This document shows positions 1 to 64,000 of a DNA stretch of 64,000 nucleotides, in pieces (the stretch's first letter is position 1; every line of letters starts with the position of its first letter). A model generated the notes under the pieces. It was given only the letters and a program-made list of their open reading frames with translations, did no database searches and had not been told where the DNA came from. Made by a program: the position numbers and the translations under genes. The stretch covers positions 2,480,001 through 2,544,000 of the forward strand of contig NZ_CP149787.1 in NCBI RefSeq assembly GCF_037914945.1, in the 5' to 3' direction. This DNA is from Haloterrigena sp. KLK7 (GTDB lineage Archaea; Halobacteriota; Halobacteria; Halobacteriales; Natrialbaceae).

Positions 1-657
1 CTCGTGGGGCCAGAAGGTGACGCCCAGCAGTACGACGTAGAACACACCCACAACGGCAACCACAGCAATCCCGGGGATACTGGCGATTCCAGCGGTTGTC
101 AGCCAGTCCTGGCGCGGCGCGAACGCTGTAATCCTGAAGACCCATGCGACCAAGAGGACACTGAGCAGAGCAAGGTACACACGCCGGAGCCGGTTTGCGA
201 GCGCTTCGTATACCGAGACTTTCAGCGTCGGCCTGCGATAGTCCCTGCTCAGTTCCGCTCGCCAGTCGTGACTTTCAGTGCCTTGAGACGGATCGAGGGC
301 GTTTGCGAATAAGTTCTCTTGGATGACTCGTGCGCGAGAGCGAAAGACGTCGTAGTCCCGGTACCGCCGTGCTTCGATGCCCAGAAAGACGGTGACGACA
401 ACGATCCCGATCAGCAAGAGATAGTGTGGGTTATCGGTACTCGAAAACCCCCACGTCAAGATCGCTGCCATCAGCGTCACCGCCCACGTCGTCGTCTCGT
501 CGAGGCGCTGTCGCCACGTCCCCACTCGGTCTATCTCTCCGCGATAGGCGTGGGCCATCACCGAACCGAGTCCCGTACTGTCGTCGACCATTTCGCGGCC
601 GATCTCCCGTTGGTCCGGTGCTGTTGGGTCGAACTCGTCGCTACTCGAATCGGTCAT
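1..657 (-). CDS. DUF2270 family membrane protein (C-terminus cut by window edge)
   Basis: Read on the minus strand from ATG at 657, the frame stays open to base 1, giving 219 codons with the C-terminus missing. Four hydrophobic segments can be seen at about residues 55-72, 78-95, 163-180 and 195-215. A basic, RYRDYD-containing cytoplasmic stretch lies between segments two and three. This layout and the N-terminal acidic tail match the haloarchaeal DUF2270 family as I remember it; the molecular function is unknown. A TATA-like CTTATG element at about 681-688 lies 27 bases upstream and supports this start. Base composition is less GC-rich than the centre of the window. Confidence 0.75.
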   Translation of the reverse strand, partial: MTDSSSDEFDPTAPDQREIGREMVDDSTGLGSVMAHAYRGEIDRVGTWRQRLDETTTWAVTLMAAILTWGFSSTDNPHYLLLIGIVVVTVFLGIEARRYRDYDVFRSRARVIQENLFANALDPSQGTESHDWRAELSRDYRRPTLKVSVYEALANRLRRVYLALLSVLLVAWVFRITAFAPRQDWLTTAGIASIPGIAVVAVVGVFYVVLLGVTFWPHE

Positions 658-851
658 AGCGGAGAGACATCTCCTCGCTCCATAAGCAGTTGTGGTGACG
701 GCGTAATCTGAATGTCATGTACTGGAGAACATCGAATAGTACGCATACGTAGTTGCCGTACGAGACAGGCAGTCAAGTAACCGATTCGAGGAGACAGATA
801 GCGATCACAGCGATAAAAATGCACGCTTAGATATTCGGATAAAACTGACAG

Positions 852-1127
852 TTACTCCCGGTCTGCTGGTTGAAGTAGAAGAAACTTGCCTCTCTCAACG
901 GTAATGTGGAAGTCGTTGAAGACGAATTTGACTGTCCCATTCCGTTGTGACTCACACAGCATATCCAACAGTTCAGGATCTATTGTCTCATACAACGGGG
1001 GCAACTCCCAAGGCTCACACTGTTTCAATGAGCTTACAGCGTGGATGGCTGCTCTACTCACGGATTCGTCTTCCGGAATTTCGTATTCCACCACCAAACG
1101 AGGTTCCGGATCTTGGGTTTCCATCAT
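852..1127 (-). CDS. HalOD1 output domain protein
   Basis: A 91-residue protein consisting of a single HalOD1-type domain. It has the characteristic ELPPLYETIDPELLDML motif near residues 40-56 followed by two beta strands (VKFVFNDFHITVE) typical of the fold. HalOD1 occurs in haloarchaea alone or at the end of signalling proteins and is thought to be an output domain; its ligand is unknown. ATG codons at 1127 and 1124 are both possible. A TATA-like element at 1149-1156 is centred 25 bases from 1127, which favours the longer form. The gene stands alone in a lower-GC stretch, as these often do in accessory regions. Confidence 0.75.
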   Translation of the reverse strand: MMETQDPEPRLVVEYEIPEDESVSRAAIHAVSSLKQCEPWELPPLYETIDPELLDMLCESQRNGTVKFVFNDFHITVERGKFLLLQPADRE

Positions 1128-1343
1128 CAGGTACAGTGGCCGTACTCGGATAAATCCCGACTTTGAAATGTAATTGGTCGCTGGGTTAGCATCTCTGGTT
1201 GCCCTTCAGCGCAGATGAGGAAGTTATCGCAGCAGTTGGAGGAGAGAAAGAGCTGTCAGCAGAGGGAAGCAATCGAGTAGAAGTTCCGACTGGAACAGAA
1301 AATCCGCTTTCATGGGTTGTAACTCCGTGGAGCTGTGCGTGGA

Positions 1344-1709
1344 ATGAGCGTAGACATGGGTTCGTCCGAACTGGATGACCGGAATCGGCAAATTCTCCAT
1401 CTCCTCCAGCAGAACGCTCGCAGTATTAGTACCGAGAATATCGGTAGGCAGATCGGTATCGCGGCCCTTACTGTCCGAAACCGTCTCAAGAAGATGGAAG
1501 GTGCTGGGATCATTCGAGGCTATCATCCTGAAATCGACTACGATAACTGGTGCATCGAGATCGATCTCACTCGGTCGGGACTAGCTTTCGACGAGAACGG
1601 CCGTCATCCGCCGCGAACGCTGTCGCTCGAGGGCAGTAGTAATCGGCGAGAAATGCGATCAGTTCGAGTTACCGAGGTTCAATCGATGTGGCCTTCGCGA
1701 CGCAGTTGA
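1344..1709 (+). pseudogene. Truncated Lrp/AsnC-family regulator
   Basis: Residues from about 5 to 65 form a clear Lrp/AsnC winged helix: LDDRNRQILHLLQQNAR, then helix-turn-helix IGRQIGIAALTVRNRLKKM and the GIIRGYHPEIDY end of the DNA-binding domain. Full-length haloarchaeal Lrp proteins continue into a RAM/AsnC ligand domain of about 80 residues. Here the sequence after about base 1545 shows no such domain and reads as unrelated, low-bias sequence to the stop. I therefore call it a gene remnant that has lost its effector domain. It overlaps the 3' end of aIF1A on the other strand by 31 bases, also unlike an intact gene. An alternative is a stand-alone DNA-binding domain that is still expressed. 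Confidence 0.6.
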
Positions 1710-1963
1710 TCTGCGTCCTGGCTGGTGTAGCGCCACTCGATCGTCGCCTTCTCGTCCTGCCAGTCCCAGGGTTCGGCGACGACGATGTCGTCTTGTTCGA
1801 TCCACGTGCGGTATTTCATCCGACCGGGGATGCGGCCGAGGCGTTCCTCGCCGTCGGCACAGCGCAGTTGGACGTGGTTGCCACCGAGGTGTTCGGTCAC
1901 GACGGCGAATACTTCATCGTTGTTGGGCATACGGAGGTTCCGGCGCCCGGATTCTTCTGTCAC
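1679..1963 (-). CDS. eif1A: Translation initiation factor aIF1A
   Basis: A 94-residue S1-like OB-fold protein nearly identical in layout to haloarchaeal aIF1A: basic N-terminal tail ([10 protein letters not shown]), then [34 protein letters not shown] and [15 protein letters not shown]. It binds the A site of the 30S subunit and assists start codon selection. An upstream ATG exists at 1987, but it lies inside the TATA box (CTTTAAAT, 1986-1993). The GTG at 1963 is 26 bases from the box centre and begins the protein exactly where homologues begin (VTEESGRR), so I chose GTG. It is monocistronic. Confidence 0.93.
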
Positions 1964-1985
1964 AACTGTACTACGGGCGGGAGAC

Positions 1986-1993
1986 ATTTAAAG
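1986..1993 (-). promoter_or_regulatory. TATA box of aIF1A, decides the GTG start
   Basis: CTTTAAAT on the minus strand, centred about 26 bases upstream of GTG 1963. It overlaps the alternative ATG at 1987, which would therefore lie upstream of the expected transcription start. This favours a leaderless mRNA starting at or next to the GTG. Confidence 0.7.
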
Positions 1994-2091
1994 GATTGGA
2001 GGGACGTGGTAACATCTGGCTCGATCGGACAGTGGGGACGCTAGACAGATAGCCGCGCCGACGCTCGCGATCGGCGAACGGCGACTGATGG

Positions 2092-2604
2092 CTACAGTTC
2101 CCGATCCGAATCCGGATTCTCGAGTTCCCACAGCAGTTCCGGCAGGAAGGCCTCGAGGTTGTCGATGACCCGTCGCTCGCTGACGTTCAGCCCCTCGCAG
2201 TGTTCGTGGGCCGAGTCGCGGATGTCGACGTGGAGGTCGCCGTCCTCGAGGAAGACCCCGAGCGGGAAGACCGAACATCGGGTCGGTTTCCAGTCCTCCT
2301 CGAGGTGGAGCGCACAGAGGCCGTCCTCCCGGAGGAAGGCGCAGGCACAACCGTCGTCGCTGACGTGGTCGTCCCGGTCTTTCTCCTCGCGGGTGACGAA
2401 CTTCTCGCCGCGGAAGTCCGTCGTCGTCTCGGCGAGATTCGCCCGCTGGGCCAACTCGAGGAGGTCCTCGTCGTAGAGGAGCACGCCGTGGTGACAGCAC
2501 CACGTGCAGTCGTCGACGCACTCGAAGGTAAGCTCCGGATCGAACTCGACGACGACCTCGCGGTCGGGATAGACCTCGACGCGTCGCCGCTGGTCAGCGC
2601 TCAC
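2092..2604 (-). CDS. YkgJ-family cysteine-cluster protein
   Basis: A 170-residue protein with cysteines arranged as in the YkgJ/UPF0153 zinc- or iron-binding family: CVDDCTWCCHHG near residues 27-38, a later CACAF (about 89-93), C in GLCALH, and TRCSVFPLGV near residue 110. The family is proposed to bind a metal cluster; the substrate is unknown. I chose the GTG at 2604 because the region upstream (basic, proline-rich) does not look conserved and the mature haloarchaeal proteins start just before a VEVYPDREVVVEF-type strand. The frame is open to an alternative start at 2691. It lies alone between aIF1A and a divergent gene. Confidence 0.75.
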   Translation of the reverse strand: MSADQRRRVEVYPDREVVVEFDPELTFECVDDCTWCCHHGVLLYDEDLLELAQRANLAETTTDFRGEKFVTREEKDRDDHVSDDGCACAFLREDGLCALHLEEDWKPTRCSVFPLGVFLEDGDLHVDIRDSAHEHCEGLNVSERRVIDNLEAFLPELLWELENPDSDREL

Positions 2605-2853
2605 GAGTCGGGGGAGGGGCCTCGTCTTCAAGTGCCTTTCTACCTGTTTTTCAGTTCCGCCCGGTGGCCGACGGATCGGCCTGCCTCGCACGCTCGACGG
2701 CGAGACCGCGCGCGGATCGTCTCAGAAACCGAACGACCGACCGCGGATCGACGATCGACTCGAGGACGTCGTCACTGAGCCGCACCGCTCGAGACCCCGA
2801 CACAGGCACATGGAGGGCCGACGTATACCCCGATCCCCGGGCAACGAAGGGAT

Positions 2854-3102
2854 ATGTGCGCTAACCTCACCGTCGACGAGGAAGGGAAGCGAGTCGTCAA
2901 CACGAACGGCGAGGAGATCGGCGTCATCGACGAGGTCGGTGCGGGGGTCGCGTACGTCGAACCCGGCGCGGAGATGAGCGATTCGATCAAGTCGCGGCTC
3001 CACCGCGACCGGGACGTCGCCGACGGTATGGAACGGTTCCAGCTCGACGAGGACTACATCGACGAGATCACCGGCGACGAAGTGCGGCTACAGCGGTTCT
3101 GA
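2854..3102 (+). CDS. PRC-barrel-like small haloarchaeal protein
   Basis: An 82-residue acidic protein. The N-terminal half (MCANLTVDEEGKRVV, then GEEIGVIDEVGAGVAYVEP) resembles a PRC-barrel strand pattern in which a small beta barrel carries a Gly-x-Ile/Val-x-x-Val turn. The C-terminal half is charged and ends in DEVRLQRF. Proteins of this type are common in haloarchaea and their function is not known. ATG at 2854 is the only reasonable start. It runs toward the minus-strand amidohydrolase gene, with 31 bases between the two ends. Confidence 0.7.
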   Translation: MCANLTVDEEGKRVVNTNGEEIGVIDEVGAGVAYVEPGAEMSDSIKSRLHRDRDVADGMERFQLDEDYIDEITGDEVRLQRF

Positions 3103-3133
3103 GCGGGCCGGGAACCGGCCGACTGTCGATTAC

Positions 3134-4159
3134 TCATCCCTGCTCCAGCAGCCCCTCGAGGGTCCGGTAGCGAACGTTCGCCCGCGCCTCGGCCGAGAGG
3201 TCGAACCGATCGAACAGTCCGAGCTGTGGAACCGCCTGATCCGGATGGAGGTAGTCCGTCCCGAAGAGGAGTTTGTCGTGGTAGGTCTCGAGGAACGCCC
3301 GTCCGTACTCGGGATCGCGGGTGAGCGCGGTCCAGCCGGAGAGTCCCGAAATGTCGCCGTAGACGTTGTCGTATGCGCCGAGAAGCTCCGGAACCCGACC
3401 GCCGGGTTCGACCGGTCGTTCGGGGTACCGACCCAGATCCGCTTCCTCGACGTCCGCGGAGATGTGCGCCCACCAGCCGTGGGCGTGGCCGACGAAATCG
3501 ACGTCGGGGAACGACGCCAGCACGTCCTCGAAGCGCGGCAGGCCGACCGCGTCGAGCATCGCCTTGTCGTCGAAGTGGAGGACGACCGGGAGCCCGTGGT
3601 CGGCACACAGTTCGTACAGCCGCTCGTGTCGCGCGTCGTCGACCGGCAAGCCGGCCTTCAGTTCGCCGAAGCCCCGCGCGCCCCGCTCGACGTAGCGCTC
3701 GAGCAGGTTCGTGACGGCCGAGAAGTCTTCCTCGTAGACCAGCGTCCGCGGGTCGACCGTACAGAAGGGAACGAGTCGATCGGGGTAGGCGGCGACCTGC
3801 TCGAGGATCCACCAACTCGGCGCCTGAACCGGATAGCTCTCGGGCGAATCGAGCGCCAGCACGACCGCGCGGTCGATGCCGACCGCGTCCATCCACGACA
3901 CCAGGTCGTCCGCGTCCAGCGGATCCCTGTCGAGGGTCTCGGTGGGGATCAGATGTGTGTGGACGTCGAACAGCGGCTGTCCGCTGTCGGACTCTTCCTG
4001 GCTCGATCCCGCGTTCGGTTCCGTCTCGGCCGTCGCACTCGCCCCCGCGCCGATGGCGCCGGCGGCTCCGAGGAGTCCGGCGCTCGCCCTCGAGAGCACG
4101 CGTCGCCGGGACGCGCTCGTCATCGATCGCTCTCGGTCGCTCGCTCGCGCTCGAGGCAT
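3134..4159 (-). CDS. Tat-exported amidohydrolase-family protein
   Basis: A 341-residue protein of the amidohydrolase-2 (TIM-barrel metal hydrolase) type. The N-terminus carries a twin-arginine signal (SRRRVLSRASAGLLGAAGA, about residues 17-35) followed by an Ala/Glu-rich linker. The barrel begins with the FDVHTHLIP metal motif near residue 70, continues with VLHFDDKA and VGHAHGWWAH, and ends with GTDYLHPD, which supplies the conserved Asp. This suggests an exported or cell-surface metal-dependent hydrolase or decarboxylase; the substrate cannot be told. ATG 4159 has a GGGGAG sequence a few bases upstream; ATG 4123 would also keep the signal peptide. The preceding gene diverges. Confidence 0.8.
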   Translation of the reverse strand: MPRARASDRERSMTSASRRRVLSRASAGLLGAAGAIGAGASATAETEPNAGSSQEESDSGQPLFDVHTHLIPTETLDRDPLDADDLVSWMDAVGIDRAVVLALDSPESYPVQAPSWWILEQVAAYPDRLVPFCTVDPRTLVYEEDFSAVTNLLERYVERGARGFGELKAGLPVDDARHERLYELCADHGLPVVLHFDDKAMLDAVGLPRFEDVLASFPDVDFVGHAHGWWAHISADVEEADLGRYPERPVEPGGRVPELLGAYDNVYGDISGLSGWTALTRDPEYGRAFLETYHDKLLFGTDYLHPDQAVPQLGLFDRFDLSAEARANVRYRTLEGLLEQG

Positions 4160-4280
4160 GCTATTACTCCCCACAATCAGGACAAAAACGGTACGGGGGA
4201 CCGATCAGTCGGGCGACGGGTCGCGGAGGCTTTTAGTCCCGAGGCGGTCGAACGATCCGATTACGAACGTCGAAGTACCG

Positions 4281-4832
4281 ATGTCGGACGCGACCACCGC
4301 CCTCGTCACCGGACCGCCCCGCAGCGGCAAGACGACCGCCCTCGAGCGGACCGTCTCGCGCCTGCGCGGGGACGGCTACACGGTCGGTGGACTCTCGAGC
4401 CCCGAACGCCGCGCGGACGGCCAGCGGGTCGGGTTCGATATCGTCGCTCTCGGGAGCGGTGAGCGTGCGCCGATGGCCCGCGTCGATTTCGTCGACGGTC
4501 CCAGCGTCGGCACCTACACCGTCGACGTCTCGGCCGTCGATCGTCTCGCCGGGAGGGCGCTGCCGCCGGCCGTCGACGACGCCGACTGCGTGGTGATCGA
4601 CGAGATCGCGCCGATGCAACTCGAGAGCGACCGGTTCGTTCGGGAAACGAGGCGCGCCCTCGAGTCGTCGACGCCGGTGCTGGCCGCGATCAAACTGGAC
4701 GCGACGGACGGATTCCTCGGCGCGGTGAAAAATCGGTCGGATACGGAGCGGTTCGTGATCGAGCCGGACGCGCGAGACGCGCTTCCCGAGACCCTCGCCG
4801 CGTGGGTCCGGTCCCGAATCCGGCCTCGATAG
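4281..4832 (+). CDS. THEP1-type nucleoside-triphosphatase
   Basis: A 183-residue P-loop NTPase. Walker A is GPPRSGKTT at about residues 10-18, and Walker B is CVVIDEIAPM near residue 105, followed by a conserved arrangement of LESDRFVRETRRAL. These match the THEP1/YP_NTPase family of archaeal nucleoside-triphosphatases, whose physiological role is unclear (they hydrolyse NTPs slowly and may process nucleotides or RNA). ATG 4281 starts just ahead of the P-loop strand; longer in-frame starts read through the divergent promoter region and are not credible. It is transcribed divergently from the amidohydrolase gene. Confidence 0.82.
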   Translation: MSDATTALVTGPPRSGKTTALERTVSRLRGDGYTVGGLSSPERRADGQRVGFDIVALGSGERAPMARVDFVDGPSVGTYTVDVSAVDRLAGRALPPAVDDADCVVIDEIAPMQLESDRFVRETRRALESSTPVLAAIKLDATDGFLGAVKNRSDTERFVIEPDARDALPETLAAWVRSRIRPR

Positions 4833-4882
4833 TCTATCGGCCCCAATCCCAATCTCAGTTCCTATTTCGAGCTCTCGTAGCG

Positions 4883-5015
4883 TGTGACGGCTGTTCCGCC
4901 GGACCGTGACAGGCGTTCCAGCGGAGCGGGTGACAGGGATGCCGCCGAACCGTGTGACAGGCGATTCGGCGGCGCGTGTGACAGGGGAACCGTCGGCGTC
5001 TGACAGGGACGCCGG
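4883..5015. repeat. Degenerate 24-bp tandem repeat between convergent genes
   Basis: Six units begin with TGAC at 4885, 4907, 4931, 4955, 4979 and 5001, so the period is 24 bases with two 22-base steps. A typical unit is TGACAGG followed by a 9-11 base GC stretch of the type TTCCGCCGGA and a CGTG end. The array sits between the stop of the NTPase gene (4832) and the stop of the minus-strand gene at 5051, and encodes nothing visible. The units differ by about a third of their positions. Confidence 0.8.
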
Positions 5016-5050
5016 CGGAACGCGTGCGTGTGCGAATTCAGCTACCGACG

Positions 5051-5263
5051 TTACTCCTCGATGACGAGGTACGTCCGGTCGAGGCGGTGCTCGAGCGAGA
5101 CGTCGTCGGCGTCGACACTCGATTCGACGAACTCCTCGATGCCGGCGGCGTGGAGATCGGTGACGTCGATGCGACGTCGCTGGGGGTCGAACTCCAGCGC
5201 GGTGCCCTCGTCTCTGGTGGTCGGCTCGGATCGGTCATCGGTTCGGTCGACGATCAGTGCCAT
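5051..5263 (-). CDS. Unassigned small haloarchaeal protein
   Basis: A 70-residue very acidic protein that I do not recognise. It starts MALIVDRTDD and ends in a hydrophobic-acidic strand (TYLVIEE), with a central FEDPQ-like region rich in Asp and Arg and a possible helix (GIEEFVESSVD). Codon use is normal for the window and a TATA element (GGTTTAACG, 5288-5296) lies 29 bases from the ATG, so it is very likely a real leaderless gene. It faces the NTPase gene across the tandem repeat. Confidence 0.65.
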   Translation of the reverse strand: MALIVDRTDDRSEPTTRDEGTALEFDPQRRRIDVTDLHAAGIEEFVESSVDADDVSLEHRLDRTYLVIEE

Positions 5264-5287
5264 ACGTATCGATGAGACGGAAAGTAC

Positions 5288-5296
5288 GTTAAACCG
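5288..5296 (-). promoter_or_regulatory. TATA box of the gene at 5051-5263
   Basis: GGTTTAACG on the minus strand, centred 29 bases from ATG 5263, the spacing expected for a leaderless haloarchaeal transcript. Confidence 0.55.
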
Positions 5297-5391
5297 ATCC
5301 GCCCGGAGTGAAAGTGAAAGTGCAGGACAGCGGGAGTGTGACGTGGGATCTGTGGATTGACGTCGCGGCGATGGTGGCGCGAGTCTCCGGC

Positions 5392-5814
5392 CTACCCGAG
5401 GCGTTTGACGTCGACGCGGTGGGGTCCCGCGTCGGTCTCGAGTTCCACCGCGTCGACGATCGCCGCCTCCGCTCGCGCCTGCCAGTCCTCGACGGCCTCG
5501 GCGTGGCGCTTGCGGATCCGGTCCGTCTCGGACGGGTCGGCGTCCTCGAGTTCCCCCTCGAGGTCGGGGTAGTCGGCGACGACGTCGTCCGCGATGACGT
5601 CCCCGGGCGGGACGTGGACCGCGCCGGTCAGTTCGGTGTCGTCGCGCCGGTAGACGTGGATCCGCGCCCGCATCCGTCCGTGGAACGGCGGCGTCACCCG
5701 GAGCACGGCTGCGCCGGGGTTCTCCCGCGTGTACGCGTAGGCGTTGACCGCATCCTCGGCCGAGAGCGCGAGCGAGCGAATCGCCGTCGGATCGTCTTCA
5801 GTGTCCCCCGCCAT
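5392..5814 (-). CDS. Unassigned conserved-looking haloarchaeal protein
   Basis: A 140-residue acidic protein, start MAGDTEDDPT. It has a mixed alpha/beta core (SAEDAVNAYAYTRENPGAA, then VLRVTPPFHGRMRARIHVY) and a C-terminal helix with many charged residues (DRIRKRHAEAVEDW) followed by a final strand. No catalytic motif is evident and I do not recognise a named family. I chose ATG 5814 rather than an upstream start because a TATA-like CCTTTTACC lies at about 5845-5853 and the upstream extension is basic and unlike the rest of the protein. It diverges from the ZIP transporter gene. Confidence 0.68.
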   Translation of the reverse strand: MAGDTEDDPTAIRSLALSAEDAVNAYAYTRENPGAAVLRVTPPFHGRMRARIHVYRRDDTELTGAVHVPPGDVIADDVVADYPDLEGELEDADPSETDRIRKRHAEAVEDWQARAEAAIVDAVELETDAGPHRVDVKRLG

Positions 5815-6025
5815 TGCCCGTTCGTTAGGCTCGAGACGGGTAAAAGGTGTATATCGGTCGGACTCCGGGGTTCGAAACGGGCTCGAGGGTCGTCTGATGC
5901 GTCTCAATTATTTGCGCTATTGGAATCGCTCTCCCGTGCCCAGTCCCGTTTCGGGTAGCGGATACGGTATATCCAGGTCTCGTGGAAATAGCATTCAACT
6001 GTATCCAGACGCAAGCGGTAGTCAG

Positions 6026-6748
6026 ATGGCTGGTACCCTGGTACAGGCCCTTTCGTACACGATGTTGGCGGTCGTCGCCGCGCTCATCGGCGGACTCGCG
6101 GCTGTCTACCGGACGCCGGGACCGCAAATGGAGAGTAACGTCCAGCACTTCGCGGCCGGCGTCGTGTTCGCCGCCGTCGCCGCCGAACTCCTCCCGGACG
6201 TCCATACGCGGGCTCCGACCGTGGTCATCGTCGGATTCGCGATCGGTGTCGCCACCATGCTCGGCATCCATCGCCTCAGCAAGTACGTCGAAAAGCGGGG
6301 CATCGGCGGAAAGATGGCGGGCGCCGCTGGTCTGCTGATCACCGTGAGTATCGACATGCTGATCGACGGCGTTCTGATCGGCGTGGCGTTCTTGGCGGAG
6401 GCGGCCACGGGCGTTCTCATCGCGGTGGCGCTCGCGATCGAGGTCCTCTTTCTCGGCGTGACCGGCGTCATCGCGCTCCCGGAGGAGACGAGCACGCCGA
6501 AGAAACTGGCCGTCCCCGCCGGGTTCGGGCTGCTACTGCTGAGCGGAGTGACCGCCGGCGTCCTCCTGTTCGACGGCGTTACGGGCACGCCGATCGCGCT
6601 CGTGCTCGCGTTCGGATCCGCCGCCCTCCTCTATCTGGTGACCGAGGAACTCCTCGTCAAAGCCCAGAAGGTCCCGGAGACGCCGACGTCGACGACGCTG
6701 TTCTTCGTCGGCTTCCTCCTCATCTTCCTCCTCGACATGCTACACTGA
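6026..6748 (+). CDS. ZIP-family transporter homologue lacking the usual histidines
   Basis: A 240-residue integral membrane protein with about eight predicted segments in the ZIP order. The fourth segment reads SIDMLIDGVLIG where most ZIP carriers have H-N-x-x-D/E-G, so the His is Asp and the Asn is Met. The fifth reads ALAIEVLFLGV where H-E-I-P is usual, so the His is Ile and the Pro is Leu while the Glu remains. The fold is therefore ZIP-like but the binuclear metal site is altered, and the substrate may not be zinc. ATG 6026 (MAGTLVQ) starts just before the first segment; upstream in-frame sequence is non-membrane and basic. Confidence 0.8.
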   Translation: MAGTLVQALSYTMLAVVAALIGGLAAVYRTPGPQMESNVQHFAAGVVFAAVAAELLPDVHTRAPTVVIVGFAIGVATMLGIHRLSKYVEKRGIGGKMAGAAGLLITVSIDMLIDGVLIGVAFLAEAATGVLIAVALAIEVLFLGVTGVIALPEETSTPKKLAVPAGFGLLLLSGVTAGVLLFDGVTGTPIALVLAFGSAALLYLVTEELLVKAQKVPETPTSTTLFFVGFLLIFLLDMLH

Positions 6749-6876
6749 GGGTCTGCTGAGAGTCGAAAGACGAGGTTCTCCGTATTCGAGGGCACGAAAC
6801 AACAGTCGTCGTGACTGATCGTCAACTCGGACGGTACACGACTACATAGTCGCGTGAGGCGACACTCGAGAATCGG

Positions 6877-7644
6877 CTATCGCTCCTCGAGCGTCGGTCG
6901 AAAGACCTCGGCCCGGACGTCCGTCGAGACGCCGTGGGTCGCGTCGGCGGCCGACTCGGGGAGGCTCTCGTCGCGGTCCGCGTAGCGGGCCCGCAGCGAC
7001 GCGCGCACGGCCTCGCGGACGCAGGCTCGAGTCGCCGAGCCGACGTCGGTCCCGCTGCCAGAGAACGCGGTCCGTTCGCCGGTCGGATCGTGTCCGACGA
7101 CGATCGCGTCCGTCGTAGTCCCCGGAAACCCGGTCTCGGCGAGCAGCGTCGCGGCCTTCGCCTCCGCGGCGACGGCGACCAGGTTCGCCAGCGCGCCGGG
7201 GGCGAGCGCCCGTGTCGTGCCGACGACGATATTGACGGTGCCGCGGCCCGGTGTCGCGTCGCCGTCCCCGGTCGTCGAGTCGGGGTCGACGGTACTCGAG
7301 TCCGAGTCGTCCTCCGGGTCCATCGGCAGCGCGGCCGGGTTCGAGATACCGGCGGTCGCGTAGGCGGTCACGGAGCCCCGCCGCGCGCCGCGGGCGTCGG
7401 CCTGCTCGACGCCGGTCAGGAGGGTCGGTCCGCCGGCGTCGAAGTCCGCGCGCTCGAGGCGCTCGTCGACGTACGCCTCGAGATCGGTCCGGTCCCAGCC
7501 GTCGGGGACGGTGACGTTGTAGGCGCAGTCCGCGGTCCGGCGGCCGCCGTTCCAGCCGGTCGAGAGCCACTCCGTCCCCGAGCGAGCCGCCCGGAGGACG
7601 CCGTCTCGACGCACGGCCTCGTACGCGGGGCCAGTCGCGGTCAT
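6877..7644 (-). CDS. cbiZ: Adenosylcobinamide amidohydrolase CbiZ
   Basis: A 255-residue CbiZ protein. It removes the aminopropanol side chain of salvaged cobinamide or pseudo-B12, producing adenosylcobyric acid that can re-enter assembly through CbiB. Family features seen are RRTADCAYNVTVP near residue 38, GPTLLTGVEQADAR with the following AYATAGISNPAAL, and a late TTTDAIVVGHD segment. A 25-residue Asp/Ser/Thr-rich insert (about 110-135) interrupts the domain. It is last in the cobamide operon; its ATG overlaps the cobD stop (ATGA), suggesting translational coupling. Confidence 0.9.
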   Translation of the reverse strand: MTATGPAYEAVRRDGVLRAARSGTEWLSTGWNGGRRTADCAYNVTVPDGWDRTDLEAYVDERLERADFDAGGPTLLTGVEQADARGARRGSVTAYATAGISNPAALPMDPEDDSDSSTVDPDSTTGDGDATPGRGTVNIVVGTTRALAPGALANLVAVAAEAKAATLLAETGFPGTTTDAIVVGHDPTGERTAFSGSGTDVGSATRACVREAVRASLRARYADRDESLPESAADATHGVSTDVRAEVFRPTLEER

Positions 7645-8738
7645 CTCCGGCGGCGGTCATCCTCGGTGTCGGTGGTCTCGCGCCCGGCACCCGAGTCGTC
7701 GGATCCCGATCCGTCGGCGACGCCGAGGGCCGCGAGCAGTCGACCGTTCGCCGCGCGGTCCTTGACGGCGACGCGGACGTGCGAGTCGAGGCCGCGGAAG
7801 GTCCGCGCGTCGCGGATCGCGACGCCGTCCGCGCGGGCCGCGGCGATCACGCTGTCGACGTCCCGCTCGCCGACGTCACACAGCAGGTAGGGCGCGTCCG
7901 ACGGCCGGACGTCGAACCGCGAGGCGAGCGCCTCTCGCATTCGCTCGCGCTCGCTGGCGACCCGCTCTCGCGTCTCGCGCACGAACGCGTCCTGTCGAAG
8001 ACAGTACGCGCCGACCCGAGCCGCCGGCGTGCCCAGCGACCAGGCGCGGCGGGCCGTCTCGAGGGCCTCGCAGTGCTCGCCCGTCGCGACCGCGAACCCG
8101 GCCCGCAGCCCCGGCAGCCCGAACAGTTTGGTCAGCGAGCGGGCGACGATCACGTCCTCGGACTCGAGGCGGGCAGCCGACGGCAGGTCGGTAAAGCCCA
8201 GGAAGGCCTCGTCGACCAGCAGCGTCGTTCCCGTGGCTCCACAGCGGGTTGCGAACTCGGCCAGCGCGTCGGGATCGGCCGCGTCGCCCGTCGGATTGTT
8301 CGGCGTGCAGACGATCGCCAGCGCGCAGTCCTCGAGCACCTCCCTCTCTGCCTCGAGAATCCCGTCGTGCGGAACGAACCGCGGCGAAGCCCCTTGCAGG
8401 CGGACTTCGCGGGCGTACTCGCCGAAACTCGGAAACGGGACCAGCGCCTCGTCGCCGGCCTCGAGCGCGCTCTCCATCGTCAGTCGGATCGCGGCCAGGC
8501 CGCCGGGCGTCGGGATCACGCGCTCGGGGTCGCAGCCGACGAACGCCCCCGCGGCGGCCCGGAACTCGGGGTAATCGTCGTCCGGATACCGGCGGGAGTC
8601 CTCGAGGGCGTCCGCGTAGACCGCCTCGACGCCGTCGGGCGAGTACGGATTGGTGTTGGCCGAGAAGTCGATGACGTCACGGTCGGTCTCGCCGCCGTGC
8701 GGGACTCGCTCACCGGTGCGCATCGCGTCGGGGTTCAC
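7641..8738 (-). CDS. cobD: L-threonine-phosphate decarboxylase-type PLP enzyme (CobD)
   Basis: A 365-residue fold-type I aminotransferase-like protein. It likely makes (R)-1-aminopropanol phosphate from threonine phosphate for the nucleotide-loop linker. Visible features are [14 protein letters not shown] at the N-terminus, [11 protein letters not shown] near residue 150, [10 protein letters not shown], and the PLP lysine in [18 protein letters not shown]. The start is GTG 8738, which overlaps the cobT stop as GTGA; ATG 8723 is a less likely alternative. The last 20 residues are a disordered acidic/basic tail. Position in the cobamide operon supports CobD over a histidinol-phosphate aminotransferase role. 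Confidence 0.87.
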
Positions 8739-9805
8739 GGATCTCCCTCCGTCCGCGTCTCCGCTTCGGTCCGCGCCTCCGTTTCGGTCCCCGTTCGCGT
8801 CTCCGGTCCCGGTGCGCCGTCGGCGTCGATGCCGAGGCGAGCGCAGACGGCCTCGAGTCGATCCAGCACCTCGTCCGTCCGGCCGTCGGGGACCAGCGAG
8901 AGCGCGCCGCCCATCGCGACGCCTTCCTTGGCCTCGCCGGCGCAGTAGCGCGCCATTGCGACGTGGTCGCGCGCGTCGAAACCCGGGTCGGTGACCGTGA
9001 GGTCGCAGTTCAGGCGGTAACAGGCCTCGCCGAGTTGATCCCCCCGCTCGTCGGCGACGAACGAGGTGGTCGCGATCGACAGCGGATCGTCGACGCCGGC
9101 GTGGCGCAGGGCCGTCGCGACGGCCACCATCTGCGTGCCGCCGGCCAGCGTCACGTCGGCGCCCGACTCGAGCGCGCCGGCCGCGATTCCCGCGACGGTC
9201 GCCTGGACGGGGTCGCCGACCGCACGGACGGCCTCGAGCGGCGCCCCGGCGCAGTCGCCGGCCGCGAGGTCGCTCGCGGCGAGGGCCTCGTCGACGACCC
9301 GCCGCTTGCGTTCGATCGGGTTCTGCGGGAGCGACGAGGAGACGCCGGTCGGCACGCCCAGCGCGGTGAGCACGCCCAGCGCGGTCGTCGTGCCGCCCGG
9401 CACGGTCTCACCGATCAGGAGGTCGTCGTCGGGGAGGCTCGCGCCGAACGCGCGGGCGCGGTCGAAGATCGCTTCGGCGCCGGGGACGGCCTCGGGCTCA
9501 CGAACGTCGGCACCGGGATCGACCTCGAGATCGACGGTGGGCGCACCGGTCGGCCGGGCGAGGCCGGCGTCGACCACGGTCGTATCGAAGCCGATTACCT
9601 CTCGCACCGCGCGGGTCACCGCGGCCGGCGTCGGACAGCCGTTCGGACTCACCGGCGTCACGGGAGCCGTCGTCGGCCTCCCGTACTCGAGGATCTCGAC
9701 GTCCGCGGAGGGGGTGTGCTCCATCAGCTCCGGGGCGGCCCCGGCGGCGCTGATGCCCTCGATCAGGGCCGTCTCGGTCGTCCCGGCGGGGAGGATCACG
9801 CGCAT
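8735..9805 (-). CDS. cobT: NMN-dependent phosphoribosyltransferase, archaeal CobT (UPF0284)
   Basis: A 356-residue protein of the archaeal CobT family (UPF0284), thought to activate the lower-ligand base by forming alpha-ribazole phosphate. Recognisable parts are [19 protein letters not shown] near residue 55, [20 protein letters not shown] near 130 and [18 protein letters not shown] near 215. The core ends at about residue 325. The remaining tail is a Glu/Thr/Arg repeat ([19 protein letters not shown]) that looks like expansion of a short GAG-ACG-type DNA repeat. One base separates it from cobY. Confidence 0.9.
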
Positions 9806-9806
9806 C

Positions 9807-10466
9807 TCAGCGGACCTCCGTGGCCACCGCGGACAGCTTCGCTGTCGCGATGCGGGCGTCTTCGCGTCGATTCACGTTGATCGCGAGTCGCGGGTCGTAG
9901 TGTACGCGTGTCATGGATTCGTCCGAATCGCCGACTACGTTGACCCCGGTCGGCGCGAGGTGGTCGTCCGCCTCGAGCGTCGCGTCGACGCTGACGCCGA
10001 GGCGGCGCTTGAGTGCGACGGGGACGGCGACGGTCAGCGACGGGACAGCGCTCCCATCGCCGTCGCTGGCGTCGGTGGCGACGGCATCGATGCCGGAAGC
10101 GGCGTCGGCGGCACTGCCGTGAACCGCGAGCACTCGATCGATCGCGGCCTCCGCGAGCAACGGAACGTCGGCCGCGACGGTCAGGACCGGCGGCTCGAGT
10201 TCGGGTCGCTCGAGCAGTTCCACCAGGTCGGCCACGTAGCCGTCGCCGGCCGTCTCGACCGTCGCGACGCCGTCGGTCGCCTCGAGGTGTGCCCGCGTCT
10301 CGGGCGCGTTCGGCGAAACGGCGGCGTACACGGCGTCGGCGCGGCTCTCCTCGAGACCAGCGAGCACGCGGTCGACCATCGCGACCCCGTCGATCGGGTG
10401 CAGCGGTTTCTCGTGGGCGCTCTCGAGGCGGGTCCCCTTCCCGCCGCACATCACGACAGCGTCCAC
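9807..10466 (-). CDS. cobY: Adenosylcobinamide-phosphate guanylyltransferase CobY
   Basis: A 219-residue archaeal-type CobY, a nucleotidyltransferase that forms AdoCbi-GDP. The N-terminus [14 protein letters not shown] holds the first Rossmann strand and the nucleotide loop, followed by [17 protein letters not shown]. The GTG at 10466 was chosen because starting at the ATG at 10451 would delete the first strand ahead of GGKGTR. The gene overlaps the end of cobS by 16 bases. The C-terminal part contains [10 protein letters not shown] and ends with a basic segment, as in other CobY proteins. Confidence 0.88.
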
Positions 10467-11212
10467 GCGATCACCCCCAGATGGATGCCGGCGACGCGGC
10501 CGATCTCGTTGGCCGCGCCGAAGATGTCGCCGTTGATGCCCCCGAGGTGTCGATCCGCCCAGTACCACGGGAGCGCGATCCCTCCGAGGGCCCCGCCGAG
10601 GGCGACCGCCGCCGTCGGACGCGGCCAGGTCAGCGCGGCGGCCGGGAGAGCGACCGCGGCGGGCGCGACGAACGAGCGGGAGTCGGATGCCGTCGTGAAC
10701 TTGTTTCCCATCCCCTCGTAGCTCGCCGTTCCGAGACAGGCCATCGCGGCCATGCCGAGTTTCGTCCCGACTTCGGCGGCGACCGCGACGCCGATCGCGC
10801 GACGGGGAGGGAGTCCGGCGAGGGCGAGCCCCCCGAGCGCCAGCGCGACGACGACGAGGGAAACCGCCAGCAGCGCGCCGACGCCGGTCGTCGTGTCTTT
10901 CAGTACCTCACGACGGCGCTCGCGGTCGCCGTGGACGACGAGTGCGTCGCCCAGGTCCGCGACGCCGTCGAGGTGGTGGATCCCGAGGACGGCGTAGACG
11001 GCCAGCAGGTAGCCCAGCGCGACGGTCGGGGCCGGGAGCGCCCCGGCTGCGAGCAGGGGGACGGCGGCCAGCGCGCCCGCGACGTAGCCGACGACGGGGA
11101 ACGTCGCCGGACTCGAGCGAAACGCCGCCCAGTCGCCGTCGCGGTGGCCGACCGGGAGCCGCGTCAGAAATCCCAGCGCGCCGCGGACGGCGGCGATTCC
11201 CCGCCCGATCAC
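10451..11212 (-). CDS. cobS: Adenosylcobinamide-GDP ribazoletransferase CobS
   Basis: A 253-residue polytopic membrane protein joining AdoCbi-GDP to alpha-ribazole (phosphate) in the last assembly steps. It shows the family signature LGFLTRLPVG near residue 12, GIHHLDGVADLGDALVVHGD near residue 90, KDTTTGVGALLAV, and about six hydrophobic segments. The C-terminus ends GGINGDIFGAANEIGR then a last membrane segment. The start is GTG 11212, which overlaps the cbiB stop as GTGA. No upstream in-frame sequence resembles CobS. Confidence 0.9.
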   Translation of the reverse strand: MIGRGIAAVRGALGFLTRLPVGHRDGDWAAFRSSPATFPVVGYVAGALAAVPLLAAGALPAPTVALGYLLAVYAVLGIHHLDGVADLGDALVVHGDRERRREVLKDTTTGVGALLAVSLVVVALALGGLALAGLPPRRAIGVAVAAEVGTKLGMAAMACLGTASYEGMGNKFTTASDSRSFVAPAAVALPAAALTWPRPTAAVALGGALGGIALPWYWADRHLGGINGDIFGAANEIGRVAGIHLGVIAWTLS

Positions 11213-12360
11213 GCGGTCACCACCTCGAGGGTCGGGAGCGCCCCCATCGGCCAGGCGATCGCGTCGGTGAGGGACGCGACGCCCGCACCGAGCGCGACGC
11301 CGACGCCGGTCGTCGGATCCGTCGGAACCGGCTGTGGCCCCTGCGGCGGGCTCATCGCCGTCACGGCCGCCGCGAGGAGGACGGCGATGACAACCGCGAC
11401 GACGGCGGCCCGGCCGACGACGGTGACGGCCCGCTCGCCGTCCGCGACGGTCGGCAGGTCGGCCCCGGGATTCAGGTCGTAGACGCCCACCTTGCGGAGT
11501 CGAACCGAGAGGACGCAGGCGAGGGTGGCCATGGGCCACCCGGAGTTGGGCGAGGGCGGGTCGCGCGCCCACTCGCCCGCCCGCCGGAGCGCGAGGGGAT
11601 CGGCCCTGGCGACGGCGACGGTGACCGCGGCCAGCCGCGCGGGGAGCCACATCACGAGGTCATCGAGTCGCGCGCTCGCGGTGCCGTGGGGCTTCGCGGG
11701 GTAGCCGAGCATCGAGTCCAGCGTGTTGACGCCCTTGACCCACGCCGCGGCGGCCGCGGCGGCCGGCAGCGACAGCGGCGCGAGGACGGCGAAGGGAACG
11801 AGCGTCGCGACCAGCCCGTCCGCGAGGTTCTCGCCGGCGCTCTCGACCGCCGCGCTGCGGATCTCGGCCGCCGAGAGCGTCGACGTATCGCGACCGACGA
11901 GACCCCGAACCCGCTCGCGGGCCGTCTCGAGGCCGTCGTCGGCTCCGGGATCGGCAGCTGAATCGGTCTCGGCACCGTCCGGTCCGGCGGTCGCCGCGGC
12001 GGCCGTGGCGGTCGCAGTGGACGCAGTGGCGTCCACGACCGCCCGGGTCAACTCGAGCAGCGATCGCAGACTGGTCGTCAGGAAGAGGACGAGCCCGGCG
12101 GCGACGGCCCCGGCGAGCGGCGACAGGGCGCCCGCCAGCGCGACGGCGCCGCCCGCCACGACCGCGGGACACAGCGGCGCGAGAAGGGCAATTCCGACGC
12201 CGGCCAGTCGCTGCCCGCGCTCGGTGGCGGCCCACTCCCGGTCGAGCGCGCCGACCAGCCGGCCGAACCACGCGACCGGATGGAGCGCGTTCGGCGGCTC
12301 GCCGACCAGCAGATCGAGGCTGAAGGCCAGTCCGAGCAGCGCGAGCGTCGTCAGTAGCAC
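11209..12360 (-). CDS. cbiB: Adenosylcobinamide-phosphate synthase CbiB
   Basis: A 383-residue integral membrane enzyme that condenses adenosylcobyric acid with aminopropanol (phosphate). Conserved parts are LDLLVGEPPNALHPVAWFG at residue 15, SAGENLADGLVATL near residue 183, KGVNTLDSMLGY near residue 215 and PSPNSGWPMA near 275. An Ala/Thr/Asp-rich insert lies at about 112-145. A 67-base gap separates it from the HAD gene upstream and the stop overlaps the cobS GTG. CbiB accepts the product of CbiZ, which is encoded at the end of the same operon. Confidence 0.9.
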   Translation of the reverse strand: MLLTTLALLGLAFSLDLLVGEPPNALHPVAWFGRLVGALDREWAATERGQRLAGVGIALLAPLCPAVVAGGAVALAGALSPLAGAVAAGLVLFLTTSLRSLLELTRAVVDATASTATATAAAATAGPDGAETDSAADPGADDGLETARERVRGLVGRDTSTLSAAEIRSAAVESAGENLADGLVATLVPFAVLAPLSLPAAAAAAAWVKGVNTLDSMLGYPAKPHGTASARLDDLVMWLPARLAAVTVAVARADPLALRRAGEWARDPPSPNSGWPMATLACVLSVRLRKVGVYDLNPGADLPTVADGERAVTVVGRAAVVAVVIAVLLAAAVTAMSPPQGPQPVPTDPTTGVGVALGAGVASLTDAIAWPMGALPTLEVVTA

Positions 12361-12427
12361 GATCGTCCCTCCCGGCCCCGAGCGCGGGTCCGCGTTCCGT
12401 TCACGCCCTCAACGTTCCGCCGCGTAG

Positions 12428-13108
12428 TCATGGTTCCCGTGACTCCCCGTGGGATTCCCGCGACTCCCTGCCGGGTTCCTGTGACTCCTCGAGGGCCGAC
12501 AGGCGGTCCGGGACCGACTCGAGCGGGTGGTCTTCGAGCAACAGCGCCGTTCCGCCGACGGCCTCGACGCCGCCGTCGGCCCGGGGGTCGTCGCCGACGT
12601 GGACGAGGTCGCCCGGGTCGACGCCGAGTCGGTCGGCGGTGAGCTCGAAGATTTCGGGCGCGGGCTTGCGCCAGCCGCAGCCGACGCTGGTCACGACGGC
12701 GTCGAAGTCGTCGCGCTCGAAGGCCGACCTGACGAGGGTGCGGCCGACCAGTTCGGGGACGCTGCAGTTCGAACAGATCGCGACGGGTCCCCGTTCCCGG
12801 GCGGCAGCGACCGCCTCGACGGCGCCCGGCCTGGTCTCGACCGTCGGGTCGAACGCCGCGACGACCGCGCGCCGGGCCGCGTTTCGCTCGTAGTCGACGC
12901 CGCGGCTCGCGAGCGCGCGCGAGACGTGGGCCGGCAGCGGTACCTCGGCGCCCTCGGGGGCGTCGACGTGGGCCTCGGCGTAGGCCTCGCCCCAGTCGTC
13001 GGGGACCGCGACGTCGCGGTCCGCGAGTTCCCGGGCGACGGCAGCGGCCGGGTCTGACGGTCTCTCGGCGGTCACGAGCGTTCCGAAGAGGTCGAACGAT
13101 ACTCCCAC
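12428..13108 (-). CDS. HAD-superfamily hydrolase at the head of the cobamide operon
   Basis: A 226-residue HAD phosphatase. Motif I is SFDLFGTLV (Asp nucleophile; the second Asp of DxD is replaced by phenylalanine-glycine spacing DLFGT as in haloacid-dehalogenase-like members), motif II is ICSNCS, motif III is the GWRKPAPEIF lysine, and motif IV is HVGDDPRAD. The GTG at 13108 is chosen because it is 28 bases from a TATA element at 13132-13141 and directly precedes motif I. The C-terminal 20 residues are a repetitive Glu/Ser/Arg tail. It is same-strand and first in the cobamide gene run, so it could supply the missing phosphatase step, but that is inference. Confidence 0.8.
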   Translation of the reverse strand: MGVSFDLFGTLVTAERPSDPAAAVARELADRDVAVPDDWGEAYAEAHVDAPEGAEVPLPAHVSRALASRGVDYERNAARRAVVAAFDPTVETRPGAVEAVAAARERGPVAICSNCSVPELVGRTLVRSAFERDDFDAVVTSVGCGWRKPAPEIFELTADRLGVDPGDLVHVGDDPRADGGVEAVGGTALLLEDHPLESVPDRLSALEESQEPGRESRESHGESREP

Positions 13109-13131
13109 ACGTACGTAACTAACGCAAACTG

Positions 13132-13141
13132 ACTTTACTTT
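13132..13141 (-). promoter_or_regulatory. Likely promoter of the cobamide operon
   Basis: An AAAGTAAAGT element on the minus strand, centred about 28 bases from GTG 13108. No other AT-rich element is seen between this gene and cbiZ, so it may drive the whole seven-gene run. A plus-strand element (AAAAGATTTG, 13173-13182) points the other way to the wHTH gene, making this a divergent promoter region. Confidence 0.5.
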
Positions 13142-13202
13142 CGCGATCGGGAGAACGGACGGTCGGCCGTGGAAAAGATTTGTAACGGCTACGGTCAGGG
13201 TA

Positions 13203-13877
13203 GTGATCGAGGTTTCCCCGATGTCCAGACGACCCCCCTCCACCCCCCGATTCGTCCACCGCGTCCGGCGCACCGTCCGAGCGAGTCTCGATACGCTCCG
13301 CTCGCTGGTTCGTATTAGCCACCGCTCCGAGGCCGCCGACAGCGGGTCCCGGATCGACGACGATCCGCACCGCACCCAGCGCGACCAGCACGATCGAGTC
13401 GATCGATACGACCGAATCGACGAGCAGGGCCGAACCGACCGGTACGACCAAACCGATCGGCTCGGTCGATCCGATCGCGACCGCGGTACCGGGACGCGAC
13501 TCGAGTCTCGCCCGGATCCGAATTCGCGTCCAGTCGAACCGCGCCCGAATCCGAGTTCGCGTCCGGGATCGAAAGCCGATCTGCTCGACCCCGACAACGG
13601 CCCCACGAGTTGCAGCGAGATCCTCGAGCACGGCTGTCTGCCGGCCCAGTACGTCCGGGCCGTCCTGGCCGAACACGGCGGCCGACTCAAACAGCGGCGC
13701 TTCGTCGACGAGTACGGCTGGTCGCCGTCGACCGTCAGCGAACTCCTCTCGACGCTCGAGGACGACGGCGCGATCGAACGCTATCGGATCGGGCGCGAGA
13801 AGGTGATTCGACTCCCCGACGAGGAGCGACGACCGGCTCCGATGGCGGGGGGCAGTCGCGAAAATAACGGTCGGTAA
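13203..13877 (+). CDS. Winged-helix protein with long low-complexity Arg/Asp arm
   Basis: A 224-residue protein. The C-terminal part (about residues 135-205) is a winged helix: LPAQYVRAVLAEHGGRLKQ, helix-turn-helix VDEYGWSPSTVSELLSTLED and wing AIERYRIGREKVIRLP, as in haloarchaeal HTH regulators. Residues about 55-125 are low complexity, with repeats of the DRYDRIDEQGRTDRYDQTD type and then RPDPNSRP / RPNPSSRP, the latter encoded by a 33-base repeat (13512 and 13545). The N-terminus is basic. The GTG at 13203 is 26 bases from a TATA-like AAAAGATTTG; ATG 13221 is the alternative start. The target genes are unknown. Confidence 0.72.
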   Translation: MIEVSPMSRRPPSTPRFVHRVRRTVRASLDTLRSLVRISHRSEAADSGSRIDDDPHRTQRDQHDRVDRYDRIDEQGRTDRYDQTDRLGRSDRDRGTGTRLESRPDPNSRPVEPRPNPSSRPGSKADLLDPDNGPTSCSEILEHGCLPAQYVRAVLAEHGGRLKQRRFVDEYGWSPSTVSELLSTLEDDGAIERYRIGREKVIRLPDEERRPAPMAGGSRENNGR

Positions 13878-13895
13878 CCGAACGGACGATCGCCC

Positions 13896-14507
13896 TCAGT
13901 CGAGGCGAGCGAACGCGAGGTTGCCGGAGATGTTCTTGATGTAGATGTCGACGACGTCGCCCTCCTCGGCGCCGGGGACGAAGATGGTGTACTCGCCCTT
14001 CTCGGCGACTCCGTCGCCCTTGCGGCCGGTGCCGGTGATCTCGACGGTGTAGGTCTTGCCCTCTTCGACGGCCTCCTGCTGTTGTTGCTGCTGGCTGCTC
14101 GTCGAGCGCTTGGTGACGGGGCGGAACGCACCGCAGGCGTCACAGCGCAGCATGGGCGTGCGGTCCTCGCGGACGAGTCGCGTGTCCGGCAGGCCACACT
14201 CCGAACAGAGAACGTACTCGTCGACGTAGGCGTCGACGGCCGCGTTGAAGTCCTGCTCGGAGAAGGTCCCGTTGTACCGGCCCCGGCCGTCCTCGAGTTT
14301 GCCGCTGGTACCCAGTTCGCGCTGGATGAACCGGTGGAGGTGTTCGTCGTCGCGCGAGAGCGTATCGGCGATGTCGCCGAGGTTCGTGAATCGGGTGAAC
14401 GCGCCGTCCTTCTGGGGGACGGCGTCGGGGATCTGCAGTCGCTGTTCGTCGCCACCGATGTCCGGAACGTCGTCCATCGCTCGGTCGAGACTCGCTTCGT
14501 AATCCAT
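13896..14507 (-). CDS. eif2b: Translation initiation factor aIF2 beta fused to a TRAM domain
   Basis: A 203-residue protein. Residues 1-135 are aIF2-beta, ending with a four-cysteine zinc ribbon (CSECGLPDTRL, then LRCDACGAF, about 100-127). A short Ser/Gln linker (TSSQQQQQQE) leads to a TRAM domain (about 145-203: EGKTYTVEITGTGRKGDGVA, ending in ISGNLAFARL), an RNA-binding beta barrel. aIF2 delivers initiator tRNA to the ribosome; the fusion to TRAM is typical of haloarchaea. It is convergent with the wHTH gene. Confidence 0.93.
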   Translation of the reverse strand: MDYEASLDRAMDDVPDIGGDEQRLQIPDAVPQKDGAFTRFTNLGDIADTLSRDDEHLHRFIQRELGTSGKLEDGRGRYNGTFSEQDFNAAVDAYVDEYVLCSECGLPDTRLVREDRTPMLRCDACGAFRPVTKRSTSSQQQQQQEAVEEGKTYTVEITGTGRKGDGVAEKGEYTIFVPGAEEGDVVDIYIKNISGNLAFARLD

Positions 14508-14612
14508 ACGCGAGAACAGGGGACCGTGACGTAAATCCGTTCTGCTATGACAATCAGGAGACGGCGCAGCGATGGCTCGAGCCCGGTTCGGACGCCGACG
14601 GCGTCGAATCGG

Positions 14613-14999
14613 CTACGGCGAGCCGCCGCCGCTCTCGCCGAGCGAGCCCCCCTTCTCCTCGTCGAGACTCGAGAGGTCGCGCTCGGCGTTGGCCTCGTTG
14701 GGACTGCCGGCCTCGCCGGTGACCTCGCCGTAGACCGCCTCGCGGACCTCCTCGGGGTCGTCGAACTGCTCGCCGGCCAGGCGATCGAAGACGCTGCCCA
14801 GCGACTCCGTCTCGTTCGGCATGTCGATCGCCTCGTTGGCGTACTCCGTGGCGAGCTCCTCGCTCGTGACCGGATACTCGATCTCGCCGAGGTCACGGCC
14901 GACCTCCTCGAGGATCGACTCGGTCGTCTCGGCCCGCCGTGATTTCCGCTGTTCGGCGCTGTCCTGTGCCCGGTCGCGGCTGGGACCGTCCTCGCTCAT
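14613..14999 (-). CDS. DUF5789-like haloarchaeal protein
   Basis: A 128-residue acidic soluble protein. The central segment ILEEVGRDLGEIEYPVTSEE followed by LATEYANEAIDMPNETESLG resembles the small DUF5789/DUF2795-like domain of haloarchaea, which has a YPVTSEEL pattern and a short helix. N- and C-terminal regions are disordered (RDRAQDSAEQRKSRR; SSLDEEKGGSLGESGGGSP). No catalytic residues are evident. It lies upstream of aIF2-beta on the same strand, 105 bases away, and may be transcribed separately. The family call is from memory and moderately sure. Confidence 0.65.
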   Translation of the reverse strand: MSEDGPSRDRAQDSAEQRKSRRAETTESILEEVGRDLGEIEYPVTSEELATEYANEAIDMPNETESLGSVFDRLAGEQFDDPEEVREAVYGEVTGEAGSPNEANAERDLSSLDEEKGGSLGESGGGSP

Positions 15000-15159
15000 A
15001 CGCCGTGCTATCGCCGGCCGGAGGAAAAACGACCGGCCGGCGATCGCCTGTGCCCGCCACCGATCGACGCCGATCCGTTGTCACAGCCGTAACAACAGTC
15101 CTGTCGTTACGACTGTTCTCACAGAGGATACTTGCGTTCTCTCTCGAGAGGGACGACGC

Positions 15160-15336
15160 ATGTCTGAGGAGAACCGACGAACGATCGCGATGTGCGAGGA
15201 GTGCGGTGCCCTCTACGCGGCATTCGAGATCACCGACGGCGAGTTTCGGCCGATCGGACAACGCGACGGCTGTCAGTGCGGGTGTGTGGAGTTCACGCCC
15301 GTCGACGACGACGTTTCGGGGTTCTCGCTCGATTGA
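15160..15336 (+). CDS. 58-residue mini zinc ribbon protein
   Basis: Short protein with a CEECG knuckle at residues 12-16 and a second pair in GCQCGCVEF near residue 42, spaced as in a single zinc ribbon. The rest is acidic. Such very small zinc proteins are common in haloarchaea and are mostly uncharacterised. ATG 15160 is preceded by a modest AT-rich GATACTT (about 15127-15133). It precedes the first large histidine kinase by 109 bases on the same strand. Confidence 0.7.
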   Translation: MSEENRRTIAMCEECGALYAAFEITDGEFRPIGQRDGCQCGCVEFTPVDDDVSGFSLD

Positions 15337-15445
15337 GTGGCGCGGACCGAGGCCGATCCCGACGACTCGGTGATCGCGACCCGACTCGCGGCCGGTTCTC
15401 CGCCGTACGTGGCACTTTTCCGATCGGAGCCGGTCTACTGGGTAT

Positions 15446-18400
15446 ATGAGTGACCGAGCGGCGGCCGCGGGCGGGGACTTCTGGGGCGACGCGGACGAGG
15501 ACACTGCCCTCCGGCGCTACCGGACGCTGGTGAACACGATCGACGACGGCCTCTACCAGCTCGACGCCGACGGCGACTTCGTCGCGGTCAACGACGTGAT
15601 CGTCGACCGGACGGGCTACGAGCGCGACGACCTGATCGGCGAGCACGTCTCGCTGATCCTCGACGCGGCGGACGTCTCGCGCATCGAACGCGCGATTCGC
15701 GAGGGGCTGTCCACCGGTGGAGACGCCGACGGCGTCTTCGAAGTGACGATCGAGACGGCCGACGGCGAGCGCGTGCCGACCGAGCTCCGAGTGAACCCGC
15801 TGCTCGAGGACGGCGACTTCCGCGGGACGGTCGGCGTCGCCCGCGACGTCACCGACCGGAAACGCAGCCGGGAGCGAGCGGAGACGGCGATGGAGTCCTA
15901 CGAGACGATCACCACCGTTCTCGACGAGGCCGACGTGGGCGTCTTCGTCCTCGACGACTCGTTCGACGTCGCCTGGGCCGACGAGACCGCGGGCGAGTAC
16001 TTCGGATTCGACCGTGACGCGGTCATCGGTCGCGACAAGCGCGAACTGGTCGAAGAGACGATCCGCCACCGCGTCGCCGACGGCGACGCGTTCGCCGACA
16101 CCGTCCTCGCGACCTACGAGGACAACAGCTACGACGAGCGCTTCGACTGTCGCGTCACGGCCGGTCCGGAGGGGGAAGAGCGCTGGCTCGAGCATCGGAG
16201 CCGACCGATCGACTCCGGGCGGTACGCCGGCGGCCGGATCGAGCTCTACTACGACGTCACCGACCGGCACCGCCGGGCGATCCAGTTGCGGCGACTGAAC
16301 GAAGCCGTCGGCGAGTGGCTCGAGGAGTCCTCGCGCGAGGCGGTGGCCGAGCGAGCCTCGGACCACCTCCGCGACATCCTCGGGATGACGCTCAACGGGA
16401 TCTACCTCTACGACGCCGATGCGACGGCGCTTCGGCCCGCGAGCTGGACCGAGGCGACCGAGCGCCTGCTCGGCGACCTGCCGACGTTCGAGCCGAACGA
16501 GGGGATCGCCTGGCGCGTCTTCGAGTCCGGCGAGCCGGCGTTCCACGCCGACGTGAGCGCGGCGCCGGACGCGTACGATCCCGACACGCCGATCGGCAGC
16601 GAGATGATCCTGCCGATCGGGGACCACGGCGTCGCCTTGATCAGCTCCGAAGAGCGCGACGCCTTCGACGAGGGCGACCGGATGATCGCGCGGGTCGTCA
16701 TCTCCAGTCTCGAGGCGACCTTCGACCGACTCCGCCACGAGCACCGCCTCGAGCGCGAACGGGACCTGACCGACCGGATCCTCGATACCATCCCCGCGGG
16801 CGGCCTCGTGCTGGACGCCGACGGGGAGATCACGCGGATCAACGACCGCGCCGCCGAACTCCTCGGGATCGAGGAGCCGGAGGCGTTCTCCCCGTGGGAC
16901 GAGCCGATCTACGACGAGGACGGCCGGCGACTGTCGGCCGAGGAGTACCCGTCGTCCCGAGCGCTCGCGACGGGAGAACCGGTGTACGACCGCGTGTTGC
17001 AGATCGAACGCCCGGACGGGGACGGGACGCGCCGCTGGCTGTCGATCAACGCCGTCCCGATCACCGACGACGACGGCGCGATCGACCGCGTCGTCACCGC
17101 GGCGGAGGACGTCACCGACCTCAAGGAGCGCGAACGGGCGCTCGAGAGCGAACTGCGCGAGGTGTTCGGGCGGGTCTCGGACGCGTTCTACGCGGTCGAC
17201 GAGGAGTACCGATTCACGCACGTCAACGAGCGCGCGGCGGAACTCCTCGACGTCACCGAGGACGAACTGCTCGGCCGGCGCCTCGACGACGTCTATCCGG
17301 AGACTGAGGAGCTGGAGCGGGTCCGGTCCCACTTCGACGAAGCGATGGAGACGCAGGAATCGGTCGGCCTCGAACACTACTCGGAACTCCTCGGGTTCTG
17401 GCTCGAGGCCACCATCTACCCCTCCGAGAGCGGCGTCTCGGTCTACTTCCGCGACGTCACCGAGCGCAAGGAGCGCGAGCAGGCGCTCCGGGAGAGCGAG
17501 GCGAAGTTCCGGACCCTCGCGGAGAACTTGGACGAGACCGTCTGGATGTCGACGCCCGACGCCGAGGAGATGGTGTACATCAATCCGGTCTACGAGGACG
17601 TCTGGGGCCGCAGTCGCGAGTCGCTCTACGACGAGCCGCGCTCGTTCCTCGAGGCGATCCACCCGGACGACCGAGAGCGGGTCCGGGAGGCCTACGCGGC
17701 CCTGCCCGAGACGACGTACGACGAGGAGTTCCGCGTCGTCCAGCCGGACGGCGACGTCCGGTGGGTCCACTCTCAGGCCGTTCCGGTCCGCAACGACGGC
17801 GAGATCGTCCGCATCGTCGGGATCGCGACCGACGTCACCGAACGCCGGGAGTACCGGCGCAGACTCGAGGAGTCCAACGAGCGCCTCCAGCAGTTCGCCT
17901 ACGCCGTCTCCCACGACTTACAGGAGCCCCTGCGAATGATCACGAGCTACCTGCAACTGCTCGAGCGGCGGTACGAGGACGAACTGGACGAGGACGCCGC
18001 GGAGTTCATCGACTTCGCGGTCGACGGCGCCGACCGGATGAAGGCCATGATCGAGGGCCTGCTCGAGTACTCCCGCGTCGAGACGCGGGGCGATCCCCTC
18101 GAGCCGGTCGATCTCGAGCGGGTCGTCGACGAGGTCCTCGCGGACCTGCAGTTCAGGATCGAGGAGGAGAACGCCGAGATCTCGACCGAGCCCCTGCCCC
18201 GCGTCGAGGGCGACCCCGGCCAGTTGCGCCAGGTGTTCCAGAACCTGCTGGACAACGCCATCGAGTACAGCGGCGAGGAACCGCCGCGGATCCGTATCGA
18301 GGCCGAGCGACGCGAGGCGCGACACGCGCCCGCGGACGGTTCGACCGAGCAGCACCCGCGGGCGGACGGTATCGCCGCGGAGCGCGGCGACGAGTGGGTG

Positions 18401-18652
18401 ATTTCGGTCGTCGACGAGGGGATCGGGATCGATCCCGACGACGCCGACCGCATCTTCGAGGTGTTCGAGCGGTTGCACACTCGGGAGGAACACGAGGGGA
18501 CGGGGATCGGACTGGCGCTGTGCCAGCGGATCGTCGAGCGCCACGGCGGCGACATCTGGGTGGAGTCGGAACCCGGCGAGGGAGCGACGTTCTCGGTGAC
18601 GCTACCGGCCGCCGCCGAGGCTAACGGCGACGAAACTGACGACGGCGAGTGA
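15446..18652 (+). CDS. Soluble multi-PAS/GAF sensor histidine kinase (first of a tandem pair)
   Basis: A 1068-residue histidine kinase with no membrane segment. Domains in order: PAS (about 20-138), PAS (150-270), GAF (275-435, with LGMTLNGIYLYDADA), PAS (436-560), PAS (570-673), PAS (682-800), HisKA (812-880) with the phospho-acceptor in AYAVSHDLQEPLRM (His about 823), and HATPase (about 925-1055) with N box QVFQNLLDNAIEY and GTGIGLALC. Each PAS ends in a RDVTER-type PAC motif. It has no fused receiver, and none is encoded nearby. A TATA-like CACTTTTCC lies 27-30 bases upstream. The kinase core is very similar to that of the next gene. Confidence 0.9.
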   Translation: MSDRAAAAGGDFWGDADEDTALRRYRTLVNTIDDGLYQLDADGDFVAVNDVIVDRTGYERDDLIGEHVSLILDAADVSRIERAIREGLSTGGDADGVFEVTIETADGERVPTELRVNPLLEDGDFRGTVGVARDVTDRKRSRERAETAMESYETITTVLDEADVGVFVLDDSFDVAWADETAGEYFGFDRDAVIGRDKRELVEETIRHRVADGDAFADTVLATYEDNSYDERFDCRVTAGPEGEERWLEHRSRPIDSGRYAGGRIELYYDVTDRHRRAIQLRRLNEAVGEWLEESSREAVAERASDHLRDILGMTLNGIYLYDADATALRPASWTEATERLLGDLPTFEPNEGIAWRVFESGEPAFHADVSAAPDAYDPDTPIGSEMILPIGDHGVALISSEERDAFDEGDRMIARVVISSLEATFDRLRHEHRLERERDLTDRILDTIPAGGLVLDADGEITRINDRAAELLGIEEPEAFSPWDEPIYDEDGRRLSAEEYPSSRALATGEPVYDRVLQIERPDGDGTRRWLSINAVPITDDDGAIDRVVTAAEDVTDLKERERALESELREVFGRVSDAFYAVDEEYRFTHVNERAAELLDVTEDELLGRRLDDVYPETEELERVRSHFDEAMETQESVGLEHYSELLGFWLEATIYPSESGVSVYFRDVTERKEREQALRESEAKFRTLAENLDETVWMSTPDAEEMVYINPVYEDVWGRSRESLYDEPRSFLEAIHPDDRERVREAYAALPETTYDEEFRVVQPDGDVRWVHSQAVPVRNDGEIVRIVGIATDVTERREYRRRLEESNERLQQFAYAVSHDLQEPLRMITSYLQLLERRYEDELDEDAAEFIDFAVDGADRMKAMIEGLLEYSRVETRGDPLEPVDLERVVDEVLADLQFRIEEENAEISTEPLPRVEGDPGQLRQVFQNLLDNAIEYSGEEPPRIRIEAERREARHAPADGSTEQHPRADGIAAERGDEWVISVVDEGIGIDPDDADRIFEVFERLHTREEHEGTGIGLALCQRIVERHGGDIWVESEPGEGATFSVTLPAAAEANGDETDDGE

Positions 18653-18801
18653 GCGCGCGGCGATCGGTTCGAAAGGGACCGACCACGCCGACACGAACGT
18701 CACGCGCGCCGGCAGAACGTCTCGGCGGGTCATCGAGGTCACCGCCGATGCGAGCGGCTCGCACGTGAAACTTATCCGACGCGACGGCCTTTTCAGATTA
18801 T

Positions 18802-21800
18802 ATGAGTGAACGAGTGGAGGCCTCTGACGCGGACTGGGGTGGGGAGGCAGAGGCCCTCCAGCAGTTTCGAACGCTGGTAGCGACCGTCGACGGCGGCGTC
18901 TACCGGCTCGACACTGACGGTCGGTTCGACGCGGTCGACGACGACTTCCGCGACCTGATCGGCTACGAGCGCGACGACCTCCGCGGCGAGCACGTGTCGC
19001 TCGTGCTCTCCGAGACCGATACCGAACGGCTCGAGGAGCGACTGGCCGAGCGACTCGCGACGGACGACCGGCGACTCGAGCCGTTCGACCTCGAGGTGAC
19101 GGTCCGCACCGCCGGGGGCGAATCGATCCCGTGCGAGGTCCGGATCGGCCCGCTGACCGACGACGGCGAGTTGCGGGGGACCATCGGCGTCGTCCGGGAC
19201 GTCAGCGAGCGGCGGCGTCGCCGACAGCGCGACCGCGAACTCGAACAGTACCGCGCGATCACGGAGGCGGCCAGCGACGTGATCGTCACGATCGACGCGG
19301 AGAGCACGGTTCGAACGGTCAACCCCGCGGTCGAGACCGTCTTCGGCTACGAGCCCGACGAGCTGATCGGCGAATCGCTGACGACGCTCATGCCCGACGG
19401 ACTGGCCGACGAGCATCGCGAGGCGCTGACGCGGTATCTCGAGACCGGCGACCGGACGCTCGACTGGGAGTACGTCGAACTCCCGGGGGTTCGCGCCGAC
19501 GGCACCGAGATCCCGCTGGGGGTCTCGTTCAGCGAGGTCGAGTACGATGGCGAGCGATACTTCACCGGCATCATCCGCGACATCTCCGAGCGAGAGGCCC
19601 GCGAACGGGAACTCCGACGGAAGGAGCGCCGGTACGAGGCGGTTTTCGAAGATCCGAACATCCTCGTCGGGCTGCTCGAGCCCGACGGCACGGTTCTCGA
19701 CATCAACGGGACGGCGATGGAGTACATCGACGCCGATCTCGCGGACGTGACCGGCGAGCCGTTCTGGGAGACGCCGTGGTGGGGCGAGGGCGACGACGTC
19801 GGGGACGACGTGAAACGGTGGACCGAGCGGGCCGCGGCCGGCGAGTACGTCGACTTCGAGACCGACCTCACTCGCCCCGACGGGCAGGGATATACCCTGA
19901 GCGGTTACTTCAGACCCGTCACGAACGACGACGGCGAGGTCGTTTCGATCATCGTCTCCGATCGCGACGTCACCGAGCGCAAGGAACACGAGCGCGAACT
20001 CGAACTGTTCCGAACCCTGGTCGATCACTCCACCGACAGCGTGCTGGTGATCGACCCGGAGACGGGCCGGTTCCTCGACGTCAACGACACCGCCTGTGAG
20101 CGACGAGGCTACTCGGAGGCGGAATTTCTCGACCTCACGGTCCCCGATATCGAAACCGAAATCCCCGACCACGAGGCGTGGCGGTCGTTCGTCGAGGAGC
20201 TGCGCGCCGAACGCTTTCGCACCTTCGATGGCTCCCATCGGCGCAAGGACGGCTCCACCTACCCCGTGGAGGTCAACGCCTCCTACGTCGAACTGGATCA
20301 AGAGTACGTCTTCGCCGTCGCTCGCGACGTCACCGAGCGCCGCGCGTACGAGCGCAAGCTCGAGGAACGCGAGCGTCAGCTCTCGACGCTGATGGACAAC
20401 GTCCCCGGGATGGTCTATCGCTGCGAGAACGAACCCGGCTGGCCGATGGAGTTCGTCAGCGACGCCTGCGAGGAGGTGACCGGCTACGACCCCGGCGCGC
20501 TCGAGCGCGGCGAGCTCAGCTGGGGCGAGGATATCATGCTCGATGCGGATCGACAGGGGCTGTGGGAGACCGTCCAGCAGGCGGCAGGCGAGTCGGAGAC
20601 CTTCTCGGAAACGTACCGCATCGAGACCGCCGACGGCGAGCGGCGATGGGTCAGGGACTACGGCCGCGGCGTCGTCGACGACGGGGACCTCGTCATCGAG
20701 GGAATCATCGCCGACGTCACCGAGCGGAAGGAACGCGAGCGCGAACTCGAGCAGTACCGTCGGATCGTGGAGACGATCGACGAGGGGGTCTACGTCCTCG
20801 ACGGCGACAACCGGTTCATCACGGTCAACGAGGCGTTCGCGTCGATGCTGGGGACCGACCGGGAGTCGCTGATCGGCGCCCACGCGTCGGTCGCGTTCGG
20901 CGAGGAGCAGGTCGCGAAGGGCGACGACCTCCAGCGGGAGATGCTCGCGGGCGAGACCGACGTCGCCGAACTCGAGGAACAACTCCTGACCGACGACGAG
21001 CCGATCCCGGTCGTGAGCCGGTTCCGGCCGCTGGCGATCGGCGACGACGTCGGTCGCGTCGGCGTCGCCCGCGACGTCACCGAACGCGAGGAGCGCAAGC
21101 GCGAACTCGAGCGGTACGCGGAGCAACTCGAGACCCTGTTCGACGTGCTGCCGGTCGGCGTCGTCGTCGCGGAGGCCGACGGCGAGATCGTCGAGGCCAA
21201 CGACGTCGCCCACGAGATCTGGGGCGGCGACGTGTTCGACGCCGGCTCCGTCGACGAGTACGAGCGGTACCCGGTGCGGTGGGCCGACTCGGGCGAGCCG
21301 GTCGAACCCGAGGAGATGACGCTGGCGCGGGTCACCGCTGGCGAGGAGGTCACCGAGCCCGACGTCGTCGAGATCGAGGCCGTCGACGGCGAGCGCCGGA
21401 TCGTCGAACTCGAGGGGATGCCGATCCGCGACGAGAACGGCGACGTGAGCCGCGGGGTCGTCACCGTGAGCGACGTCACCGAGCGCCGGGAGGCCCAGCG
21501 GCGGCTCGCGGAGTCCGAGCGGCTCTACCGGACGCTGGCCGAACGCTTCCCGAACGGAACGGTCGGCGTCTACGACCACGAGCTCCGATACACGCTGGCG
21601 GCGGGCGAGAAAGTGGGCGGTCCCGCGCCCAGCGCGGCCGAGGTCGAGGGGACGAGGATGCCGGACCTCTACCCCGACGACGCCGTGGACGACCTCGAGC
21701 CGCTGTTCCGGGCCGCCGTCGAGGACGGGGAGACCGGCAGCACCCGGACCGAAGTCGTCGGTCGCCACTGGAAGGTGTGGGCGACGCCGCTGCGGGACGC

Positions 21801-22578
21801 CGACGGGGAGATCTTCGCCGGCCTGAGCTACGCACAGGACATCACCGAACGGATCGAACGCGAGCGGCGGCTCGAGGAGCTGGTCGATCGACTCGAGGAG
21901 TCAAACGAGCGCCTCCAGCAGTTCGCCTACGCCGCCAGCCACGACCTGCAGGAACCGCTGCGGATGGTCTCGAGCTACCTGCAACTGCTCGAGAGCCGGT
22001 ACGCGGACGAGCTCGACGACGACGCCGCGGAGTTCATCGACTACGCGGTCGACGGCGCCGAGCGAATGAAGGCCATGATCGATGGCTTGCTCGAGTACTC
22101 CCGCGTCGATACGCGGGGCGACCCCCTCGAGCCGATCGAACTGGACGACGTGCTCGAGGACGTCCTCGCGGACCTGCAGCTCACGATCGAAGAGCACGAC
22201 GCCGAGATCCGCACCGAACCGTTGCCCCGCGTCGAGGGCGACGCCGACCAGTTGCGGCAAGTGTTCCAGAACCTGCTGGACAACGCCATCGAGTACAGCG
22301 GCGACGAGCCGCCGCGGATCGAGATCACCGCCGAACGACGCGGCGAGCGATGGACGGTTTCGGTCGCCGACGAGGGGATCGGCCTCGAGGCCGACGATCA
22401 AGAGCGGATCTTCGACGTCTTCCAGCGCCTCCACAGCCGCGAGGAACACGCCGGGACCGGGATCGGACTGGCGCTCTGTGAGCGCATCGTCGAGCGCCAC
22501 GGCGGCGAGATCTGGGTGGAGTCCGAGCCCGGCGAGGGCTCGACGTTCGCGTTTACGCTGCCCGCGGTCGACGAGTGA
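18802..22578 (+). CDS. Soluble eight-PAS sensor histidine kinase (second of a tandem pair)
   Basis: A 1258-residue kinase with about eight PAS domains (starting near residues 14, 145, 276, 396, 525, 648, 772 and 902), then HisKA with AYAASHDLQEPLRM (His about 1046) and HATPase ending GTGIGLALCERIVERHGGEI. No GAF, membrane segment or receiver is present. Most PAS units keep the NDxxxxxxGY-type core, so several ligands or redox cofactors could be sensed. The start repeats the TATATGAGTGA context of the first kinase, and an AAACTTATCC element lies 27 bases upstream. It probably arose by duplication of the upstream gene with gain and loss of sensor domains. Confidence 0.9.
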   Translation: MSERVEASDADWGGEAEALQQFRTLVATVDGGVYRLDTDGRFDAVDDDFRDLIGYERDDLRGEHVSLVLSETDTERLEERLAERLATDDRRLEPFDLEVTVRTAGGESIPCEVRIGPLTDDGELRGTIGVVRDVSERRRRRQRDRELEQYRAITEAASDVIVTIDAESTVRTVNPAVETVFGYEPDELIGESLTTLMPDGLADEHREALTRYLETGDRTLDWEYVELPGVRADGTEIPLGVSFSEVEYDGERYFTGIIRDISEREARERELRRKERRYEAVFEDPNILVGLLEPDGTVLDINGTAMEYIDADLADVTGEPFWETPWWGEGDDVGDDVKRWTERAAAGEYVDFETDLTRPDGQGYTLSGYFRPVTNDDGEVVSIIVSDRDVTERKEHERELELFRTLVDHSTDSVLVIDPETGRFLDVNDTACERRGYSEAEFLDLTVPDIETEIPDHEAWRSFVEELRAERFRTFDGSHRRKDGSTYPVEVNASYVELDQEYVFAVARDVTERRAYERKLEERERQLSTLMDNVPGMVYRCENEPGWPMEFVSDACEEVTGYDPGALERGELSWGEDIMLDADRQGLWETVQQAAGESETFSETYRIETADGERRWVRDYGRGVVDDGDLVIEGIIADVTERKERERELEQYRRIVETIDEGVYVLDGDNRFITVNEAFASMLGTDRESLIGAHASVAFGEEQVAKGDDLQREMLAGETDVAELEEQLLTDDEPIPVVSRFRPLAIGDDVGRVGVARDVTEREERKRELERYAEQLETLFDVLPVGVVVAEADGEIVEANDVAHEIWGGDVFDAGSVDEYERYPVRWADSGEPVEPEEMTLARVTAGEEVTEPDVVEIEAVDGERRIVELEGMPIRDENGDVSRGVVTVSDVTERREAQRRLAESERLYRTLAERFPNGTVGVYDHELRYTLAAGEKVGGPAPSAAEVEGTRMPDLYPDDAVDDLEPLFRAAVEDGETGSTRTEVVGRHWKVWATPLRDADGEIFAGLSYAQDITERIERERRLEELVDRLEESNERLQQFAYAASHDLQEPLRMVSSYLQLLESRYADELDDDAAEFIDYAVDGAERMKAMIDGLLEYSRVDTRGDPLEPIELDDVLEDVLADLQLTIEEHDAEIRTEPLPRVEGDADQLRQVFQNLLDNAIEYSGDEPPRIEITAERRGERWTVSVADEGIGLEADDQERIFDVFQRLHSREEHAGTGIGLALCERIVERHGGEIWVESEPGEGSTFAFTLPAVDE

Positions 22579-22756
22579 CGGCGCTCGCTCGCCGGCACTG
22601 CTCGAGACGCGTGGCCGCGTACGAGCGCCGGCATCGGTCGAACCGGCGTCGGCCAGTTCCGGCGCGTCGGGCCGCTGCCGTCGATCCTGCATCGCGTGCG
22701 GCCTGGTAGGAATAGGATTGGTACACGGTGACAGTCGCGGAAGCGATTCACACGGT

Positions 22757-22764
22757 CTTATATG
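22757..22764 (+). promoter_or_regulatory. TATA box of the GH105-type gene
   Basis: CTTATATG centred 27 bases before ATG 22787, consistent with a leaderless transcript and with that start rather than longer in-frame extensions. Confidence 0.6.
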
Positions 22765-22786
22765 TCATCGGATCTCACGGTACCGT

Positions 22787-23836
22787 ATGCCTACCGAACG
22801 ATCGCTGAACGAATTGCTTCCGAACGTCGCCTCGTACACGCTCGAACTCGATTTCGAGGAGTTCATCCAGGGCGAGCGGCCGATGGTCATCCGCGGCCTG
22901 CTCGCGACCGACGACGAGGAACACACCGAGATCGCCGAGGAGTACATCGACAAGGCGGTCCGCTCGCAGTCGACCAAGGGCCAGTTGGCCTACGGCTCGA
23001 TCGACGTGGTCCCCGAGTGGGACGAACACCGGATCTTCCGTCCGGTCCCGGACGCCGGCGCGTTCGGCTACCTCGTCCTCGAGTCCTACGAGGACGACGG
23101 TCCCGAGTACTTCCTCGACGCCGCCCGGCGGCAGTTCGAGTACTTCCACGAGGACGCCCCCCGGAGCGAGGCCGGCGGCATCTCTCACCACATCGACGAC
23201 ACCGAGCTGTGGATCGACGCCGTCTACATGATGTGTCCGTTCATGGCCCGCTACGGCCAGCTCACCGACACGCCCGAGGCGGTCGAGGAGGCCGTCGACC
23301 AGATCCTCGTCCACCACGACCACCTCGTCGACCCCAAGTCCGACCTCTATCGGCACATCTGGCGCGAGACGCCGGACAGCTACCCCGACGGCTCGCTGTG
23401 GCTGCGCGGTAACGGTTGGATGGCCAACGGCATCCTCGACACGCTCGAGTACGTGCCCGAGGATCACCCCGAGCGCGACCGCCTGGAGGAGATCGTCACC
23501 GACCACCTCCTGAGCATGGCGGAGTACCAGGACCGCAGCGGCTTCTGGCACCATCTCATCGACGACCCGTCGATGTACCTCGAGACCTCCGGGACGATGC
23601 AGTACGCCTACGCCTTCACCGAGGCCGTCGACCGCGGACTGCTCGACGAGGAGTATCGAGAGCACGCCGAGCGGGCGATGAGCGCCGCCAAGACGGCGGT
23701 GACGGCCGACGGCGCGGTCCAGCGCAACGCCGCGATGCCGGGCGGCCCCGAGGCCCCGCAGGCGGTCAACCTCTACGGCCAGGGCTGGTTCCTGATCGCC
23801 GGGACGCGGCTCCAGGAGTCCGAAGACAGGGATTGA
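22787..23836 (+). CDS. Glycoside hydrolase family 88/105-type protein
   Basis: A 349-residue (alpha/alpha)6-barrel protein. Motifs fit unsaturated rhamnogalacturonyl/glucuronyl hydrolases: HHIDDTELWIDAVYMM near residue 137, with the catalytic Asp in WIDAVYM, and SLWLRGNGWMANGILDTLEY near residue 205 carrying the RGNGW signature. These enzymes remove a 4,5-unsaturated uronic acid from oligosaccharides made by polysaccharide lyases. No signal peptide is visible, so it should act in the cytoplasm, which would require import of the oligosaccharide. No lyase or sugar transporter is nearby; the gene is isolated between the kinases and aroE. Confidence 0.82.
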   Translation: MPTERSLNELLPNVASYTLELDFEEFIQGERPMVIRGLLATDDEEHTEIAEEYIDKAVRSQSTKGQLAYGSIDVVPEWDEHRIFRPVPDAGAFGYLVLESYEDDGPEYFLDAARRQFEYFHEDAPRSEAGGISHHIDDTELWIDAVYMMCPFMARYGQLTDTPEAVEEAVDQILVHHDHLVDPKSDLYRHIWRETPDSYPDGSLWLRGNGWMANGILDTLEYVPEDHPERDRLEEIVTDHLLSMAEYQDRSGFWHHLIDDPSMYLETSGTMQYAYAFTEAVDRGLLDEEYREHAERAMSAAKTAVTADGAVQRNAAMPGGPEAPQAVNLYGQGWFLIAGTRLQESEDRD

Positions 23837-23973
23837 GAACCTAACTATCGGTTCCGAAACAGAATTGCTCGAAAGTCACTACACTGTCGTACAGCTATCG
23901 AGGCGCGAAGCGCCGGGCGGGTTACCGGAACCGAGCGGAGCGCCCCTCCGAGAACTCCGATCGAAAAGACGGG

Positions 23974-24774
23974 TTAGAGGTGCTCTCGGAGCGCCTCGTT
24001 CATCGTCTCGACCGGCGCGTCCTCACCCGTCCACATTTCGAAGGCCTCGACGCCCTGGAAGAGCAGCATCCAGGCCCCGCCGATCGTCTGGGCGCCGGCG
24101 GCCTGTGCGTCCTTCAGGAACCTGGTCTCGAGCGGCTTGTACACCGCGTCGAACGCCGTCAGATCCTCGTGCCAGGCGTCGGCCGGTGCGACCGACTCGT
24201 CGGACTCCAGACCGACGCTGGTGGCGTTGGCGACGACGTCCGCGTCGGCCATCAGGTCGGGGAGTTCGTCGAGTCCGTGCCCGCTCGCTCCGGGAACGTC
24301 GTCGGCGAGGTCGTGAGCCTTCTCGACAGTTCGGTTCGCGATCGAGACGGTGGCGCCCGCTTCCTCGAACCCGAACGCGATCGCTCGCGCGGCCCCGCCG
24401 GCGCCGACCACGACGGCGTCGGCGCCCTCGAGGTCGACGTCGTGGTGCTCGAACGCGCGGAGGGTTCCGGAGAGATCGTAGTTGTACCCCACCGGCCCGT
24501 CCTCGGTGAAATCGATCGTGTTGACCGCGCCGACGCGTCGCGCCCGATCGTCCGGCTCGACGAACTCGAACGCGTCGTGTTTGAACGGCAGCGTGACGGT
24601 CAGGCCGTCGATGCCGAGCGCCTCCGCGCCGCGGAAGGCCTCCTCGATCCGATCGGGATCGGCCTCGAAGGTGACGAACTCGGCGTCGAGCTCGCGCTCG
24701 CGAAACGCGGCTTGGTGCATCGGCGGTGACAACGAGTGCTCGACCGGGTTCCCGATAATGCCGTAAACGTCCAT
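23974..24774 (-). CDS. aroE: Shikimate dehydrogenase AroE
   Basis: A 266-residue enzyme that reduces 3-dehydroshikimate with NADPH in aromatic amino acid synthesis. Substrate motifs are NPVEHSLSPPMHQ at residue 9, TVTLPFKHDAF with the catalytic Lys, AVNTI, and a YNYDLSG form of the usual N-T-D-x-x-G motif that keeps the catalytic Asp. The cofactor loop is VVGAGGAARAIAFG (about 122-135) followed by IANRTVEKA. It is full length. A TATA element (CATTTATTTAC, 24795-24805) is 26 bases upstream. No other shikimate gene is adjacent. Confidence 0.93.
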   Translation of the reverse strand: MDVYGIIGNPVEHSLSPPMHQAAFRERELDAEFVTFEADPDRIEEAFRGAEALGIDGLTVTLPFKHDAFEFVEPDDRARRVGAVNTIDFTEDGPVGYNYDLSGTLRAFEHHDVDLEGADAVVVGAGGAARAIAFGFEEAGATVSIANRTVEKAHDLADDVPGASGHGLDELPDLMADADVVANATSVGLESDESVAPADAWHEDLTAFDAVYKPLETRFLKDAQAAGAQTIGGAWMLLFQGVEAFEMWTGEDAPVETMNEALREHL

Positions 24775-24794
24775 ACGTATACCCCTCGAGACAG

Positions 24795-24805
24795 GTAAAT
24801 AAATG
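24795..24805 (-). promoter_or_regulatory. TATA box of aroE
   Basis: CATTTATTTAC on the minus strand, centred 26 bases from the aroE ATG; one of the clearest promoters in the window. Confidence 0.65.
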
Positions 24806-24939
24806 ATTACGATTCGATGCTCGTGGTACGCCGAGCTCGCGGCGCTGTCAAATTTGTACGGACGAGTCCGTCTGCACCGCTAGTCGCTCCCGACTTGTCG
24901 CCGTTCCCGTGCCACACCCGAGCACCTCGCGGACAGGGC

Positions 24940-25215
24940 TCACTCTTCCCGAAGCGTTACCTGCAGTGTGGACTCGAGCGCGTCCGTTTGAAAGGCCGAA
25001 TCCGCGACGACGAGGTGATCGCCGGTCGAGCGGGCGGTCGCCGCGATCATCAAATCGCGAACGGCCATCCGGTCGCCATCGGTGCGGAGTTCGTCTCGCA
25101 GCCGAGCCGCCTCGAGCGCGATCTCCTCGCTGAACTCGAGGGAACGGACGCCGCCGAAGTGCTGTCGCTCTGCACGGAGATCGGTGTCGCCCCTGCCGAG
25201 CGCGTTTTGAGACAC
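24940..25215 (-). pseudogene. PIN-domain (VapC-like) remnant without its N-terminus
   Basis: The frame from a GTG at 25215 gives 91 residues. The stretch ALGRGDTDLRAERQHFGGVR followed by LEFSEEIALEAARLRDEL, then VRDLMIAATARSTGDHLVVA, matches the second half of a VapC-type PIN nuclease, with Asp of RDLMIAATA and Asp of VVADSAF in place. The first half, which should carry the first active-site Asp (the DTSxLID motif), is absent: going further upstream, the open frame (NNPQSCDFIPLE) has no similarity. No partner antitoxin is seen. I read this as a toxin gene broken near the tRNA-Tyr-associated repeat. Confidence 0.6.
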
Positions 25216-25303
25216 GTTCCGCTCAGAATTTGTGGTCGTCTCGAGAGGGATGAAATCGCAAGATTGCGGGTTATTCGGGGTCTGCTCGGAATCGACGAGG
25301 AAG

Positions 25304-25401
25304 GAAGTCCGCCCTCCCCGATTTGAACAGATGCCAGACGGTCGCGCTCACTGCGTTCGCGCGCTGCGACTGGCGTGTTCAAATCGTGGAGGGTAGATTT
25401 C
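25304..25401. repeat. Hairpin element made of two opposed copies of the tRNA-Tyr 3' end
   Basis: The left arm (25304-25328) matches 24 of 25 bases next to and within the tRNA-Tyr 3' end (25426-25450), in the same orientation. The right arm (25377-25401) is an inverted copy with 21 of 25 matches to the left arm. The 48 bases between the arms are themselves partly self-complementary (GCCAG at 25333, CTGGC at 25370), so the whole 98 bp can fold as one long imperfect hairpin. It resembles an attachment-site duplication reshaped into a miniature inverted-repeat element. Confidence 0.75.
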
Positions 25402-25429
25402 TCACTGCTCACGTTGTTCGCAGAAGAAA

Positions 25430-25503
25430 TCCGCCCTCCCCGATTTGAACGGGGGACAAGTCGATCTACAGTCGACTGCTCTACCAGTCTGAGCTAAGGG
25501 CGG
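25430..25503 (-). tRNA. tRNA-Tyr (GUA)
   Basis: A 74-nt cloverleaf on the minus strand. The acceptor stem CCGCCCT pairs with AGGGCGG with A as discriminator. The D arm is GCTC/GAGC, the anticodon stem GTCGA/TCGAC encloses CTGTAGA with anticodon GTA, and the T stem CCCCG/CGGGG encloses TTCAAAT. CCA is not encoded and there is no intron. Its 3' 21 bases are repeated at 25308-25328. Confidence 0.95.
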
Positions 25504-25568
25504 TCGCATTTCAACGTAGTCGGCGAGGATCACATAAGGGTTATTATTCGCGTCGCCGAGTGACGCGT

Positions 25569-25575
25569 GTCTTAC
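25569..25575 (-). promoter_or_regulatory. GTAAGAC heptamer upstream of cdrL
   Basis: GTCTTAC on the plus strand, 123-129 bases upstream of the cdrL ATG. It is the same heptamer that occurs five times upstream of cdrS-ftsZ2. This suggests shared control of both units, although a single copy could be chance. Confidence 0.4.
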
Positions 25576-25697
25576 AGAAAATCGCCGTCCGACTGCGGGT
25601 CGGTTCCGACAAGTGGGACGATCTCGCTGGGAGTGATCTCCGGCTGACTAGCAGCATGATTGAAATAGGTGGCGTGTCAATACCAGTGTAACTCCGA

Positions 25698-26303
25698 ATG
25701 AGTAAGATCACGTTCCGCGCCGACGACGACCTCGTCGACGAACTCGAGGCCCTCGAGATCTCCAAGAGCGAAGCGATGCGGGAGGCGCTGCGCTCGTATC
25801 TCGGGGCCGAAGAGCGAACGGAACGCGCGCCCGCGGACGGCGAGACGGGCGCGATCGACGACCTGATCCGCCAGCGCGTCGACGAGCGACTCGACGAACG
25901 CCTTCGCGAACTGGATCGCGATCGCGGGGGAGCACACGCGCGTGAGAAACGCCCCGAGGAGGTCACCGTCACGGTCTCGCTCGGGGACGACGCCCGCGAC
26001 GATTCCGGACGCGGGATGTCCGACATCACGCGCGACGCGGAGCGTCGGACGAGCGCGCCGGTGACCGATGCCACACCGGACGACGACGAGCGACTGGCGA
26101 CCGCGGACGATGCGGACGGGCAGTGCGGGCAGTGTGGCGAAGCGGTCGCAGACGATCACGTCTTCTGTCCCAACTGCGGCGAGAAGACCTCGCGACGACT
26201 GTTCTGCGAGTGCGGCGACGAGATCCGTTCGGACTGGTCGTTCTGTCCCGGCTGCGGTCGTCGGACGCCGGCAGCGGACGTCCTCGGTGACACTCCGTCG
26301 TAG
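25698..26303 (+). CDS. cdrL: CdrL-like RHH plus double zinc ribbon regulator
   Basis: A 201-residue protein. The N-terminal 45 residues are a ribbon-helix-helix: KITFRADDDLVDELEALEI forms the DNA-contacting strand and first helix, and SKSEAMREALRSYLG the second. A helical, Arg/Glu-rich linker with IDDLIRQRVDERLDERL follows, then a disordered stretch, then two zinc ribbons (CGQCGEAV ... CPNCG, about 139-158; CECGDEI ... CPGCG, about 166-185). Position directly upstream of cdrS-ftsZ2 and the domain layout match the haloarchaeal cell division regulator CdrL, reported to control that operon. ATG 25698 begins right at the strand. Confidence 0.85.
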   Translation: MSKITFRADDDLVDELEALEISKSEAMREALRSYLGAEERTERAPADGETGAIDDLIRQRVDERLDERLRELDRDRGGAHAREKRPEEVTVTVSLGDDARDDSGRGMSDITRDAERRTSAPVTDATPDDDERLATADDADGQCGQCGEAVADDHVFCPNCGEKTSRRLFCECGDEIRSDWSFCPGCGRRTPAADVLGDTPS

Positions 26304-26311
26304 CGACCTAT

Positions 26312-26481
26312 GTAAGACACGGATAGTCGCGTCCGACGAAAGTTTTATTGTGTATGCCAGTATTCCACTTATTCGCGTAAGACGGTCGTCTTACAACGGT
26401 CGGCAAACGCCGAAAACCGCCCGATGTCGGGCGGCTCCGTGTAAGACACGTCGCGTCTGACAGGGGCGCGCGCCGTCTTAC
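26312..26481. promoter_or_regulatory. Array of five GTAAGAC heptamers upstream of cdrS-ftsZ2
   Basis: GTAAGAC occurs at 26312, 26377 and 26441, and its reverse complement GTCTTAC at 26388 and 26475. The copies at 26377 and 26388 form an inverted repeat with a four-base spacer. Between them lie two other dyads: TCGGC/GCCGA (26400-26413) and a perfect CCGCCCGA-TG-TCGGGCGG (26417-26434). TATA-like elements are AGTTTTATT (26341) and the last GTCTTAC itself, 25 bases before the cdrS ATG. The array is probably the operator of the operon; CdrL or CdrS as binder is inference. Confidence 0.65.
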
Positions 26482-26499
26482 CCCAAGGGGAATACAACC

Positions 26500-26679
26500 A
26501 TGGAGCGTGTGACACTGCGAATTCCGAAACAGCAGATCGAGGAGGTCGAACAACTGGTCGACTCGGGCGAGTTCCCGAACCGGAGCGAAGCGATCCGGTC
26601 GGCCGTCCGCGAGATGATCAACGAACAGAGCGACGGACCGAGCGAGCAGTCCGGTAAACACAACTGGGCCAAGGTGTAA
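26500..26679 (+). CDS. cdrS: CdrS ribbon-helix-helix division regulator
   Basis: A 59-residue RHH protein: strand [10 protein letters not shown], helix one [14 protein letters not shown], turn PNRSEA and helix two [12 protein letters not shown], then a short polar tail ending HNWAKV. CdrS is a haloarchaeal regulator co-transcribed with ftsZ2 and linked to timing of cell division. The stop is two bases from the ftsZ2 ATG, so the two genes are one translationally close unit. The start is fixed by the conserved first strand. Confidence 0.92.
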
Positions 26680-26681
26680 CG

Positions 26682-27875
26682 ATGCAGGATATCGTTCAAG
26701 ACGCACTCGAGAACGCCGAAGAGGAGTCCCGGGAGATGGAAGACATGGACGACGACGAGTTCGGCGACCCTCGAATCGTCATCGTCGGTGCGGGCGGTGC
26801 GGGTAACAACACCATCAACCGGCTGTACAACATCGGCGTCGACGGTGCCGACACCGTGGCGATCAACACGGACAAGCAGCACCTCAAGATGATCGAGGCC
26901 GACACGAAGATCCTGGTCGGCAAGTCGCTCACCAACGGACTCGGCGCTGGCGGCGATCCGTCGATGGGCGAGCGCGCGACCGAGATGGCCCAGAGCACGA
27001 TCAAGGAAGTGCTCGGCGACGCGGACCTCGTGTTCGTGACCGCCGGGATGGGCGGCGGGACCGGGACCGGTGCCGCCCCCGTCGTCTCCAAGATCGCCAA
27101 GGAGCAGGGCGCGATCGTCGTCGGCATGGTCTCGACGCCGTTCAACGTCGAGCGCGCCCGCACGGTCAAGGCCGAGGAAGGCCTCGAGAAGCTCCGCGAG
27201 CAGGCCGACTCGATCATCGTGCTCGACAACAACCGACTGCTCGACTACGTTCCGAACCTCCCGATCGGCAAGGCGTTCTCGGTGATGGACCAGATCATCG
27301 CCGAGACCGTCAAGGGGATCTCGGAGACGATCACCCAGCCCTCGCTGATCAACCTGGACTACGCCGACATGTCGACGATCATGAACCAGGGCGGCGTCGC
27401 CGTCATGCTGGTCGGCGAGACCCAGGACAAGAACAAGACCGACGAGGTCGTCAAGGACGCGATGAACCACCCGCTGCTGGACGTCGACTATCGCGGCGCC
27501 TCCGGCGGGCTGGTCCACATCACCGGCGGCCCCGACCTCACGCTGAAAGAGGCCGAGGGGATCGCGGACAACATCACCGAGCGCCTCGAGGCCTCGGCGA
27601 ACGTCATCTGGGGCGCCCGGATTCAGGACAACTACAAGGGCAAGGTGCGGGTCATGGCGATCATGACCGGCGTCCAGAGCGCACAGGTGCTCGGCCCGAC
27701 CACCCAGAAACAGGCCGACAAGTCCCGCAAGAGCATCGAGGGGTTCAACGAGGCCGACTTCGACGCGAGCAACAACGTCGAGGAGGCGGGTGCACGAACG
27801 CGATCCGGAAACGCGCACAGCGACGGCGGCCGCGAAGAGGTCGAGAAACAGCACGGCGTCGACGTGATCCGGTAA
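26682..27875 (+). CDS. ftsZ2: Cell division protein FtsZ2
   Basis: A 397-residue tubulin-superfamily GTPase. An acidic N-terminal extension (about 1-28) precedes [17 protein letters not shown]. The GTP signature is [20 protein letters not shown] at about 120-140, followed by [20 protein letters not shown] and the catalytic loop [18 protein letters not shown]. The C-terminal domain ends near residue 345, with a disordered tail. It assembles the mid-cell ring; haloarchaea have FtsZ1 and FtsZ2, and linkage with cdrS, cdrL and ncsA identifies this as FtsZ2, which acts mainly in constriction. Confidence 0.95.
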
Positions 27876-28013
27876 TCGCGACGCGCGCGATCCCGCTCGA
27901 ATCGACACCGCTGTGACGGCATCGACACACCTGACACACCAGTCGCCGTCCGCGGCAGGCAGTCCGCGATACGACACACCACTACTCGCGGATCGATCGA
28001 CGGATCGGATCCG

Positions 28014-28018
28014 TTTTT
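28014..28018 (+). terminator. Possible terminator after ftsZ2
   Basis: A T5 run at 28014-28018 in an otherwise GC-rich spacer between the convergent ftsZ2 and ncsA genes, about 140 bases after the ftsZ2 stop. T-runs terminate archaeal RNA polymerase, but a five-base run is weak evidence. The remaining spacer (27876-28162) contains short CGACACACC-type repeats and no gene. Confidence 0.3.
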
Positions 28019-28162
28019 CAGCGTTCGTCTCGAGTCTCGACGCTAATCACGCGGCCGCATTTGTATGACTGGTAGTTTGTACCGCTGACAGACGCGTTTA
28101 CGGCCGTATACGGGCGCGAAACTGCAAGCCGTAGCAGTCCCGAGTCTCGTACTCGAGTCGGC

Positions 28163-29122
28163 TCAGGCCAGCGACTCGAGCAGCGAGCACTTCCGACAGA
28201 CCTCGCGGGTCGTCGTCGAGCCGCACTCGACGCACTCCCGGAGGTCGGCGCCGTCGTCGCCGCTGAACTCGTCTGCGGCGATCGAGGCCAGATCCTCGTA
28301 GCCCGCGAGAATGGAGTGGCGGGTGCCGGGATGGTTCTCCTCTAAGTCGTAGAGCAACTGCTGAATCTCGCCGCGGTAGGCCTCGCTGGCGTGGGGACAC
28401 TCCGTGATGTGGGCCGGGAGGTCGTTGATGTGCGCGTAGAGAGCGACTTCCTTCTCGGGGACGTCCCGCAGCGGTTTCGCGCGCGGGACGAACTCCGCCT
28501 GGTCCTCGCGCTCGGAGAGGGCGCCGAGGCTGGCGTCGAAGTGTTTCGCGATCTGTTCGACGTCGCCCTCGAGGAAGTTCATCAGCGCCGTCTGGGCCTC
28601 GTCGTCTAAGTTGTGGCCGGTCAGCAGGAGATCGGCCTCGAGCTCTTCGGCGTAGTTCGAGAGCAGGTCCCGCCGGAAGACGCCGCAGTAGGCACAGGCG
28701 GCCATGTTTTCGGGATCGTCCTCGACGACGTCGTCCATCCGGACGCCGAACTCCTCCTCGTAGGAGACGAGTTCGTGGCGGATGTCGAGGTCGTCGGCGA
28801 GTTCGACGCAGGCCTCGACGGACTTGTCGCGGTAGCCCTCGATCCCCTCGTGGATCGTTAGCCCGACGAGTTCGATGCGCGGGTCCTCGGCGAACGTGTC
28901 GTGGAGGATCTGCGTGAGGACGACGCTGTCCTTGCCGCCGGAGAGGCCGATCACCCACGTCTGGGGGTTCTCGGGCGTCGCGTCTCGCGGGACCAGATCG
29001 TCCCGCCGCACGCGGCGGCGCACTCGCTTCTCGACCGACTCGCGGAAGTGATCCGCACAGAGGTGTGCCCCGGAGTAGGCGGCGTGCATGACCGCCTCCT
29101 CACCACACCGGTTACAGTCCAT
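28163..29122 (-). CDS. ncsA: tRNA 2-thiolation protein NcsA (Ctu1/TtuA family)
   Basis: A 319-residue adenylating PP-loop enzyme. The N-terminal zinc finger is MDCNRCG with LCADHF about 20 residues on. The PP-loop is IGLSGGKDSVVL near residue 60, the active-site CAYCG lies near residue 142 and TGHNLDDEAQT near 165. A second zinc ribbon at the C-terminus has CVECG and CRKC. In Haloferax, NcsA is linked to the ubiquitin-like SAMP2 and to wobble-uridine thiolation. It lies convergent to ftsZ2, an arrangement I recall from Haloferax. Start ATG 29122 is fixed by the zinc finger. Confidence 0.9.
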   Translation of the reverse strand: MDCNRCGEEAVMHAAYSGAHLCADHFRESVEKRVRRRVRRDDLVPRDATPENPQTWVIGLSGGKDSVVLTQILHDTFAEDPRIELVGLTIHEGIEGYRDKSVEACVELADDLDIRHELVSYEEEFGVRMDDVVEDDPENMAACAYCGVFRRDLLSNYAEELEADLLLTGHNLDDEAQTALMNFLEGDVEQIAKHFDASLGALSEREDQAEFVPRAKPLRDVPEKEVALYAHINDLPAHITECPHASEAYRGEIQQLLYDLEENHPGTRHSILAGYEDLASIAADEFSGDDGADLRECVECGSTTTREVCRKCSLLESLA

Positions 29123-29149
29123 TAGCGGTCCGTTGTCGGCCGCCGCCCA

Positions 29150-29331
29150 TCACGGTTTCGTTGACGGGAGGGTGATCGTGCTCGAGGCGCCGCGGTCGCG
29201 GTCGAACTCGAGCGTCGAGCCGAGGTCGCGGGCGCCATCGTCTGTTCGAACGCTCACGTCCGCGACGCATCGGCGTTCGCCCGCCGCTCCGACGGACGGC
29301 TTCGGCCCTTCGTGGCTCGAGCGGGTTGCCG
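29150..29331 (-). pseudogene. Possible 3' relic of a signalling-protein gene
   Basis: Within the 348-base gap between ncsA and the next gene, one minus-strand frame shows strong coding bias and ends at TGA 29150-29152. Its last residues read DVSVRTDDGARDLGSTLEF then DRDRGASSTITLP, a strand pattern like the C-terminal domain of haloarchaeal PAS/GAF regulators. It has no usable start codon and a stop (near 29332) cuts the frame upstream. Either this is the tail of a deleted gene or chance bias in GC-rich DNA. Confidence 0.35.
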
Positions 29332-29470
29332 ATCAATCGGCTGCCGCCGCTGTCGATACCGCCGATTCGGCCGACGGCGACGGGGAAAGCCTTTTAATAC
29401 TAGTGAGATAGTCACAAACACAGAAGAGTGAATCGCCGACGAGTGCCGTCGATATCAGTCCGGACACACA

Positions 29471-30364
29471 ATGGTACCGAGGATCGGTCGACTCCGAAGC
29501 GCCGCCGGAATCGCGTTCACCTACCTTCTCGTCGGGGTGGCGTGGATCGTCGTTACCGACTACGTCGTCCTGGAGTTGGTCGGCGATCCGCAGGCGACGG
29601 CCCGACTACAGACCGCGAAGGGGTGGATCTTCGTCGTCGGATCGACCGGCCTGGTCTACGCGCTGGTGCGCTCGAATCAGCGACGCCACGACCGGACGAC
29701 TGACCGACTCGAGCACGCGCTACAGCAGACGAGCGTCCTGCACCGACTCCTGCGGCACAACCTGCGGAACAACTGTAACGTCATCCGGGGCAACGCCGAA
29801 CTCCTCGAGGCGAACGACGAGATCCCGGCGGAGGCCGACCCGTACCTCGCGGAGATCAAGTTTCAGACGGATCGACTGGTCGAACTCGGATCAAAGACGC
29901 GGTATCTCCGGGACGCCGTTCTCGACGGTGAGGAGGGGATTCGTCGTCTGAACCTCAGCGCGGCGATCGACGCCGTCGTCGAGTCCGCCCGCGACCGCCA
30001 CCCGAACGCGACGATCGAGGTCGACCGACCCGAGAGCTGTCGCGTTCGGACGACGCCGAAGATCGAACGCGCGCTCCGGGAACTGCTCGACAACGCCGTC
30101 GAACACAGCGAGCGGGCCGAGCCCGCGGTCCGCATCGCGGTTCGGCGAACGGACGAGGGCGTCGACATCACCGTCACCGACGACGGACCCGGACTGCCAC
30201 CGGTCGAGCGAACCGTCCTCGAGAACGGAATCGAGTCGCCGATGATCCACTCGGAGGGATTGGGCCTCTGGATCGTCCGGACGATCGTCGTCCAGACCGG
30301 CGGCAGCGTCGAACTGGTCGACGAATCCCCGGGCACGACCGTCGTGCTCTCGCTACCGGACTGA
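29471..30364 (+). CDS. Membrane sensor histidine kinase
   Basis: A 297-residue kinase with two membrane helices (about 13-35 and 50-67) joined by a short loop, so it has no obvious extracellular sensor. The DHp domain carries LHRLLRHNLRNNCNVIRGNA with the phospho-acceptor His in RHNLRNN, a haloarchaeal form of the H box. The ATPase domain shows ALRELLDNAVEHS, TDDGPGLPP and GLGLWIVRTIV. A TATA-like CTTTTAATAC (29391-29400) lies about 75 bases upstream, so this mRNA may have a leader. No response regulator is adjacent. Confidence 0.85.
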   Translation: MVPRIGRLRSAAGIAFTYLLVGVAWIVVTDYVVLELVGDPQATARLQTAKGWIFVVGSTGLVYALVRSNQRRHDRTTDRLEHALQQTSVLHRLLRHNLRNNCNVIRGNAELLEANDEIPAEADPYLAEIKFQTDRLVELGSKTRYLRDAVLDGEEGIRRLNLSAAIDAVVESARDRHPNATIEVDRPESCRVRTTPKIERALRELLDNAVEHSERAEPAVRIAVRRTDEGVDITVTDDGPGLPPVERTVLENGIESPMIHSEGLGLWIVRTIVVQTGGSVELVDESPGTTVVLSLPD

Positions 30365-30450
30365 GCGAGCCCGAGAGCCCGGAGCGGTCATCGGTCCGTC
30401 GTTCGTTGTCCGTCGTCTGTCGTCCGTCGTCGTCGGCCGATCGCGCCCCC

Positions 30451-31191
30451 TCAGGCGGGGACCGGATCCGTCTCTTCTTCGGACTCGTCGTCCGCCTCGA
30501 CGGCCTCGGCGCCGTCCGCGAGGGCGGCCAGCAGGATCTCGACGTAGCGCTCGCGGCTCGCGGAGGAGAACAGTTCGTGGCCGCCGTCGTAGAGCACGAC
30601 GTGTTCGGCGGGGACGCGCTCGCCGATCGGACGCAGGCTGACGACCGGATCGCGAAGCGAGCAGAAGACGACCGCGTCGTGATCGATCGTCAGCAGTTCC
30701 TCCTGGGCGCGGCGCGTCTCGCGGACGAACGCCGGCGAGATCCAGTTCGGCGTCGTCTCGAGCTGGTGGTCGGTGGCCTCCTCGCCGATCGCCTCGCGGT
30801 CGAGCCCGCGCACCGGGATACAGGGCAGCGTCGTCGACAGCTTCGAGACGGCCTCGAGCAGCGGGTCGGGGAACGCCTCGCCGTACCCCCACCACGGGCT
30901 CAGGTAGACGTGGTTGTCCGCGCCGTCTAAGGCCTGGGCGACCAGCGCGCCCGCGCTGTGGCCGAGCAACTGGTACTCCTCTAAGTCGCGCACGTACTCC
31001 GCGATCGGCTCGAGCCAGTCGGCTTTGAAGTCGTCGATGTTCGTGGGGAGTTCGAAGGCGTGCACCCGGTAGCCGGCCTCGGTCAGTGTGCCGATGAGCC
31101 AGCTGACGTTCTCGTGGGTCCAGCGGTTGCCCCAGCCCATGACGAACACGAGTTCCTCGTCGCCGTCCTCGTTGAAGATCCGGTGTCGCAT
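30451..31191 (-). CDS. Alpha/beta hydrolase
   Basis: A 246-residue single-domain alpha/beta hydrolase. The nucleophile elbow is LLGHSAGALVAQ (Ser near residue 82), an oxyanion-type FVMGWGNRW lies after the second strand, and the late YDGGHELF supplies the catalytic His; the Asp is probably in FCSLRDPVV. A 20-residue acidic tail follows. The substrate is not evident. ATG 31191 is 28 bases from a TATA element (31214-31224) and avoids a long basic upstream extension. It is divergent from the gene at 31333. Confidence 0.83.
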   Translation of the reverse strand: MRHRIFNEDGDEELVFVMGWGNRWTHENVSWLIGTLTEAGYRVHAFELPTNIDDFKADWLEPIAEYVRDLEEYQLLGHSAGALVAQALDGADNHVYLSPWWGYGEAFPDPLLEAVSKLSTTLPCIPVRGLDREAIGEEATDHQLETTPNWISPAFVRETRRAQEELLTIDHDAVVFCSLRDPVVSLRPIGERVPAEHVVLYDGGHELFSSASRERYVEILLAALADGAEAVEADDESEEETDPVPA

Positions 31192-31213
31192 GGGATTCCG
31201 TTCGCCGGGAACC

Positions 31214-31224
31214 GATAAAAAAGG
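31214..31224 (-). promoter_or_regulatory. TATA box of the alpha/beta hydrolase gene
   Basis: A CCTTTTTTATC element on the minus strand, centred 28 bases from ATG 31191. This supports the shorter start and a leaderless transcript. Confidence 0.6.
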
Positions 31225-31332
31225 TGCTCTCCTGACACGTGAGCTCGTGACACGGGTCGGCGACCGGCGGGACAGCGCCGTATGGCACGCCCGAAGAAAC
31301 CGTTTTGCGCCTCGAGTCCCCACGTACGCGTC

Positions 31333-31998
31333 ATGAGTGGATTCCCCCGCCGCGACGCGGTCGACCGCCTCGAGGAACTCGTCGACACCGTCGCGAGCGA
31401 GCGCATGCCGGTCCCGGTCCGGGAGGTCTGGGCCTTCGGCGACGTCGCGCTCGGGCTCGACCCCGTCGAGCGACTGGACGTCTACGTGACGAAGGACGTG
31501 CTGATGCGCGACGACAGCGACGGCGATGGGATCGACGCCGACGCGATCGAAGACGAGTACGGCGTCGAAGGGATCGGGAAGTCGGTTCGCGCCGACTGGG
31601 CCGCCGAGCATCCCGACTCCCTGCGGGCCAACGCGAACGGCCACGCCGCCCCCGAACAGTGTCTCGCCGCCCACCTGCTGGGCGACGACGAGCCGATCCA
31701 CCTCGAGGTCTGTAACTCGCCGTTCGAGGACAACGTCACCCAGCGGCTGCGCGGGGCGCAACTGCGCGAGGATTACACCCAGTTGCTCGACCCCCGCGGC
31801 GTCTGCCTCTGGGCCGAGGGAACGACGAGCGAGGAGGCCTTTCGCAAGCTGCGGGAGAGCGAGTTGGCGCTCCCGACGCTCTCGCAGGCCCTCGAGATGC
31901 TCGGGCTGGACGATGAGGAGGCCGAAGACGCCGCGCAGGAACTCCACGCGTGGCGCGAGCAACAGGACGGCGTGACCGTCCGCGGCGACGTCGTCTGA
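31333..31998 (+). CDS. Unassigned haloarchaeal protein (DUF7095-like)
   Basis: A 221-residue soluble protein. It contains PVREVWAFGDVALGLDPVERLDVYVTKDVLM, which resembles a nucleotidyltransferase-like strand-helix-strand, and later LEVCNSPFEDNVTQRLRGAQ and DPRGVCLWAEGTTSEEAF. The two Asp of RLDVYVTKD could be metal ligands, but the classical GS motif is missing. I recall such proteins as a haloarchaea-only domain of unknown function; the number is uncertain. ATG 31333 follows a CGTTTTGCG element by about 27 bases. Confidence 0.65.
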   Translation: MSGFPRRDAVDRLEELVDTVASERMPVPVREVWAFGDVALGLDPVERLDVYVTKDVLMRDDSDGDGIDADAIEDEYGVEGIGKSVRADWAAEHPDSLRANANGHAAPEQCLAAHLLGDDEPIHLEVCNSPFEDNVTQRLRGAQLREDYTQLLDPRGVCLWAEGTTSEEAFRKLRESELALPTLSQALEMLGLDDEEAEDAAQELHAWREQQDGVTVRGDVV

Positions 31999-32125
31999 AC
32001 TCGATCGATTGAGGGTTTCGTTCGAACTCGATCATCGCTCGGATCGATTGGAAGTGCGACTGGAGGATTGAACTTCGACTACTGTAGTGAACCGAACGAA
32101 ACCGGACGGACGCTGCTACCCCACC

Positions 32126-32200
32126 GTGGCAACAGGGGATCGCCACTCCCTCCCCAGCCGATTCGCTCGTTCGCTCCGCTCACTCGCTCATCCCTCGCGC
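32126..32200 (+). repeat. Dispersed intergenic repeat, copy A
   Basis: The 430-base gap 31999-32428 holds no convincing gene. Its centre carries GTGGCAAC - about 20 variable bases - CCCTCCCCAGCCGATTCGCTC, then CACTCGCTCATCCCTCGC. The same core occurs inverted near 41.1 kb and again at 62.0 kb. The flanks here (32210-32330) are rich in CGCTC/GCTCG and simple dyads and look non-coding. Confidence 0.65.
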
Positions 32201-32428
32201 AGTTTCGTCGATCCATCCTCGCTTTCGCTCACGGTTCACTCCGTTCACTGTTCGCTTTTCGAGGTGCTCGCATGGCTCGCACCTCGCTCTGCTCGGCCCG
32301 ATCGACAGCGCGCGCCACCGCTCGCCGGGTGTTCGGTCCGGCGTCGTCCATCGATCGATGCGCTCGAGCGCGCGGGTCAGACGACTGCAGGCACTACCCT
32401 TTTCGACGCGACCGACCCACCATCGCCT

Positions 32429-32635
32429 ATGTCCAACGAACGACCGACAGCCGAGGAACTGCGCCAGGGCGTCACCGTCGAGATCGTGCAGGGCGATCAG
32501 GACGTCGAGTCGACGGACACGGAACCGATCGTCGGCGAGGTCGGAACTATCTACGGCGACGATCCCCAGGGGCCGGAGGTCGAACTGAAAAGCGGCGTCG
32601 TCGGCCACGTGCAGTCGATCCGCCACGACGAGTAA
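32429..32635 (+). CDS. YwbE-family (DUF2196) protein
   Basis: A 68-residue protein made of the small beta-barrel YwbE/DUF2196 domain: LRQGVTVEIVQGDQDVE, then GEVGTIYGDDPQGPEVELK and a final GVVGHVQSIRH. The bacterial family is uncharacterised. A CCCTTTTCG element at about 32396-32404 is 28 bases before ATG 32429, favouring this start over a long upstream extension into the repeat region. It is followed by the YihY-type gene on the same strand, 127 bases away. Confidence 0.8.
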   Translation: MSNERPTAEELRQGVTVEIVQGDQDVESTDTEPIVGEVGTIYGDDPQGPEVELKSGVVGHVQSIRHDE

Positions 32636-32762
32636 CGCTCGAGTCCCCGTCGTCGCGATCCGTTTTCGTCGCGACCCGTTTTACCGCACTGTCCCCTGGT
32701 GTACTCCGTGGGACGCAGTCTGCCGGCCAAATCCATTTCCGACCGATCGTTGAGGACAGTAC

Positions 32763-33623
32763 ATGACCGACTCGAGCCACCTCGCGCTCGTTCGCGACGT
32801 CGTCGCGGTCGCCCACGAACGCCAGCTCAGCGTCACGGCCGCGGGACTGGCCTACCACGCGTTCAACACGCTCGTCCCGCTGGTCATCCTGACGCTGGTC
32901 GGCGTCTCGCTCGTCGACGGCCTCGAGCCATTGGTGTCGACGCTCGAGACCGCAGTCGGACTCGAGGGGACGGTGACCGGCGGCGGCCTCGAGGGGGCGA
33001 TGGGCGGCAGCGGCGCCCGAACCCGCGCGGCGCTGCTGGCCGTGGCGGTCCTCCTCTGGAGCGCGTTCCGGTTGTTTCAGGCGATCAACAGCGCGTTCAC
33101 TGACGTGTACGGCGCCCGGAGTGACGAGTCGTACGTGACGACGGCGGCGACGGTCACGCTCGTGACGGCCCTCTACACCGTCCTCGTGACGGCGACGATC
33201 GCGGTCGGCGTCGCACTGGTCACCGTCGTCGGCGTCAGCCTCTCGGTGGTCGTCGGCGGCGGCTGGACGGCGGCCGGCAGCACCCTCCTGCTGGCCGGCC
33301 TGCTGCTGGCGGTCTTCCTCCCGATGTACTACCTGTTCCCCCAGCCCGACGTCTCGGTCGGCGAGGTGCTTCCCGGGACGGCCTTCGCGGCGGTCTCCTG
33401 GACCGTCTTGGCCGTCGGCTTCCGGTTCTACGTCTCGGCCTCCGAGAGCGTCGCCCTGTTCGGGATCGCCGGCGCCGTCCTGTTGATCCTGACGTGGGTG
33501 TACCTGGGCGGGCTCTGTCTCCTGCTCGGGGCCGTCCTCAACGCCGTCCGCGCGGATCACGTCGACCCCGAAGAGGAGTGGGTCCCGATGGAGACGGCGT
33601 GGCCGGTCGATCGAACCGACTAG
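32763..33623 (+). CDS. YihY/BrkB-family inner membrane protein
   Basis: A 286-residue polytopic protein with about six membrane helices. The family signature is at the N-terminus: QLSVTAAGLAYHAFNTLVPL, followed by helices at about 35-50, 85-105, 130-160, 175-195, 205-225 and 235-260. YVSASESVALFGIAGAVLL matches the conserved last pair. The role of YihY proteins is not established; the old annotation as ribonuclease BN is incorrect for Escherichia coli. The C-terminal tail is short and acidic. Confidence 0.87.
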   Translation: MTDSSHLALVRDVVAVAHERQLSVTAAGLAYHAFNTLVPLVILTLVGVSLVDGLEPLVSTLETAVGLEGTVTGGGLEGAMGGSGARTRAALLAVAVLLWSAFRLFQAINSAFTDVYGARSDESYVTTAATVTLVTALYTVLVTATIAVGVALVTVVGVSLSVVVGGGWTAAGSTLLLAGLLLAVFLPMYYLFPQPDVSVGEVLPGTAFAAVSWTVLAVGFRFYVSASESVALFGIAGAVLLILTWVYLGGLCLLLGAVLNAVRADHVDPEEEWVPMETAWPVDRTD

Positions 33624-33721
33624 GCTCCAGCGATTCGGTTCGGCGTCGTCCGGTGCTTCTCACCCTCGAGTCCGACGGCTAGTGATAGTCGACTAGAGCC
33701 GGCGTCAAACCTCCGTAGCCG

Positions 33722-33928
33722 TCACGAGTCGGATCGACGCTCCTGCGATTCGTACCATCCTGCGGCGATCAGCGAGAGCACCAGCAGCGAGATGCCCGTG
33801 ACGACACCGGAACCCACCCGGTCGCCGAGTCCGACGTCGACGAAGCCGCTGCTGGTCAGGACGGCACCGATCGCGATCACGGTCGCGCTACCGGTCAGTA
33901 GCAGTAAGCGATCTCGAAAACCAACCAT
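33722..33928 (-). CDS. Small two-helix membrane protein
   Basis: A 68-residue protein with two hydrophobic segments (LLLLTGSATVIAIGAVLTSSG and VVTGISLLVLSLIAAGWY) and a charged C-terminus (ESQERRSDS). I do not recognise a family. ATG 33928 is preferred to an upstream in-frame start because a CCCTTATCC element lies at about 33955-33963 (27-35 bases) and the upstream part is polar. It lies between the YihY and ERCC4 genes. Confidence 0.6.
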   Translation of the reverse strand: MVGFRDRLLLLTGSATVIAIGAVLTSSGFVDVGLGDRVGSGVVTGISLLVLSLIAAGWYESQERRSDS

Positions 33929-34075
33929 CGCGTCAGTCCGTACCCAGTCGCTCGGGATAAGGGACCGGCCTGACGTTGAACGGTCCGTTCGACGCGTTAG
34001 AACGTCGCACACCGGTGGTTCCGACGCGATCGGTCCGCTCGAGCCTGCGCACCTGACCGCCGCTCGCTGCGCGCG

Positions 34076-34738
34076 TTAGTCCGGGCGTCCGTCGCTGCGA
34101 AACGCGGCGTCGATCGTCCGCGCCCGCGTCTCACCGATCCCCTCGATCTCCGTGAGGTCCTCGAGCGAGGCCTCGAGCAGCGCCTCGACGGTGGGGTACC
34201 GCTCGTAGAGCGTCGCGGCGAGTTCGGGACCGATCCCCTCGATACAGCCGTACATGCGCTTGGTCGTGGGTTCGCGGCGGCTCGCGACGGAGCCCACCGG
34301 AAGTCGGCGAGTCGAGGGTTCCTCGAGGTGCTTTCGGCCGAGCCGAATCGCGTAGTCGACGAGGTGCGCGCGGTCCGTACAGGGGACGACCGGCACCTCG
34401 TGGCGGGCCGTGATCGAGGCCATCGAGCCCCGGACCGACTCGGGGGAGACGGCCGTCCGCAGGGTCGCGAGGTCGGCGAAGTCGCCCTCGAGGAGGACGT
34501 AGGAGTGGTCGTAGGCGGCGGCCATGCGCTCGACCTGATCGGTGAGGTCAGACCCCGATCGCCCCATCGCACTGTTGACGTAGTCTCGCAGGGTCTTGCG
34601 TTCGATGCCGACGGAATCGATCGCGAGGTCGCCGGTCGACAGTCGGTCGACGACGACCTCCGTCACGTCGGGGTGGTCGCGGACCGCCTCGACGAGGCCC
34701 GCGGGCTCCCGATCGTCGACGGTGACGGCGACGCGCAT
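34076..34738 (-). CDS. ERCC4-type nuclease with helix-hairpin-helix (XPF/Hef-like)
   Basis: A 220-residue protein. The nuclease core has VTVDDREPAGLVEAV at residue 5, LAIDSVGIERKTLRDYVNS with the ERK-x3-D active site near residues 46-52, and a helix pair. The C-terminal 60 residues hold tandem helix-hairpin-helix motifs (CIEGIGPELAATLYERY, LTEIEGIGETRARTI) that bind branched DNA. It lacks the helicase of Hef. It probably cuts flaps, forks or joints during repair. The gene is divergent from the Bat-like gene. Confidence 0.87.
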   Translation of the reverse strand: MRVAVTVDDREPAGLVEAVRDHPDVTEVVVDRLSTGDLAIDSVGIERKTLRDYVNSAMGRSGSDLTDQVERMAAAYDHSYVLLEGDFADLATLRTAVSPESVRGSMASITARHEVPVVPCTDRAHLVDYAIRLGRKHLEEPSTRRLPVGSVASRREPTTKRMYGCIEGIGPELAATLYERYPTVEALLEASLEDLTEIEGIGETRARTIDAAFRSDGRPD

Positions 34739-34847
34739 ACGCGGTCGAAGGGCCTCGAGACGGGTACGGATATCGGTTCGCCGGCGTCGTCTCGCGAACC
34801 GAACCGAAGCGATGGGTTCTATCCCTCCGAGCCCCTACACACGGCGA

Positions 34848-37829
34848 ATGGATTCCGAAGGGATCGTCGACGGCGCGACGGTGCTCGTCGTCGACCCGAC
34901 CGAGGGCGCCGCCGGGTCGCTCGCCGACTCGAGCAGCGCCGGACGCGCAGCACGAACCGGTCCCGAGGTACAGCGCGTCTCGAGCGCGACTGCGGCGCTC
35001 GAGGCCGTCGAAACGCAGTCCGCTGACTGCGTCGTCACCGCACAGGCGCTGTCGGACGAGACCGGCCTCGATCTCGTCGAACGGATTCGCGAGCGGGATC
35101 CCGACCTTCCGATCGTCCTCGCGCCTCGCGACGGGAACGGCGACGAGCGGCTCGCCGGCGAGGCGATCGCCGCGGGCGTCTCGGAGTACGTGCCGGCCGA
35201 TTGCGCTGACTCGGACCTCGAGGCGGCCGTCGAACGGGCGATCGAGGCGGGCTGCGACCGGCGCGAGCGCCGCCAGCGCGCCCGCCAGTTCGGGGCAGTG
35301 TTCGATGATCCCGAGACGTACGTGTGGGTACTGGAGCCGGACGGACGGGTGAGTCGGGCCAACGAGACCGCACTCGAGGCGATCGGAGCGACGGACGCGG
35401 TCGAGTCACCGCCCGACGCCGACGTGCGCGGGCGGCCGTTCGCGGACCTGCCGCTGTGGCGCCGTCTGGAGGAGGACCGATCGACGATCCGGACTGCGGT
35501 CGAACGAGCGGCCGACGGGACGATCGTGCATCGGGAGGTAACCCTCGCGGTCGGCGGTCGGACGAACGGCGCCGGTTCCGGCGTCGAACTCGAGGACGAC
35601 GAGGGCGGTAAGTCGCGGACGCTCGAGGTAACGGTCCGGCCCGTTCGCGACGAGTCGGGGACCGTCGTCTCCCTGCTCGCGCGGGCGAGCGACGTCACCG
35701 AGCGCGCCCGCCTCGAGCGCGAACTGCGCGAGTCGGAGGAGCTCCACCGGGTGACACTGAACAACATGACCGACACCGTCCTCATCACGGACGACGACGG
35801 GGCGTTCACCTACGTCTGTCCGAACGTCCACTTCATCTTCGGCTACACCGACGACGAGATCCACGAACTGGGCTCGATCGACGAACTCCTCGGCCCGGAC
35901 CTCTTCGACCGCGAGGAACTGGAACGGGAGGGCGTCCTGACCAACATCGAGTGTACGGCGACCGACAGGGCCGGGCGGGAGCACACGCTGCTGGTCAACG
36001 TCCGCGAGGTGTCGATCCAGGGCGGGACGACCCTCTACAGCTGTCGCGACGTCACCACGCGCAAGCGCCGCGAGGAGGCCCTGACCGCCCTCCACCGGAC
36101 CGCGCGCGAACTGCTCTACGCCGAGAGCGACCGCGAGATCGCCGACCGCGTGGCGGCCGACGCCGCCGACGTGCTCGGCCTCGAGGCCAGCGGCGTCTAC
36201 CTCTTCGACGGCGACGAGAACGTCCTCGAGCCGGTCGCCGCCTCGCCGGGGATGAACCGCCTCCACGGACCGCTCTCGAGCCACCGGGTCGGCGAGGACA
36301 GCGTCTCGGGACGGGCCTTCGTCGACGGCGAGTCCCGCTTCTTCGCGGACGTCCGCGACGCCGAGGCGCTGGCGGATCCGACGACCGATATCAGGGGTGC
36401 GGCGGTCGTCCCGCTCGGCGACCACGGCGTCTTCCTCGCGGGGTCGTCGGAGATCGACGCGTTCGACGACGTCGACCGCGAACTGACCGACCTGCTGGCG
36501 GCGACGGCCGAGGCGGCGCTCGATCGGGTCGAACGGGAGCGGTCCCTCCGCGAGCGCGACCGGGAACTCAAGCGCCAGAACCGCCGGCTCACGCGGCTCG
36601 ACCGGATCAACGAGATCATCCGCGAGATCGACGCGGCGCTGGTCCGGGCCGAGACCCGCGAGGAGATCGAGACCGCCGTCTGCGAGCGGCTGACCGCCGC
36701 CGACCGGTTCGCGTTCGCCTGGATCGGGACGACCGACGCGCCGGGCGAGCGACTCGAGCCGAGCACCCACGACGGGACCGGCCGCGGCCGGGACTACCTC
36801 GACGGCGTCTCGCTCTCGCTGGCCGAGGCGGCCGAACCCGCGGCCCGCGCGGCGGCCGACGGCGAGACGACGGTCGTCTCGAACGTCGCCGACCGGCTCC
36901 GCGAGGAGTCGTGGCGCTCGGAGGCCCTCGCGCGGGAGTACCAGTCCGTCGCGGGCGTGCCGCTGGCCTACGACGAGTTCACCTACGGCGTCCTGGCCGT
37001 CTACGCGGATCGACCCGACGCGTTCGACGAGGTCACGCGGAGCGTCCTCGCGGAACTCGGCGAGACGATCGCCTCCGCCATCGCCGCCGTCGAGCGCAAA
37101 CGGGCGCTGCTGACGGACTCCCGGACCCGCCTCGAGTTCGACGTCGGCGACGACGGGTTCGTCTTCTCCCGGCTGGCCCGGCGGGCCGACTGCGTCCTCT
37201 CGTTCGACGGCGGCGTCCGCCTCCACGAGGACGGCGCCGCGGTGTTCGCGACCGTCGAGGGAGCCCCGGTAGATGCCGTCGCGGACGCGGCCGCCGACCT
37301 CGTGGCCGTCGAGGGCGCTCGAGCGGTCGGCGCCGGAGACGGCGGGGCGGACGCCGCGGACGACCGCGGCGGAACGGTCCTCCTCGAGCTGGCGCCGCCG
37401 TTTCTGGCGCTGCGCCTCGCGGATCACGGCGTCGTGCTCCGCAGCGTCGAAGCGTCACCGGACGGTGCGCGCGTCGTCGTCGACGTGCCGCCGACCGTCG
37501 ACGCGGGCAACAGCGTCGATATCGTCTCCAACGCGTTCGCCGACGTCGAACTCCGCGCCAAGCGGACCGTCGAGCGAACGACCGCGCGCGACCTCCGGAC
37601 CGAACTGCTCGAGCGACTCACCGAGCGGCAACTCGAGGTGGTCCAGTTGGCCTACTACGGCGGCTACTTCGAGTCACCTCGAGAGCAGTCGGGCGAGGAG
37701 ATGGCCGACGCGCTCGGCATCTCCTCGGCCGCGTTCTACCGCCACGTCCGTGCCGTCCAGCGGAAACTCTTCGTGCTCCTGTTCGACGAACTCGGTCTAC
37801 CGGCAAACACTGCGTCGGGGGTTGAATAG
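34848..37829 (+). CDS. Bat-like multidomain regulator with degenerate receiver
   Basis: A 993-residue cytoplasmic regulator. Order: receiver-like domain (10-125), PAS (about 147-290), PAS (296-405), GAF (408-561), GAF (579-750), a beta-rich domain (about 755-905), and an HTH_10 bacterioopsin-activator DNA-binding domain (about 920-985: LTERQLEVVQLAYYGGYFE, EEMADALGISSAAFYRH). In the receiver, the phospho-acceptor Asp is replaced (CVVTAQALSDETG, Ala where Asp is expected) and the acidic pair is reduced (VVDPTEG), so phosphorylation is unlikely. ATG 34848 is chosen because the upstream in-frame stretch is basic and antisense to the ERCC4 gene. Confidence 0.87.
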   Translation: MDSEGIVDGATVLVVDPTEGAAGSLADSSSAGRAARTGPEVQRVSSATAALEAVETQSADCVVTAQALSDETGLDLVERIRERDPDLPIVLAPRDGNGDERLAGEAIAAGVSEYVPADCADSDLEAAVERAIEAGCDRRERRQRARQFGAVFDDPETYVWVLEPDGRVSRANETALEAIGATDAVESPPDADVRGRPFADLPLWRRLEEDRSTIRTAVERAADGTIVHREVTLAVGGRTNGAGSGVELEDDEGGKSRTLEVTVRPVRDESGTVVSLLARASDVTERARLERELRESEELHRVTLNNMTDTVLITDDDGAFTYVCPNVHFIFGYTDDEIHELGSIDELLGPDLFDREELEREGVLTNIECTATDRAGREHTLLVNVREVSIQGGTTLYSCRDVTTRKRREEALTALHRTARELLYAESDREIADRVAADAADVLGLEASGVYLFDGDENVLEPVAASPGMNRLHGPLSSHRVGEDSVSGRAFVDGESRFFADVRDAEALADPTTDIRGAAVVPLGDHGVFLAGSSEIDAFDDVDRELTDLLAATAEAALDRVERERSLRERDRELKRQNRRLTRLDRINEIIREIDAALVRAETREEIETAVCERLTAADRFAFAWIGTTDAPGERLEPSTHDGTGRGRDYLDGVSLSLAEAAEPAARAAADGETTVVSNVADRLREESWRSEALAREYQSVAGVPLAYDEFTYGVLAVYADRPDAFDEVTRSVLAELGETIASAIAAVERKRALLTDSRTRLEFDVGDDGFVFSRLARRADCVLSFDGGVRLHEDGAAVFATVEGAPVDAVADAAADLVAVEGARAVGAGDGGADAADDRGGTVLLELAPPFLALRLADHGVVLRSVEASPDGARVVVDVPPTVDAGNSVDIVSNAFADVELRAKRTVERTTARDLRTELLERLTERQLEVVQLAYYGGYFESPREQSGEEMADALGISSAAFYRHVRAVQRKLFVLLFDELGLPANTASGVE

Positions 37830-37920
37830 TGAACCCCAGTCGGTCGCCGACGCTAGCTATCCTACGGATATTCCTATCCTAATATCCTTATTATTCCTAA
37901 GTGCCGTGACCGACCTTTCC

Positions 37921-38061
37921 ATGAAAGACGTTCCGTTCGACCCCGACGAGGAATCGACGTACGAGTGCTTCGACTGCGGGACCGTCGTCCGCGCGGCGAC
38001 GGCGACGACCTGCCCCGATTGCGGCGGCGATCTGCGCAATCGAGGCACACCGATCGAATAA
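37921..38061 (+). CDS. Rubrerythrin-like mini zinc/iron protein
   Basis: A 46-residue protein with two CxxC knuckles ([10 protein letters not shown] and [10 protein letters not shown]) spaced as in a rubredoxin-like or zinc-ribbon fold; databases call this haloarchaeal type rubrerythrin-like. ATG 37921 follows a CCTTATTATTCC AT-rich element by about 27 bases. It precedes gdhB by only 17 bases on the same strand, so the two are probably co-transcribed. A redox or metal role with GdhB is inference. Confidence 0.75.
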
Positions 38062-38078
38062 CCTCGCCCTCGATTCAC

Positions 38079-39404
38079 ATGGCCTCGAATCAGCAGTCGA
38101 CGGTACCCGCCGAGGAGCACCGCTCGGCCGACTCGACCGAACCCGAAACCGCCCTCGAGACCGCGCGCAGGCAACTCGAGCGGGCCGCGACCCACCTCGA
38201 GATCGACGACGCCGTCCTCGAGCGGCTCAAACACCCCGCGGCGGTCCACGAGGTGGCCGTTCCGCTCGAGCGCGACGACGGGAGCGTCGACGTCTTCACC
38301 GGCTACCGCGCCCAGCACGACAGCGTGCGCGGGCCGTACAAGGGCGGGCTCCGCTACCATCCCGAGGTCACGCGCGACGAGTGCGTCGGCCTCTCGATGT
38401 GGATGACCTGGAAGTGCGCCGTGATGGATATCCCCTTCGGGGGCGCGAAGGGCGGCGTCGTGGTCGATCCCAAGTCGCTCTCCGACGCCGAGACCGAACG
38501 GCTCACGCGCCGCTTCGCACAGGAGATCCGCGACGTGATCGGACCGACGACGGACATCCCGGCGCCCGACATGGGGACCGGGCCGGAGACGATGGCCTGG
38601 CTGATGGACGCCTACAGCATGCAGGAGGGCGAGACGATTCCGGGCGTCGTCACCGGGAAACCGCCCGTCGTCGGCGGCTCCCACGGCCGCGAGGAGGCGC
38701 CGGGCCGCAGCGTCGCCATCGTCACCCGGGAGACCTGCGACTACTACGGCTACCCGCTCGAGGACACGACCGTCGCCGTGCAGGGCTTCGGCAGCGTCGG
38801 CGCCAACGCGGCGCGCCTGCTCGAGGACTGGGGCGCGACCGTCGTCGCCGTCTCGGACGTCAACGGCGCGGTCTACGATCCCGACGGAATCGACGTCGCC
38901 GCCATCCCCTCCCACGACGAGGAGCCCGAGGCGGTCACCAGCTACGCGGCCGACCTCGATCCCGACGCCGACGTCGACCGACTCTCGAACGAGGAACTGC
39001 TGGAACTCGACGTCGACGTGCTGATCCCGGCGGCCGTCGGCAACGTCATCACCGCCGACAACGCCGACGCGATCGCGGCCGATATCGTCGTCGAGGGCGC
39101 CAACGGCCCGACCACGTTCGCCGCCGCCGCTATTCTCGAGGAGTGTGGGATCCACGTCGTCCCCGACATCCTCGCCAACGCCGGCGGCGTCACCGTCTCG
39201 TACTTCGAGTGGCTCCAGGACATCAACCGCCGCGCCTGGAGTCTCGAGCGCGTCCACGAGGAACTCGAGACCGAGATGGTCGACGCCTGGTCGGCCGTCC
39301 GCGACGTGGTCGAGGCGAAGGACCTGACGTGGCGCGACGCCGCCTACGTCGTCGCGCTCTCGCGGGTCGCCGAGGCCCACGAAGCGCGCGGGCTCTGGCC
39401 CTGA
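38079..39404 (+). CDS. gdhB: Glutamate dehydrogenase GdhB
   Basis: A 441-residue Glu/Leu/Phe/Val dehydrogenase. Substrate motifs are [17 protein letters not shown] near residue 90 and [17 protein letters not shown] with the catalytic Lys near 122, then [17 protein letters not shown]. The nucleotide loop is [16 protein letters not shown] near residue 234 and the end of the fold contains [15 protein letters not shown]. It interconverts 2-oxoglutarate plus ammonia and glutamate; cofactor preference cannot be read. It has an N-terminal acidic extension of about 25 residues. Haloarchaea often have several paralogues; the symbol gdhB is by similarity. Confidence 0.92.
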
Positions 39405-39525
39405 ACGGCGCGCTCCTCGCTTCTCGGTTCCGCATCGACCTCCGTCGGCCGGCGACTCTCCCGCGGGGACCCCCGGCGCGGTCGGGTCACCGTTTCAAGG
39501 CCGTGGCGAGCGTACCACGACGAGC

Positions 39526-40323
39526 ATGTCCGCCCAGGGAACCATCACGATCGTTCCGAGCGTCCACTTCTCGCCGACCCACCGGCGTCGAGTCCGGTCG
39601 ACGATCCGCGAGACCGAGCCCGACGTCGTCGCCGTCGAACTCGACGAGCGGCGGTACGACCGCCTCGAGGAGCGAAGCGGCCGAAGCCCCCTCGAACTGG
39701 CCCGGGAGTTGCCGCCGGCGACGGCGGCGGCCTACACCGTTCTGCAGGCGATCCAGCGGACCGTCGTCCGGCTGTACGGGCTCGACCCCGGGCAGACCGA
39801 CATGGAGGCGGCCGTCGAGACCGCGGCCGAACTGGAGCTCGACGTCGCGCTGATCGACGATCCGATCGCGGAGACGCTCTCCGCGCTCGCCGACCGCGTC
39901 GGACCGGAACTGCTCCCGAAACTGGTCGCCCGCACCCAGCGGATGGGGCCGGGCCAGCAGGCCCAACAGCTCGACCTGCTGACGACGTCGTTCGAGGAGA
40001 TCACCAGCGGCGAGGACGTCCAGCCGGCGATCGAACAGATGCGGCTGCTCCTCCCGGAACTGACTGAGGTCATGATCGACCGCCGCGATCGATCGATGGG
40101 CCGGCGGCTCCACGCGCTCCGCCGCGAGGGTCACGACGTCGTCGCCGTCGTCGGCGCGGGCCACCATCTGGGCATCAAGCGGACGCTCGAGGACCTCGAG
40201 ACGCGGGATCGCGAGTCGGAGGCCCTCGAGTCGGCGGCCGCCGAGACCCGGAACGTCGACGCCGACGCGGTCGTTCCGATCCGGTCGCCCACCCGGAGCG
40301 TCACCCGGATCCCGATCGAGTGA
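39526..40323 (+). CDS. TraB/PrgY-type domain protein without the membrane part
   Basis: A 265-residue protein resembling the TraB/TIKI superfamily. TITIVPSVHFSPTHRRRVRS with the first conserved His sits at residue 6, PDVVAVELDERRYDRL near residue 33, and VVAVVGAGHHLGIKRTLEDL with the GxxH motif near residue 208. Bacterial relatives degrade or block peptide signals and most archaeal members have four membrane helices at the C-terminus; those helices are missing here. It may be a soluble metallopeptidase-like protein. ATG 39526 follows a CCGTTTCAAG element by about 30 bases. Confidence 0.78.
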   Translation: MSAQGTITIVPSVHFSPTHRRRVRSTIRETEPDVVAVELDERRYDRLEERSGRSPLELARELPPATAAAYTVLQAIQRTVVRLYGLDPGQTDMEAAVETAAELELDVALIDDPIAETLSALADRVGPELLPKLVARTQRMGPGQQAQQLDLLTTSFEEITSGEDVQPAIEQMRLLLPELTEVMIDRRDRSMGRRLHALRREGHDVVAVVGAGHHLGIKRTLEDLETRDRESEALESAAAETRNVDADAVVPIRSPTRSVTRIPIE

Positions 40324-40332
40324 CCGCCGCCG

Positions 40333-40962
40333 TCAGCGCTCGAGGTAGTCGATCGCCTCGCTGTCGCTGACCTGCCCGAACTCGCGGTAGAACTGGCCGA
40401 CCGCGCGGAACGAGTCGGGCGTCTCGAGCGCGATCACCTCGTCGGCCTCGCGCTCGAGGTCGGCGACGCCGCTGGGCGATCCGACCGGGACCGCCAGGGC
40501 GACGGAGTCGGCGCCCGCCTCCCGTACCTGCCGGAGACAGGCCGTCGCGGTCGCCCCGGTCGCGACGCCGTCGTCGACGACGACGACGCGTTTCCCCTCG
40601 AGATCGGGCAGTCCCCGCCGATCTCGCGGCCGGTAGCGATCGGCCTTCTCGCGCGCGTTTTCGGCCTCCTCCTCGCGGACCTCCTCGAGGTACGCCTCCG
40701 AGACGTCGAGTCGGTCGAGGAGGTCGTCGTTGTACCAGACGCTGCCGTCGCTGGCCACCGCGCCGATCGCCAGTTCGGGGTTCTCCGGCGCGCCCAACTT
40801 CCGCGCGACCACCACGTCGAGGTCGGCCTCGAGCGCGTCCGCCACCGGCCGCGCGACGGGTAAGGCGCCGCGGGGAATCCCGAGGACGACGTCGGCCTCG
40901 AGGCCCCGGGACTCGAGTTCGGCGGCGAGCCGTTCGCCGGCGTCGGTTCTGTCGTCGAACAT
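40333..40962 (-). CDS. Phosphoribosyltransferase-family protein
   Basis: A 209-residue type I PRTase fold. DVVLGIPRGALPVARPVADAL lies near residue 31, VVVARKLGAPENPELAIGAV near 57, and the PRPP loop VVVVDDGVATGATATACL near residue 132. This matches the broad family often annotated as putative phosphoribosyltransferase; no purine/pyrimidine specificity can be assigned. ATG 40962 is chosen over GTG 40983 because a GCATAGTATG element sits 21-31 bases upstream. It is convergent with the TraB-like gene, only 9 bases between stops. Confidence 0.8.
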   Translation of the reverse strand: MFDDRTDAGERLAAELESRGLEADVVLGIPRGALPVARPVADALEADLDVVVARKLGAPENPELAIGAVASDGSVWYNDDLLDRLDVSEAYLEEVREEEAENAREKADRYRPRDRRGLPDLEGKRVVVVDDGVATGATATACLRQVREAGADSVALAVPVGSPSGVADLEREADEVIALETPDSFRAVGQFYREFGQVSDSEAIDYLER

Positions 40963-41095
40963 GGCCCTAGCTAGGACGGCCACATACTATGCCTTAGTGT
41001 GGCACACGACGGGATCGACGACGGTGAGGAGACCACCTGCGGTGGCGCGCGCTGAAGACGCACTCGAGTCTCTGCGAGAGTGCGTCGTCGACACC

Positions 41096-41163
41096 GTGCG
41101 AGGGATGAGCGAACAACGTGAGCGAATCGGCTGGGGAGGGTGTGGCAATTCCCCGTCGCCAGT
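41096..41163 (-). repeat. Dispersed intergenic repeat, copy B (inverted)
   Basis: On the minus strand: GGCGACGGGGAATTGCCACA, then CCCTCCCCAGCCGATTCGCTC-type core (20 of its bases identical to copy A), then GTTCGCTCATCCCTCGCAC. A 15-base part (GCGAACAACGTGAGC, 41109-41123) also appears inverted at 25407-25421 beside the tRNA-Tyr. The surrounding gap 40963-41293 (331 bases) shows no gene on either strand. Confidence 0.65.
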
Positions 41164-41293
41164 CGTCGCAGAACGCTCGAGGGCGTGGTGTCGGATACCG
41201 ATTCGAGTCCGGCACCGAACGCGATAGTCTCGTCCGTATAGAACCAGAATTCGCCTGCCGAACGGCTACCCGTCGCGGGTCTGGACCTGCGGT

Positions 41294-42067
41294 ATGGGAC
41301 GGCTCCAGCGAACGCTCTCGAACATCTCCGAGGAAGAGATCGACAACGGCCGGATCGGTATCGTCGCCGGCGCGATCGAGTACCCCAACCAGCCGGTGCT
41401 CGTCGGTCGCGCGGCGCTCCGAACGGGCTCCGACCACGTCCGGACGTTCGTCCCCGATCCGATCTACGAGATCGTCGCGGGTCAGGACCCGAACCTGCTG
41501 GTCGACCGCTACGCGGGCGAACAGTTCGAGGAGAGCGCCGTCGAACGCACCCGCGAGATGAGCGAGTGGGCCGATGCGCTCGTCATCGGCCCCGGGCTGG
41601 TCGACGCCGATCCCGAAGCCGTCTGCGAGGCGATCGACACCATCGACGTCCCGATGGTCGTCGACGCTCTCGCGCTCGAACCGTCGCTCGACGCCGACCT
41701 CTCGAACGCCGTGCTCACGCCGAGCAGCAAGGAGGTCGGACCGATCACCGACGAGTACGGCTCGCTCGAGGCGTTCTCGGAGGAGACCGGCGCCGTCGTC
41801 ACCCTGACCGGCGATATCGACGAGATCGTCGCCGGCGGCGAGCGGCTCGAAAACGAGACGGGGACGTCGGCGATGACCGTCGCCGGGACCGGCGACACGA
41901 TGGTCGGCATCGTCGCCTCGCTGCTCGGACAGGGGATGGACCGGCGCGAAGCGGCCGAACTGGGCGCGTGGATCCTCGGGAAGACCGGCGAACTCGCGAC
42001 CGCCGACCACGGGCCGGGCGTCGTCGCGACCGACGTGATCGAGCGGATTCCGGACACGATCCGCTGA
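41294..42067 (+). CDS. ADP-dependent NAD(P)H-hydrate dehydratase (NnrD-like)
   Basis: A 257-residue ribokinase-fold protein corresponding to the C-terminal half of YjeF. GIVAGAIEYPNQPVLVGRAAL is at residue 22, DALVIGPGLVDADPE near 96, and the nucleotide signature MTVAGTGDTMVGIVASLLGQ near residue 195 with the catalytic Asp in GTGD. It repairs damaged NAD(P)HX at the expense of ADP. The NAD(P)HX epimerase, which is often fused in front, is absent, so the protein is a single-domain form. The usual GxGD surroundings are slightly different (DTMVGI). Confidence 0.83.
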   Translation: MGRLQRTLSNISEEEIDNGRIGIVAGAIEYPNQPVLVGRAALRTGSDHVRTFVPDPIYEIVAGQDPNLLVDRYAGEQFEESAVERTREMSEWADALVIGPGLVDADPEAVCEAIDTIDVPMVVDALALEPSLDADLSNAVLTPSSKEVGPITDEYGSLEAFSEETGAVVTLTGDIDEIVAGGERLENETGTSAMTVAGTGDTMVGIVASLLGQGMDRREAAELGAWILGKTGELATADHGPGVVATDVIERIPDTIR

Positions 42068-42139
42068 GGACCGCACGGATTCCGACTCCCCCCGCCACGG
42101 GAAAGCATTACTTCTCGCTCCGTCGTCACTTCGAGTGAG

Positions 42140-42835
42140 ATGCCCGACTCGAGCGCCGAACCCGCGACGCGGACGGAACAGGAGCACCGCCACGAGATCG
42201 CCCACCCAGTCTTCGCCGCGTGCTACGATCTGTGTCCGGAACCCGAGGAACTCGAGGCCCAGCGCGCGTACCTGGCGCGCGACCTCTCCGGACGCGTGCT
42301 CGAACTGGGCTGTGGAACCGGCGACATGTTCCCGTACGTCGTCGACGGCGCCGCCGGCGACCGCGACGACCTTGAGTACCACGCGATCGAACCGGACCCG
42401 CACATGCGAAAGCGGGCGGCCGACGCCGCTCGCGATTCGGGACTCGCGGTCGATCTCCGGGACGCCCGCGCCGAGTCGCTGCCCTATCCCGACGAGAGCT
42501 TCGACGTCGTCCTCGCCGGCGTCGTCTTCTGTACGATTCAGGACCCCGACGCGGCCCTCGAGGAGGTCGCCCGCGTGCTGAAACCGGGCGGCGAGTTCCG
42601 CTTCCTCGAGCACGTCCGCGCCGACGGCTGGCGCGGGAGCGGGCAGAAACTGCTCGATCCGCTCTGGCAGCGCGCGGCGGGAGGCTGTCACCTCACCCGC
42701 GAGACGGTCGAACGCTTCGTCGGTCACGAGGCGCTGGCCGTCGAGGAGGTCGATCGCCTCGACGTCGGCGTCTTTCCGGCGACGCCAGTCGTCCGCGGGA
42801 CGCTCCGCCGGCGACGGAACGGGGTTCTCGAGTAA
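42140..42835 (+). CDS. Class I SAM-dependent methyltransferase
   Basis: A 231-residue Methyltransf_11-type enzyme. The SAM loop is RVLELGCGTGDMFPYV near residue 52, motif II contains YHAIEPDPHMRKRA, and post motifs are DVVLAGVVFCTIQDPDAAL and LKPGGEFRFLEHVRADG. The C-terminal part (LLDPLWQRAAGGCHLTRET) resembles the METTL7/UbiE-like group that act on small lipophilic or thiol substrates. The substrate cannot be told. A GCATTACTTC element lies about 27 bases ahead of ATG 42140. Confidence 0.85.
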   Translation: MPDSSAEPATRTEQEHRHEIAHPVFAACYDLCPEPEELEAQRAYLARDLSGRVLELGCGTGDMFPYVVDGAAGDRDDLEYHAIEPDPHMRKRAADAARDSGLAVDLRDARAESLPYPDESFDVVLAGVVFCTIQDPDAALEEVARVLKPGGEFRFLEHVRADGWRGSGQKLLDPLWQRAAGGCHLTRETVERFVGHEALAVEEVDRLDVGVFPATPVVRGTLRRRRNGVLE

Positions 42836-42908
42836 CGCACCGCTATCGGCCGCTCGAGACCCGAGAACGACACCTCGGCGGTCTCGATCGAATCCGACGT
42901 CCACAGAC

Positions 42909-42948
42909 GGAACCGTTTCCCCGGAGTCTGCAGGTGGAACCGTTTCCC
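42909..42948 (+). promoter_or_regulatory. Direct repeat around the promoter of a small membrane protein gene
   Basis: GGAACCGTTTCCC occurs at 42909-42921 and 42936-42948, 27 bases apart. The second copy is positioned as a TATA region (about 27 bases before ATG 42972). GGAACCGTTTCC is also nearly self-complementary. It could be an operator or a duplicated promoter. Confidence 0.45.
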
Positions 42949-42971
42949 GCGCGTCCGTGGTAGGTGCAACT

Positions 42972-43250
42972 ATGTCCGAACCGGATCGAGAGCCGACGGA
43001 GAAACCGACGACCTCCAAGGAGGAGGCCGAGTCGGAGACGAAGTCGATGACCCGCAACTGGATCGGGATCGCGGTCGTCTCGATCCTGGCGCTGTGGCTG
43101 CTCGTGCTCGGGGCGATGCAGGCGACGGGGCTGGTCGATATCCTCGCCCCGATCGCCGACTCCGGAGCCACGCAGTGGGGCGTGTTCTTCGCCATGGCGA
43201 TCGTCCTGATCGTCCTCGCCGGCTGGAGCTGGAAGGCCATCGCCAACTGA
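42972..43250 (+). CDS. Small two-helix membrane protein
   Basis: A 92-residue protein: charged N-terminus with KEEAESETKSM, then two membrane helices (WIGIAVVSILALWLLVLGAM and TQWGVFFAMAIVLIVLAGW) and a very short end. No family was recognised. The ATG at 42972 is preferred to the upstream GTG at 42957 because it is the one spaced 27 bases from the repeated CCGTTTCCC element. Confidence 0.65.
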   Translation: MSEPDREPTEKPTTSKEEAESETKSMTRNWIGIAVVSILALWLLVLGAMQATGLVDILAPIADSGATQWGVFFAMAIVLIVLAGWSWKAIAN

Positions 43251-43310
43251 GGGCCGCGGCCGACGCGGCGACCGATCCGCACTGTTTTGCGGCCCGTCCG
43301 TCTCTCGCAG

Positions 43311-44147
43311 TCACTCCCCGTCCGCTTCCAGCACCTCTCGGTTCCGAATCCACGCGTCCGCGCCGAACTTGCGATCGGCGAGGTCCCGGGCCGCCTCGAC
43401 CTCGGCCTCTCGCCACGTCGATTCGTCGGCGTCACACCACTCCCCGAGCGCCGTCGCGAGCGTCTCGACGGCCTCCTCGCGGTCGATCCCCGCCTGTTCG
43501 CGGACGCTCGTCACGCGGTCGGTGAACGTCGCGGGCTCGAGATCGGTCTCGAAGACGCCGACGTGACGCTCGGCCTCGAGATCGTAACTGATCGAGCCGT
43601 GCTGGATGACGACGTCGCGCTGGCGGTACTGGGCGTTGCCGCTGATCTTCCCCGCGTCCGCGCCCGCGCTGGCCGGTGCGACCACGTCGTGGGCCGGGTT
43701 GATGTCCCGCAGGTAGCAGGAGGGCTGATAGATCGACGCCTGCTCGACCGCGGCGAAGTCGGCGTCGACGCCCATGCGCCGAAGGCCCTCGAGGACCGGC
43801 TCGCAGAACAGTTCGTAACAGTCCATCAAGTTACCGGGAACCTCGTCGGCGGGCGCGACGATCGTGTACGAGATGTCCGCGTACCGATCGTGGTAGATCC
43901 CGCCGCCGCCGGTCTGGCGACGGGTGACGTCGATCCCCTCGCGCTCGCAGTAGTCCCAGTCGACGGTGTCGGCGTCCTGGCGGTACCCCAGCGACAGCGT
44001 GCTCGGCTCCCACGAGTAGACTCGAACCGTCCGCAGGTCGTCCTCGAGAGCCGTTTGTGCCGCGATTTCCTCGGCGGCCATCTGGACGGCCCCTTCGCGG
44101 GGCTCGTCCCGAATCAGCCGCCACTCCCGATCGGCGAGGTCGTTCAT
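43311..44147 (-). CDS. Lipoate-protein ligase A-type protein
   Basis: A 278-residue BPL/LplA-fold protein. It contains VRVYSWEPSTLSLGYRQDAD near residue 42, the lipoyl-AMP loop DVTRRQTGGGGIYHD near residue 75, and the conserved Lys in AGKISGNAQYR near 163. This is the group of archaeal/bacterial lipoate ligases and amidotransferases; the exact reaction (free lipoate or octanoyl transfer) is not clear. A 2-oxoacid dehydrogenase E1 is encoded 7 kb away; its E2 would be a target. A CCACTAACAC promoter-like element is about 28 bases upstream of ATG 44147. Confidence 0.82.
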   Translation of the reverse strand: MNDLADREWRLIRDEPREGAVQMAAEEIAAQTALEDDLRTVRVYSWEPSTLSLGYRQDADTVDWDYCEREGIDVTRRQTGGGGIYHDRYADISYTIVAPADEVPGNLMDCYELFCEPVLEGLRRMGVDADFAAVEQASIYQPSCYLRDINPAHDVVAPASAGADAGKISGNAQYRQRDVVIQHGSISYDLEAERHVGVFETDLEPATFTDRVTSVREQAGIDREEAVETLATALGEWCDADESTWREAEVEAARDLADRKFGADAWIRNREVLEADGE

Positions 44148-44480
44148 ACGCCATCGGTCGCCGGCGACCGTGTTAGTGGTTGCGACGGGAGGGACGGGGA
44201 CTCGCGTCCGACGGCACGGGTCGAAGCCGCGGGGTCTGCTCACCTCTGCACTGGCCTCAGCGGCGTCCCGCTCGAGCAGGTCCGCATCTCGTCTCCTCGC
44301 CGCGCGAATCGGCTGCGCTCGAGCCGGTCTCGGCTGGAACACGTGCATTTGATATCGCGGTATCTGATTTATCCCATGGTGGTCTGCCGAGTATCCTTCT
44401 GGAGGATTTCGAACGGACGCTCGACTACGGGAACTGGACGACCGGGTTCTCGTACCATCCGGGAGCAGCACGTCACGACG

Positions 44481-44488
44481 TTTTTACG
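44481..44488 (+). promoter_or_regulatory. TATA box of rio2
   Basis: TTTTTACG centred 27 bases before ATG 44511, in a GC-rich setting. This fixes the start and argues against longer in-frame extensions. Confidence 0.6.
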
Positions 44489-44510
44489 TACCCACCGGCT
44501 ATCCCGGGCT

Positions 44511-45422
44511 ATGGTGCGGAACGTCGCCGGGGAACTCCCGGAGCTCGAGGACGAGGACTTCTATCTCCTCTCGGGGGTCGAACAGGGGATGCGCTTCTCC
44601 GAGTGGGTCCAGCGGGAGAAGCTCCCGAAGTTCGCCAGCCTGACCGAAGAGGAGGTCGACTACCGCCTCGAGCGCTGTCTGAAACGCGGATTGATCGAGA
44701 AGAAGACGATCCAGTACGAGGGCTACACCCTCCAGTTCGAGGGCTACGACGCGCTCGCCCTGCGCGCGCTCGTCGAGCGCGACACCATCGGCGAGTTCGG
44801 CTCGCCGCTCGGCGTCGGCAAGGAGAGCGACGTCTACGAGGTGCGCTCGTACAAGCCCCTGGCCCTGAAGTACCACCGCGAGGGGTACACGAACTTCCGG
44901 GAGGTCCACAAGGAACGCGACTACACCTCGGAGAACGACCACGTCTCCTGGATGTACACCGCCCGGAAGGCCGCCGAGCGGGAACACGAGATCTTGGAGG
45001 AGCTCTACCCGGACGTCTCGGTGCCCCAGCCGATCGACCAGAACCGCCACGCCATCGTCATGGAGAAGATGGACGGCGTCGAACTCTCCCGGACGAGACT
45101 CGAGGCCGATCAGGTACTGGGCGTCCTCGATCTGCTCGTCTCCGAGATCGCCAACGCGCACGCGAACGGGTACGTCCACGCGGACATGAGCGAGTACAAC
45201 GTCTTCGTCAACGAGGCGGGCGTGAAGATCTTCGACTGGCCCCAGGCCGTGCCGACCGACCACGAGAACGCCGGCGAGTTCCTCCGCCGGGATCTGACGA
45301 ACATCGTGGGCTACTTCCGCCGAAAGTACCCCCAGCACGTTCCCGACGACATCGACAGCGACGACCTCGCCGATTCGATCGAGCGCGAGTCGTTCGAGAC
45401 GATCACCGAGTTCGTCGCCTGA
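44511..45422 (+). CDS. rio2: RIO2-type serine protein kinase
   Basis: A 303-residue atypical kinase/ATPase that acts in late maturation of the small ribosomal subunit. The N-terminal winged helix (about 1-90) includes EEEVDYRLERCLKRGLIEKK. The kinase domain has SPLGVGKESDVYEVRS near residue 100 as P-loop, LALKYHREG with the Lys, VMEKMDGVELSR hinge, catalytic YVHADMSEYNVFV (Asp near 225) and metal-binding VKIFDWPQAV. The spacing corresponds to RIO2 rather than RIO1. Confidence 0.93.
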   Translation: MVRNVAGELPELEDEDFYLLSGVEQGMRFSEWVQREKLPKFASLTEEEVDYRLERCLKRGLIEKKTIQYEGYTLQFEGYDALALRALVERDTIGEFGSPLGVGKESDVYEVRSYKPLALKYHREGYTNFREVHKERDYTSENDHVSWMYTARKAAEREHEILEELYPDVSVPQPIDQNRHAIVMEKMDGVELSRTRLEADQVLGVLDLLVSEIANAHANGYVHADMSEYNVFVNEAGVKIFDWPQAVPTDHENAGEFLRRDLTNIVGYFRRKYPQHVPDDIDSDDLADSIERESFETITEFVA

Positions 45423-45990
45423 CGACCGCGGTCGGGCTAGACCGTCGGAGACGCGGTACGCTCGAGCAGCGTCGTCGGGTTTCTTCCCGCAGTTCTCGTG
45501 TTCTCGTGAGCGTGTTCTGTGAGCGGCAGTTCCCAGTTGCGCGAGCCGCGCCGTACGCCGATTCTGTCGGTATCGCGATCGAATCCGGCTCGCTGGAGAG
45601 CGACAATCGGCCGATTCGGGCCCGGATAGACATGATTCGGTCGGTCGCACCCATCTTCGGAATGCCGTTCCGGCACGAGGCGATCTTGACTGATAAATTC
45701 CATATGAATATACAGAACATCGATTTCGCGAAACGATCCGTTTTGAGCCGAACGGAGTCACTACGGGACGAGAAGGAAGGCTAGCGTCAGCGTCTCGAGC
45801 GGCGCTCGAGTCGAGTTCTCCGACTGGCTCGAGCGATCCGTCCGTACAGGTTCGTGAGAAGCCGGAACGGACGGCGTTGCGCTGTGCGTTCGCGCGGCCG
45901 AAGATCGGAAGTGATAAAGTAGTCAACCCCGGATATCGACGTGAACACACCGACGCCGGCTGTACCGCGGTTCGATTCCGTGGGTCGGAA
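45423..45990. other. 568-base gap without a gene, upstream of 5S rRNA
   Basis: No convincing frame on either strand. A lower-GC stretch at 45690-45735 contains short AT-rich words. The last 80 bases (45910-45990) hold GATAAAGTAG, a possible promoter for the 5S gene, and CGCGGTTCGATTCCGTG, which looks like a tRNA T arm but has no matching 5' half. I see no 23S rRNA end. Confidence 0.5.
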
Positions 45991-46112
45991 TTACGGCGGC
46001 CACAGCGGTGGGGTTCCACCCGTACCCATCCCGAACACGGACGTTAAGCCCACCTGCGTTTCGGCGAGTACTGGAGTGCGCGAGCCTCTGGGAGACCCGA
46101 TTCGCCGCCCCC
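45991..46112 (+). rRNA. rrf: 5S ribosomal RNA, stand-alone copy
   Basis: 122 nt with all haloarchaeal 5S landmarks: CGGCGGCCACAGCGGTGGGG at the 5' side, CCCGTACCCATCCCGAACAC in loop B/C, AAGCCCACC, and AGTACTGGAGTGCGCGAGCC followed by CTCTGGGA. The 5' GGCGGC pairs with the 3' GCCGCC. No 16S or 23S lies within the window on either side, and the next gene upstream is rio2, so this copy is not part of a visible rRNA operon. The sequence looks intact, not decayed. Confidence 0.92.
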
Positions 46113-46301
46113 ACTCATCCTTCATTTCCACCGATACGCAGAGTCGCGTAGTTGGCCGGGCGTCGCTTGTAGCCAGTGCATTCCTTTTCTGTGGTTCGGC
46201 TCGAGAGACGGTACGTTCGAACCGTATCGCGATTCCGGAATCGTCGCTGACGGTGCTCCGAGTCGCTCGAGCGATCGGACCGGATCCAGAGCGGCGACGC
46301 G

Positions 46302-46420
46302 CTAGCGGTCGTCGTTGAGCGGCTCCAGCGGCGTGATCTGCACTCCGTGCTCGCCGGTCGAAACCGCGCCTCGATCTCGAAGACGTCGGCCAGTAGGTCT
46401 CGAGTGACGATCGTGTTCCG
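46302..46420 (-). pseudogene. Frameshifted 3' relic of an ABC transporter ATPase gene
   Basis: On the minus strand one frame reads TIVTRDLLADVFEIEAR and a second, shifted frame reads STGEHGVQITPLEPLNDDR before a TAG at 46302-46304. Joined, these form the typical C-terminus of haloarchaeal FepC/BtuD-like ATP-binding subunits for iron-siderophore or cobalamin import. A single missing base near 46350 explains the frame change. The rest of the gene (Walker motifs) is absent. The gap around it (46113-46521) contains no other gene. Confidence 0.6.
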
Positions 46421-46521
46421 TCCCGTCGGCTGGAGGTGTCGTCCGAGCCCGTCTCGAGAGCGAAAATAGCGGAGTCGACGACCGGTCCGTCGATCGCGGT
46501 ACGAGCGAGCCGGGAACCCTT

Positions 46522-47385
46522 CTACGCGGTCGGTTCGCCGTCGATCCGGTGTCGCTCGAGCGGGACCGCCGCGGACCGCTTCTCGCGGAAAAGGTCCGTC
46601 GCCCACTCGACGACGGCGGGGTCGGTACACCGGAGCACGTCGAATCCGCTCCCGTCGGCGATCGAGAGGAAGACGGTGTCGTCGGCGATATCGACGTTAC
46701 AGGGGATCGTCCCGTCGGCGCTGTAGTAGACCGGCCGGTCGGTCCGGGCTTCGATTTCCCGCCACCGGTCGACGAGGTCCGGGTTCTCGAGCGCGACGGC
46801 GGTCGCGTTCCGGTCGAAGACGACCTCGCCGTCCGCCGCGTTACCGTCGGACAGGTCCTCGGAGAGGTCGTACATCGGGAGGGTCGCGAACGAACCGACG
46901 ACGGCCCGGACGGTCGACGCTCGGCTGAGAGCATCGGTTACGACGCGCATTCCGGCCAGCGGATCGGCGCTGTCGGCGGCGACGAGGTCGGCGTCGGCCA
47001 GACGTCGGAGATCGAAGTCGAACCACGCCGTCGGAAGGGCGTCGATGATATCGGGATACCGCTGTCCGACGGCGATCGTCTCGAGGAGGCGGTCGAACTG
47101 GTCGTAGATGTCCCGGCCCGTGTTCGTGATCGTGTACCCGCCATCGGCGTGATCCCGTTCGACCCAGCCGCGGTCGGTCAGGTCCCCGAGGATTCGGCTC
47201 AGCGTCACCCGCGTCACGCTCGTCTCCGCCGACAACTCCTCGCGCGCGTGTCGCCCGTCCGCGAGCAACTCGAGGACGCGGACGCGGTGCTCCGAGCGCG
47301 CGAGAAACGCCGCTGCTTCGATAGCGTCGCTCGACGCGTTCGCCCCCACGCGAGACGGTGTGTCCGTCGGTACGTTCTCGCTCAT
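46522..47385 (-). CDS. Helix-turn-helix transcriptional regulator
   Basis: A 287-residue haloarchaeal regulator. The N-terminal winged helix (about 20-95) has AAFLARSEHRVRVLELLADG then TSVTRVTLSRILGDLTDRGW. A C-terminal domain of about 180 residues contains STVRAVVGSFATLPMYDLSE and DRPVYYSADGTIPCNVDIAD, the arrangement of haloarchaeal HTH proteins with an N-terminal ArsR-like reader and a PLD-like or unknown sensor domain. A promoter-overlapping dyad (47412-47427) suggests control by another factor or itself. It follows a decayed iron-type ABC gene, so a link with metal or siderophore uptake is possible but inferred. Confidence 0.78.
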   Translation of the reverse strand: MSENVPTDTPSRVGANASSDAIEAAAFLARSEHRVRVLELLADGRHAREELSAETSVTRVTLSRILGDLTDRGWVERDHADGGYTITNTGRDIYDQFDRLLETIAVGQRYPDIIDALPTAWFDFDLRRLADADLVAADSADPLAGMRVVTDALSRASTVRAVVGSFATLPMYDLSEDLSDGNAADGEVVFDRNATAVALENPDLVDRWREIEARTDRPVYYSADGTIPCNVDIADDTVFLSIADGSGFDVLRCTDPAVVEWATDLFREKRSAAVPLERHRIDGEPTA

Positions 47386-47411
47386 TGTCGTCTCTCCCTA
47401 TCACTCTCTTG

Positions 47412-47427
47412 TTTAGGCCTACCTAAA
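47412..47427. promoter_or_regulatory. DtxR-like dyad over the promoter of the HTH gene
   Basis: TTTAGG-CCTA-CCTAAA is a perfect six-base inverted repeat with four-base spacer. It overlaps the likely TATA region of the minus-strand HTH gene (27-42 bases from ATG 47385). TTAGG...CCTAA is the form of sites bound by DtxR-family metal regulators in haloarchaea and bacteria as I recall; which protein binds here is unknown. Confidence 0.5.
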
Positions 47428-47610
47428 AACTGTCGTCTGGTGAGGCGGTACGAATCGATTCGGCTACGTGCTACCGACCGATTCATCGGTCGAGCGATTC
47501 ACCGAGTCCGGAGAGGCGCCGCAGTTCCGATCGAATTCACCTGAAAGCGTGATGGGGAACCGACGAAATATCCGTTTGCGAGAACCTCGCACGAACGGAC
47601 CGATGGTCGG

Positions 47611-47619
47611 TTTAATTAC
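47611..47619 (+). promoter_or_regulatory. TATA box of the gene at 47643
   Basis: TTTAATTAC centred 28 bases before ATG 47643. Confidence 0.6.
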
Positions 47620-47642
47620 ACCTGCGTTCGTACCCGTTATAT

Positions 47643-48176
47643 ATGGGTGAGAATAACACCCACGACCTCGACGGCGTCGGCGTCTGGGGTGGCGGCTTCA
47701 CCGGCGGACTGGTCGGCGGCATCGCCATGGGGCTGGTCCTCCACCTCGGCGCGGGCCAGATCGAACTGCTCGGCGCGCTGATCGCCGACTCCGGAACGGC
47801 GGTCGGCGTCGGCTGGACGGTCCACATGATCCTCAGCGTCCTGTTCGGACTGACGTTCGCCGCCCTCGCCTCGCGGCGAACGGTCCAGGACCTGGTGGAC
47901 TCGTTCAGCGACTACGTCGTCATCGGACTGGCGTTCGGGACCCTCCTCGGCCTCTTCGCCGGCGGGCTCCTGTTTCCGGTGGCGATGCAGCAGGCGGGCG
48001 TCGCGGCGTTGCCGCTGCCGTTCCTCCCCGTTCCGGGCGTCGCGGGGGAACTGGTCAGCGCGCTCCTGTTCGCGATCGGTCACCTCGTCTACGGCCTGGT
48101 CCTCGGTGCCGTGTTCGCGACGGTCAACGGCGTCGTCCCCGGCGGCGTCGGCGAGCACGTCCCGCTCGAGCGGTGA
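47643..48176 (+). CDS. Four-helix haloarchaeal membrane protein
   Basis: A 177-residue integral membrane protein with four hydrophobic stretches, at about residues 18-37, 55-78, 92-112 and 132-160. Each is Gly/Ala-rich (GGGFTGGLVGGIAMGLVLHL; LAFGTLLGLFAGGLLFPVAM). An internal repeat of the two halves is likely. No transport or catalytic motif is evident and I do not recognise a named family. It faces away from the HTH gene. Confidence 0.7.
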   Translation: MGENNTHDLDGVGVWGGGFTGGLVGGIAMGLVLHLGAGQIELLGALIADSGTAVGVGWTVHMILSVLFGLTFAALASRRTVQDLVDSFSDYVVIGLAFGTLLGLFAGGLLFPVAMQQAGVAALPLPFLPVPGVAGELVSALLFAIGHLVYGLVLGAVFATVNGVVPGGVGEHVPLER

Positions 48177-48261
48177 TCGATCCGCGTCCGCCCCTCGTTT
48201 TTCGGCGCATCGTCGGCCCCGCAGTTCGAAGCCCTTATACTCGAGAGTTGGGAAGTGAAGG

Positions 48262-48384
48262 TAGACTCGCTGGGTCGCGGGCGCCAGCGGGCACCTGTAC
48301 GGCACCGCCGCCACAGGTCGGGATGTGATCCGCGGGGACCGTCCCCGGTCGGGATTGAACCAGGAAACGCCCGCGGTGATACAC
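48262..48384 (+). promoter_or_regulatory. Long structured leader of the L15e gene
   Basis: The only clear TATA-like element, CCCTTATACTC (48231-48241), predicts a transcript starting near 48262, so about 120 bases are left before the L15e ATG, unusual in a genome with many leaderless genes. The leader can form CGGGGAC-C-GTCCCCG (about 48332-48346) and an ACCTGT/ACAGGT pair (48293-48318). It might be a site for autogenous control by the ribosomal protein. Confidence 0.4.
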
Positions 48385-48975
48385 ATGGCAGAAAGCTTCT
48401 ACTCCCACATCAAGGACGCATGGAAGGACCCCGGCGACGGCAAGCTCGGGGAACTGCAGTGGCAGCGAAAGCAGGAATGGCGCGACCAGGGCGCCATCGA
48501 GCGCATCGAGCGCCCGACCCGACTGGACAAGGCGCGCGAACTCGGCTACAAGGCCAAACAGGGCATTATCGTGGTCCGCGTGGCGGTCCGCAAGGGGACG
48601 GCCCGAAAGGAGCGGTTCACGGCCGGTCGCCGATCCAAGCGCCAGGGTGTCAACCGCATCGGGCGGCGCAAGAACATCCAGCGCATCGGCGAGGAGCGCG
48701 TCTCCCGGAAGTACCCCAATCTGCGGGTGCTCAACAGCTACTGGGTCGGCGAAGACGGCTCGCAGAAGTGGTTCGAAGCGATCCTCGTGGATCCGAACCA
48801 CCCGGCGATCGAGAACGACGACGATCTCAACTGGATCTGCGACGACGACCACACGAACCGCGCGTTCCGCGGCCTCACCAACGCGGGCAAGGCCAACCGC
48901 GGCCTCAACAACCGCGGCAAGGGCGCCGAGAAGGTCCGTCCGTCCAACAACGGCGGACAGGGCCGCGCGAAGTAA
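48385..48975 (+). CDS. rpl15e: Ribosomal protein L15e
   Basis: A 196-residue 50S subunit protein with the complete L15e pattern: ESFYSHIKDAWKDPGDG at the start, LQWQRKQEWRDQGAIERIE, LGYKAKQGIIVVRVAVRKG, RRKNIQRIGEERVSRKYPNL and RGLTNAGKANRGLNNRGKG. It binds 23S rRNA. The start ATG 48385 is fixed by family alignment. Codon use is strongly biased, as in highly expressed genes. Confidence 0.96.
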   Translation: MAESFYSHIKDAWKDPGDGKLGELQWQRKQEWRDQGAIERIERPTRLDKARELGYKAKQGIIVVRVAVRKGTARKERFTAGRRSKRQGVNRIGRRKNIQRIGEERVSRKYPNLRVLNSYWVGEDGSQKWFEAILVDPNHPAIENDDDLNWICDDDHTNRAFRGLTNAGKANRGLNNRGKGAEKVRPSNNGGQGRAK

Positions 48976-49007
48976 CGGCCGGTCGGCTTCGGCGATCCGA
49001 GCCTCGA

Positions 49008-49012
49008 TTTTT
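49008..49012 (+). terminator. Possible terminator of the L15e gene
   Basis: A T5 run 33 bases after the L15e stop, in the spacer to a convergent gene. Suggestive only. Confidence 0.3.
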
Positions 49013-49087
49013 CTGCGACTCGCCTCGAGAGCGACGGCCCCGCGAATCGACGAGCGACGCCGTACGCTGCCTATCGAGACCGATAGC

Positions 49088-50626
49088 TCACTGCTCGGCG
49101 GCGCTCGGCGCGATTTCGATCTCGTCGAACGTCGCGAAATCGCCGGTCTCGGCGCGTTCGACGGCCGCGTGGACGTCCACGTACCCCGCACCGACGGATT
49201 CCGCGGTGTACGACTCGCGTCGGCGCTCGTCCGCGGTCGCCTCGAGCGTCGCGAGCACGTCCGTCGGAGCGGGCGCCTCGCCGCCGTTTTCGATGGCGGC
49301 GTCGTACACCAGCGCGGCGCAGCCGGCGGTGACGGGACAGGACATACTGGTTCCGGACGCGGGACCGTAGTAGCGTTCGCCGTCCGGTTGGAGCACGTTT
49401 ATGAGGTCGAACCGCTCGAGCGTACTCATCACGGCCTCGCCCTTGGCGGCGACGCCGTTGCGGTAGATCCCCAGCGGCCCGTCGATCTCGTCCGCGGAGG
49501 CGCCGTCGTGGAACGCGGCGAGGTTCTCGTAGGCCGTCGCGCGGTCGTAATTGGCCGCGTCGAACGAGCCGTCCCGCGGGCGACCGCGGGAGGAGAAGTC
49601 CGCGACCGCACCCTCGGCGTCGGTCGCCCCGACGCCCAGCACGTGTGGCGCCTTCGCGTACTGGTTCAGCGTTCCCCGATCGGGACCGTCGTTCCCCGCC
49701 GCGAACACCGAGAGGATCCCCTCCTCGTGAGCGTGCCACGTCGCGACGTTGAGGGGATCGTCGGGGAGGAACGGGCGGCCGATCTGTCCCGAGCCGTACG
49801 AGTTCGAGACGATCTGGATATCGTGCTCGCCCTCCCGCTGCCGGCGGATCAGATCGTCGTACGCGGCGACGGTGAACGCGATCGCCGGACCCGCGCTCGT
49901 CGAGTACATCGTCAGATCGACGTCGGGCGCCATTCCCGAGTACTCGCCGTCGCTCTTCGATCCGGTTCCGCCGATGCTTCCCGCACAGTGGGTGCCGTGA
50001 CCGTTCACGTCGGTATCGACGGTGTCGACGTCCTGCCACCAGAGCGGTTCGTCCTGAATTCCCGGGACCCCTACGTACTGATAGTTCGCCTCGAGGTTCG
50101 GTTGCAGATCGGGGTGTCCGCCGCCGATCCCCGAGTCGATGACTGCGACGTGGACGTTCTCACCGGTGTAGGGCGTCTCGAGTCCCGAACCGGCCTGTAC
50201 GGCGTCGGCGTTCGTGTCCTCGCGGGCGTCGTCGTTGTGAAACTCCAGGTCGTAGTTCGAGGAGACGTACCGCACCGGCTCCCAGTCGGCGACGGTCTCG
50301 ACCAGCGACCCCGGCAGTTTGGCGTACCCGACGGGGAGGGTATCGAAGCCGATCGCGAACTCGACGTCGAGTTCCTCGAGGCGGACGACGGCCTCGGTGT
50401 CCTCGAAGACGATCACGACCTCCTGGAGGGCGTCGCTCTCGGGGTCGAGCGCGTCGTCGACGAGGGCGCCGCCGGCCTCGAACACGCCCTCGAGGGCCTC
50501 GCCGACGGACTCGCCGTCGACGGCCGCGCCGGTTCCGGAGAGCGCGACCGAACCGACGACACCGGTGCCGACGCTCTTGAGGACCGTCCGCCGCGTCGCT
50601 CGTTCGGTGGAATTTTCCTCAGCCAT
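49088..50626 (-). CDS. Tat-exported subtilisin-like serine protease
   Basis: A 512-residue halolysin-type S8 protease. The twin-arginine signal is ATRRTVLKSVGTGVVGSVAL (about 10-29). A propeptide-like segment (about 65-125) is followed by the catalytic domain: HVAVIDSGIGGGHPDL (Asp near 160), VNGHGTHCAGSIGG (His near 210), FAAGNDGPD (oxyanion Asn) and SGTSMSCPVTAGCAAL (Ser near 435). There is no C-terminal PPC-type domain, making it shorter than many halolysins. It is likely secreted folded. A TATA-like ATAATAG (50650-50658) lies 24-32 bases upstream. Confidence 0.9.
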   Translation of the reverse strand: MAEENSTERATRRTVLKSVGTGVVGSVALSGTGAAVDGESVGEALEGVFEAGGALVDDALDPESDALQEVVIVFEDTEAVVRLEELDVEFAIGFDTLPVGYAKLPGSLVETVADWEPVRYVSSNYDLEFHNDDAREDTNADAVQAGSGLETPYTGENVHVAVIDSGIGGGHPDLQPNLEANYQYVGVPGIQDEPLWWQDVDTVDTDVNGHGTHCAGSIGGTGSKSDGEYSGMAPDVDLTMYSTSAGPAIAFTVAAYDDLIRRQREGEHDIQIVSNSYGSGQIGRPFLPDDPLNVATWHAHEEGILSVFAAGNDGPDRGTLNQYAKAPHVLGVGATDAEGAVADFSSRGRPRDGSFDAANYDRATAYENLAAFHDGASADEIDGPLGIYRNGVAAKGEAVMSTLERFDLINVLQPDGERYYGPASGTSMSCPVTAGCAALVYDAAIENGGEAPAPTDVLATLEATADERRRESYTAESVGAGYVDVHAAVERAETGDFATFDEIEIAPSAAEQ

Positions 50627-50982
50627 TGTCTTTCACGAATGCCTGAAGCATCTATTATCTAAGTAGTATAATACACAATAAAAAGGTATTGGAGATCTAA
50701 CCTTCCGCGCGCTACGAGCGCCGTTCCGCAGGCAGGATCCGATCTGCGGCCCGGTCGGAAATCGAGTGGCAGCGCCCCGTGATTCTGGGGTATCGAGCAC
50801 CGTCGGCGGATCGTCGACGCCGGCGGCGGTGGGTGGCCACGCCGGAGTCGATCGGCACGATATCTGTTCGGACGTTCCGAGACCGGCCGGCGATCGGCGA
50901 GGAACACGATACCCGCCGCGAGCACCGCGGAGCGTGCGATAGCCGACTCGAGCACTAAGTGGCCGTCCGTGGTACGGGGCGT
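50627..50982. other. 356-base divergent spacer without a gene
   Basis: An AT-rich patch at about 50645-50690 (TATTATCTAAGTAGTATAAT and following) is the promoter area of the protease gene and one of the lowest-GC spots of the window. The remainder is GC-rich, with no frame that looks coding. A CACTAAG element at about 50952-50958 serves the E1 gene. Confidence 0.5.
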
Positions 50983-53094
50983 ATGCCACGATCGACGGTC
51001 GCTGATTTCTCGATCGAGCGCGTCCAGATCCTCGATCAGGACGGCCGCGTCGACGAGTCCATGGAGCCGGACCTCGAGGACGAGCGGTTGCTCGAGTGGT
51101 ATCGGACGATGAAGCTGTCCCGTCGCCTCGACGAGCGGACGATCGCCCTCCAGCGCCGGGGCGAACTGGGGACCTTCGCGCCCGCGACGGGACAGGAGGC
51201 CGCGCAGGTCGGCAGTACCGGCGCGCTCGCCGGGGACGACTGGACGGTGCCGGCCTTTCGCGAGCACCCCTCGGCGCTGGCCCGGGGACTCTCGCCCCAG
51301 GGGATCTTCGAGTACGCGATGGGACTCGAGGAGGGCGCCGAACCGCCCGACGACGTGCCGATCATGCCGCCGTCGATCGCCGTGGGCTCCCAGCCGCTCC
51401 ACGCCGCGGGGATCGGCTGGGCCGAGGCGATGAACGACAGCGACCGGGTCGCGCTGACCTACTTCGGTGACGGCGCGACCAGCGAGGGCGAGGTCTACGA
51501 GGCGATGAACCTCGCGGGCGTCTACGAGGCGCAGACGGTCTTCGTCTGCCAGAACAACCAGTACGCGATCTCGACGCCGCTGTCGAAGCAGACGCGGGCC
51601 GCGACGCTCGCCCAGAAGGCCGTCGCCGCGGGCATCGAACCGATTCAGGTCGACGGCAACGACGTGCTGGGCGTCTACGCGGTCACGAAGGAGGCCAGGG
51701 AGCGCGCCCTGCGGGGCGTCCCGACGCTGATCGAGGCGACGACCTACCGCCGGGAGATGCACACCACCGCGGACGACCCCTCCGTCTACCGCACGACCGA
51801 GGAAGAGGAGGAGTGGGAGCCGCTGGACCCAATCTTGCGGTTCGAGCAGTATCTCCGCGAGCGCGGCGTTCTCGACGACGAAACGGTCTCCTCGATCGAG
51901 GACGCGATCGAGACCGAACTCGAGGAGGCCCTCGAGGCGGCCCGCGAGACCGAGGCGAACGCCGATCCCGTCGACATGTTCGACACGGCCTACGCGGAAC
52001 TCCCCGACTACCTCGAGCGCCAGCGGGAGGCGTTCACCGGCGACGCCGACGGCGAGATCGCGCCGCCTCGAGCGGCGGAGGGGACCCTCGGTGACGGCGG
52101 GACGGCGACCGAGTCGGGGGTCACGGAGGGCGTCGACCGACTGAACATGGTCGAGGCGATCCGCGAGACCCTGCACGCCGAACTGGACCGCGACGACGAC
52201 GTGCTCGTCTACGGTCAGGACGTCGGCGTCGACGGCGGCGTCTTCCGGGCGACCCAGGGGCTGCTCGACGCCTTCCCGGGCCGCGTCCACGACGCGCCGG
52301 TCGCGGAGGCGGGCATCGTCGGTCTCGGCGTCGGCCTCGCGGCCGCGGGCTACCGACCGGTCGCGGAGATCCAGTTCGCCGGCTTCACCTTCCAGGCGTT
52401 CGATCAGATCCACCAGCACGTCTCGCGGCTCCGCAGTCGCTCGCGCGGCGAACTCTCGTGTCCGATGGTGATCCGCGCGCCGTACGGGCTGGGCGTGAAG
52501 GCCTTAGAGCACCACTCCGAGAGCTACGAAGCCGGCTACGCCCACGTTCCCGGACTGAAGATGGTGATCCCGTCGACCGCGCGGGACGCGGCCGGACTGC
52601 TTCGGTCGGCGATTCGCAGTCCGGATCCCGTCCTGTTCTTCGAGCCGATGGCGCTGTACCGGGCGGCCCGGCGACCCGTGCCCGCCGATCACGAGGTCCC
52701 GCTGGGCGAGGCCCGCGTCGTCGAGGAGGGCACGGACGTCACCGTCGTCACCTGGGGCGCGATGGTCCGCGAGGTCGAAGGCGCCATCGAGGAGAGCGAG
52801 GCGTCGGCCGACGTGATCGACCTGCGGACGATCAGTCCGATGGACACCGAGACGGTCCGCGAGTCGGTCCGGAAGACCGGCCGGTGCGTCGTCGTCCACG
52901 AGGCGCCGCGGACGGGCGGGTTCGGCGCCGAGGTCGCGGCCCGCATCTCCGACGAGGCGGTCTGGCACCTCGAGGCGCCGATCGAGCGCGTCGCCGGCTA
53001 CGACGTCCCGGTGCCGCTGCCGGGCCGCGAGGAGGCGTACCGGCCCGACGAGGAGCGCATCCGGGAGACGATCGAGCGCGTCACGTCGTCGTAG
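50983..53094 (+). CDS. Fused E1 alpha-beta subunit of a 2-oxoacid dehydrogenase
   Basis: A 703-residue single polypeptide. Residues about 25-365 are E1-alpha: FAPATGQEAAQVGSTGAL, the ThDP motif TYFGDGATSEGEVYEAMNLA to VCQNNQYAIS, and TTYRREMHTTADDPSVYR. A linker (about 365-390, Gly/Thr/Glu-rich) leads to E1-beta (about 390-703): LNMVEAIRETLHAELDRDDD, GIVGLGVGLAAAGYRPVAEI, and VTWGAMVREVEG. The two are normally separate genes; here they are joined in frame without a stop. Acidic, branched-chain-type rather than pyruvate specificity is possible. No E2 or E3 gene is within the window. ATG 50983 is 24-31 bases from a CACTAAG element. Confidence 0.88.
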   Translation: MPRSTVADFSIERVQILDQDGRVDESMEPDLEDERLLEWYRTMKLSRRLDERTIALQRRGELGTFAPATGQEAAQVGSTGALAGDDWTVPAFREHPSALARGLSPQGIFEYAMGLEEGAEPPDDVPIMPPSIAVGSQPLHAAGIGWAEAMNDSDRVALTYFGDGATSEGEVYEAMNLAGVYEAQTVFVCQNNQYAISTPLSKQTRAATLAQKAVAAGIEPIQVDGNDVLGVYAVTKEARERALRGVPTLIEATTYRREMHTTADDPSVYRTTEEEEEWEPLDPILRFEQYLRERGVLDDETVSSIEDAIETELEEALEAARETEANADPVDMFDTAYAELPDYLERQREAFTGDADGEIAPPRAAEGTLGDGGTATESGVTEGVDRLNMVEAIRETLHAELDRDDDVLVYGQDVGVDGGVFRATQGLLDAFPGRVHDAPVAEAGIVGLGVGLAAAGYRPVAEIQFAGFTFQAFDQIHQHVSRLRSRSRGELSCPMVIRAPYGLGVKALEHHSESYEAGYAHVPGLKMVIPSTARDAAGLLRSAIRSPDPVLFFEPMALYRAARRPVPADHEVPLGEARVVEEGTDVTVVTWGAMVREVEGAIEESEASADVIDLRTISPMDTETVRESVRKTGRCVVVHEAPRTGGFGAEVAARISDEAVWHLEAPIERVAGYDVPVPLPGREEAYRPDEERIRETIERVTSS

Positions 53095-53124
53095 GCACCG
53101 ATTTCGGCCCGGCGGCGGCCCGAC

Positions 53125-53133
53125 GTTTATTTC
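53125..53133 (+). promoter_or_regulatory. TATA box of the UspA gene
   Basis: GTTTATTTC centred 27 bases before ATG 53156; it decides this ATG over a GTG nine bases upstream. Confidence 0.6.
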
Positions 53134-53155
53134 GCCGGACGGCGTAGTGGCGCCC

Positions 53156-53590
53156 ATGATCGATCACGTTCTCGTTCCCGTCGACGACTCGAAGCAGTCG
53201 ACCGAAGCCCTCGCGTTCGCCTGCGAGGAGTACCCCGACGCCCGTATCACGGCGCTGCACGTCCTCGATCCGGGCGACTTCTACGCCGCGACCGGGATCG
53301 AAGGCGGCGCCGTGGCGAACTACGACGAACTCCAGGAACACCACCAGGATCGCGCGGACGCGATCCTCGAGTCGGCGCGCGAACAGGCCGCCGAGCACGG
53401 CGTCGAGCTCGAGACGGACCACGTCGTCGGCGGCATCTCGCGGTCGATCGTCGACTACGCCGCCGACCACGACGTCGACCACATCGCGATCGGGAGCCAC
53501 GGTCGCACGGGCGCGAGTCGGATCCTGCTTGGCAGCGTCGCCGAGAAGGTGGCCCGCCGCTCGCCCGTCCCGGTGACGATCGTCCGCTGA
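53156..53590 (+). CDS. Universal stress protein UspA family
   Basis: A 144-residue single UspA domain. DHVLVPVDDSKQSTEAL opens the fold, ITALHVLDPGDFY follows, and the C-terminal ATP-binding signature is AIGSHGRTGASRILLGSVAE followed by SPVPVTIV, that is G-2x-G-9x-G-S/T. It probably binds ATP and acts in stress tolerance or as a dimeric partner; no specific role is visible. Haloarchaea carry many paralogues. Confidence 0.9.
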   Translation: MIDHVLVPVDDSKQSTEALAFACEEYPDARITALHVLDPGDFYAATGIEGGAVANYDELQEHHQDRADAILESAREQAAEHGVELETDHVVGGISRSIVDYAADHDVDHIAIGSHGRTGASRILLGSVAEKVARRSPVPVTIVR

Positions 53591-53696
53591 GCGATCGGGG
53601 GAGAACGACTCGAGTCGCGACGTTTCGAGCCGAGCGTCCGCCGTTGCAGTCGCTCCGCAGCGTAGCGAACGACGAAAACGGCGACTGGCGGTCGAT

Positions 53697-54146
53697 TCAG
53701 GCGGAGACGGTCTGGCTCTCCCGCTCGGACTCCGCGGAGCGCATATCCAGATCGGCCCGCAGCGCCTCGATCGCGTCCTCGGGATCGGTCTCGGAGTCGA
53801 AGACGCGGTCGAACCCGAGCTCGCGGAAGAACGCGCGGGTCTCCTCGAAGTCGTCCTGACCGACGGCGAGGTTGCCGCCGATGTAGGTCGTGACGTCCTC
53901 GAGGCCGGCGTCGGCGAACCGCTCGTGGAAGCCCTGACAGTCCTGTTTGGCGTGACCGTAGAGCGATGAGACGAGTACGGCCGCGGCGTCGTGTTCGGTC
54001 GCGGCGTCGACGAACTCCGCTTGAGAGGTCTGAACGCCGAGGTTGACGACGTCGAATCCGGCCGCCTCGAACGCTTGTTCCAGGATGGTGATCCCGACGA
54101 CGTGGGCGTCGGACCCGATCACGCCGAGGATGACTGTCTGCGTCAT
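53697..54146 (-). CDS. mamA: Methylaspartate mutase small subunit (B12-binding, MamA/GlmS)
   Basis: A 149-residue cobalamin-binding protein. It shows VILGVIGSDAHVVGITILEQAF with the DxHxxG base-off His ligand at residues 13-18, AAVLVSSLYGHA with the S-x-L motif near residue 62, and TYIGGNLAVGQDDFEE with GG near 90. With the large subunit MamB it converts glutamate to methylaspartate in the haloarchaeal acetate-assimilating methylaspartate cycle. The usual neighbours (mamB, methylaspartase) are not in this window. It depends on the B12 made by the operon at 7-13 kb. A C-terminal acidic tail follows the domain. Confidence 0.85.
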   Translation of the reverse strand: MTQTVILGVIGSDAHVVGITILEQAFEAAGFDVVNLGVQTSQAEFVDAATEHDAAAVLVSSLYGHAKQDCQGFHERFADAGLEDVTTYIGGNLAVGQDDFEETRAFFRELGFDRVFDSETDPEDAIEALRADLDMRSAESERESQTVSA

Positions 54147-54315
54147 GGTCGTACCACCACAAACTGGCGGGAGCACAATAAACCTAATGATTAATCATGT
54201 GGTAGTGATTCACACGGTTTCCCTGCGGTGGGAGACGCTTCGGTCACCGACCGACGAATGCGGGACGCGGTCACCGAACGACGAACGGAACGACTCGAGA
54301 CGACTGCGGAATCGC

Positions 54316-55026
54316 TCAGACCGTCGTGAGGGCGTCGACGGGTGCGTCGGTGTGGCTCCGGGCCCGCCGGATGCCGTTCTCGCCGGCCGCGATGAGCGCG
54401 AAGACGCCGGCGACGTCGGCGTCGGCGGTGTCGACGATGTCCAGCAGGAGCTCCTGGGTCTCGCCCGAGCGGATGAGGTCGTCGACGACCAGCACCGACT
54501 CGCCGGCGTCGATGGCCGACTCGGGGAGGTAGTAGGTGAGTTCGATCCCCGACTGGAGGCGCTCGCGGGCCTCGATGAACTCCTCGACGGCGGTCTCCTT
54601 GCGCTTCTTCGCGTACGCACAGCGCGTCCCGTAGTAGCTCGCGAGCGAGGCGGCCAGCGTGATCCCGTCGGTCGCCGCCGTGAGGACGACGTCGGGTCGA
54701 TCGAAGTCGAACGCGTTGGCCACGACGGGCGCGACGAGGTCGAGAAACGACTGGTCGAAGACCGCTGCGCTGTTGTCGACGTATCCCTCGTCGTCGACCC
54801 GGATGCGAGCCTCGAGTTCGTCGGCCAGCGCCTCGCGACCGAGGTCCTCGACGACCTGGCGCGCGCGTTCGGTTCCCGGCAGCACGTGGCCGTTGACGTA
54901 CCGGTTGAGATCGCCCGCCGGAAGCCCCGTCGTCTCGGCGAGTTCGTCGTAGGTTCGGGTCTCCTTCAGCATCCGCAACACGTCGACGGCCCGTAACTGG
55001 AGGGCTGCCTTCTCGGCTCTGTTCAT
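54316..55026 (-). CDS. gfcR: Transcriptional regulator GfcR (PRTase-like)
   Basis: A 236-residue protein. The N-terminal winged helix (about 1-75) contains RAVDVLRMLKETRTYDELAE then TTGLPAGDLNRYVNGHVLPG. The phosphoribosyltransferase-like domain (about 85-220) has DRPDVVLTAATDGITLAASL and the PRPP-type loop ESVLVVDDLIRSGETQELLL. This is the GfcR/PyrE-like regulator of glucose, fructose and glycerol catabolic genes described in Haloferax. The last residues (PVDALTTV) are variable. A CATACTTG element lies 22-29 bases upstream of ATG 55026. Confidence 0.88.
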   Translation of the reverse strand: MNRAEKAALQLRAVDVLRMLKETRTYDELAETTGLPAGDLNRYVNGHVLPGTERARQVVEDLGREALADELEARIRVDDEGYVDNSAAVFDQSFLDLVAPVVANAFDFDRPDVVLTAATDGITLAASLASYYGTRCAYAKKRKETAVEEFIEARERLQSGIELTYYLPESAIDAGESVLVVDDLIRSGETQELLLDIVDTADADVAGVFALIAAGENGIRRARSHTDAPVDALTTV

Positions 55027-55130
55027 GGTGAATATGCACGATTCTGCAAGTATGGGGGTTTCGATCGTATTCCGCGCTCGAGATAGCCACGTCCGTGATC
55101 AGCGGCCGCAAGTCGGTCGAACCGACCAGA

Positions 55131-55856
55131 TCACTTCTGTTTCTCCGCATCGAGGGCGGTCGCGTTCGTCTCGTCCTCGAGGAGACCTCGCCCGCGCTGT
55201 CGGACGAGTCGCTGCATCACCCGCGCCTGCGCCTTCTGGAGGAGCGTTCCGGCCGTGCTCGCGGCACAGTTCAGCCGCTCGGCGACGGCCTCGAGTCCCG
55301 CCTCGCGCGGAACCGCGTAGTAGCCGACCTCGACCGCGGCCGCGACGGCCTCGAGCTGGCGCTCGGTGAGATCACCGGTCAGCGGCGCGTGCCGACGGTC
55401 GTACTCCCCGATCGCGCGGACGGTGACGTCGATCTCGTCGGGCAGCCCCTCGAGCATCGCCTGCAGGTCCTCGCCGGCGCCGACGACGGTCATGTAGAAC
55501 GCGGCCTCGGAGTCGTAGATCACGGGCGGGACGATGACGAGATCGAGCGCGGCGAACGATTGCCGCCAGCGCACGTCTTCCTCGCGGGTCTCCTGGCAGA
55601 TGTAGACGTAGAACGAGTCGCCGTCGATCGGCGTCAGGTCGTACCAGCGGACCGAATCGACGGCCTCGATGGCGTCGACGTACGCCTCGCGGTCTGCCTC
55701 GGCGTAGAACAGTTCGTACTCGCGGTCGCCCTCGGGGCCGAGGATGTTCCACGTGCGAAGTTCCTCGTAGCGGACCGCGTCTCCCTCGCGGATGAACCGT
55801 TGCATGGGATGGAGCATCCGGTCGGGCTGGCGGAGCCGGACGTCGAGGTACTTCAT
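55131..55856 (-). CDS. Bat-type HTH DNA-binding protein
   Basis: A 241-residue regulator. The N-terminal domain (about 1-160: KYLDVRLRQPDRMLHPMQRF, YDLTPIDGDSFYVYICQETR) is of unknown function and common ahead of bacterioopsin-activator HTH domains. The HTH_10 domain is at about 175-235: LTERQLEAVAAAVEVGYYAV then LEAVAERLNCAASTAGTLLQKAQ. It is followed by a short disordered tail. The ATG at 55856 has a GTGATTTATATGC TATA-like element 29-41 bases upstream. It lies just behind gfcR on the same strand. Confidence 0.83.
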   Translation of the reverse strand: MKYLDVRLRQPDRMLHPMQRFIREGDAVRYEELRTWNILGPEGDREYELFYAEADREAYVDAIEAVDSVRWYDLTPIDGDSFYVYICQETREEDVRWRQSFAALDLVIVPPVIYDSEAAFYMTVVGAGEDLQAMLEGLPDEIDVTVRAIGEYDRRHAPLTGDLTERQLEAVAAAVEVGYYAVPREAGLEAVAERLNCAASTAGTLLQKAQARVMQRLVRQRGRGLLEDETNATALDAEKQK

Positions 55857-56039
55857 CGCGGTGTGTCGACGGCAGGACGGGGTAGCATATAAATCACCTA
55901 GTGTATCCGTGAGAAGCGACAGTGCGATCGTCGGCCGACGTAAGCGTATGATGATAGTCGATAGAGAACGGCTACCCGCAGTCGATCCGGTACAGTTGCA
56001 GACGCTCGAGTCGCTGACGGCGACGGCGGTGATGCACCG

Positions 56040-56660
56040 ATGACCGACGGGCCGACGAGTGCCGTCTTCGTCGCGGGCGTGGGCCTCGCACTGGCGAACC
56101 TCGCGGGAATCGTCGCCAGCGCGTCGGGGCTGGTCTCGTACTGGCCGCCGGGCGAACGAGACTGGACCTACTACGTCCACTGGGGGATCTCGCACTCGCT
56201 CAACGTCGTCGTGCTCGCGCTCACGTACCTCAGCTGGAACAGTCTCGGCCTGCCCCGCGGCCCGTCGCTGGCCGTCGGCGCCGCCCTGTTCGTCGTCGGC
56301 TACGCGGTCGCCATCGCGGCCGGACTGGACCTCGGCGTCGAGGAGACGAAGGGACTGGCCGGCGACCTGCGAACCGGCGGCTGGTATCGCTACTCGAGAA
56401 ATCCCCAGTACGTCGGCTACGTCGTCGCGACGGTCGGCTTCGCGTTGCTGGCGAACTCCGAGCTGGTCGCCGTCGTCTGCGTGATCTACTTGGGCTGGTG
56501 GCTCTCGCTGCCGTTCGCCGAGGAGCCGTGGCTGCGCGAGCGGTACGGCGAGGAGTACGAGCGATACGCCGAGCGCGTGCCGCGATTCGTGGGGAGACGG
56601 ACCGTTCGCGCACTCGTCGGGAATCGGGCAGACGAAACGGCGGTCAGCGACGGCGGGTGA
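56040..56660 (+). CDS. Isoprenylcysteine methyltransferase-like membrane protein
   Basis: A 206-residue polytopic protein with about five membrane helices. The C-terminal signature GGWYRYSRNPQYVGYVVATV then EEPWLRERYGEEYERYAERV is that of the ICMT/PEMT-type SAM-binding membrane methyltransferases. The target (lipid, protein or small molecule) is unknown. It follows the divergently transcribed Bat-type gene. The start ATG 56040 lies immediately before the first helix. Confidence 0.83.
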   Translation: MTDGPTSAVFVAGVGLALANLAGIVASASGLVSYWPPGERDWTYYVHWGISHSLNVVVLALTYLSWNSLGLPRGPSLAVGAALFVVGYAVAIAAGLDLGVEETKGLAGDLRTGGWYRYSRNPQYVGYVVATVGFALLANSELVAVVCVIYLGWWLSLPFAEEPWLRERYGEEYERYAERVPRFVGRRTVRALVGNRADETAVSDGG

Positions 56661-56666
56661 CCGCGA

Positions 56667-58622
56667 TCAGTCCTGCAGGAAGTCGGGCCGGGTCCGCTGC
56701 TCCTCGATTTCGTCCTCGAGGTGCTGTTTGAACTCCTCGATCTCGACGTCGTACTCCTGGTCCTCGAAGCGATCGCGGACGGAGATGTTGCCGTCTTCCT
56801 CCTCGTTGTCGCCGACGATGATCTGGTAGGGGACCCGATCGTCGTGGGCCGCGCGGATCTTCCGCTCCAAGGTGGAGTCGCGGCCGTCGACCTCGACGCG
56901 GAAGTCGTCGAACTCGTTGGCGACGCGGTGGGCGTAGCCGAGGTTGTCGTCGGAGATCGGCAGCACGCGGACCTGTTCGGGCGCGAGCCACAGCGGGAAC
57001 CGACCCTCGTAGTGCTCGATGAGCATCATGAAGAACCGCTCGTAGCTGCCGTACAGCGCGCGGTGGATCATGACCGGGCGGTGCTCCTCGTTGTCCTCGC
57101 CGACGTAGTTCAGGTCGAACCGCTCGGGCATGTTGAAGTCGAGTTGGACCGTGGGGCCGTCCCACGAGCGACCGATGGCGTCCTCGAACGCGAAGTCGAT
57201 CTTCGGCCCGTAGAACGCGCCGTCGCCCTCCTCGACCTCGTAGTCGTGGGCGCGGTTCTCGAGGACGTTCTCGAGTTGCTCCTCCGCGCGGTCCCAGATC
57301 TCGTCGGAGCCGACCGACTTCTCGGGCCGGGTGGCGAGGGCCATCTCGTAGTCGAGGTCGAACGTCTCGAGGACGTCGGTGATCATGTCCATGATCTCCT
57401 CGACCTCCTGTCTGATCTGGTCGGGCCGGATGAACAGGTGGCCGTCGTCGATCGTGAAGGCCCAGACCCGCGAGAGGCCCGACAGCTCGCCGCGTTGCTC
57501 CTTGCGGTAGACCTTCCCGTTCTCCGCGTAGCGAATGGGGAGGTCGCGGTACGACCAGGACTGGTCCTGGAAGATGGCGGCGTGGCCGGGACAGTTCATC
57601 GGCTTCAGGCCGAACTCGTCGTCGCCCACGTCGAAGATGAACATGTCGTCGGCGTAGTTCTCGTAGTGGCCCGAGCGGTGCCAGAGATCCGTCTTGAAGA
57701 CGTGGGGCGTCTCGACGTAGTCGTAGCCCGCGTCCTCGTTGAGGCTCTCCACGAAGTCCTCGAGCTCCTTGAGGACGGTCTTCCCCGGCGGGTGATACAG
57801 CGGCAGTCCGGGGCCGGTGACGTCCTGAATCGAGAACAGGTTCATCTCCGATCCGATCCGACGATGATCGCGCTTCTCGGCTTCCTGTTTGCGCTCGAGG
57901 AACGCCTCGAGGTCGCTCTCGTCCTCGAAGGCGGTGCCGTAGATGCGCGTCTGCATCGTGTTCTCCTCGTCGCCGCGCCAGTAGGCGCCCGCGATTTCCA
58001 ACAACTCGACGGCGCCGATCTCGCCCGTCGAGTCGACGTGCGGGCCGGCACAGAGGTCCTCCCACTCGCCCTGTTTGTAGAAGGAGACGGTGTCGTTCTC
58101 GTCGGCGAACTCCTCGAGCAGTTCGAGCTTGTAGGGCTCGCCCTCGAGGCGTCGTTCGGCCTCCTCGATCGAGACGTCCTCGCGCTCGATCTCGTAGTCC
58201 TCGGCGATGATCTCCTCGATCTCCGCTTCGATCTCCGCGAGGTCTTCCTCGTCGATCTCGAGGTTATCGAAGTCGTAGTAGAAGCCCTCGTCCGTCGGCG
58301 GGCCGATGGCGAGTTTGACCGCGTCCTCGTCGAACAGCCGCTCGACGGCCTGGGCGAGACAGTGGGCCGCGGAGTGGCGCATGACCTCGAGGTACTCGTC
58401 CGACTGGTCGGTGACGATCTCGAGTTCGACGCCGTCGTAAACCGGCTGCTCCTTGGCGACGAGTTCGCCGTCGAGTTTGCCGGCGACCGTGTCGCGGCCG
58501 AGGCCGGGACCGATCTCGTAGGCGCAGTCCTCGACGGTCGCGTCGGCGTCGACCTCGAGTTCGGATCCGTCGGGCAGTACGACCGTTATCTGTTCCTGTG
58601 ACTGGGAATCTGATTCTGACAT
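56667..58622 (-). CDS. thrS: Threonyl-tRNA synthetase (bacterial-type editing domain)
   Basis: A 651-residue class II synthetase. Domains: TGS (about 12-72), editing N2 domain (about 75-240) with [15 protein letters not shown] and [12 protein letters not shown], catalytic core (about 265-540) with [12 protein letters not shown] and [20 protein letters not shown] motif 2 and [22 protein letters not shown] motif 3 area, and anticodon domain to the end. The HxxxH-type editing domain is bacterial/eukaryotic in type, not the archaeal one, a known feature of haloarchaea acquired by transfer. It is preceded by a long leader. Confidence 0.95.
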
Positions 58623-58742
58623 GGGTCTGGGTGTGGCTGTGGGTAGTGGTGTGGCTGTCGCTGATCTGGGAACTTCGGTGAGAAGTTCGGTCGGGCGTCC
58701 GCCGCGGCCGCTCGGCTGCGGGTCCGTTCCGACACAGCGAGC

Positions 58743-58794
58743 GGTAGGTGTGGGTTAGAAGCGGGCGTAAGCCCCTGTAAAGCGGACACCTACC
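58743..58794 (+). ncRNA. Structured 52-base hairpin element in the thrS leader region
   Basis: A perfect nine-base inverted repeat, GGTAGGTGT (58743-58751) and ACACCTACC (58786-58794). Inside it is GGGC-GTAA-GCCC (58763-58774), a stem capped by a GNRA tetraloop if read on the plus strand. The likely thrS TATA (minus strand, GGTTTTTAG, about 58825) would place this within a 170-base thrS 5' leader. The GNRA loop instead suggests a plus-strand RNA. No known family is recognised; it is placed here as a candidate only. Confidence 0.35.
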
Positions 58795-58928
58795 ATCGTG
58801 GATGCGAATTGTCTCGAGCGGGCTAAAAACCTTCTGATGGTGTGGCGGCCGGTCAGAACTGGTCGATCGGTTCCGTGGTCGACCGAAGCGACCGATACTC
58901 GTTTTTCGCTCCCCGTTGACGAGCGGAT

Positions 58929-59663
58929 ATGACCGTCAACGCGGTCCTCTTCGACCTCGATAACACGTTCTATCCCTACCCGCCGTGTCACCGGGCGGGG
59001 AGCGACGCCGCCCTCGAGACCGCTCGCGACCGCGGCTACGACGTCGATCGCGACTCCTTCGAGGCCCTGTACCGAGACGGGCGCCGCGAGGTGAAACGCG
59101 AACTCTCCGGCACGGCCGCCACGCACAACCGATTTTGCTACTTCAAACGCGCCCTCGAGCGGCGCGTCGGCGAGCCGCGGCCGGCCGACGCGCTCGCGCT
59201 CGGCGAGGCGTACTGGGAGGCGTACGTCGACGCGATAGCGCTCTTCCCCGGCGTGACGGAGACCCTCGAGACGCTGCGCGAACGGGGGATCGATGTCGGC
59301 GTCGTCACGAACCTCACGACGCGCGTGCAACTCGAGAAACTCGCCGCGCTGGGTCTCGAGGAGTCGATCGATCTGCTGTTGACCTCCGAGGAGACGGGCC
59401 GCGAGAAGCCCGGATCGGTGATGTTCACGCTCCCACTATCGCGGCTCGGGAGCCGCCCGTCGGAGGCGGTGATGGTCGGCGACGACATCGAGGCGGACGT
59501 CGCCGGCGCCAACGCGGTCGGCCTCGAGACGGTGTTGTTCGATCCCGACCTCGACACCGAGAGCGACGGCGACCCGGCGGGCGGCGTCGACCCGCTCGCG
59601 GGCGACCGCGAGCCCGACCACCGGATCGACGACTTCGCCGCGGTGCTGGAGGTGATCGAATGA
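58929..59663 (+). CDS. HAD-superfamily phosphatase
   Basis: A 244-residue HAD hydrolase. Motif I is [12 protein letters not shown] with the DxD pair, motif II is GVVTNLTTR, motif III the Lys in [10 protein letters not shown] and motif [20 protein letters not shown]. The cap is the helical C1 type (about 17-95). A disordered, acidic insert lies at about 205-225. It overlaps the aldolase gene by four bases (ATGA), so the pair probably acts on related sugar phosphates. The promoter-like CGTTTTTCG lies about 27 bases upstream of ATG 58929. Confidence 0.85.
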
Positions 59664-60292
59664 TCCTCGAGTCCGAGCGACGAGCGGTGGTCGATCACGC
59701 GCCGGAGCTGGCGGCGCTGACGCCCGGACGGACGGGGAACCTGAGCGTCCGCGACGGCGACGCCTTCGCCGTTACGCCGACCGGCGTCCCGTACGATAGT
59801 TTCGACGTCGAAGACGTGCCGGTCGTCGGCGTCGACGGCGAGCACCGCGAGGGGCGGATGGCGCCCAGCAGCGAAGTACCGATGCACGCCGCCATCTACC
59901 GGCGCGCGGACGTCGGGGCGATCGTCCACACCCACTCGCCGTGGGCGACGGCGATGGCCGTCGCGCGGGAGCCGCTGCCGCCGATCCACTACATGATCGT
60001 CGCCGTCGGCAAGCGGGTGCCGGTCGCCGAGTACGCGCCCTACGGGACCGACGACCTCGCCGCGAACGTCGTGGCGGCGATGGACGAGGCCGACGCGACG
60101 GCCGCACTGATCGAAAACCACGGGCTGGTCGTCACCGGTGCGGACCTCGAGACCGCCCTCGAGAACACCCACCACGTCGAGAGCCTCGCGCGCCTCTACC
60201 TCCAGACGCGCGCGGCCGGCCTCGAGCCGCGGACGCTGTCGGACGCGCAACTCGAGGCGGTCCTCGAGCGGTTCGAGTCCTACGGACAGTAA
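59660..60292 (+). CDS. Class II aldolase/adducin-family protein (FucA-like)
   Basis: A 210-residue zinc aldolase. [21 protein letters not shown] lies near residue 26, the catalytic Glu in [13 protein letters not shown] near 73, the zinc ligands in [17 protein letters not shown] (His-x-His near residue 95), [10 protein letters not shown] with the third His near 155, and [13 protein letters not shown]. It likely cleaves a fuculose-1-phosphate-like or related 2-keto sugar phosphate. Overlap with the HAD gene points to a two-step aldolase-phosphatase pathway. The substrate is unknown. Confidence 0.85.
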
Positions 60293-60318
60293 CGGACGAA
60301 GGGGATGCCGATCGCGGC

Positions 60319-60846
60319 TCAGTCCCGGTCGGCCAACAGGTCGCTCGCGGTCACTAGCGCCTCCATCTCCACGCCGGCGTCCTCGACGTTCTCGCGGCCG
60401 CCCTCCTCGCGGTCGACGACGACCAGCGCGCGCTCGACGGTCGCGCCCGCCTCCCGCAGCGCCTCGACGGCCTCGACGAGGCTCGTCCCCGTCGTCACGA
60501 TGTCCTCGACGACGACGACCTCCTCGCCGTCCTCGAGTCGGCCCTCGATCAGGTTGGCCGTCCCGTAGTCCTTGCGCTGTTTCCGTGCGATGACGTAGGG
60601 GACGCCGGCCGCGACGCTGGTCGCCGCGGCGAGGGGAACGCCGCCGAGTGCGACGCCGCCGAGTTTGTCGTCCGCGTCGAGTCGCTCGGCGAAGGCCGCG
60701 GCGATGGCCTCGAGACAGTCGGGATCGGTCTCGAAGAGGTACTTGTCGACGTAGTACTCGCTGGTGCCGCCGTGGGAGAGTTCGAACTCGCCGAACTTGA
60801 CCGCCTCCGCCTCGCGCAGGGCCGCGATGAGTTCCTCGTTCGTCAT
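60319..60846 (-). CDS. pyrE: Orotate phosphoribosyltransferase PyrE
   Basis: A 175-residue type I PRTase of pyrimidine synthesis. [20 protein letters not shown] is the N-terminal OPRTase motif near residue 15, [19 protein letters not shown] lies near residue 62, and [21 protein letters not shown] is the PRPP loop near residue 110. The Lys-rich [17 protein letters not shown] loop is typical of OPRTases. A TATA-like CCGCTTATTTCGG is at about 60867-60879 upstream. It faces the aldolase gene, stops 26 bases apart. Confidence 0.93.
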
Positions 60847-60960
60847 TGCTCGAAGGGCCGCGCCGGACCGAAATAAGCGGTGTGGAACGGAGCGACGCCG
60901 AGCGCGCGTCGCGCTTCCGATGCGCGTACCTTTTTGTTTCGCCGACGACTGTTTCGCGAT

Positions 60961-61917
60961 ATGACACCGACCCGCGCGCCAGAGCCCCATCCGGACCTCA
61001 GACCGCTCCTCGAGATGCTCGACTCGCAGGAGGCACCGGCGCTGCACGAGCTGCCGGTCGAGGAGGCGCGCGCGGCGGTCGCCGACATGTTCGCCGACGA
61101 CGGCGACCCGATCGCCGTCGAGTCGGTCGAGGATCGAACCATCGACGGCCCGGCCGGCGACCTTCCGATCCGCGTCTATCGGCCCGCGGGCGAGACGCCG
61201 CGGCCGACGATCTGCTTCTTCCACGGGGGCGGCTTCGTCGTCGGGAGCGTCGACGGCTACGACGAGACGTGTCGGAAACTCGCCGCCGAGACCGGATACA
61301 CCGTCGCCAGCGTCGAGTACCGGCTGGCGCCCGAACACCCGTTTCCCGCCGCGCTCGAGGACTGCTACGCCGCACTGGAGTGGGCCGGCGAAGAGATCGA
61401 GACGCTGGGCGGCGACCGGGATCGCATCGTCCTCATGGGCGACAGCGCCGGCGGCAACCTCGCTGCGGCGACGGCCCTGCTGTCGCGCGACCGCGGCGGC
61501 GTCGAACCCGCACACCAGCTGCTGATCTATCCCATCACCGGCGATATCACCGAAACCGAGTCCTACGAGGAGAACGGCGAGGGCTTCCTCCTCGAGCGGG
61601 ACACCATGGAGTGGTTCGACGAGTGTTACTTCGAGCGCGAGATCGACCGCGGGAACGTCTACGCCCGCCCGCGGCTGGCGGCCGACCTCTCGGACCTCCC
61701 GCCGGCGACGGTCGTCACCGCCGGCTTCGATCCGCTGCGCGACGACGGCGCGCGCTACGTCGACCGCCTCGAGGCCGACGGCGTTCCGGTCACACACTAC
61801 CACTACGACGACATGATCCACGGCTTCTTCGAGCTGTTCACCGAGCCGGTCTCCCTCGAGCGGGCCCAGGAGGCCCACGAAGACGTCGCGCGAGCACTCG
61901 AGCGGGCGCTCGAGTGA
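60961..61917 (+). CDS. Alpha/beta hydrolase of the hormone-sensitive lipase type
   Basis: A 318-residue esterase. [19 protein letters not shown] carries the HGGG oxyanion motif near residue 82, [18 protein letters not shown] the nucleophile Ser near residue 158, [19 protein letters not shown] the acid near 250 and [13 protein letters not shown] the His near 280. A 60-residue N-terminal cap precedes the core. It hydrolyses short-chain esters or a more specific metabolite. ATG 60961 follows an ACCTTTTTG element by about 27-30 bases. It is divergent from pyrE. Confidence 0.88.
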
Positions 61918-62000
61918 GGAACCGATCGGTAGAACTTAGACCTGGACTCGAAACGAAGCGCTCTGCTATCGTTTGGGACGCTATCGGGCGGTTCACTATC

Positions 62001-62045
62001 GTGGCAACGCGGAATTGCCGCCCCCACCCAGCCGATTCGCTCGCG
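62001..62045 (+). repeat. Dispersed intergenic repeat, copy C
   Basis: GTGGCAACGCGGAATTGCCG, then CCCCCACCCAGCCGATTCGC, then GCTCGCGCAG. This is the core of copies A and B with a few substitutions. It lies in the 283-base gap between the esterase gene and aglM, which otherwise shows no gene. Confidence 0.6.
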
Positions 62046-62200
62046 CAGTATTGTCGAGAGCCCTCGCTATCGCTCAGACACCCGACAGCGCGCCATCGCA
62101 CGGCAGCCCCTCGGTCCGGAGTGGAACACTCCTGTGCAGACTGATCGATCGACCGTGTAAATCCAAAAGCATGTAACGACGGCCGAGAGTTCAATACAGC

Positions 62201-63490
62201 ATGGACGTCTCTATCATCGGCAGCGGCTACGTCGGCACCACCATCGCCGCCTGCCTCGCCGACCTCGGCCACGACGTACTGAACGTCGAGATCGACGAGG
62301 ACATCGTCGCGACGATCAACGCCGGGGAAGCGCCGATCCACGAGTCGGGCCTCGAGGAGCGCATCGCCGAGCACGCGGGGACGACCCTCCGTGCGACGAC
62401 GGACTACGACGAGATCCGCGGGACGGACGTCACCTTCCTCTGTCTCCCGACGCCCCAGACCGACGACGGCGGCCTCGATCTGGCACCGATGCGGGCCGGG
62501 GCCGAATCGCTGGGGCGGACGCTCGCGGAGAAGGACGGCGACCACCTCGTGGTCGTCAAGAGCACGGTCCTTCCCAGCACTACGGAGGAGGTCGTCGGGC
62601 CGATCCTCGAGGAGGAGTCGGGCCGCCGAATCGGCGACGGACTCGAGATCGCGATGAACCCCGAGTTCCTGCGGATGAGCACGGCCGTCGAGGACTTCCT
62701 CGAGCCCGATAAGGTCGTGATCGGCGCCTCGAGCGAGGACGCCGCGGCGACCCTCCGGGAGCTCTACGCGCCCATTCTCGGGCGCGAGGAAACGGACCTC
62801 GTCGAGACCGATATCCGGGAAGCGGAACTCATCAAGTACGCCAACAACGCCTTCCTCGCGTCGAAGGTCTCGTTGGTCAACGAACTCGGGAACATCGCGA
62901 AGGAGTACGGCGCGGACGCCTACGAGGTGCTCGAAGCCGTCGGGCTCGACGACCGCATTTCCGACCGCTTCATGCGCTCCGGGCTGGGCTGGGGCGGCTC
63001 CTGTTTCCCGAAGGACGTCAACGCCCTGCGGGCCGGCGCCCGCGAGCAGGGGTACGACCCCGACCTGCTCGACGCCGTCGTCTCGGTCAACGACGAGCAA
63101 CCCCGCCGGCTCGTCGCCCTGCTCGGCGAGCACGTTCCGCTCGAGGGGGCCCGCGTCGCGGTACTGGGGCTGTCGTTCAAGCCAGGCACCGACGACGTGC
63201 GCAAGTCCCGCGCGCTCGACGTGATCGAACACCTGCGCGAGCGCGGCGCCGAGGTCGTCGCCTACGACCCGGTCGCGATCGAGAACGTCCGGCCGGACTA
63301 CCCCGAGATCGAGTACGCCGACTCCGCGGACGCGGCCCTCGAGGGGGCCGACGGCGCGGTCGTCGCGACCGACTGGCCGGAGTTCGACGACCTCGCGTTC
63401 GACGGGATGGCGAACCGGGTGCTGGTCGACGGCCGCCGGATCGACGTCGACCGAGACGCCCTCGAGGTTTACGAGGGGCTCACCTGGTAG
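62201..63490 (+). CDS. aglM: UDP-glucose 6-dehydrogenase AglM
   Basis: A 429-residue nucleotide-sugar dehydrogenase. The N-terminal NAD loop is VSIIGSGYVGTTIAACLADL. The dimer core follows FLCLPTPQTDDGGLDL and KSTVLPSTTEEVVGP; the substrate site has AELIKYANNAFLASKVSLVNELG, and the catalytic Cys is in GWGGSCFPKDVNAL near residue 265. The C-terminal UDP-binding domain begins KPGTDDVRKSRALDVIEHL. It oxidises UDP-glucose to UDP-glucuronate for the S-layer N-glycan in Haloferax, where the gene is aglM. Next to it aglJ begins the glycan assembly, supporting the call. Confidence 0.9.
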   Translation: MDVSIIGSGYVGTTIAACLADLGHDVLNVEIDEDIVATINAGEAPIHESGLEERIAEHAGTTLRATTDYDEIRGTDVTFLCLPTPQTDDGGLDLAPMRAGAESLGRTLAEKDGDHLVVVKSTVLPSTTEEVVGPILEEESGRRIGDGLEIAMNPEFLRMSTAVEDFLEPDKVVIGASSEDAAATLRELYAPILGREETDLVETDIREAELIKYANNAFLASKVSLVNELGNIAKEYGADAYEVLEAVGLDDRISDRFMRSGLGWGGSCFPKDVNALRAGAREQGYDPDLLDAVVSVNDEQPRRLVALLGEHVPLEGARVAVLGLSFKPGTDDVRKSRALDVIEHLRERGAEVVAYDPVAIENVRPDYPEIEYADSADAALEGADGAVVATDWPEFDDLAFDGMANRVLVDGRRIDVDRDALEVYEGLTW

Positions 63491-63585
63491 CACCGATGCC
63501 GGAGTCGCTCGAGTCGGACCGGCGGACCGCGACGCGCGACGAGCCGTCTACGGTCGCCGTTATAACACGCGTATTACGCAATCAG

Positions 63586-63596
63586 TATCCTTTTGC
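63586..63596 (+). promoter_or_regulatory. TATA region of aglJ
   Basis: TATCCTTTTGC, centred about 28-30 bases before ATG 63621; this favours the longer start over ATG 63684. Confidence 0.5.
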
Positions 63597-63620
63597 GGCC
63601 GCGCACTGGAATGATCGTCG

Positions 63621-64000
63621 ATGGGAAATGACGCGGTTCGCGCGGATGCGAGGCTCTCAAGCGGCGACGGTGAGGTCATCGCTATGAGCCCCGAGACGCG
63701 GGAGATCGCTCCCGACGAAGTTTGCGTTCTCATTCCGACCCTCGACGAGGCGGCGACGATCGGCGACGTCATCGACGGCTTTCGCGAACAGGGCTACACG
63801 AACGTGCTCGTCGCCGACGGCGGAAGCGACGACGGCACCCGGGAGATCGCCCGCGACCGCGGCGCCCACGTCTTCGTCCAGTCGGGCGAGGGGAAAGGCC
63901 AGGCCGTCCGCGAGGCCATCGAGTACGTCAACGTCCCCTACGTGGTGATGCTCGACGGCGACGGGACCTACGATCCCGCCGACGTCGACGCCATGATCGA
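63621..64000 (+). CDS. aglJ: Glycosyltransferase AglJ (C-terminus cut by window edge)
   Basis: 126 codons of a GT2-family glycosyltransferase run off the right edge. EVCVLIPTLDEAATIGDVID and VLVADGGSDDGTREIARDRG form the nucleotide-binding half, and VQSGEGKGQAVREAIEYVNV then VVMLDGDGTYDPADVDAMI includes the DGD metal motif. AglJ adds the first sugar to dolichol phosphate in haloarchaeal N-glycosylation. ATG 63621 is preferred because of TATA spacing; ATG 63684 would start at MSPETREIAPDE. aglM ends 130 bases upstream. Confidence 0.87.
   Translation, partial: MGNDAVRADARLSSGDGEVIAMSPETREIAPDEVCVLIPTLDEAATIGDVIDGFREQGYTNVLVADGGSDDGTREIARDRGAHVFVQSGEGKGQAVREAIEYVNVPYVVMLDGDGTYDPADVDAMI

Follow-up and report, generated by a model that had tools for sequence, protein, structure and literature searches.

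Palindromic units bearing copies of the resident tRNA end lie directly behind tRNA genes of Halobacteria

A 122-bp palindromic unit lies directly behind the tRNA-Tyr gene in the 64,000-nucleotide stretch of Haloterrigena sp. KLK7 DNA analyzed here (the window). Our preferred reading, to which we give somewhat less than an even chance, is that it is a single member of a family of short palindromic, non-coding DNAs residing directly behind the tRNA genes of Halobacteria, which would act at the DNA level and have their arms written by template switching. The members of this family occupy a fixed position, duplicate exactly positions 53-73 of the tRNA, carry arms of the local tRNA, are seen at occupied and empty sites and in tandem arrays, and have their A and C hairpin modules replaced as blocks. 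We infer that they act as DNA, are copied, exchange parts and bring no benefit to the cell. They constitute a widespread repeat family for which no earlier description was found in the open-licence literature, a report in a subscription journal being possible.

Results

Structure of the unit behind tRNA-Tyr

The unit is anchored on a tRNA-Tyr (GTA) gene located at 25430-25503 of the window (ARAGORN; Rfam RF00005, 60.8 bits), which, like all parts of the unit, is read on the minus strand. On the tRNA strand these parts follow the order D0 (the tRNA tail), hairpin A, I, hairpin C and D1, with both extra copies of the tail located downstream of the tRNA-Tyr 3' end, towards lower coordinates. D0, which corresponds to tRNA positions 53-73 (GTTCAAATCGGGGAGGGCGGA; 25430-25450), was identified by repeat search as the source of the duplicate. 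Abutting the tRNA end is module A, a hairpin (TTTCTTCTGCGAACAACGTGAGCAGTGAGAAATC; 25396-25429) delimited by its fold and by its equivalent place in other units. It is followed by I, an inverted copy of the tRNA tail (25377-25401) defined by repeat search and by the alignment over arrays presented below, of which the 9-nt core GATTTGAAC (25377-25385) is the portion common to all units; at tRNA-Tyr, I is unusually long and runs into the end of module A. The central hairpin, module C (25329-25376; AGTCGCAGC..GAACGCAGTGAGC..GACCGTCT type), was recognized by its fold and by comparison with other units, and D1 (25308-25328) is a second direct copy of tRNA positions 53-73, identical to D0 at 21 of 21 positions. 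The two 21-bp copies are separated by 101 bp that contain no gene, and the entire inserted unit, A-I-C-D1, extends from 25308 to 25429 (model R1, 59.1 bits). Its limits are given by a genome from another genus of the family (G013), whose tRNA-Tyr site is empty and whose sequence after the tRNA aligns with that following D1 here, the first 19 nt being identical.

The initial annotation of this DNA had described a direct repeat of the tRNA 3' end with one mismatch, an inverted copy of it, and a 98-bp hairpin element formed by both. Repeat search recovered the two copies, the direct repeat as 25 nt with one mismatch between 25304-25328 and 25426-25450, and the inverted copy (25376-25401) as 85% complementary to the left arm at 25304-25329 and 88% complementary over 26 nt to the tRNA-side copy. 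The hairpin held as a strong fold, with z-scores against dinucleotide shuffles of -6.5 for the tRNA-Tyr stretch with the tRNA and -5.7 without it, and none of 200 shuffles equalling it, whereas its extent had to be redrawn to that of the whole unit, in which another hairpin separates I from the tRNA end. Chance or low complexity as the source of the unit was excluded by these shuffles and by its recurrence behind other tRNA genes. No Rfam family was found for the unit in searches over the window at gathering score and over 25250-25520 at E-values up to 5.

Past D1, at a distance of 92 bp, a truncated PIN-domain protein is encoded on the minus strand (24940-25215), lacking its N-terminus and covering profile positions 55-115 of 120; near its start, the flank becomes less similar to the unoccupied site of G013. 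This gene had been taken as fitting an integration scar, and its truncation is real, but nothing ties it to the unit. On the opposite side, between tRNA-Tyr and an FtsZ-family gene, 25698-26303 (plus strand) encodes a protein whose N-terminus has a ribbon-helix-helix motif and whose C-terminus forms a double zinc ribbon.

Related units at further tRNA loci

A DNA search across the Haloterrigena genome gave its top further matches behind tRNA-Phe, -Gly, -Val and -Pro. When the last 22 nt of each tRNA were compared with the sequence after it, at nearly all tRNA loci of the genome, many loci showed copies of their own tail matching at 20-22 of 22 positions, roughly 70-160 nt downstream of the tRNA. 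A covariance model of I-C-D1 was also built and run over the genome, and all 30 tRNA-strand matches listed at E<1e-3 were located at most 250 nt downstream of a tRNA gene. These 30 matches cover 25 of approximately 49 tRNA genes, i.e., about half, and two of them lie behind the intron-bearing tRNA-Trp. At least two units stand in tandem at Phe, Trp, Arg, Leu and Ser tRNAs, and the arms of each unit match its own tRNA. The general idea of the initial annotation, that of a repeat element organized around a tRNA end, was right.

Between tRNAs within a genome, the best similarities of the modules were about 0.71 identity for A and 0.76 for C. Neither module was more alike inside the Haloterrigena genome than across genomes, so that no recent burst is visible in it, and this reading was rejected. 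Near-identical tRNA genes occur as adjacent pairs at tRNA-Gly (GCC) (L024/L039) and tRNA-Asp (L031/L040), with a unit after each gene or after the first, and whole-tRNA-gene duplication may go along with unit arrays.

Distribution across genomes

A strict pattern, in which an inverted T-loop lies between two T-loops at fixed spacings, was found in 163 of the 195 sampled genomes of the order Halobacteriales, and its reversed control was never found in the same 195 genomes. In other orders of the phylum the pattern was detected in 2 of 124 sampled genomes, with one match each. A mobile origin had been considered doubtful should the element be absent elsewhere; units are present both behind other tRNAs and in these 163 genomes. 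Up to half of a genome's tRNA genes bear units with the ends of the host gene, and most of the order has such units, including the model genus Haloferax, represented by one genome among the loci.

A scan over 84,980 GTDB genomes assigned 77 of the 80 loci among the matches listed to Halobacteria, the others being one Kushneria contig and two Woesearchaeota. The Kushneria match was rejected as a unit, since it reads as tandem tRNA-Val copies. Among Woesearchaeota, D1 is perfect in a unit at tRNA-Leu and similar hairpins occur at two further loci, and a class-wide pattern search gave 3 positive genomes out of 281, one of them already known. The D-A-I-C-D layout is present behind tRNA genes at L333 and L335 (G330) and at L334 (G331), with a hairpin motif like the haloarchaeal one at two of the three loci and other hairpins at the third. 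The units of Woesearchaeota look genuine and represent the clearest exceptions to the near absence of the pattern outside the order. Two tRNA-Leu arrays (G105:C1:558688-559081 and G178:C11:391085-391356) contain two kinds of units in alternation (a-b-a and b-a), forming a higher-order repeat.

Conserved block and tRNA-specific arms

We aligned 174 arrays, most of them selected by the pattern, so that positions 53-61 are biased and positions 62-73 unbiased. In these arrays the duplicated block corresponds exactly to tRNA positions 53-73: identity between D0 and D1 amounts to 0.93-1.00 across the block and drops to 0.71 at position 52 and 0.57 at position 74. At positions 62-73, D1 is mostly identical at 12 of 12 positions. 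With regard to specificity, comparisons with the tRNA's own end reached 18 of 21 matches in 149 of 189 cases in pattern-selected loci and in 18 of 47 in the Haloterrigena genome, versus only 1 of 945 comparisons with foreign tRNA ends.

The inverted copy I is complementary to tRNA positions 54-64 (approximately 11 nt) in most units and on average shows no complementarity beyond position 65, the long inverted copy at tRNA-Tyr being an exception among units. At positions 57, 62, 63 and 64, its agreement with the resident tRNA was 0.95, 0.85, 0.66 and 0.53, compared to 0.74, 0.49, 0.35 and 0.25 with other tRNAs. Pairing at variable pairs was retained through two-sided changes in 8-14 of 54 sequences for the I:D1 stem and in 18-19 of 54 for the outer stem of C. 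A recurrent tip of modules A and C, CGAAC-GNA-GTGAG, has a GNA triloop that closes tandem G-A mismatches; this fold is known for its stability in single-stranded DNA.

Varying unit number and replacement of modules

The comparison of the tRNA-Tyr locus among relatives, proposed in the initial annotation, revealed occupied and empty states: the loci of 28 further haloarchaea hold between one and three units, decayed ones or no unit at all, and the site of G013 is empty. Arrays of at least two units, some of them identical, also vary between relatives. In the sister species pair L285/L287, A differs at 21 of 44 positions and C only at 1 of 35, and in the pair L282/L284 A differs at 10 of 40 and C at 1 of 33. 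Conversely, in the pair L291/L292 C differs at 11 of 35 positions and D1 at 0 of 21. Between sister species, either of the two hairpin modules can be substituted as a block, with D1 left in place.

Among units at different tRNAs of different genomes, 77 pairs had C modules at least 85% identical, with up to 38 of 39 positions in common. Of 400 informative positions of I in these pairs, 264 agree with its own tRNA and 58 with that of the partner, and the identity of A is 0.556 versus a background of 0.555. With A at background level and I fitting its own tRNA in pairs alike in C, the modules appear to be exchanged separately and the arms written locally. As the best A and C modules of different tRNAs within a genome reach only the identities given above while D1 is mostly perfect, a perfect D1 cannot date an insertion; either exchange with D0 or selection must maintain it. 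A miniature inverted-repeat element, also contemplated in the initial annotation, does not account for the unit: a 21-bp target-like duplication does exist, but the arms are those of the resident tRNA and A and C vary independently.

Mismatches in the unit stems

Mismatches in the stems of the units comprised 81 G-T and 68 A-C (p-value: 0.33), whereas departures from Watson-Crick pairing in the acceptor and T stems of the same tRNA genes comprised 71 G-T and no A-C. Counting isolated mismatches only, the unit stems gave 41 G-T and 39 A-C. Module A alone showed an excess of G-T (11:3) and module C the opposite bias (4:19), both with small counts and with stems obtained by ungapped search. The overall balance is that of strand-symmetric DNA palindromes and differs from that of a selected transcript; given the small counts and the ungapped search, and with A at 11:3, this module may have a role as RNA.

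Integrases and putative carriers

Archaeal integrative elements prefer tRNA 3' ends (PMC8371274), and a haloarchaeal provirus inserted in a Haloquadratum tRNA-Ala gene is flanked by a 22-nt tRNA duplication (PMC3119063), which makes an integrase with a core in the T-loop possible. Using the model, no unit was detected in six integrating haloviruses, including SNJ2, HHPV4 and HF2; the annotated attP of Halfgib1 has 13 bp, shorter than the 21-bp block; and blastn searches of phages and plasmids with the Tyr unit returned tRNA-only matches. A viral carrier was also sought in IMG/VR and rejected, as the 33 pattern matches are devoid of the unit's hairpin motif and look like tandem tRNA rows or chance. 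Integrase-family genes are present in the Haloterrigena genome, and the one located behind tRNA-Ala (GGC) is followed by no A, no C and no 21-bp copy. The segment from tRNA-Ala (GGC) and its adjoining integrase gene to a 12-bp copy of the tail (CCGGCGAGTCCA) spans G000:C1:48358-72154 (L328, L329), and this tail copy, 23.8 kb from tRNA-Ala (GGC), is tentatively regarded as the far end of an integrated element.

Discussion

The favored explanation is that of DNA-level palindromes whose arms would arise when strands under replication or repair fold back and switch template at the universal T-loop (GTTCRAAYC and its inverse). Such switching, as judged by its end products alone, would write the tail of the resident tRNA into the arms, and could also trade hairpin tips between units of different tRNA genes. 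Units would be gained or lost through recombination or slippage between D copies, aided by the intervening hairpins, and exchange between these copies would hold D1 to the sequence of the functional tRNA end. A selfish or neutral character of the unit is most likely, its presence being tolerated because the tRNA is left intact. D1 is nearer to D0 than I is, which counts against simple fold-back copying, and the 77 cross-tRNA pairs alike in C would also fit true mobility by a recombinase. The lack of a visible recent burst, the G-T excess of module A and the opposite bias of C likewise weigh against the favored reading.

The units could alternatively reflect a lineage-wide system that rebuilds tRNA-tail palindromes, with the resident tail as template for direct and inverted arms, and exchanges the two modules through a dedicated, tRNA-end-specific recombination activity. 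We hold this to be doubtful. The repeat family would represent palindrome-making at tRNA genes beyond any known integrase, transposase or CRISPR system. The units may also help to account for tRNA ends as archaeal recombination hot spots, and many of the partial tRNA copies of haloarchaea, usually read as prophage att sites, may be such units.

Mobility by a recombinase could also take the form of a mini-element in which the I:C:D1 hairpin serves as a folded or double attachment site, resembling that of an integron cassette, with new units added beside the tRNA. The 53-73 block is of the kind left by integrases that use the tRNA T-loop or 3' end (PMC8371274; PMC3119063, with its 22-nt duplication), the proximal D copies are usually the most perfect and the distal ones more decayed, and the genome has integrase-family genes. 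However, conservative recombination would give the tRNA the element's tail, so that always-local arms need an extra step, and the independent replacement of A and C implies that the unit does not move as a block; the short attP of Halfgib1 and the six integrating haloviruses lacking the unit also speak against it, making the mini-element somewhat unlikely. A further enzymatic origin, in which a Cas1-like protein or a transposase cuts both ends of 53-73 and duplicates 21 bp per insertion, finds an echo in the sharp borders on both sides of the block and in the addition beside the anchor gene, which recall CRISPR and casposon integration. Cas1 is absent from the Haloterrigena genome and present in 65 of the 195 sampled genomes, whereas units are present in 163 of them, and the insert holds a tRNA-specific inverted copy and is not conserved as a block; we therefore see this origin as very improbable. 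The initial annotation had proposed the scar of a single integrative element deleted from tRNA-Tyr. This agrees with the duplicated tRNA tail and with the unoccupied site of a relative, and the insertion at the tRNA end is indeed precise, but a one-off event is contradicted by the same structure behind 25 tRNA genes and in most sampled genomes. Nor can an integrative element with one fixed att site yield a family in which every copy bears the arms of its local tRNA, and the single scar retains next to no probability.

The last alternative places the function in a trailer RNA, in which I would pair with D0 or with a decoy D1 to switch tRNA maturation, or the hairpins would signal processing or termination. 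Folding of the transcript strand is very strong and its stems stay paired via two-sided changes, about half of the tRNA genes carry units that persist at the same tRNA over related species, and A, besides its excess of G-T, opens with a T-rich stretch typical of archaeal termination. Against this, the unit stems as a whole show no excess of G-T over A-C, in contrast to the 71:0 of the tRNA stems, presence at a given tRNA varies among close relatives, unlike what is expected of a needed regulator, D1 is conserved up to position 73, well past the part that pairs with I, and Rfam offers no match. We consider a trailer RNA unlikely.

The family of DNA palindromes that we favor can be compared with several known systems. 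The rtT repeats of the E. coli tyrT operon are tandem repeats behind tRNA-Tyr, each with a copy of the tRNA 3' end, which are known only as direct copies and from one operon. Tandem direct copies of tRNA ends are likewise present in the Haloterrigena genome (Phe, Trp, Arg, Leu, Ser), but the units described here have in addition an inverted copy and two hairpins, and extend to about half of the tRNAs and to the whole order. In Methanopyrus kandleri, a short palindromic motif located approximately 10 bp downstream of about half of its tRNA genes was reported as species-specific (PMC5217627); a copy of the tRNA end is not mentioned in that report, whereas the units here are built on it. Haloarchaeal elements targeted to tRNAs, such as SNJ2-type pleolipoviruses and HF-type proviruses, are alike in their use of the tRNA 3' end and in the direct copy at their far side (PMC8371274, PMC3119063), but they measure kilobases, encode an integrase, use one tRNA per element and are devoid of the inverted copy and of A and C modules. 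REP/REPIN and other small bacterial palindromic repeats are also short non-coding hairpins, gene-less and present in many copies; REP-type repeats are dispersed between genes, whereas every same-strand unit listed here lies behind a tRNA and bears its sequence. CRISPR arrays and casposons share the duplication of a repeat with each addition and the growth beside an anchor, but the Haloterrigena genome lacks Cas1, the "spacers" of the arrays are related palindromes and the repeat is the end of a host tRNA. Each of the nearest parallels shares one feature with the units and lacks the host-tRNA arms, and the Rfam searches gave no match to the rtT family. Repeat families normally bring their own ends; here, each copy bears the ends of the host gene.
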